DNA from: a virus
DNA length: 20,511 bases
IMG/VR virus record: IMGVR_UViG_3300046648_000212
Location: 1-20,511 of that record
Reading direction: 5' to 3' (one strand)
Below are positions 1-20,511 of this stretch, in pieces. Position numbers and translations under genes: made by a program. The notes beneath the pieces are model-generated. The model was not told where the DNA came from. It saw only the letters and a program-made list of their open reading frames with translations, and searched no databases. Position 1 is the first letter of the stretch. The number at the start of each line of letters is the position of its first letter.

Positions 1-48
1 GCGGATGAAGTCAACGCCAGCCAACCGAACGCAGCGGAGGTCGCATGA
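1..48 (+). CDS. 3' end of an upstream early gene (partial)
   Basis: The reading frame is open from the first base of the window and ends with TGA at 46-48, giving a 15-residue tail that ends in NAAEVA. Its stop overlaps the ATG of the next gene in an ATGA arrangement, the same coupling used throughout this operon, so it is probably the end of a real gene that begins outside the window. Nothing can be said about its function. Confidence 0.45.
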   Translation, partial: ADEVNASQPNAAEVA

Positions 49-227
49 TCCCCAGCCCCGACCAAGTAGGCAAAGAGCGCGCCCGCGGCAACTGCACGTC
101 GCGCGGCCCAGACTTCACCTTCCACTGCGCTAAGTGCCAGCAGCGCAAGGGACTCACCGGAAGCAAGAATATCGGCCGCAAGCGGTGCTGCGCTGATTGT
201 GTGGCGCATGAACTCAACCCCAACTGA
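45..227 (+). CDS. Small Cys-rich (putative zinc-binding) phage protein
   Basis: A 60-residue protein. It contains C17, a CxxC pair (C28, C31) and a CCxxC cluster (C48, C49, C52), a spacing that suggests a small treble-clef or zinc-ribbon fold. The start is supported by a GGAG(G)-like Shine-Dalgarno sequence about 5 nt upstream and by the ATGA overlap with the preceding frame. It is the first of several Cys-rich mini-proteins in the same early operon. I do not recognise the family. A nucleic-acid-binding or host-modulating role is a guess from the zinc-ribbon pattern only. Confidence 0.65.
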   Translation: MIPSPDQVGKERARGNCTSRGPDFTFHCAKCQQRKGLTGSKNIGRKRCCADCVAHELNPN

Positions 228-237
228 AAGGGATGCC

Positions 238-354
238 ATGAAAAACAAACCGCAAACCGGCCCGAACTGGGGCCTGATCATCCTGGTGATCGTGGTGCTT
301 GGCCTGTGGACCGGCGCTATGGTCGACGTATATGTTGAATGGAGTGCAGCGTGA
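238..354 (+). CDS. Single-pass small membrane peptide (38 aa)
   Basis: A 38-codon frame with ATG at 238 and TGA at 352-354, shorter than most gene finders report. The N-terminus is polar and basic (MKNKPQTGPN), followed by one strongly hydrophobic stretch at residues 11-31 (WGLIILVIVVLGLWTGAMV) and a short acidic tail, which is the layout of a single-pass inner-membrane peptide. An AAAGGGATG-like ribosome site lies just upstream. Its stop overlaps the start of the next gene as TGATG, a translational-coupling signature that supports it as a real gene. Function unknown; small membrane peptides in phage early operons are often superinfection-exclusion or host-modulation factors, but nothing here proves this. 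Confidence 0.6.
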   Translation: MKNKPQTGPNWGLIILVIVVLGLWTGAMVDVYVEWSAA

Positions 355-1775
355 TGGACATCAAGAAATTGAAGGACGCGGCCGACGCCGCCGCAGGCGA
401 CGTCAACTGGCCGTCCGCGCAGCAGGACTTCGTCAAGCAAGCGACGCCGGCCGCCGTGCTGGAGCTGATCGCCCTGGTAGAGCGGCAAGAGGCCGAGCAC
501 CTGGCCACGCACCGCAAGCTGGCCGCCGAGACGCTGCGCGCAGATCAAGGCTGGCAGCGCTACGAGGAAGCGAACGCGGACCGTAACCAGCTGCGTGCGG
601 CCATGGTCGTGCAGGCACAGTGCGCAGCGCCGGATGAGCGCGCTGCGTTTGAGGCGTGGGCTGGCATCGAATATCGCAACGCGATCTACTACGACACCAT
701 TGAATTCCAGCATGGTCTGAACGCATGGCTGGCCCGCGCAGCCCTCGCAGCACAGCCAGCGAAGGCGGAAGCGCAGCAGCCTTGCGTTTATTGCCATGGC
801 AATGACGGCCAGCATGACGCGGCCTACCCGCATCCATCTAAGAATTATGAAGGCCGTATGTACGGCGGCGCGGTGCCGGGGTTCAAAGAAGGCGACTCGG
901 CATTCATCGCAATCGGAAAGATCCTTGACCACCTCTCCCAAATCCAGATGCTATGGGGGCTTGGTGAGCCCGGCGCGCTTATCCGCTTCAGCGAAGTAAG
1001 CAATACTCTGTTTGCCGCCTCCAAAGTTTATTCCGCCACCCCGGCCCCAGCCATGTGCGAGGAACTGCCGCTACCGGAAAGCTGCGATGGTGTGGCGCTG
1101 TTTTGGACTGAGCCGGAAGCAAAGGCAATCCGCGCCTACGGCCGCGCCTGCATGGCCCTGCGCCAGCCTGGCGCGCCGACCGCAGATCCCGACCGCCAAG
1201 ACGAGGCGCACAAACTGGCGCGCATCCTGTTCGGGATGGTGGAAGGAGGCGGCCCAGGTGAAGGCGTCAATATCTACTCAGAAGGCTATAGCGCGCCCGA
1301 TGGTGATGTGTATGTGCATCGCGCCGCCGAGTTGCTGATCGAGCAGGCCGCCGAGAGCAAAGAGTTGACGCGCTATGTTGATGCGTTTGCGCGGACTACC
1401 CCCCAGCCTGCCCCAGCACAGCCAGTAGCAGCGCAAGGGGAGCCGGTGGCGCATGTTGTCGATGTTGACCACGGAAATAACGAGTCGATCATCAGCATTG
1501 CACTGGACGTTGGTACGGATATCTACACCGCCCCGCCACCTGCACCAGTTGCCGTGCCTGCCGACGCGCAAGGCATCATCACGGCGGCGGAATTCATCGA
1601 GAAACGCGCCGAGGAGTACATTCAAGAGCATGCCGACACCGAGCATGACACTGGCGCTGTGGTCTTCCACTGTGGCGAAGCTGGCCGCGAGTACCACAGT
1701 GGGCTTGTCGAACTGGCCGAAGAAATCCGCGCCCTGGCTGTCCCATCTGCTCCAGTAGGAAGTAGCCATGGCTAA
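354..1775 (+). CDS. Mosaic Ead/Ea22-like phage early protein
   Basis: A 473-residue protein if it starts at ATG 354, which overlaps the upstream stop (TGATG) and has GGAG about 9 nt upstream; an in-frame ATG at 339 is less likely. Residues 1-45 (LKDAADAAAGDVNW ... ATPAAVLELIALVE) match the N-terminal pattern of Ead/Ea22-like phage proteins. Later blocks look like shuffled modules: an AAFEAWAGIEYRNA ... LNAWLARAAL block at 97-132, a CVYCHGND zinc-knuckle-like stretch at 144-151, a LARILFGMVEGGG block near 288-300, and a low-complexity EPVAHVVD ... IYTAPPPAPV linker at 363-400 typical of Eaa-type proteins. These proteins are non-essential early products of lambdoid phages; the biochemical role is unknown. 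Family assignment is by remembered sequence pattern, not by a search. Confidence 0.6.
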   Translation: MDIKKLKDAADAAAGDVNWPSAQQDFVKQATPAAVLELIALVERQEAEHLATHRKLAAETLRADQGWQRYEEANADRNQLRAAMVVQAQCAAPDERAAFEAWAGIEYRNAIYYDTIEFQHGLNAWLARAALAAQPAKAEAQQPCVYCHGNDGQHDAAYPHPSKNYEGRMYGGAVPGFKEGDSAFIAIGKILDHLSQIQMLWGLGEPGALIRFSEVSNTLFAASKVYSATPAPAMCEELPLPESCDGVALFWTEPEAKAIRAYGRACMALRQPGAPTADPDRQDEAHKLARILFGMVEGGGPGEGVNIYSEGYSAPDGDVYVHRAAELLIEQAAESKELTRYVDAFARTTPQPAPAQPVAAQGEPVAHVVDVDHGNNESIISIALDVGTDIYTAPPPAPVAVPADAQGIITAAEFIEKRAEEYIQEHADTEHDTGAVVFHCGEAGREYHSGLVELAEEIRALAVPSAPVGSSHG

Positions 1776-2016
1776 GAAATTCACCCCGTGGTTCAAGATG
1801 AACCAAAACCCGGTGCGTACAGGTGAGTACGAAGGTCTCGCATCGCTCGGCGGTCATCGCCTTGTCGTTCATTGGCGTCGCTTGCAAGACACTGACAAGT
1901 ACGACTGGTACTTTGAAAAAGGATCACTTGGCCCGTTCAATCTGTGGGAATCGGCGCGGCGTCATATGACGGCATGGCGCGGACTTACATCACCAGCACC
2001 GAAAGGACAGCCATGA
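1768..2016 (+). CDS. Small conserved phage protein ending in a WRGL motif
   Basis: An 82-residue protein starting MAKKFTPWFKMNQNPVRTGEYE. It overlaps the end of the Ead-like gene by 8 nt and has an AGGAAG ribosome site about 6 nt before the ATG. The pattern tPWF ... P.R.G.YE near the N-terminus, aromatic residues in the middle (KYDWYFEKG) and WRGL near the C-terminus recalls a family of small hypothetical proteins in phage accessory operons. No catalytic motif, signal or membrane segment is visible. Its TGA overlaps the next ATG as ATGA, so it belongs to the same translationally coupled operon. Function unknown. Confidence 0.65.
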   Translation: MAKKFTPWFKMNQNPVRTGEYEGLASLGGHRLVVHWRRLQDTDKYDWYFEKGSLGPFNLWESARRHMTAWRGLTSPAPKGQP

Positions 2017-2540
2017 GCATGCATATCGAAAACTGCCCTTTCTGCGGCAGCGCAAATGTTAAGCCCTATGAGCACATCAACGAGCCTACAGACAGTTATT
2101 GCCAGTGCGCCGACTGCGGCACCATCGGGCCGTCTGGAAAGGAATCCAGCAAGGATTCTGCTATCGTCGCGTGGAACCTCCGCGCAGCCCTCCAGGCGCA
2201 GCAGGGCGAAGCCAAAGATGCGCCAACACCGGCCACGCTGAGCAAGTCGCAGATTGATGCAATTGTGTACCAGTGTCGGCAGTCTGGTAGCGACACCACT
2301 TACGATATCGTTGCTGCTTGTCTCGCCGCTGCCGGTAGCAGCCAAGGGCAGGATGGCAAGGATGCTGAGCGGTATCGCTTCCGTAAGTCATTCCTGCAAA
2401 CCGGTGGTTGTGTAATGTGGACGGCGAGCGCATGCCAGTATCGCAAGAGCGGTGAGTTGGTTTCTATGGGGAAAAGCGAAGAGGATGCCATAGACGCCGC
2501 TATCGCCGCCCTGGCCGCTAAGGAGGCGAAAAATGGCTAA
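2013..2540 (+). CDS. Lar-family zinc-ribbon protein with C-terminal extension
   Basis: A 175-residue protein. The start at ATG 2013 is chosen over an upstream in-frame ATG at 1944 because of the ATGA overlap with the previous gene and an AAAGGA site 5 nt upstream. Residues 1-60 form a Lar-type zinc ribbon: CPFCGS (C8, C11), CxCADCG (C30, C32, C35), GP and then AIVAWNLR. The Rac-prophage Lar protein modulates type I restriction to protect unmodified phage DNA. The remaining ~115 residues are a Gln/Ala linker followed by a DAERYRFRKSFL ... EDAIDAAIAAL block seen in other phage early proteins, so this looks like a module fusion. An anti-restriction role is inferred from the family only; many Lar-like proteins are untested. 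Confidence 0.7.
   Translation: MSMHIENCPFCGSANVKPYEHINEPTDSYCQCADCGTIGPSGKESSKDSAIVAWNLRAALQAQQGEAKDAPTPATLSKSQIDAIVYQCRQSGSDTTYDIVAACLAAAGSSQGQDGKDAERYRFRKSFLQTGGCVMWTASACQYRKSGELVSMGKSEEDAIDAAIAALAAKEAKNG
2512..2527 (+). repeat. 16-bp exact repeat (copy 1) at gene junction
   Basis: The sequence TGGCCGCTAAGGAGGC occurs identically at 2512-2527 and 2753-2768. Each copy encodes the (L/M)AAKEA C-terminus of a Lar-like protein and simultaneously supplies the AAGGAGG ribosome site of the gene that follows. Confidence 0.85.
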
Positions 2541-2778
2541 GCCGCTTCCATGCCCATTCTGCGGTAAGGAGCCGCAAGTTGGCCCTGCACGCCCTGAAAT
2601 CGAGGGCAATGCATGGGGCTACGTCGAGTGCATCAACGAGCGATGCCCAGCCCAGCCGCGCGTAAGGGATGGCGCTAATTGCTCGGACGAGCGCGGTTCT
2701 GCTGCTTACAAGGCGCTCGCCGTTCGCCGCTGGAATCGGCGCGTGTCGCCAATGGCCGCTAAGGAGGCAGGGAAATGA
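2533..2778 (+). CDS. Second Lar-family zinc-ribbon protein
   Basis: An 81-residue protein starting MAKPLPCPFCGKEP, overlapping the preceding gene by 8 nt, with an AAGGAGG ribosome site 6 nt upstream. The Lar pattern is visible: CPFC (C7, C10), a second pair C33 ... C38 (VECINERCPAQP), and a terminal AVRRWNRR. It corresponds in length to a minimal Lar domain, unlike its longer neighbour. The C-terminal MAAKEAGK echoes the LAAKEAKNG end of the previous protein, and the DNA there is repeated exactly for 16 bp. The two genes are probably related modules combined by recombination. Role inferred: modulation of host restriction or another zinc-dependent interaction. Confidence 0.7.
   Translation: MAKPLPCPFCGKEPQVGPARPEIEGNAWGYVECINERCPAQPRVRDGANCSDERGSAAYKALAVRRWNRRVSPMAAKEAGK
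2753..2768 (+). repeat. 16-bp exact repeat (copy 2) at gene junction
   Basis: Second copy of the repeat described at 2512-2527. It lies at the same functional position, the end of a Lar-like gene plus the Shine-Dalgarno sequence of the next gene, which suggests exchange of gene modules through these short homologies. Confidence 0.85.
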
Positions 2779-3164
2779 GCTGCGACTGCGATTTCGACAG
2801 CGCTCCAAAAACTTGCACGATGGAGTTGCGCACGGCACGCAAGGAGCACAGGTGCAACGAGTGCTATTGCATGGCGATTCGACCAGGCGAGCAATACGAG
2901 CATGTCTGGGGCGTATGGGATGACGGACCGCGGGTATTCAAGACCTGCCGACGTTGCCTAAACCTACGCCAGTTCATGGAAAAGCATGCCCATTGCTTTT
3001 GCTGGACTTTTGGCGACGTCAGAAGCGCGGCACGTGAAGAGGCACACGAATGGCGCGGCGACACTGGCGGCGACTTGTTCGCGCTCGGCCGTCTGGAAGT
3101 GGCGATTCTGCGCGCACGAAAGTTCTACGCGATTCAGCGCCATATTGTAGTGCCAGCCCAATAA
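2775..3164 (+). CDS. CxxC zinc-finger-like phage protein
   Basis: A 129-residue protein beginning MSCDCDFDSA with ten cysteines, including CNEC (C27, C30, plus C32), a second pair TCRRC (C58, C61) and C74/C76. The first 65 residues look like a two-knuckle zinc-binding domain: RTARKEHRCNEC ... PGEQYEHVWG ... TCRRC. The C-terminal half is helical and charged. ATGA overlap with the previous gene and an AAGGAGG site support the start. Similar small proteins, with a header like 'arkehrC.eC ... I..G..Y', are common hypothetical genes in phage accessory regions. No enzyme motif is visible; a structural zinc site is likely and the function unknown. Confidence 0.65.
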   Translation: MSCDCDFDSAPKTCTMELRTARKEHRCNECYCMAIRPGEQYEHVWGVWDDGPRVFKTCRRCLNLRQFMEKHAHCFCWTFGDVRSAAREEAHEWRGDTGGDLFALGRLEVAILRARKFYAIQRHIVVPAQ

Positions 3165-3191
3165 CCCTTCGCCCACAGGGCACGAAAGAAC

Positions 3192-4463
3192 ATGATGGAC
3201 AACGAAGAATTGAAAGCTGCCGCACTTGCGCTTTACAAACCGCCATTCCGCTTCATCCACGGCTACATCAAGGACGCCGACGAGCAAACAGTGGCAGACG
3301 ACGCCGGTGAAGCAGTAGCCCTGCGCATTCGCGGCTGGGGCCGCATCCAGTACATGCCACACGCGGAAGCCTTGCAGGATACGGCCGGTGAAATCATCGC
3401 CGAGGCATTGACTGAATACTGGGACCGCCGTGCCGCGCCACCAGTAGCCGAAGCCATCCCCGCGCAGGCTGGGGAGTTGGATAAAATTATTGATAAGCGA
3501 GATCAATATCACGACTGGGCCGACAAGTTGGCTGAAGCCATTGCCAAGCGCTTTAACTCAGACATTGGCGAGCATAGCAGCGCGAATTGCCCATGGACCA
3601 ATGCGCTTGAGATTATCGAAGGCATGCCCGCGCAAGTTGGGACCATGGCTAGCATTGATACGCAGGAGTTCCGTGCGGAACTAAACTATTTCCAAGCATC
3701 GTCAGGGCAAAAGAACTATCACGACAGACGCAAATCGCTAATCGCCCACATCAACGCCGCAATGACCGCCTACGGACAGCAGCAGCGCGAGGAAGGGCAC
3801 AACGACATGCACGAGATGGTTGAGCAGCTAAAGAAGGAAGGCGACCGACTGCGCGGCGAGCGTGATATGGCAGTCGAGCGCGCCGAGAAGGCTGAGGCGG
3901 CGCTGACAACCGCTCCGCTCGACATCGACGCCAGCATCGTGACGCTGTCGCAGGCGCGGCGCGAGATTGCGCGGCTGCGGGCGGAGCTGGCGGCCGGGTC
4001 TTTTCAGGCCCGTGTGCAGCCCTGGATGATGGCCTGTTTCGGCGAGATGATCGCCGGCAACCGCGAGGAGCGCAATCACCGATTCCTCGAGGAGGCGCTG
4101 GAGTTGGTCCAGGCATGCGGCTGCACGGCCAGCGAGGCGCACCAACTGGTGGACTACGTGTACGGCCGCGATGTCGGCGAGAAAGCGCAGGAGGTCGGCG
4201 GCGTCATGGTCACCCTGGCCGCTCTGTGCTTGGCGCAGGATCTGGACATGCACGGCGCCGGCGAGACGGAGTTGGCCAGGATCTGGACGAAGGTCGAAGC
4301 GATCCGCGCCAAGCAGGCGGCGAAGCCGAAGTATGGGCCACTGCCCGGCGTGGCGCCGGCGGCGGCCTGCGGCATCTGCAACGACTTCGGCGCCGCATTC
4401 GGGAAGCGCTGCGTGTGCGCGACGGAAAAGAATCAGATTAAATCGGAAGGAAAAGCCGCATGA
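3192..4463 (+). CDS. Mosaic coiled-coil protein with C-terminal dATP/dGTP pyrophosphohydrolase (MazG-like) domain
   Basis: A 423-residue protein. Residues ~272-382 match the dATP/dGTP diphosphohydrolase family (DUF550-type, all-alpha NTP-PPase/MazG-like): REERNHRFLEEALELVQACG carries the metal-binding EExxE (E300, E301, E304), followed by HQLVDYVYGR, QEVGGVMVTLAALC (E334), ELARIWTKV and IRAKQAAKPK. Such enzymes hydrolyse dNTPs to dNMP and pyrophosphate and act in nucleotide-pool control. The N-terminal 270 residues are unrelated: a block at 101-144 (DQYHDWADKLAEAIAKRF ... NALEIIEG), a block at 155-191, and a Glu/Arg-rich coiled coil at ~205-268. A cysteine tail (CGICNDFG ... CVC, 393-409) follows the enzyme domain. 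The usual stand-alone domain is far shorter, so this is a fusion. The ribosome site is weak (GAAAGA); ATG 3195 is an alternative start. Confidence 0.8.
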   Translation: MMDNEELKAAALALYKPPFRFIHGYIKDADEQTVADDAGEAVALRIRGWGRIQYMPHAEALQDTAGEIIAEALTEYWDRRAAPPVAEAIPAQAGELDKIIDKRDQYHDWADKLAEAIAKRFNSDIGEHSSANCPWTNALEIIEGMPAQVGTMASIDTQEFRAELNYFQASSGQKNYHDRRKSLIAHINAAMTAYGQQQREEGHNDMHEMVEQLKKEGDRLRGERDMAVERAEKAEAALTTAPLDIDASIVTLSQARREIARLRAELAAGSFQARVQPWMMACFGEMIAGNREERNHRFLEEALELVQACGCTASEAHQLVDYVYGRDVGEKAQEVGGVMVTLAALCLAQDLDMHGAGETELARIWTKVEAIRAKQAAKPKYGPLPGVAPAAACGICNDFGAAFGKRCVCATEKNQIKSEGKAA

Positions 4464-4660
4464 CCATGACCAAAAAATTTCTCCGCCTGCCCGCCGTGAT
4501 CGAGGCCACTGGCCAATCGCGCAGCACCATCCTCCGCAGGGTTAAAGCTGGCGCCTTCCCTGCTCCAATCCACCTCGGGCCGCGCGCGATCGCCTGGGAT
4601 TCCGCCGACGTGGCGCGCTGGCAAGAGGAATGCATCGCTGCAAGTCGGGCAAACGGGTAA
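4460..4660 (+). CDS. AlpA-family transcriptional regulator / excisionase-like protein
   Basis: A 66-residue protein with the AlpA pattern: FLRLPAVIEATGQSRSTILRRVKAGAFPAPIHLGPRAIAWDSADVARWQEE. Residues 9-30 form a winged helix-turn-helix of the MerR/excisionase superfamily, and GPRAIAW is the family's wing signature. AlpA from the P4-like CP4-57 element activates its integrase/excision system; related proteins act as recombination directionality factors. Its ATG overlaps the stop of the previous gene (ATGA) with an AAGGAAAA site upstream. It is the last gene before the attachment region and lies about 40 bp from the first arm-type repeats, so an excisionase role at attP is a reasonable inference. 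Confidence 0.85.
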   Translation: MTMTKKFLRLPAVIEATGQSRSTILRRVKAGAFPAPIHLGPRAIAWDSADVARWQEECIAASRANG

Positions 4661-4702
4661 TGGCTCAGACGGTTCCAGATGATGTTTTGCAAGGCCACCA
4701 AT

Positions 4703-4727
4703 CTGTAGGGGTAAATGTAGGGGTAAA
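4703..4727 (+). repeat. Arm-type integrase site, left pair (2 x TGTAGGGGTAAA)
   Basis: A 25-bp block that is a preceding C plus two perfect tandem copies of TGTAGGGGTAAA (4704-4715 and 4716-4727). The whole 25-bp block recurs exactly at 4955-4979 on the other side of the tRNA core. Tandem direct repeats flanking a core are the usual form of arm-type sites bound by the N-terminal domain of tyrosine integrases. Confidence 0.8.
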
Positions 4728-4740
4728 TTTCGCTGACAAG

Positions 4741-4766
4741 AAAAAGGCCAGCTCATCGGCTGGCCT
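4741..4766 (-). terminator. Rho-independent terminator downstream of the tRNA-Pro 3' end
   Basis: A perfect 8-bp stem (4745-4752 with 4759-4766, AGGCCAGC/GCTGGCCT) with a 6-nt loop. On the minus strand it is followed by a run of T (complement of 4741-4745). It lies 17 nt beyond the CCA end of the tRNA fragment, the position of a tRNA terminator, so integration would restore both tRNA 3' half and terminator. Confidence 0.75.
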
Positions 4767-4781
4767 AAGTCATTGATTTGT
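4766..4781 (-). promoter_or_regulatory. IHF-like site, left copy (inverted)
   Basis: On the minus strand the sequence reads ACAAATCAATGACTTA and contains a full match to the IHF consensus WATCAANNNNTTR (complement of 4766-4778). The same 16-mer with one difference occurs in the opposite orientation at 4887-4902, so the two form an inverted repeat around the attachment core. A DNA-bending role is inferred. Confidence 0.6.
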
Positions 4782-4782
4782 C

Positions 4783-4827
4783 TGGTCGGGGCGAGAAGAT
4801 TCGAACTTCCGACCCCTTGCACCCCAT
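4783..4827 (-). tRNA. 3' half of tRNA-Pro(GGG): attachment core, not a complete gene
   Basis: Read on the minus strand, the 45 nt consist of an anticodon loop ATGGGGT (anticodon GGG), the 3' strand of the anticodon stem GCAAG, a variable loop GGGTC, a T arm GGAAG-TTCGAAT-CTTCT (one G-U pair), the acceptor 3' strand CGCCCCG, discriminator A and CCA. This matches the 3' half of bacterial tRNA-Pro(GGG). Upstream of the loop the sequence is not tRNA-like, so no D arm or acceptor 5' strand exists here. It is a carried fragment that would rebuild the host tRNA upon integration. Confidence 0.8.
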
Positions 4828-4848
4828 CTGAAATTACGAGTATTTCAG
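4828..4848. repeat. 7-bp palindrome with 7-nt spacer beside the tRNA fragment
   Basis: CTGAAAT (4828-4834) and ATTTCAG (4842-4848) are perfect inverted repeats separated by TACGAGT. They begin at the exact point where tRNA identity ends. The spacing is like that of paired integrase core sites around an overlap region, but this is only a suggestion. Confidence 0.4.
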
Positions 4849-4886
4849 GAGATTCCAGAAGGCATCACGAATCGATTTTTCACCCT

Positions 4887-4902
4887 ACAAATCAACGACT
4901 TA
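4887..4902 (+). promoter_or_regulatory. IHF-like site, right copy
   Basis: ACAAATCAACGACTTA contains a full match to WATCAANNNNTTR at 4890-4902 and is followed by an A/T-rich stretch (AAAAATTTTATTG), as in many strong IHF sites. It lies between the core and the integrase-proximal arm repeats and pairs with the inverted copy at 4766-4781. Confidence 0.6.
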
Positions 4903-4911
4903 AAAATTTTA

Positions 4912-4940
4912 TTGTTCCATAGCATTCCAGGAGGTACACT
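4912..4940 (+). promoter_or_regulatory. Possible integrase promoter
   Basis: TTGTTC (4912-4917) and TACACT (4935-4940) are separated by 17 bp. Transcription would start near 4947, just before the arm repeats at 4955-4979, so bound integrase could repress its own transcription. Matches to consensus are moderate (about 4 of 6 in the -10). Confidence 0.35.
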
Positions 4941-4954
4941 GCAAATTCAAAAAA

Positions 4955-4979
4955 CTGTAGGGGTAAATGTAGGGGTAAA
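4955..4979 (+). repeat. Arm-type integrase site, right pair (2 x TGTAGGGGTAAA)
   Basis: Exact second copy of the 25-bp block at 4703-4727, again with two tandem 12-mers (4956-4967, 4968-4979). It lies 28 bp before the integrase start codon and downstream of the possible integrase promoter. Confidence 0.8.
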
Positions 4980-5007
4980 AATCGAGACCTCCGACCCTTT
5001 ATAAAAA

Positions 5008-6441
5008 ATGAAAAAGCTGACACAGCGGGAATTGGAAGCGGTGAAACCGAGCCAGGATGGCAGCATCCTGCGCGAAGAAGGTAACCTTTTTGGTCGCGTG
5101 CGTGCGAAAACCGACGGTGCTGTTTCGATATCATTCTACTATCGATACCGTTTCGACGGCAAGTCCAAGGACGTTGCTTGCGGCACCTGGCCGGCTGACA
5201 GTTTGGCTGCAATTCGCGCCAAGCGTGATGATGCTCGGGGGAAAGTTGCCGACGGCACGAACCCCGCCGTCGAAAAGAAGCTGCTGCGCCACGAGCGCCA
5301 GGAGGAAATTGCTCTCAAGCTTGCCGAAATCGAACTGCAGCGCGCCAGCAACCTGACCGTCCAAGACCTGTTCGACGCCTGGATCACCGACGGCGTGCGC
5401 CGCAAGGACGGCAACGCCGCGCTGCAGCGCACCTTCACAGTGGACGTGCTACCCACCATCGGCGCCGTCGCAGTCAAGGACCTGACCGAGCAGCACCTGC
5501 GCGGCGTGCTGCGCGCCCTGGTCGACCGCGGCGTGAACCGCTCGGCCGTGATGCTGCGCGACGAGCTGACGCAGATGTTCCGCTGGGCCCGCAAGCGCCA
5601 GCCCTGGCGCAAGCTGCTGGTGGAAGGCGATCCGATGGACCTGATCGAGATCGACAAGATCGTGGCACCCGACTTCGACATGGAAAACCAGCGCACGCGC
5701 GTGCTGCCCGACACCGAGATCATCGAGCTGCGCGATATCCTCGCCCGCCGCCAGGCCGAGTATGAGGCGGCGCCGAACAAGCGCACCGTGCCGCAGGTCC
5801 TTGAGCCGACCACGCAGCGCGCGGTCTGGATTATGCTCTCGACCATGTGCCGCGTCGGCGAGACGTCGATGGCCAGGTGGGAACACGTCGACCTTAAGGC
5901 CGGCACCTGGTTCATCCCGAAGGCGAACGTGAAGGACAACGTCGGCGACCTGACCGTCTACCTATCCGCGTTCTCGCTGGAGCAGTTCCGCGAGTTACAC
6001 AAGCTGACCGGCCATACGGACTGGTGCTTCCCGGCCCGAAGCGAGGAAAAGCACATCGACGTGAAGGCGATCACCAAGCAGCTGCGCGACCGCCAGGCCA
6101 TGTTCAATAAAAAAAGGGATGGCACTCCGCGCGCGCCGCTGAAGAATCGGGTGAGCGACAACACGCTGGTGCTGGGCGGCGGCAAGAACGGCGCCTGGAC
6201 CTCGCACGACCTGCGCCGCACCGGCGCGACGACGATGCAAAAGCTCGGGATCTCGCTCGACATCATCGACCGCTGCCAGAACCACGTGCTGGCGGGCAGC
6301 AAGGTCCGCCGGCATTACCTGCACCACGACTATGCGGAGGAAAAGCGCGCGGCTTGGGCGGCGCTGGGCCGGCGCATCGAGCAGGTGCTGGCTGGATCAG
6401 CTGGCGCAGAGATCATCGCCTTCCCGCGCGCGTCGGCTTAG
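5008..6441 (+). CDS. int: Tyrosine-type phage integrase (P4-like)
   Basis: A 477-residue site-specific recombinase that would join attP to the host tRNA-Pro gene. Residues ~1-90 form an arm-type DNA-binding domain with the GTWPADSLAAIRAKRDDARGKV signature region; ~115-195 is the SAM-like core-binding domain; ~265-460 is the catalytic domain. Catalytic residues visible: R282 (MCRVGE), H400 and R403 (SHDLRR), H426 in QNHVL in place of the usual LGH/LSH, and nucleophile Y437 in RRHYLHHDY. A lysine in the beta-hairpin (K305 or K309) completes the set. The length is at the upper end for the family. No clear Shine-Dalgarno precedes ATG 5008 (an A/T-rich leader instead), which suggests weak translation. 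It adjoins the attP region and ends overlapping the convergent next gene by 4 bp. Confidence 0.95.
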   Translation: MKKLTQRELEAVKPSQDGSILREEGNLFGRVRAKTDGAVSISFYYRYRFDGKSKDVACGTWPADSLAAIRAKRDDARGKVADGTNPAVEKKLLRHERQEEIALKLAEIELQRASNLTVQDLFDAWITDGVRRKDGNAALQRTFTVDVLPTIGAVAVKDLTEQHLRGVLRALVDRGVNRSAVMLRDELTQMFRWARKRQPWRKLLVEGDPMDLIEIDKIVAPDFDMENQRTRVLPDTEIIELRDILARRQAEYEAAPNKRTVPQVLEPTTQRAVWIMLSTMCRVGETSMARWEHVDLKAGTWFIPKANVKDNVGDLTVYLSAFSLEQFRELHKLTGHTDWCFPARSEEKHIDVKAITKQLRDRQAMFNKKRDGTPRAPLKNRVSDNTLVLGGGKNGAWTSHDLRRTGATTMQKLGISLDIIDRCQNHVLAGSKVRRHYLHHDYAEEKRAAWAALGRRIEQVLAGSAGAEIIAFPRASA

Positions 6442-6773
6442 TCTGGGGCGGCCCCAACTGGCCGCGTGTCGATCTCGCAAAGCCAGGACTGGGCAAAGTC
6501 GACCAGGTCGCCAGCCTCATTGCGTACCCGCTCAAATCCGGACAGCACGAATTTACCGTCGTTCGCCCAGATGATGTGCGGCTCCACCAACTCCAGAGCT
6601 GCGGCACGCATCTTGGCGTGTAGACGCGCCAGCTTGACCGGTCGCCGCAGCCCTTGGTCCGTCACATCCATGATGACTAGCGTGCCCTTGTAGATGGCCG
6701 TACTGCGGTCTCGTAACATCCGCCTTGGGATCTCGACGCCGCGCCGCCGCATAGGGGTGACAATTACTCTCAC
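6438..6773 (-). CDS. Conserved hypothetical protein divergent from SRAP, putatively SOS-regulated
   Basis: A 111-residue protein from a GTG start at 6773, chosen because a GAGAGAG-like ribosome site lies just upstream; ATG at 6752 is the alternative. It is basic at the N-terminus (MRRRGVEIPRRMLRDRS) and has a beta-rich centre (AIYKGTLVIMDVTD) and an alpha-helical LHAKMRAAALELVEPHIIW segment. No membrane segment or enzyme motif is visible. A good minus-strand promoter (TTTACA, 16-bp spacer, TATACT) overlaps a LexA box, so it is probably DNA-damage induced. It converges on the integrase with a 4-bp stop overlap. I do not recognise the family. The shared control with SRAP suggests a role in the SOS-linked DNA damage response or in induction. 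Confidence 0.65.
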   Translation of the reverse strand: MRVIVTPMRRRGVEIPRRMLRDRSTAIYKGTLVIMDVTDQGLRRPVKLARLHAKMRAAALELVEPHIIWANDGKFVLSGFERVRNEAGDLVDFAQSWLCEIDTRPVGAAPD

Positions 6774-6787
6774 AACTCTCTCGCAAT

Positions 6788-6807
6788 TACTGTATATCCG
6801 TACAGTA
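6788..6807. promoter_or_regulatory. LexA (SOS) box
   Basis: TACTGTATATCCGTACAGTA matches the LexA operator CTGT-N8-ACAG perfectly, including the extended TACTG/CAGTA ends. It lies in the 87-bp gap between the divergent 111-aa gene and the SRAP gene. The -10 of the minus-strand promoter overlaps it. Confidence 0.9.
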
Positions 6808-6831
6808 TATCGGTTGACGTTTTATTGTAAA
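6804..6831 (-). promoter_or_regulatory. LexA-overlapped promoter of the 111-aa gene
   Basis: On the minus strand, -35 TTTACA (complement of 6826-6831) and -10 TATACT (complement of 6804-6809) are separated by 16 bp. The -10 shares four bases with the LexA box, so LexA would block this promoter. No equally good plus-strand promoter for SRAP was seen, although a start near the same box is likely. Confidence 0.6.
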
Positions 6832-6860
6832 GTATCAAGACGACAACACGCGGAGGCAAT

Positions 6861-7532
6861 ATGTGCGGACGATTCCACCAGAGCGACATAGAGCGGGCGA
6901 TGGCCGATTTCGGCTGGGTGGATGAATTCGTCAACCGCAGCACTGCCGCCCCTTGCTGGAATGTCGCGCCGACGATGCGCCGGCCGGTGCTGCACGTCGA
7001 GGGCGGCGCGCTGCTGCTGGACGACCTGCACTGGGGCTACCAAGCGGCATGGGCACAGGGAAAAGTGCCGGTGGCGGTCAATGCGAGATTGGAGAAGATC
7101 ACGAACCGCTACTGGGGTAGCCTGCTGACGCGCGGCCGCTGCATCGTGCCGGCGGACGGCTGGTATGAATGGACCGGCGAGAAAGGCGCGAAGCAGCCGT
7201 GGCACATCCATCGCGCGAACGGCGGGGCGCTGTACATGGCCGCCCTCGCCTGCTTCGGCGAGGCGACCGAGAACGCGCCGGCGCACGGCTTCACCATCGT
7301 CACGGCCGACGCCCAGGGCGGCATGGTCGACATCCATGACCGGAGGCCGGTGGTGTTCAGCGCGCCAGACGCGGCTACCTGGCTTGACCCGGCTATCTCC
7401 AGCGAGCAGGCCGCCGAGCTGGCGCGATCGGTGGCGCTGGGGCCGGATAGCTTTGCCTGGTTCATGGTCAACAAGGCGGTAGGGAGCGTGCGCAATCAGG
7501 GCGCACAGCTGGTCGAGCGAGTTTTGACGTAG
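6861..7532 (+). CDS. SOS response-associated peptidase (SRAP; YedK/HMCES type)
   Basis: A 223-residue SRAP protein. After Met removal, Cys2 forms a covalent thiazolidine crosslink with abasic sites in single-stranded DNA, protecting them from error-prone processing. Visible signature: MCGRF at the start (C2), N34 in the CWNVAPT motif, NARLE (N74-E78), GRCIVPADGWYEW with E103, and HDRRPV with H159. The length equals the family standard. GGAGG lies 4 nt before the ATG. A LexA box sits 53 bp upstream, consistent with SOS control. SRAP genes are common in temperate phages of Proteobacteria; in this phage it may guard replicating DNA after induction. Confidence 0.93.
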   Translation: MCGRFHQSDIERAMADFGWVDEFVNRSTAAPCWNVAPTMRRPVLHVEGGALLLDDLHWGYQAAWAQGKVPVAVNARLEKITNRYWGSLLTRGRCIVPADGWYEWTGEKGAKQPWHIHRANGGALYMAALACFGEATENAPAHGFTIVTADAQGGMVDIHDRRPVVFSAPDAATWLDPAISSEQAAELARSVALGPDSFAWFMVNKAVGSVRNQGAQLVERVLT

Positions 7533-7580
7533 ATCAAATTGCTGGCTGGCTGACGTGCCATAGTGGCTCAGGAGGTCACT

Positions 7581-7769
7581 ATGGACGAGGACGTCATTGA
7601 ACGGGTGCCGGCCTGGCTGCAGGCGCGCTACATTGCTGTGGCCGCCGAGCTGGAACGTATGCATGGCGCTGCATTCGCTGATGAGTTTTTGGTGGGCGTG
7701 ATGCAGGCGCACCCGCACTCCGGCTATTTTCTTCGACTAGAACCAGCCATTGACCAAGTATCAACCTAA
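7581..7769 (+). CDS. Small hypothetical protein downstream of SRAP
   Basis: A 62-residue protein starting at ATG 7581 behind an excellent AGGAGGT site (7570-7576); an upstream in-frame GTG at 7563 would place the start before that site and is unlikely. The sequence is acidic and helical (MDEDVIERVPAWLQARYIAVAAELERMHGAAFADEFLVGVMQAHPHSGYF). No known motif, signal or membrane segment is recognised. It is 48 bp after SRAP and may be co-transcribed with it. Function unknown. Confidence 0.6.
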   Translation: MDEDVIERVPAWLQARYIAVAAELERMHGAAFADEFLVGVMQAHPHSGYFLRLEPAIDQVST

Positions 7770-7782
7770 CAGTGTTGCACTA

Positions 7783-7811
7783 CTGCCACCAGTAGCAATA
7801 AAAATTATAAT
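7783..7811 (+). promoter_or_regulatory. Promoter of the HNHP/72-aa cassette
   Basis: CTGCCA (7783-7788), 17-bp spacer and a perfect TATAAT (7806-7811). It lies in a strikingly AT-rich 150-bp stretch (7770-7918) that separates the cassette from the gene before it. An independent promoter is typical of phage moron genes. Confidence 0.45.
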
Positions 7812-7918
7812 ATTTTCATTAAAAAAGGGCTATGATTTGTTGAATGCAGGAACTATATTGAACTTTAAGGTGCCTGCGAACCGACGCATAATATCGATCG
7901 CGAACGAGGTGCGGACCA

Positions 7919-8482
7919 ATGTCGAACAGCCAACCTACATGGGACTTCAATCTATATGATCCGGGTTTCGCTCGACATGCACCAGATACCTCGACGGCTG
8001 CTCGATTGTCAGCAGTTGCATTCGAAATTCGTGTACGCAAAGAATTAATAGAGCACGGGGCATTTTTCCGTTCGGATGGCAATTTAATTTTCGAGAAAAT
8101 GGGGCTAAAAAATTCAATCCCCCTCTCGCCGCTCGAACTCGTCGGGACGGAGAAGAGCCTGTTTACGCACAATCATCCCGACGGTAGCTCGTTCTCCATT
8201 CGCGATGTTGAAACCGCTATCCAACAGGAGTTATGTGAACTTCGTGTGGTGGCGCCAGACTGGCGACACATCATGCGGCCGTACCGAAATCAACACTGGC
8301 CAAGTCGGCCAGCAATCATTGCGGCTTTTCGGAATGAAACGTACAGGGCCTGCACCGAAGTTCATGGCATGATGAAAAGTGGCCAGCTGTCCTACCAATA
8401 TAAGGATGTGGAACTACAACATCAAATCTGGCAGCGCGTCGCACATCAGTTGAAATTTGAATATATCAGGGAGGCATCCTAA
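7919..8482 (+). CDS. HNHP-type JAB/MPN-like putative metallopeptidase, phage cargo
   Basis: A 187-residue protein. The centre holds FTHNHPDGSSFSIRD (H84, H86, S93, D96), preceded by Glu residues (E36, E73, E78) and followed by ELRVVAPDWRHIM. This resembles the zinc-binding JAMM motif (E ... HxH ... SxxD) of JAB/MPN+ isopeptidases, but it has six rather than seven residues between HxH and S. Related HNHP domains are found in phage head-associated and polymorphic-toxin proteins. No signal peptide or membrane segment. The DNA is visibly more AT-rich than its neighbours and has its own promoter, suggesting recent transfer. The next gene starts directly after its stop, so the two form a cassette. 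Enzyme activity is inferred; it could be a non-catalytic fold. Not related in context to the tail JAB domain of protein K. Confidence 0.6.
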   Translation: MSNSQPTWDFNLYDPGFARHAPDTSTAARLSAVAFEIRVRKELIEHGAFFRSDGNLIFEKMGLKNSIPLSPLELVGTEKSLFTHNHPDGSSFSIRDVETAIQQELCELRVVAPDWRHIMRPYRNQHWPSRPAIIAAFRNETYRACTEVHGMMKSGQLSYQYKDVELQHQIWQRVAHQLKFEYIREAS

Positions 8483-8701
8483 ATGGAAACCCAAACGATC
8501 CAGTCCGAAGTCGACGATGTTCTGGCAAGACTTTTGCCCCCCTTGGGTTTTGAGGATCATCTCGTAGTCCTCACGCGCGGCTATTACGTGTGGATGCGGG
8601 CTGAGCAGGTACTCCCCGACGAATCGATTTGCCTATACGATGGCGACTGCCGAGACGTGCTTCTTCCTACGGATGCACGAGTGAAGCATAGATTCCAGTG
8701 A
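8483..8701 (+). CDS. 72-aa partner protein of the HNHP cassette
   Basis: A 72-residue protein whose ATG follows the TAA of the preceding gene immediately, with GGGAGG 8 nt upstream inside that gene. The sequence (METQTIQSEVDDVLARLLPP, then LVVLTRGYYVWM and LYDGDCRDVLLP) suggests a helix followed by a compact beta fold. No recognised family. Strict coupling to the HNHP gene suggests the products act together, for example as partner, inhibitor or adaptor. It ends 7 bp from the stop of the convergent late operon. Confidence 0.6.
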   Translation: METQTIQSEVDDVLARLLPPLGFEDHLVVLTRGYYVWMRAEQVLPDESICLYDGDCRDVLLPTDARVKHRFQ

Positions 8702-8708
8702 GGCACTG

Positions 8709-8963
8709 CTACAGGCACCCCTCAATAGCCGCGCGCAGCAGGGACTCGTACTTCCTGCCGCGCGGCCAGTCCGCCGCAAGTGCCAAGACCTTTTCGCCAG
8801 GGCTGGCACCCGGCTGCAGCCTGTCAAACTCAAACATCGGCGCGGCGGGGACGTCTGCCTCCTTCAAGCACGGCCTGTAGACCGGAATCTCCACGGTCTG
8901 CGTCGCTGGCGGCGCGCTGGCGCACCCGGTCAGCAGCGCGATCATTGGCAGCATCGCCTTCAT
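8709..8963 (-). CDS. Outer-membrane spanin lipoprotein (Rz1-like)
   Basis: An 84-residue lipoprotein: MKAMLPMIALLTGCASAPP has a short signal peptide and a lipobox LLTGC with acylated C14, followed by a Pro-containing mature region (TVEIPVYRPCLKEADVPAAP) and a conserved WPRGRKYESLLRAAIEGC tail. Rz1-type o-spanins sit in the outer membrane and join the inner-membrane Rz to fuse both membranes at the last step of lysis. It overlaps the Rz-like gene by ATGA rather than being nested in it as in lambda. Its position as the last gene of the lysis cassette supports the call. Confidence 0.85.
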   Translation of the reverse strand: MKAMLPMIALLTGCASAPPATQTVEIPVYRPCLKEADVPAAPMFEFDRLQPGASPGEKVLALAADWPRGRKYESLLRAAIEGCL

Positions 8964-9355
8964 CGCACATCCTCCAGCAGCTTGTTCACATAGGGCATGG
9001 CGTCGTCGCAGCTCGTCGCATGCACGCCGGCCAGCTGCTGCAGCGCGCCGTCGAACCGCTTACCCTGCTCCGCCGCTTGGGCCCGCGCCGCGGCGCCGCG
9101 CGCATCCGCCTCGATCTTGGCCTTGGCCAGCGCCTCGGTGGCGCGGTTCTGCTCGCGGATCGCGCTCTGGTAGTCGTCGGCGCGGGCGTTCGCCGCCGTC
9201 AGGTCGACCTGGGCCTGCTTCAGTTCGTGCTTGGTCAGCCACAGGGCCGTGCCGCCGGCCACGCCCACCACAAGGAGCAGGCCGGCCAGCGCGGCTGTGG
9301 CCACCTTCCAGGCCTGCCCGGTGGCGGTGCCGACGAGCGTGCCGAGCGCGCTCAC
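8960..9355 (-). CDS. Inner-membrane spanin (Rz-like)
   Basis: A 131-residue protein with an N-terminal membrane segment at ~20-40 (AALAGLLLVVGVAGGTALWL) and a long Ala/Gln/Glu-rich periplasmic coiled coil at ~42-108, ending SCDDAMPYVNKLLEDVR. This is the usual Rz/i-spanin architecture. The start is GTG at 9355, overlapping the endolysin stop as GTGA; no other early Met exists and the ribosome site is weak, so translation is probably coupled. It works with the downstream Rz1-like lipoprotein to disrupt the outer membrane. Confidence 0.85.
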   Translation of the reverse strand: MSALGTLVGTATGQAWKVATAALAGLLLVVGVAGGTALWLTKHELKQAQVDLTAANARADDYQSAIREQNRATEALAKAKIEADARGAAARAQAAEQGKRFDGALQQLAGVHATSCDDAMPYVNKLLEDVR

Positions 9356-9867
9356 GCAAGCACCCGCTGCGCCACCGCGAACAGCGCCAGACGGTCGTCA
9401 AGGCCATTGGTGCCGCCGTTCACACGCCGCGTCACCTTCACCTGGTCACCGGCATCCGCCAGCTCGTTCAGCCCATGCGTCTTCCAGAACCAACCAGCCG
9501 AGCGACACGCGCTGTCCGGCAGTTCAAGCAGTTGCGGATGCTCGAGCAGGTCCAGCCCCAGGGCGGCGCCGCACGCGGCGTAGTTCGCGCGGCCGGTTAT
9601 CTGGATCAGGCCGCGCCCCTTGTAACGCCGGCCATCACCCGGCCAGGTGTTGCCCAAGTCCTTGCGGCCCTCGTATGCGTCGCCGCTGGCCAATTCGAGC
9701 GTGTACCGTAGTTGCGCCGACTCGTGGCCGACCTGGGCGATGAACGACGCTTGGCGCGCCGGCGTGTCGATGTCGAATTCGGCCATGGCGGCCGTCAGCG
9801 GTGCCAGGAACACGTCAACGCGGCCGCGCGCCAGTGGCATGATGGATAGCAGTTGCGCTGCGTTCAT
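9352..9867 (-). CDS. Endolysin, GH19 chitinase-like muramidase
   Basis: A 171-residue endolysin starting at ATG 9867, which overlaps the stop of the small upstream gene as ATGA; a longer frame to 10017 only shadows that gene. The GH19 pattern is clear: ASFIAQVGHES with the first catalytic Glu E49, TLE (E58), AYEGRKDLGNTWPGDGRRYKGRGLIQITGRANY (64-96) and NGGTNGLDDR near the C-terminus. Phage GH19 enzymes cleave the peptidoglycan glycan strand. No signal peptide or SAR segment is present, so export depends on the holin. Confidence 0.93.
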   Translation of the reverse strand: MNAAQLLSIMPLARGRVDVFLAPLTAAMAEFDIDTPARQASFIAQVGHESAQLRYTLELASGDAYEGRKDLGNTWPGDGRRYKGRGLIQITGRANYAACGAALGLDLLEHPQLLELPDSACRSAGWFWKTHGLNELADAGDQVKVTRRVNGGTNGLDDRLALFAVAQRVLA

Positions 9868-10010
9868 AGCAGGCTCACAAAGGCAAGGATGCCAATCAGG
9901 GAGAGCGCAAGCGTGCCGATGGTCCGCGTGCGCAGCTTGGGGTTCAGGACGCCCCAGACGCAGACGCCCAGCACGCCGCAGGACACGATCTGTTGCGCGA
10001 CGTGGCTCAT
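9864..10010 (-). CDS. 48-aa two-helix membrane protein in the lysis cassette
   Basis: A 48-codon frame starting MSHVAQQIVSC and ending AFVSLL, with ATGA overlaps at both ends (holin stop / its ATG, and its TGA / endolysin ATG). Two hydrophobic segments, ~7-22 (QIVSCGVLGVCVWGVL) and ~30-48 (TIGTLALSLIGILAFVSLL), are separated by a basic turn NPKLRTRT, a hairpin membrane topology. Position and size suggest a second small holin, antiholin or pinholin-like modulator. Too short for standard gene finders. The function is inferred from topology and neighbours only. Confidence 0.7.
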   Translation of the reverse strand: MSHVAQQIVSCGVLGVCVWGVLNPKLRTRTIGTLALSLIGILAFVSLL

Positions 10011-10354
10011 TTGTCACTCCCGAGGAAACGGCGCTTGAGCGTGCCGATCAGGTCGGCGGAGTTGATCTCCACGAACAGTTCGCGCACCACTGCCAGCGCG
10101 AAAAGGCCAACCAGGAACTCGAGGAGCGCTGGCACGTGTTCGCCTGGGATGTGCCAGAACTCGATCGCGGCCGGGGCAACATAACCCGCGCAGGCCAGGC
10201 CGGCGGCGAACGAAGTCGCCTTCTGCCACAGCGTCAGGTCGGCGCCCAGGAATTTCAACGACAGCGCCGCACCGACAGCGCCAGGCAGGTAGGTCGCAGC
10301 TGATTTGAGGGCGGTCGCCACGATGGCGGCGCCGGTGGTTACAGGATCGGTCAT
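10007..10354 (-). CDS. Putative holin
   Basis: A 115-residue protein with two clear hydrophobic segments (~46-66 ATSFAAGLACAGYVAPAAIEF and ~75-94 VPALLEFLVGLFALAVVREL), an amphipathic Ala-rich N-terminus and a basic C-terminal tail (TLKRRFLGSDK). This size and topology, directly upstream of the endolysin, fit a phage holin that forms the inner-membrane lesion and times lysis. An AAAGG site precedes the ATG. A strong terminator lies only 15 bp upstream of the start. Confidence 0.75.
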   Translation of the reverse strand: MTDPVTTGAAIVATALKSAATYLPGAVGAALSLKFLGADLTLWQKATSFAAGLACAGYVAPAAIEFWHIPGEHVPALLEFLVGLFALAVVRELFVEINSADLIGTLKRRFLGSDK

Positions 10355-10369
10355 GTCGGCCTTTGCATG

Positions 10370-10390
10370 AAAAAACCCGCCGAAGCGGGT
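10370..10390 (-). terminator. Rho-independent terminator upstream of the holin
   Basis: On the minus strand: ACCCGC, UUCG-type loop (TTCG), GCGGGT, then six T (complement of 10370-10375). It lies between the papain-like gene and the holin, both transcribed leftward, so it would cut the lysis genes off from the tail genes unless antiterminated. Confidence 0.85.
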
Positions 10391-10398
10391 CTGGTTGG

Positions 10399-10857
10399 TT
10401 ATGGGTTGATGGCGAGTAGCGCTGTCTCGCCGACATGCGACAGATCGGCAAACAGGTCGCGACCGGCGGCGCGCAGTACGGCAGCCGCAAATTCGTAGCA
10501 GAAGAACGAGTCATCCTCGGCCCAGTCCCGGCCGGGCGCGAGACTCAGGCCCAGCGCGCCGAGCCAGTCGTATGGCACCTTGCGCCGGGCCTGCTCCGCC
10601 GCCCACTTCACTCCGGCCACCGCATCCGGGACCTGGTACCGGCGCTCCCGGACAATGACCTGGCCATCGATGGCCGTGGCGTAATCCACCGCGCGCACGC
10701 CGTGCAACATCGTCGCCTCGTAGCACTGGTCCGGGCCGACCACGATGGCGTGCGAGGACAGCGCGAAAGCAAAACGACTGCGTGGCATGGCCCAGCGAAT
10801 CAACCACGAGATCGGGTTCCAGCGGCGATGGGTGAAAATCACTTTGATGGTACTCAT
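10399..10857 (-). CDS. Permuted papain-like cysteine peptidase (NlpC/P60 superfamily-like)
   Basis: A 152-residue protein starting at ATG 10857 behind an AAGGAA site; a longer in-frame start at 10905 would overlap the preceding gene. H36 (SHAIVV), E47 (CYEAT) and C120 (FFCYEFAAAVLRAAGR) fit the order His ... Glu ... Cys of circularly permuted papain-like enzymes (YiiX/YaeF type). The motif SHA ... YEA ... FCYEF is the main evidence. The usual substrates of such proteins are peptides or amides of the cell envelope. It lies between tail fibre genes and the lysis cassette, so it may be a virion or lysis accessory hydrolase. No signal peptide. Confidence 0.55.
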   Translation of the reverse strand: MSTIKVIFTHRRWNPISWLIRWAMPRSRFAFALSSHAIVVGPDQCYEATMLHGVRAVDYATAIDGQVIVRERRYQVPDAVAGVKWAAEQARRKVPYDWLGALGLSLAPGRDWAEDDSFFCYEFAAAVLRAAGRDLFADLSHVGETALLAINP

Positions 10858-10901
10858 GGGGTTCCTTGCGGTCGAGGGGGGCTTGAATGAATTCTCGCGG
10901 A

Positions 10902-11390
10902 TCAATTGGACCAGCCCAGGGTCGCGGTGATGCCGGACGCTGTGGCGCTGTGGCCGGTGTTGTCAGTGACGACGCACTGCAGCGTGGCGCTGGCGCCGCC
11001 ATTGGCGTTGAGAGCATATCCGTGGGAAACGGTACATGCAGCACTGGTGGAGAAACCCAGCGAGCAGCTGTTCGGGTTGGAAGTGAATGACCACGCGTAG
11101 GTATTGCCGCCACTACCACCGGTGACTGACACACTTGGATTGCATGTGACAGACCCAGCTCCAGGGGCAGAGCTGACGCTGTTCGCGCTATTGTTGCCTG
11201 TTACGTTCAATGGGATATACGAGCTTTTGCCATACAGGTCGGATAGGCTGATCGCCCCGGACGGCACGCCGGCCAGCGCTCGCACGTCGGAGTCGCCCAG
11301 GCTGATCGGGTAGGCGCGGCCAGGGTTGGTGACGCGCAGCTCGTTCATCACGTCGGTCAGGCTGATGGTGCCGGAGGCGGGCAGGGTCAT
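10902..11390 (-). CDS. Ig-like virion / tail appendage protein
   Basis: A 162-residue protein. Residues 1-56 (LPASGTISLTDVMNEL ... ISLGDSDVRALAGV ... ISLSDLYGKS) form a module common at the N-terminus of phage tail-associated proteins. Residues ~58-162 are Ser/Gly/Asn/Thr-rich with paired cysteines (C82, C108, C119, C138), a WSF core and an Ig-like beta pattern. Ig-like domains on phage tails are thought to bind weakly to cell-surface carbohydrate. It overlaps the stop of the tail fibre gene (ATGA) and so is probably a late structural protein. Confidence 0.6.
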   Translation of the reverse strand: MTLPASGTISLTDVMNELRVTNPGRAYPISLGDSDVRALAGVPSGAISLSDLYGKSSYIPLNVTGNNSANSVSSAPGAGSVTCNPSVSVTGGSGGNTYAWSFTSNPNSCSLGFSTSAACTVSHGYALNANGGASATLQCVVTDNTGHSATASGITATLGWSN

Positions 11391-12580
11391 GCCGCCTCCA
11401 GTGCGGCCAGGCGCGCTTCCAGTTCGCCCACCTTGCGCGCCAGTTCCACGGCCGATACCATCGCTGCCGCGCCGTAGTTGACGGTCTTATTTCCCTTCGC
11501 GTCGGTATGCACTGCAGCCGACAAGAACGCTTCCAGCGACTGCGCGCCCACGCCAAGCCCGATGCTGCCGTCCTTCTTCCACTGGAACAGGCCAGATCGC
11601 TTGATACCGGCCAATTGCGCAATGAAGTCACTCGGCAGGCGCTGCCATTTCTTCTTCTTGCGCTCGTCGGAGGTTTGCGTTACGGTGACGGCCGATAAAT
11701 TGCCAGAGTTATCTACCGACATGACATACGCGGAGTTTGCTGCATTGACTGCGCGGAAAGGATAGGTCGCATCTGCCGCAATATATCCACGCGTTGTCCC
11801 ATTGTCTTGTAGCACTATCTTGATCGGCGCCGAGTTGGAGCTGCTAACGAAAAGAGGTGTTCCAGTTCCATTTGCAACGATACTTAGCGCGGAAATACTT
11901 GGAGCAGACAAGAGTCCCGCGTTGGATACCGACAGCACGTAGGTCGCATTCGCGCTGTCAATCACGCGGAATGCATAAGTGGCATCGGATGCAATGTAGC
12001 CCTGCGTGGTGCCTGCTGCCGCTAGAACAATTTTTGGGATGGAAGCATTTGTGCTGTTGATGGTCAATGGAGTATTTGGCCCACTCATCGTGTCGCCGGC
12101 CCTGTTGACGGCGCCCAACGCGACCAGCGCGCCCGCAGCGGTAGTCGCGCCAGTTCCGCCCTGCGCCACCGTGACCGCCGTCGCCGTCGACAGCAGCGTC
12201 CCGGAGGTCGGGAACGTCACCCCCGTCGCGCCCGTCATCGTGAAGGTCGAGTTAAAGGCGCCGGCGAGCGCAAGATTGCCGCCCAGCGTGAGCGTCTTGC
12301 CGGTGTTCGCGACGCCGGTACCACCATTGGCGCCCGCGACAATACCTGTCACATTCGCGGAGTTTCCAGAAATGGATACGGTCAGCGCATTCCATGTGGT
12401 GCCGTCGAATTTCTCGAACCGGGTGTTCGCACCGCTGTAACGGATCGCGCCAGCCGTCAGGCCGACAATCCCCGTTGCATCGTGCAGCGCGGCCTGCGAG
12501 ATGAACAGGTCGCGGATCGAGGCGAGCAGCGTCGTATAGTCCTGCGTGACCTTCGGGTTGGTGATGTCAGCTACTGCCAT
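11387..12580 (-). CDS. Tail fibre with C-terminal S74 intramolecular chaperone
   Basis: A 397-residue fibre. The N-terminal region (1-70) attaches to the tail; residues ~75-165 hold fibre repeats with GANGGTG, GTLLST and AQGGTGATTAAGA. Two diverged repeats follow at ~182-226 (IVLAAAGTTQGYIASDATYAFR ... YVLSVSNAGLLSA) and ~253-297 (IVLQDNGTTRGYIAADATYPFR ... YVMSVDNSGNLSA). The C-terminus is a peptidase S74/endosialidase chaperone: TSDERKKK with the likely nucleophile S304 and Lys308-310, then IGLGVGAQSLEAFL and a terminal coiled coil (VELARKVGELEARLAALEAA). S74 domains trimerise the fibre and then cut themselves off. AGGAG lies 8 nt upstream of the start. Host range is determined here together with J. 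Confidence 0.85.
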   Translation of the reverse strand: MAVADITNPKVTQDYTTLLASIRDLFISQAALHDATGIVGLTAGAIRYSGANTRFEKFDGTTWNALTVSISGNSANVTGIVAGANGGTGVANTGKTLTLGGNLALAGAFNSTFTMTGATGVTFPTSGTLLSTATAVTVAQGGTGATTAAGALVALGAVNRAGDTMSGPNTPLTINSTNASIPKIVLAAAGTTQGYIASDATYAFRVIDSANATYVLSVSNAGLLSAPSISALSIVANGTGTPLFVSSSNSAPIKIVLQDNGTTRGYIAADATYPFRAVNAANSAYVMSVDNSGNLSAVTVTQTSDERKKKKWQRLPSDFIAQLAGIKRSGLFQWKKDGSIGLGVGAQSLEAFLSAAVHTDAKGNKTVNYGAAAMVSAVELARKVGELEARLAALEAA

Positions 12581-12595
12581 TGAAATGCTCCTGAG

Positions 12596-15500
12596 TTAAA
12601 ACACGCCATCGCACTGCCAAGAGAACGGGCCCGAGATCCGGGTACCGGTTTTGTCGAACAGCAGGACCTTGAAACTGGTTGGATTTACGACGGCCACGTA
12701 GTCGCACGCCGCGAACACCGCCGCCGTGCCGCCCGCCTGGATGAATGGCGTCGTCGCGCTGATGAACGGCAGGTTGAAATTGACCACCGTGCCGCCGACG
12801 TCGGTCGACACCGCATTACCGGTCCCGCTGTCGCGCCGCTTCTTGCTCGACAGCTTCAGGTTGATGTTGGTGATCGACAGCAGATTTGCGCCGCCGGTAG
12901 CGGTGAAGTCGTAGCGCATCTTCACGTAGCGGAAATTCGACGCAACGATCGAGGACAGCCCTGGGCTATCGGTCCATGCATCGCCCCAGGCTAGCTTGTA
13001 GCTGATTGTCGGCGTCACCGTGACCGTGCCGGCGATAGGCTGCGATGTCATGGTGGCGGTCACCGACGTCGACGTCAGCGTGCTGCCGTAGTCGACGATC
13101 TCTTCGTAGAAGCCGGATGTGTTCGACTTCTCCCAGAAAAACGGGAAGCCGGCGGCGATCTGATCCGCTGGGGTGCTCCAGCCGTTCGCAGTAAAGTGAG
13201 CCTGCCACGATTGCGTGGTGAGGGCGGCATATAGCACCCCGCCGTCCTGAGTCACGTTGCTCGTCTTGAACGGCACCAGCCGCACCCAGTCGATATCGAA
13301 AATATCCGCCGAGGTGTTACCAAACTGTAGCTGGACGTCGTTGATGATCGAGGCCATCCAATCGCTACCGCCGGCCGTCAGCGCATCCATCGTGAAGGTG
13401 ATGACCTTCAGCTCGCCAATCGCGGGACTGGTATCCGCTGTCGTGGCCATATAGCTGGTCGACATGCCGTGGCCGGCCGTGTCGTATTTGCACTGCCCCA
13501 CCCAACCGGCGCCGGCCACGCGCCGCAGCCTCACCTGGATCGTCGGGTACTCGCAGCCGTAAAGGATGAAGGCATTCAGCTGCTTGGCGATGATCGGCGT
13601 AGTGCCGGTCGAGACGACGTGGAGCACCTCGGGCTGCAGCGTGATCGTGTCGCCCGCACCGGTCCAGCCCTGCGTATCGCTGGCGAACTCATAGAGCAGG
13701 CCGCCGAAGTCGGCGTTGTAATCGAGCCGCAGAATGTAATCGGGCGGCTGGTTGACGGTCGCGGTGACGCTGGTCGGCGTGCTGGTGTTGCCCGCCGTGT
13801 CGGTGGCCTGCACCCAGTACGTGTAGACGCCACTCGCCTGTTCGAAGAATCCGCAGAACCGGCCATTGCCGTTGTCGCCGATGCTGATGCCCGCCGCCCA
13901 GGTTGCGCCGCGGCGCACGTCGTACTTTTGAATCGGCAGCGTCGTGGTGCTATCCGACCAGTTCAGCAGTACGTTGTTGTCGATCGTCTGTGAAGTGACC
14001 ACCGCATCGGAGGGGTTGGCGATCGTGATCTGCACGCTGCCCGCCGGGCCGACATTGCCCGCCACATCGACGGCCGCCACCCAGTAGGTGCGTACGCCGC
14101 CGTAGCTGATCTTCTCCAGGAATTGCGCGCTCTTGGGCATGTCGAGCGTCACAGCGCCCGCCCATGAAGATCCGTACCGAACCTCGTAATGATCGATCGC
14201 GTACGCCCCGACGACTGTCGGCCAAACCAGTACAGCCATCTGGCCAGCCACGCGCGCGGTCGGCGCGACGACTGCCGGCGGCGCGACGGTGACTGCCAGC
14301 GTTGCAGCATTGACCGATGGATTGCCGGTCGTGTCCAAAGCCTTGATGCGGAATTGATATGTGCCGGCGACCATCGGCGGCAGCAGGCAGGAGTTTCCGG
14401 CGACGCTCGTCACCGGCGCAGCTGTTGCCCAATCCGTTCCCCCGACGCGGATCTCATAGTGGTCCAGGTCCACGTCCGTGTTATCGGTCCAGCGCAGGCG
14501 GGTGCCGAAGCTCTCGACCGCCGAAGCAAGGCCAGTGACATCGCCGGGCGGGATAGAGAGCCCAAGCACGGTGTAGTTCAACGTCTGCGTGTCCACTTTG
14601 CGGCCCAGGCCATCGATGGCGGTGATCTCGAACATGTAGGCGATCTGGCTCATGGACGGGAAGTCGGCCGACGACTCAAGCACCTCTCGCGTCACCCATG
14701 CCCCGCCACTGATCGGCCGGTACCGGACACTGAAACGCGGTGCCGTGCTGGTCCACGACAGTGTGGCGCGGATGCCGAAGCCAGCATTGGCGACCACATA
14801 CAGCGCCTCGGCAACGCCCATATTGGTCACCAGCAGGCTGGCGTTTACCTGGCTGGTCGGCGCCGGCGTGAAGGAAACGCCGTTCTCGATCAGTGCGAAC
14901 TTCTCGGGTGCGTGCTCGACCGCCGAGACTTCGATGATGTTCGGCTCGACCTCGGCCAGGCTGACCACGCGCCAGACTTCCGGCACCAGGTCGTTGGCTG
15001 CAAAAATGAATACAGCATTGACCACTGGCTGCGCCGGCAGCGAAGAGGTCAGCGTCAGCGTACTGGTCGAGCCGAGGGAGCCGGTAACCGAACTGCTGAA
15101 GATCGCGCCGTTTTCCAGCATGATGCTCAGCGAGTACGTTTTGCCGGACGCGATGATGACCGGCGCGTCGAGCGTGACAACGCTGCCGGCAATGGACTTG
15201 ATCCGGCCGCCCATACGATTGAGCGCACGATTGATGTCCGACGTCTTGATCAGCGCGCCCGGGTACATCGCCCCTTCGATGCTGGTGCGGAATGTCACGA
15301 CCTCCGTCTCATTCGATTCGGAGTACAGCAGCCACTGGCCTACCCGGTGCGCCTGGCCGCGCGACGTGCAGCCAAAAGCAACCAGGCTGACAGTCTTGAC
15401 GCCGTACATCGTGATCGCCGCGTCGTCGGCCACGTATTCGACTTTTTGGCGGTAAAAGTCGGTCGGGTCGTTCCACGAGATCAGCGCGACCGTATGCCGC

Positions 15501-16705
15501 GCCTTGATGCTGGTGCCTACGTATCCGAACGCCCCATCGATCACGTTGGCATTGGTGAACAGCGATATCGGCGTCGCCGGTGCGTCCTGTACGACCATGA
15601 TCGATCCGGTTGCCCAGAACGTGATGGCGCGGAAGATCGACGCCATGTTCTGCACGACCTGGTATGCCTCGGCCTGCGTCTGCAGGTAGAGATTGCAGGT
15701 GAACCGCGGCTCGTAGCCGCCGAATCCGTTGGGCACCATCCCATCGCAGTACTGCGCGATGGTGTATAGGGTCCACTTGTCCACCTGGGTCAGGTCGATA
15801 AAATCGCCCAGCCCATAGCGCTTGCTCGTCACCAGGTCGAAATAGCACCATGCCGGATTGTCGGTCCAGGCGAGTTTGAATGTGCCGTCCCACATGCCGG
15901 AGTAGGACCGGGTTATCGGGTCGTAATTGTTCGGCACGCGCACGACCAGCAGCTTGACGTCGTAGGCGCGCGTCGGGATCGAGGAGAATTGCTGGCTGTC
16001 GATCGACAGCGATACCAGTGCCGAATTCGGGTAAGCCAGATGCGTGGGGTTGACCGCCGTGTAGAGGTCCCAGAAGGTCTTGTTTTCGAGGGTCTGAACG
16101 GTGCTGTCCGGCGTGGTGCGCGAGACGCGGATATCCCAGGGGCCGGCCGCATCGAAGGAGATCACGTAGGATCGCTGGTATTTTGACGAGGTCTTGCCCG
16201 TGATCGTGTCGACCACCTTGTTGACGTAGCCGCCGTTGTTGCACTGCAGGTCGATGGTGATCGCCACACTGGCGCCATTCAGGTCACCATTCTGGATGTT
16301 CCGCTCCTGAAGCGACGGCAGTGAGATCGTGACCACTGCATAGGACAGGTTGGGGTCGGTGATACGCCGCACCACCGGCACCGCTTGCTTGACTTCGACG
16401 CCGACGGCGGTGTCGTAGCGCACATCCTCAGTGCCGAAGGAGATCGCATTCGCGTCCGGGCTGGTGCCACCCTGCGACTGCGTGCCAGTGCTCCAGTACA
16501 GGTGGACGTCGGCGAAGTTGGACGAACCGTCCGCGTTTTGGAGGGGCGTCTCATTGAGGTAGACCGATTTCGCCCCGTCGACCAGGCCATAAATCTCGCC
16601 CTCGCATAGCAGATCGAGCACGTGTGCGAATTGTTTTGAGCGCAGGGAATCGGTTGCCTCGACTGGGGTGTGTGCGCTTCCGCCGCCGCCCTTGCCGCCG
16701 CTCAT
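12596..16705 (-). CDS. J: Tail tip / host specificity protein J
   Basis: A 1369-residue central tail-tip protein. The N-terminus (RSKQFAHVLDLLCEGEIYGLVDGAKSVYLNETPLQN, ~22-57) is typical of lambda gpJ. Residues ~310-480 form the phage-tail baseplate-hub region (AEAYQVVQNMASIFRAITFWATGSIMVVQDAP ... VEYVADDAAI). Three fibronectin type III-like repeats follow (~717-805, ~806-893, ~894-987), each with the pattern YEIRVG/YEVRYG/YDVRRG ... DTTGN/DVAGN/DTAGN. Residues ~990-1255 look like a beta-sandwich binding module (EFASDTQGWTGAGDTI). The last ~100 residues carry the common DSGTG ... VVNF ... SFKVLLFDKTG end. J forms the tail tip and recognises the outer-membrane receptor. It overlaps the I-like gene by ATGA (16702-16705). 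Confidence 0.93.
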   Translation of the reverse strand: MSGGKGGGGSAHTPVEATDSLRSKQFAHVLDLLCEGEIYGLVDGAKSVYLNETPLQNADGSSNFADVHLYWSTGTQSQGGTSPDANAISFGTEDVRYDTAVGVEVKQAVPVVRRITDPNLSYAVVTISLPSLQERNIQNGDLNGASVAITIDLQCNNGGYVNKVVDTITGKTSSKYQRSYVISFDAAGPWDIRVSRTTPDSTVQTLENKTFWDLYTAVNPTHLAYPNSALVSLSIDSQQFSSIPTRAYDVKLLVVRVPNNYDPITRSYSGMWDGTFKLAWTDNPAWCYFDLVTSKRYGLGDFIDLTQVDKWTLYTIAQYCDGMVPNGFGGYEPRFTCNLYLQTQAEAYQVVQNMASIFRAITFWATGSIMVVQDAPATPISLFTNANVIDGAFGYVGTSIKARHTVALISWNDPTDFYRQKVEYVADDAAITMYGVKTVSLVAFGCTSRGQAHRVGQWLLYSESNETEVVTFRTSIEGAMYPGALIKTSDINRALNRMGGRIKSIAGSVVTLDAPVIIASGKTYSLSIMLENGAIFSSSVTGSLGSTSTLTLTSSLPAQPVVNAVFIFAANDLVPEVWRVVSLAEVEPNIIEVSAVEHAPEKFALIENGVSFTPAPTSQVNASLLVTNMGVAEALYVVANAGFGIRATLSWTSTAPRFSVRYRPISGGAWVTREVLESSADFPSMSQIAYMFEITAIDGLGRKVDTQTLNYTVLGLSIPPGDVTGLASAVESFGTRLRWTDNTDVDLDHYEIRVGGTDWATAAPVTSVAGNSCLLPPMVAGTYQFRIKALDTTGNPSVNAATLAVTVAPPAVVAPTARVAGQMAVLVWPTVVGAYAIDHYEVRYGSSWAGAVTLDMPKSAQFLEKISYGGVRTYWVAAVDVAGNVGPAGSVQITIANPSDAVVTSQTIDNNVLLNWSDSTTTLPIQKYDVRRGATWAAGISIGDNGNGRFCGFFEQASGVYTYWVQATDTAGNTSTPTSVTATVNQPPDYILRLDYNADFGGLLYEFASDTQGWTGAGDTITLQPEVLHVVSTGTTPIIAKQLNAFILYGCEYPTIQVRLRRVAGAGWVGQCKYDTAGHGMSTSYMATTADTSPAIGELKVITFTMDALTAGGSDWMASIINDVQLQFGNTSADIFDIDWVRLVPFKTSNVTQDGGVLYAALTTQSWQAHFTANGWSTPADQIAAGFPFFWEKSNTSGFYEEIVDYGSTLTSTSVTATMTSQPIAGTVTVTPTISYKLAWGDAWTDSPGLSSIVASNFRYVKMRYDFTATGGANLLSITNINLKLSSKKRRDSGTGNAVSTDVGGTVVNFNLPFISATTPFIQAGGTAAVFAACDYVAVVNPTSFKVLLFDKTGTRISGPFSWQCDGVF

Positions 16706-17361
16706 AGGTCCACCTGGCCGTAGTGCCCGCGCCCGGTGTAAGGACTCGTCGGCGCGCTGCGCACCGGCGCGACGAATCTCTGCTCAACCGACATACCGGC
16801 CGACACGACTTGTGAGCCGACGATCATCCGGCCATAGCCGACTGGCACCGGATTGCCCTGCGCGATCGTGTTGACTGGGCCATTGAAAGCATACGAAGGC
16901 TCGCTGCCTGGCTGTTCCTTGGGCGATGCCGTGCTCGGCGCCGACATCATCATCTGCGAAATGCCGCCGATAATCATGCTTGTGCCGAAGCTCAGCGCCA
17001 TCGTGCCGCCCGTGCCGGCGACGAGCCCGCCAGCCGCAGAGTACGAGGCGCCGCCCGTATAGAATGCCGCAACAATAATCAGAATGCCGACTATTACCTG
17101 GCCCAGTCCATTCTTGGCGCCAGAAACTACCGGCACAATTTTGATAGGTGCAGTGCCGCTCTGGAATGTCAGATCGTCCATGCAGATTTGGCCCTTTCCC
17201 ACGAAGATGCGATAGCCGGGTTTGTGGCCGGCAATCGCTGCATCGAAGCCGCGAAGGTTGGCGCATAGCGCGCGCACCGCCTCCGCGGGGCTGGCCACAT
17301 CGAGCGAGAACACCTTGCCGAATTGCTTGGCCAGGTGCCCGTACAGCCTCACTTCACGCAT
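16702..17361 (-). CDS. I: Tail assembly protein I
   Basis: A 219-residue protein with start ATG 17361, overlapping the end of the K-like gene by 13 nt; the longer frame to 17418 would run deep into K. Residues 1-75 are a beta-grasp-like domain (MREVRLYGHLAKQFG ... YRIFVGKGQI), residues ~85-140 are Gly/Ala-rich and hydrophobic, and 159-183 contain FNGPVNTIAQGNPVPVGYG, the signature of lambda gpI-like proteins. gpI is needed to start tail-tip assembly with J, H and others. Position between K and J is canonical. Confidence 0.92.
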   Translation of the reverse strand: MREVRLYGHLAKQFGKVFSLDVASPAEAVRALCANLRGFDAAIAGHKPGYRIFVGKGQICMDDLTFQSGTAPIKIVPVVSGAKNGLGQVIVGILIIVAAFYTGGASYSAAGGLVAGTGGTMALSFGTSMIIGGISQMMMSAPSTASPKEQPGSEPSYAFNGPVNTIAQGNPVPVGYGRMIVGSQVVSAGMSVEQRFVAPVRSAPTSPYTGRGHYGQVDL

Positions 17362-18059
17362 AGCAAATCCTTGTGCCGAATAATTTTCACGGTGCACTTC
17401 TCCCAGAACCCGCCCCACACGTCGACGCTCGACAGGCGATGCTCCAGGTGCTGCATAATTTTTCCGTCGCCGACATAGACGGCGCCATGGTTCGGCGTGC
17501 TCGCCCCGATCTGCATCAGCAGCACGTCGTGCAGCGCGATCTGGTCCACCTGGACGAAACCGGCCTCCTCGTAGTGCTGCAGGTACATGCTCCCGCCCGT
17601 CTCCCAGAACCGCTCCGGGTGCGGGAAGTCCTTGAGCGTGATGCCGAGCGTGCGCTGGTAGTAGTCCTGAATCAGCGTGTAGCAGTCGAGCACCGTGTAC
17701 GAATAGACCCGGCCCACCAGCGGCGCGACATAGCCGCTCGGAGCAAATTCATGGATGGCACCCGTCGGCCAATTGACGATCAGCCACGGCAGGCCGGACG
17801 CTTCGCAGCCGACCAGGTCGGCAGCGCTGGGTAATGGCGCCACGTTCGGGTGCGAGTGAACGATGCAGGTGATTTCACCCTCATCCTCGGCGCCGGCGTA
17901 GTCCTCCGGGTGAATCGAGAAATGATCGTCGGCCAGCGCGGTGTTGCGGCATGGGTAGTAGCGCTCACGACCGCGGCGCACCACCACGACACCGCACGAC
18001 TCGCGCGGATACTCGGCCTGCGCGTGGTCGCGGATCGCCTGCAGGGTTGATTCATCCAT
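17349..18059 (-). CDS. K: Tail tip protein K (JAB + NlpC/P60 peptidase)
   Basis: A 236-residue protein starting at ATG 18059 (MDESTLQAIRDHAQ); an upstream extension to 18305 would overlap protein L and run through a terminator hairpin. Domain 1 is a JAMM/JAB module: E20 in RESCG, HSHPNVAPLPSAAD with H68, H70, S78, D81, the canonical HxH-x7-SxxD spacing. Domain 2 is NlpC/P60: C126 (TVLDCYTLI) and H191 (PNHGAVYVG). The lambda gpK homologue is a tail-tip peptidoglycan hydrolase helping DNA entry. A strong terminator lies 12 bp before the start, an unusual position; the ribosome site is weak (GGGCG). Confidence 0.92.
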   Translation of the reverse strand: MDESTLQAIRDHAQAEYPRESCGVVVVRRGRERYYPCRNTALADDHFSIHPEDYAGAEDEGEITCIVHSHPNVAPLPSAADLVGCEASGLPWLIVNWPTGAIHEFAPSGYVAPLVGRVYSYTVLDCYTLIQDYYQRTLGITLKDFPHPERFWETGGSMYLQHYEEAGFVQVDQIALHDVLLMQIGASTPNHGAVYVGDGKIMQHLEHRLSSVDVWGGFWEKCTVKIIRHKDLLCVK

Positions 18060-18071
18060 CGATCGCCCAAT

Positions 18072-18093
18072 AAAAAACCGCCCGAAGGCGGTT
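18072..18093 (-). terminator. Rho-independent terminator between L and K
   Basis: On the minus strand: AACCGCC, TTCG loop, GGCGGTT followed by six T in total (complement of 18072-18077). The stem is 7 bp. It lies between the stop of L (18113) and the start of K (18059), inside the otherwise continuous tail operon. Confidence 0.8.
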
Positions 18094-18112
18094 GTGTTTG
18101 TCGAAATGCTGG

Positions 18113-18811
18113 TCACCGGACTAGGCCGACGCCCGGGAAGCCACCATAGGGCAGGACCCCGTTCGCGCCGAAGCGCAGCTTGCAGCCATTCAAGCGTTTG
18201 CTGCATTTGTCGAGGCCCGCGTTTGATGTCGGGACATCCATTGCATCCGCGACCGGGCCGCCGGCATACCCGCACTCGGACGAGCGGTACACCCATGCGC
18301 AGCAATTCTGGATGACCTGGCGGCGCGGCAGCATCACGCCCTGGATATCAAAGGCGCTAGCCAGTTCCCATTCGATCAGCGTCGGCGTCTCATTCGACTT
18401 CCGATCGACATAGAACACGTCATCCGGGAAATGCTGGTTCGGATCCGCGGTCGGGTTGCCGGCTGAAAAATTGACGGCATCGAGAAAGCGCGCGTACGTG
18501 CGTCGACGCGTCACCTTGCAACCGAGGTAGTACGAGCTGGCGCGCGCCGCGCCGGACAGCAGCCCCTGCGTGTTGGACGCCTGCAAAACGGGCCGTGGCA
18601 ACGTTCCGGAGCTGCGCCGATCGAACCCTGTCGCCTTGATCGGGAAGCGCGTGTAGACCTGGCCCTGCCACGTCACATCGGTGTTGAGCTCGTTCGTGCC
18701 GGCGTGAAAGCGCAGAACGCCGCCGGCGTACTTGGTCAGGTCCAACTCGTAAAGTTCAACTAGCGCCGTGGGCGCGAGCAGTTGGACTTCCGTTGCAATG
18801 GTGTTCGACAT
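18113..18811 (-). CDS. L: Tail tip protein L (Fe-S type)
   Basis: A 232-residue protein beginning at ATG 18811 (MSNTIATEVQLL), 1 nt after the stop of M. The N-terminal half (VELYELDLTKYAGGVLRFHAGTN ... WQGQVYTRFPI) matches the lambda gpL family. The C-terminal domain keeps cysteines C171, C180, C203 and C210 with spacings 9, 23 and 7, the same as those reported for the [4Fe-4S] cluster of lambda gpL; an extra C170 adjoins. gpL forms part of the tail tip below J. The sequence CGYAGGPV after C180 is also typical. Long frame to 18862 is less likely. Confidence 0.93.
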   Translation of the reverse strand: MSNTIATEVQLLAPTALVELYELDLTKYAGGVLRFHAGTNELNTDVTWQGQVYTRFPIKATGFDRRSSGTLPRPVLQASNTQGLLSGAARASSYYLGCKVTRRRTYARFLDAVNFSAGNPTADPNQHFPDDVFYVDRKSNETPTLIEWELASAFDIQGVMLPRRQVIQNCCAWVYRSSECGYAGGPVADAMDVPTSNAGLDKCSKRLNGCKLRFGANGVLPYGGFPGVGLVR

Positions 18812-18812
18812 A

Positions 18813-19148
18813 TCAGTTCCCGAAGTCTTGCTCGAAGGTCGCGCTACCGCGCCAAATGGCACCAGGCGCCTCGCTGACGCCGTACTCTTTGCACGTCCAG
18901 CGCTTTGCCACTGCCTCGCCGCGCGCGGTCCAGGTGAAGGCTACGGTGCCGCCGAGGGCATCGAGGAATGCCAGGAAAGCCTGGGACGCCGCCAGTGTCC
19001 GGAAGTTGAACGTCAACTGCCAGGTGGCGGGATTCGAGTTCAGGCCGTTGGGTGTGCGCTGCGTATAGCCATCGCCAAACGTCGCTGCGAGGATCTTCGG
19101 CCTCTTCGCCAGCTGCGCGGTCGCCGGCACAATCGTGAAGGTCGTCAT
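18813..19148 (-). CDS. M: Tail tip protein M
   Basis: A 111-residue protein (MTTFTIVPATAQLAKRPKILAATFGDGYTQRTPNGLNSNP ... FTWTARGEAVAKRWTCKEY) with the pattern of lambda gpM-like minor tail proteins: a FGDGYTQR turn, FLDALGG and W.C..Y near the end. The length equals the family (about 110). Its ATG overlaps the stop of the tape measure gene (ATGA). It works in tail-tip assembly between H and L. Confidence 0.9.
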   Translation of the reverse strand: MTTFTIVPATAQLAKRPKILAATFGDGYTQRTPNGLNSNPATWQLTFNFRTLAASQAFLAFLDALGGTVAFTWTARGEAVAKRWTCKEYGVSEAPGAIWRGSATFEQDFGN

Positions 19149-20511
19149 GCCAGCATCCCACCCATCCGTTTTTCCTGAATGATCGTCTCGCGCACCTTGT
19201 CGCCGATAAGTTTGCCGAGCCGCTCCATTTCGCGGCCGTCACCCTTAGAATCAGTTTGGCTCTGGCCAGTGTCCGCGTTCACGATAACATTGACCTCGAT
19301 GCCGCCGCCGGCGCCGCCGATTTTGCTGTTCGGGATGATCGTGCCGGCGCCGGCTGGTTTGAAAATCTCGGGTCCGCGCTCGCCGACCAGGTAGGCGGAG
19401 CCGCCGAGCACCGAGCCGCCACCCGCCCGCGCCCCCGCTACATCGATCGTATTGCCGTAGCCATCCCATCCGGACGAGCCCGGGCCACTCGATGGCTGGC
19501 TTCCGCCAGCAAAGTAACTGACGGCCATGTTGACAAGGCCGGCAATCGCCTTTCTCGCCTGTATCCGCGCGAGGTCCGCCAGGATGGACGAGGCAAGGCT
19601 TTTGAAACTGAGTTTCCCGGTCATCGCGAATTGAACGAAAGCATCCTCGGCACCATGGAAGGCATCGGTCATCACATTCCCGATCTGTGCGCCGACGTTG
19701 CTCGCCTCTTCACCGTACCGGGTGACCGAGGCCTGCAGGTTCACCCACGGGTCGCGCTGTTGGGTATCCGCCTGGTCGTAGAGCGCGTTGCTCTTCGCGA
19801 TCGCGGCCTTGGCGGCCTTGTCAAATTCAGTGCGATCGATGGGATTATCCGTTCCGGCTCGTTTCTGCGCCTGCCGGATATCCTCCTCAACCTGCAGCTG
19901 AATCCGGCGCGCCGCGGTGAGTTTGGCGACCTCGATCGACGATCGACCGTACATCATGATCTCGAACTTGAACTGCTCCGCAGCCTGATCTTGCTGGATC
20001 ACCCACTCCTTCATCTGAATGTTGAGCTGGGACTGCGCGTCGGAGCGCTGCAGCGTCGCCAGCGTGGCTTCATTCCCAGCGTCGCGAATAGCCTTTTCCT
20101 TCTTCGCGTTCAAGGTGTCAATCTTCGTCTGCTCGGCTTCGCGCTCGGAACCTTTTTTCAGGGTGTCGCGATAGCGCATGGCTTCGGCTATCTCGCCATC
20201 GTTGGCTCTCACTGCCGCAGCCAACGTATCCTCCGCCGCCTTCTTTCGATAGGCGGCATAGTCCGCGACACTCACCAGATCCTGCGCGCGCATCTCGGCC
20301 ATGTACTTGTTCGAGAACTCGATACCGTCGAGTTCCTTTGCCATACCCTCTTCCAGATCCTTGATGCGGCCAGCGTTGATGTTCTTCGCCAGGCGTGCGG
20401 CCTCTTGCGCGGCCTCGTTGGCCTTGCGCTGCATTTCACCATCTTCGCCGGCGGTGCTGAAGTTCAGCTTCTTGTTGGAGATCCTGCCACCTGGTGTGGC
20501 CATGGCCGAAT
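19145..20511 (-). CDS. H: Tape measure protein H, C-terminal part (cut by window edge)
   Basis: The frame stays open to the last base of the window, so the Met at 20503 is internal and the N-terminus is missing. At least 454 residues are visible. They are mostly long helices (AAQEAARLAKNINAGRIKDLEEGMAKEL ... KKAAEDTLAAAVRAND), then the lambda-H-type C-terminal block ASNVGAQIGNVMTDAFHGAEDAFVQFAMTG KLSFKSLASSILADLARIQARKAI, a short membrane-like patch (IAGLVNMAVSYFAGG), a Gly-rich LVGERGPEIFKPAGAGTIIPN segment typical of tape measure C-termini, and a terminal basic helix. It sets the tail length and takes part in DNA ejection. Confidence 0.92.
   Translation of the reverse strand, partial: SAMATPGGRISNKKLNFSTAGEDGEMQRKANEAAQEAARLAKNINAGRIKDLEEGMAKELDGIEFSNKYMAEMRAQDLVSVADYAAYRKKAAEDTLAAAVRANDGEIAEAMRYRDTLKKGSEREAEQTKIDTLNAKKEKAIRDAGNEATLATLQRSDAQSQLNIQMKEWVIQQDQAAEQFKFEIMMYGRSSIEVAKLTAARRIQLQVEEDIRQAQKRAGTDNPIDRTEFDKAAKAAIAKSNALYDQADTQQRDPWVNLQASVTRYGEEASNVGAQIGNVMTDAFHGAEDAFVQFAMTGKLSFKSLASSILADLARIQARKAIAGLVNMAVSYFAGGSQPSSGPGSSGWDGYGNTIDVAGARAGGGSVLGGSAYLVGERGPEIFKPAGAGTIIPNSKIGGAGGGIEVNVIVNADTGQSQTDSKGDGREMERLGKLIGDKVRETIIQEKRMGGMLA

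What the first reader, a model, noticed from the sequence alone, without database searches (positions are those of the whole stretch)
7770..8701. AT-rich two-gene cargo cassette with an HNHP/JAB-like protein
Between SRAP and the late operon lies a promoter-bearing, AT-richer unit: a 187-aa HNHP protein and a directly coupled 72-aa protein. The position, own promoter and base composition fit a moron. A JAB-like isopeptidase with a small partner could counter ubiquitin-like or other peptide-bond-based host defences, or act as an effector pair. This is the best candidate for an undescribed system in the window.
Basis: inference. Interest (0 to 1): 0.65.

Follow-up and report, generated by a model that had tools for sequence, protein, structure and literature searches.

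The report
Orphan phage-head effector with small partner
A prophage carries, at a site where related phages swap accessory genes, a two-gene cassette that was once the tail end of a phage head protein: a zinc-enzyme domain that looks like an injected effector, followed at once by the small gene that in similar systems makes the protective immunity protein.

Summary
The two genes are real. ORF A (7919-8482, 187 aa) and ORF B (8483-8701, 72 aa) abut stop-to-start. Both are under purifying selection against a sister phage (dN/dS 0.066 and 0.059). A has an intact JAMM/JAB site (E45, H84, H86, S93, D96) and a confident JAB-fold model (pLDDT 92.5). It matches no Pfam, NCBIfam, PHROG or PADLOC family.

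The key result: A is homologous over its whole length (35-40%) to the C-terminal ~185 residues of MuF phage-head proteins. In those phages a 56-aa homologue of B also follows at zero gap (L058/L059, L071-L073). The sister phage L003 has an HK97-type head and no MuF, so there the pair stands alone. In L076 the flanking genes align to within 4 bp of B's stop, yet A, B and the leader are replaced by unrelated AT-rich DNA. This is therefore a swappable cargo (moron) site.

Best reading: an orphan MuF effector-immunity cassette, with A as metal-dependent effector/toxin and B as its neutraliser. Origin from a MuF protein is well shown. The toxin and immunity roles are inferred from studied MuF toxins (Apk2/IapK, Bxa/Bsi). 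A ubiquitin-like-defence target is possible but unsupported. Substrate and promoter activity are untested.

The parts
7770..7918 (+). AT-rich leader (GC 0.40) with a promoter-like site and a GAGGTG ribosome-binding-type sequence before ORF A
   Evidence: GC; CTGCCA-17-TATAAT at 7783-7811; 36-nt stretch around TATGAT/TTGAAT shared with L004
7919..8482 (+). ORF A: 187-aa stand-alone JAMM/JAB-fold protein, homologous to the C-terminal domain of MuF phage-head proteins
   Evidence: invariant E45, H84, H86, D96; S93 near-invariant; pLDDT 92.5; JAB fold; phage minor capsid proteins; MuF fusions
7940..8020 (+). Linker of ORF A (TWDFNLYD...PDTSTAAR), the same as the linker joining the MuF and JAB domains in L059/L071-L073/L014; marks the module's 5' border
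   Evidence: alignments; sequences
8164..8206 (+). THNHPDGSSFSIRD: zinc-site motif H84-N-H86-P...S93-x-x-D96
8483..8701 (+). ORF B: 72-aa acidic protein (pI 4.6), start codon directly after A's stop; candidate immunity protein
   Evidence: homologues directly behind MuF-JAB genes in L058/L059 and L071-L073

Best explanation
The unit is an orphan MuF effector-immunity cassette. The C-terminal effector domain of a MuF phage-head protein, with its linker and with the small gene that follows it, has become a free-standing two-gene operon at a cargo (moron) site of a temperate phage that has an HK97-type head and no MuF protein of its own. A is a JAMM-fold, metal-dependent hydrolase that acts on a host molecule (substrate unknown). 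B is translated from the same message, binds A and keeps it harmless in the lysogen. The likely benefit to the prophage is protection of its host from incoming phages that inject the related MuF-JAB effector, addiction-like retention, or release of A's activity when B is lost. Shown: the genes, selection, co-occurrence, MuF origin, JAB fold, intact site, site swapping. Inferred: zinc binding, toxicity, neutralisation by B, benefit.
For:: in five contigs (L058/L059, L071, L072, L073) A's homologue is the C-terminus of a 533-537-aa MuF protein and a 56-aa homologue of B (46%) starts directly after its stop, the same zero-gap junction as here. PF04233 lies in the same ORF as the JAB domain in 15 relatives above cut-off and 3 below; window, L003 and L004 (100/99) sit inside a 99/99 clade with five MuF fusions. 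L015 is a split form, MuF gene then JAB gene then small gene. L003's phage has TerS, TerL, portal, protease-like gene and major head protein of HK97 type, and no PF04233; in L076 window 5605-7501 (88%) and 8706-9356 (85%) are present but 7502-8705 is replaced by unrelated AT-rich DNA; both genes under purifying selection; a small same-strand ORF starts within -22 to +5 nt of the JAB gene's end in 21 of 33 evaluable loci. Precedent: MuF toxins Apk2 and Bxa are toxic and are neutralised by small downstream-encoded proteins (PMC12226406, PMC11699363); 89% of MuF toxin genes have such a small ORF against 25% of short MuF genes (PMC5576092).
Against: No toxicity or binding data. B's model is poor (pLDDT 62.6) and no complex could be modelled. 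L014 and L015, in the same clade, have small downstream genes not clearly homologous to B (16-19%). In 12 of 33 loci no small coupled gene follows, so a neutraliser is not always needed, or the domain is not always toxic. Purifying selection on both genes fits any coupled function.
Confidence: 0.6

Rival explanations
1. Counter-defence isopeptidase: A, free in the lysogen or early in infection, cuts ubiquitin-like or Cap2-type conjugates made by host defences (type II CBASS, Bil/Bub operons), and B is a regulator or cofactor.
For: JAB fold with intact catalytic residues. Cap3-CD-NTase (9ild, Z 6.2) and BubCD (9eae, Z 5.3) are among the fold matches. Reversible conjugation regulates CBASS (PMC11153139, PMC10097602).
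Against: RadC is the best Foldseek match and equals Cap3 by Z. No PADLOC hit of weight. The HNHP motif is of the RadC type; JABs of polymorphic toxins were argued to lack the ubiquitin-tail groove (PMC3482391). A coupled acidic partner is not explained.
Confidence: 0.12
2. Virion or head-assembly function: the JAB domain is a head-processing protease (or a structural part) and B is its assembly partner; the stand-alone pair still acts in morphogenesis.
For: Most relatives are parts of MuF head proteins in head operons. Some PHROG labels of this group read 'head maturation protease'. Cyanophage-like versions are stand-alone in head operons.
Against: In the window group the pair lies between SRAP and the lysis genes, not in the head operon. 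The phage has its own HK97-type head set including a protease-like gene. A near relative, L076, lacks the pair.
Confidence: 0.12
3. Plain toxin-antitoxin or abortive-infection module acting against other phages, with no link to injected MuF effectors today.
For: Two-gene operon, own AT-rich leader, moron site, small acidic second gene.
Against: Gene order is toxin first; no regulator-like domain in B; origin is from a MuF gene. This differs from the best explanation mainly in benefit, not in biochemistry.
Confidence: 0.12

Closest known systems
MuF polymorphic toxins of temperate phages (Jamet 2017, PMC5576092; Apk2/IapK, PMC12226406; Bxa/Bsi, PMC11699363)
   Same: A and B are homologues of the C-terminal domain and the following small gene of MuF genes; same order and coupling
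   Different: No MuF domain here, not in the head operon; catalytic domain is JAMM-fold, not kinase-like or ADP-ribosyltransferase; toxicity untested
[quoted passage not shown]
   Same: JAB domain proposed as toxin, E, HxH, S, D residues, linked small immunity gene
   Different: No significant hit to DUF4329 for A (one relative at E 0.0085); linked genes are not Imm65 or Imm-NTF2 by any test made here
RadC-type JAB proteins
   Same: HNHP motif and JAB fold; best Foldseek match 2qlc (E 4e-3)
   Different: No RadC Pfam hit; about 16% identity; shorter spacing from second His to Ser (6 residues)
CBASS Cap3 and other JAMM isopeptidases (PfJAMM1, AMSH, Rpn11)
   Same: Fold and zinc-site residues
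   Different: No sequence similarity, no E1/E2 or ubiquitin-like gene beside it, HNH in place of HSH/HTH

Membership tests
MuF polymorphic toxin system | N-terminal MuF (PF04233) domain in the same protein | tested here: not met
   A is 187 aa, no PF04233; none in sister record of L003. It is a derivative of the family, not a full member
MuF polymorphic toxin system | C-terminal domain homologous to that of MuF proteins | tested here: met
MuF polymorphic toxin system | small ORF coded directly downstream | tested here: met
   B at zero gap, homologous to the small ORF behind MuF-JAB genes
MuF polymorphic toxin system | toxic C-terminal domain neutralised by the small protein | not testable with these tools
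   needs expression and binding assays
JAMM/JAB (MPN+) metalloenzyme | E-Xn-H-[ST]-H-X7-S-X2-D motif | tested here: inconclusive
   E45, H84, H86, S93, D96 conserved, but N85 between the histidines and 6, not 7, residues before S93; canonical motif as in PMC300881
JAMM/JAB (MPN+) metalloenzyme | JAB/MPN fold | tested here: met
   model pLDDT 92.5; nearly all top structural matches are JAB/MPN proteins, Z up to 6.6, rmsd 3.6 over 106 residues; Z alone is middling, the consistency is the argument
JAMM/JAB (MPN+) metalloenzyme | zinc-dependent hydrolase activity | not testable with these tools
   biochemistry needed
Tox-JAB-2 (DUF4329) / Prok-JAB / RadC Pfam families | score above the curated cut-off | tested here: not met
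   no hit for A at E<=1; of 31 relatives only one weak DUF4329 match
Known anti-phage defence protein (PADLOC) | match to a PADLOC model | tested here: not met
   none for A or B; one relative, PDC-S26 at E 0.005
Phage moron (cargo gene) | present in some and absent in other close relatives at one site between conserved genes, with deviating base composition | tested here: met
   window, L003 and L076 differ at this site between SRAP and the lysis genes
Phage moron (cargo gene) | own promoter and terminator, expression in the lysogen | tested here: inconclusive
   promoter-like site only; no convincing terminator behind B

The most novel reading that the evidence does not exclude
A is a phage-borne deconjugase that strips ubiquitin-like or cGAS conjugates from host defence proteins, used both as an injected MuF effector and, in this phage, as a prophage-expressed cargo gene, with B as its built-in inhibitor.
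Probability: 0.08. Interest if true: 0.85.

Novelty: new variant of a known kind. Interest (0 to 1): 0.5.

Why it matters
JAB domains have been proposed as toxins of polymorphic toxin systems, with the cited authors favouring nuclease over peptidase activity. The papers read here report no experimental test of one. This cassette is a minimal natural pair (187 + 72 aa) of that kind, free of the large head protein, so toxicity, substrate and neutralisation can be tested directly. It also shows a MuF effector module leaving the virion gene and becoming prophage cargo with its partner gene, which connects phage-injected effectors to prophage-borne toxin-immunity and superinfection-defence genes.

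Tried and rejected
Family scans of A and B against Pfam, PHROGs, NCBIfam and PADLOC gave nothing significant. A profile of 31 relatives found no PDB sequence. B's structure prediction was too weak for a fold search (pLDDT 62.6), so none was run. A complex of A and B could not be predicted with the tools left. A duplication of the phage's own tail-protein JAB (17349-18305) was rejected: no meaningful BLASTP match. A split gene of the phage's own MuF protein was rejected: the L003 record holds a full HK97-type head set and no PF04233, though the window itself does not cover the head genes. Papers naming an orphan MuF toxin pair: none found. Supplementary tables of PMC5576092, which may list JAB among the 20% metallopeptidase MuF toxins, could not be opened.

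Full report
What is there. ORF A (7919-8482, + strand, 187 aa) and ORF B (8483-8701, 72 aa) abut, with B's ATG directly after A's TAA. The unit lies between a SRAP gene (6861-7532, PF02586 E 2e-45) with a 68-aa ORF behind it, and the convergent lysis genes (Rz1-like, Rz-like spanin, endolysin). GC is 0.40 in the leader, 0.49 in A and 0.54 in B, against 0.61 for the window. A promoter-like site stands at 7783-7811, but a consensus match is not evidence of activity.

Both genes are real. Against the sister phage contig L003 (93% protein identity for each), A shows 43 synonymous and 13 nonsynonymous changes (dN/dS 0.066) and B 22 and 6 (0.059). B's independent searches found only contigs in which A's homologue stands directly upstream.

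What A is. A has no hit in Pfam, PHROGs, NCBIfam or PADLOC. Aligned with its relatives, E45, H84, N85, H86, P87 and D96 are invariant and S93 nearly so. This is a JAMM-type zinc site, with Asn between the histidines and a spacing of 6 rather than 7. The AlphaFold2 model is confident (pLDDT 92.5, pTM 0.87). PDB matches are almost all JAB/MPN proteins: PfJAMM1 Z 6.6, AMSH 6.3, Cap3 6.2, RadC 6.2, with RadC first by Foldseek. Among viral models the top named hits are phage minor capsid proteins. Each Z value is middling; the consistency of the list and the conserved site carry the argument.

Where it comes from. In most relatives this domain is the C-terminal part of a larger protein. PF04233 (MuF) lies in the same ORF in 15 relatives above the curated cut-off and in 3 more below it. 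In L058/L059, L071, L072 and L073 a 533-537-aa MuF protein ends in a homologue of the whole of A, including the linker 'F.vYD...PDTSTPAR', and is followed at zero gap by a 56-aa homologue of B. In L015 the MuF gene and the JAB gene are separate neighbours, followed by a small gene. In the tree, window, L003 and L004 form a 100/99 group inside a 99/99 clade with the five MuF fusions and L015. The stand-alone pair therefore derives from the 3' end of a MuF gene with its follower gene, or at least shares that module. The direction (fusion first) is inferred from the predominance of fusions, not from a rooted tree.

Why it is cargo. L003's record holds small and large terminase, portal and major head protein hits, plus a 223-aa gene at the prohead-protease position, and no PF04233. 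So a phage of this kind has an HK97-type head and no MuF. In L076 the integrase 3' part, the 111-aa gene and SRAP (window 5605-7501, 88%) and the lysis genes (8706-9356, 85%) are conserved. The DNA between them, containing A, B and the leader, is replaced by unrelated DNA of about 50% GC with a 153-aa membrane-type ORF. In L003 a further 1.5 kb stands between SRAP and the pair where the window has about 90 bp. The site is thus a swap site, and the right border of the cassette falls 4 bp after B's stop.

How it most likely works. MuF toxins are thought to be carried in the head and injected. Two that were studied (Apk2, Bxa) are toxic in bacteria and are neutralised by proteins encoded directly downstream; IapK occludes the active site and Bsi blocks activity by binding (PMC12226406, PMC11699363). 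Small ORFs follow 89% of MuF toxin genes and 25% of short MuF genes (PMC5576092). Here a small same-strand ORF follows in 21 of 33 evaluable JAB loci (mechanical ORF calls). By this precedent A is the effector and B its immunity protein. B is acidic (pI 4.6) and short, as immunity proteins often are. Detached from MuF, A has no obvious route into the virion. The pair may be kept because B protects the lysogen from related injected effectors, or because loss of B would expose the cell to A. None of these functional steps is shown here.

Peptidase or nuclease. JABs of polymorphic toxins were argued to be nucleases because they lack the ubiquitin-tail groove (PMC3482391). The fold search does not separate these options.

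Novelty. A JAB domain as C-terminal effector of MuF proteins with a coupled partner, and its orphan form as prophage cargo, was not found in the texts read ('JAB' does not occur in the main text of PMC5576092). It is filed as a new variant of a known kind.

Noticed in passing
window 17349-18305 (-): Tail assembly protein K-like: Prok-JAB (4.9e-18) plus NlpC/P60. A second JAB in the same phage, unrelated by BLASTP to ORF A.
   Followed up: yes
L001 5512-5796, L016, L017, L018, L019, L046, L048, L052 downstream ORFs: A different small protein with CxxC...C.AFPdGIP..iW.Ge.dH..PypGDnGiqF (zinc-ribbon-like) follows many other MuF-JAB genes. In MT837107 (L009) it is convergent. It may be the partner of other JAB subclades; L001's copy hits phrog_33375, unknown function.
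   Followed up: partly
L010, L020, L025, L026, L034: Cyanophage-type stand-alone JAB proteins (~225 aa) with an N-terminal CGDACIP cysteine stretch, in L010 within a head operon, followed by a 240-450-aa gene.
   Followed up: partly
L003 3357-4841: About 1.5 kb extra DNA between SRAP and the cassette, with a 191-aa phasin-like, Ala/Lys-rich gene on the minus strand.
   Followed up: no
L076 5530-6598: Alternative AT-rich cargo at the same site: 153-aa membrane-type ORF (6022-6483 +) and an 85-aa ORF.
   Followed up: no
L012 3866-4438: Stand-alone JAB relative (190 aa) on a Hymenobacter plasmid beside a Fic gene and conjugation genes.
   Followed up: no
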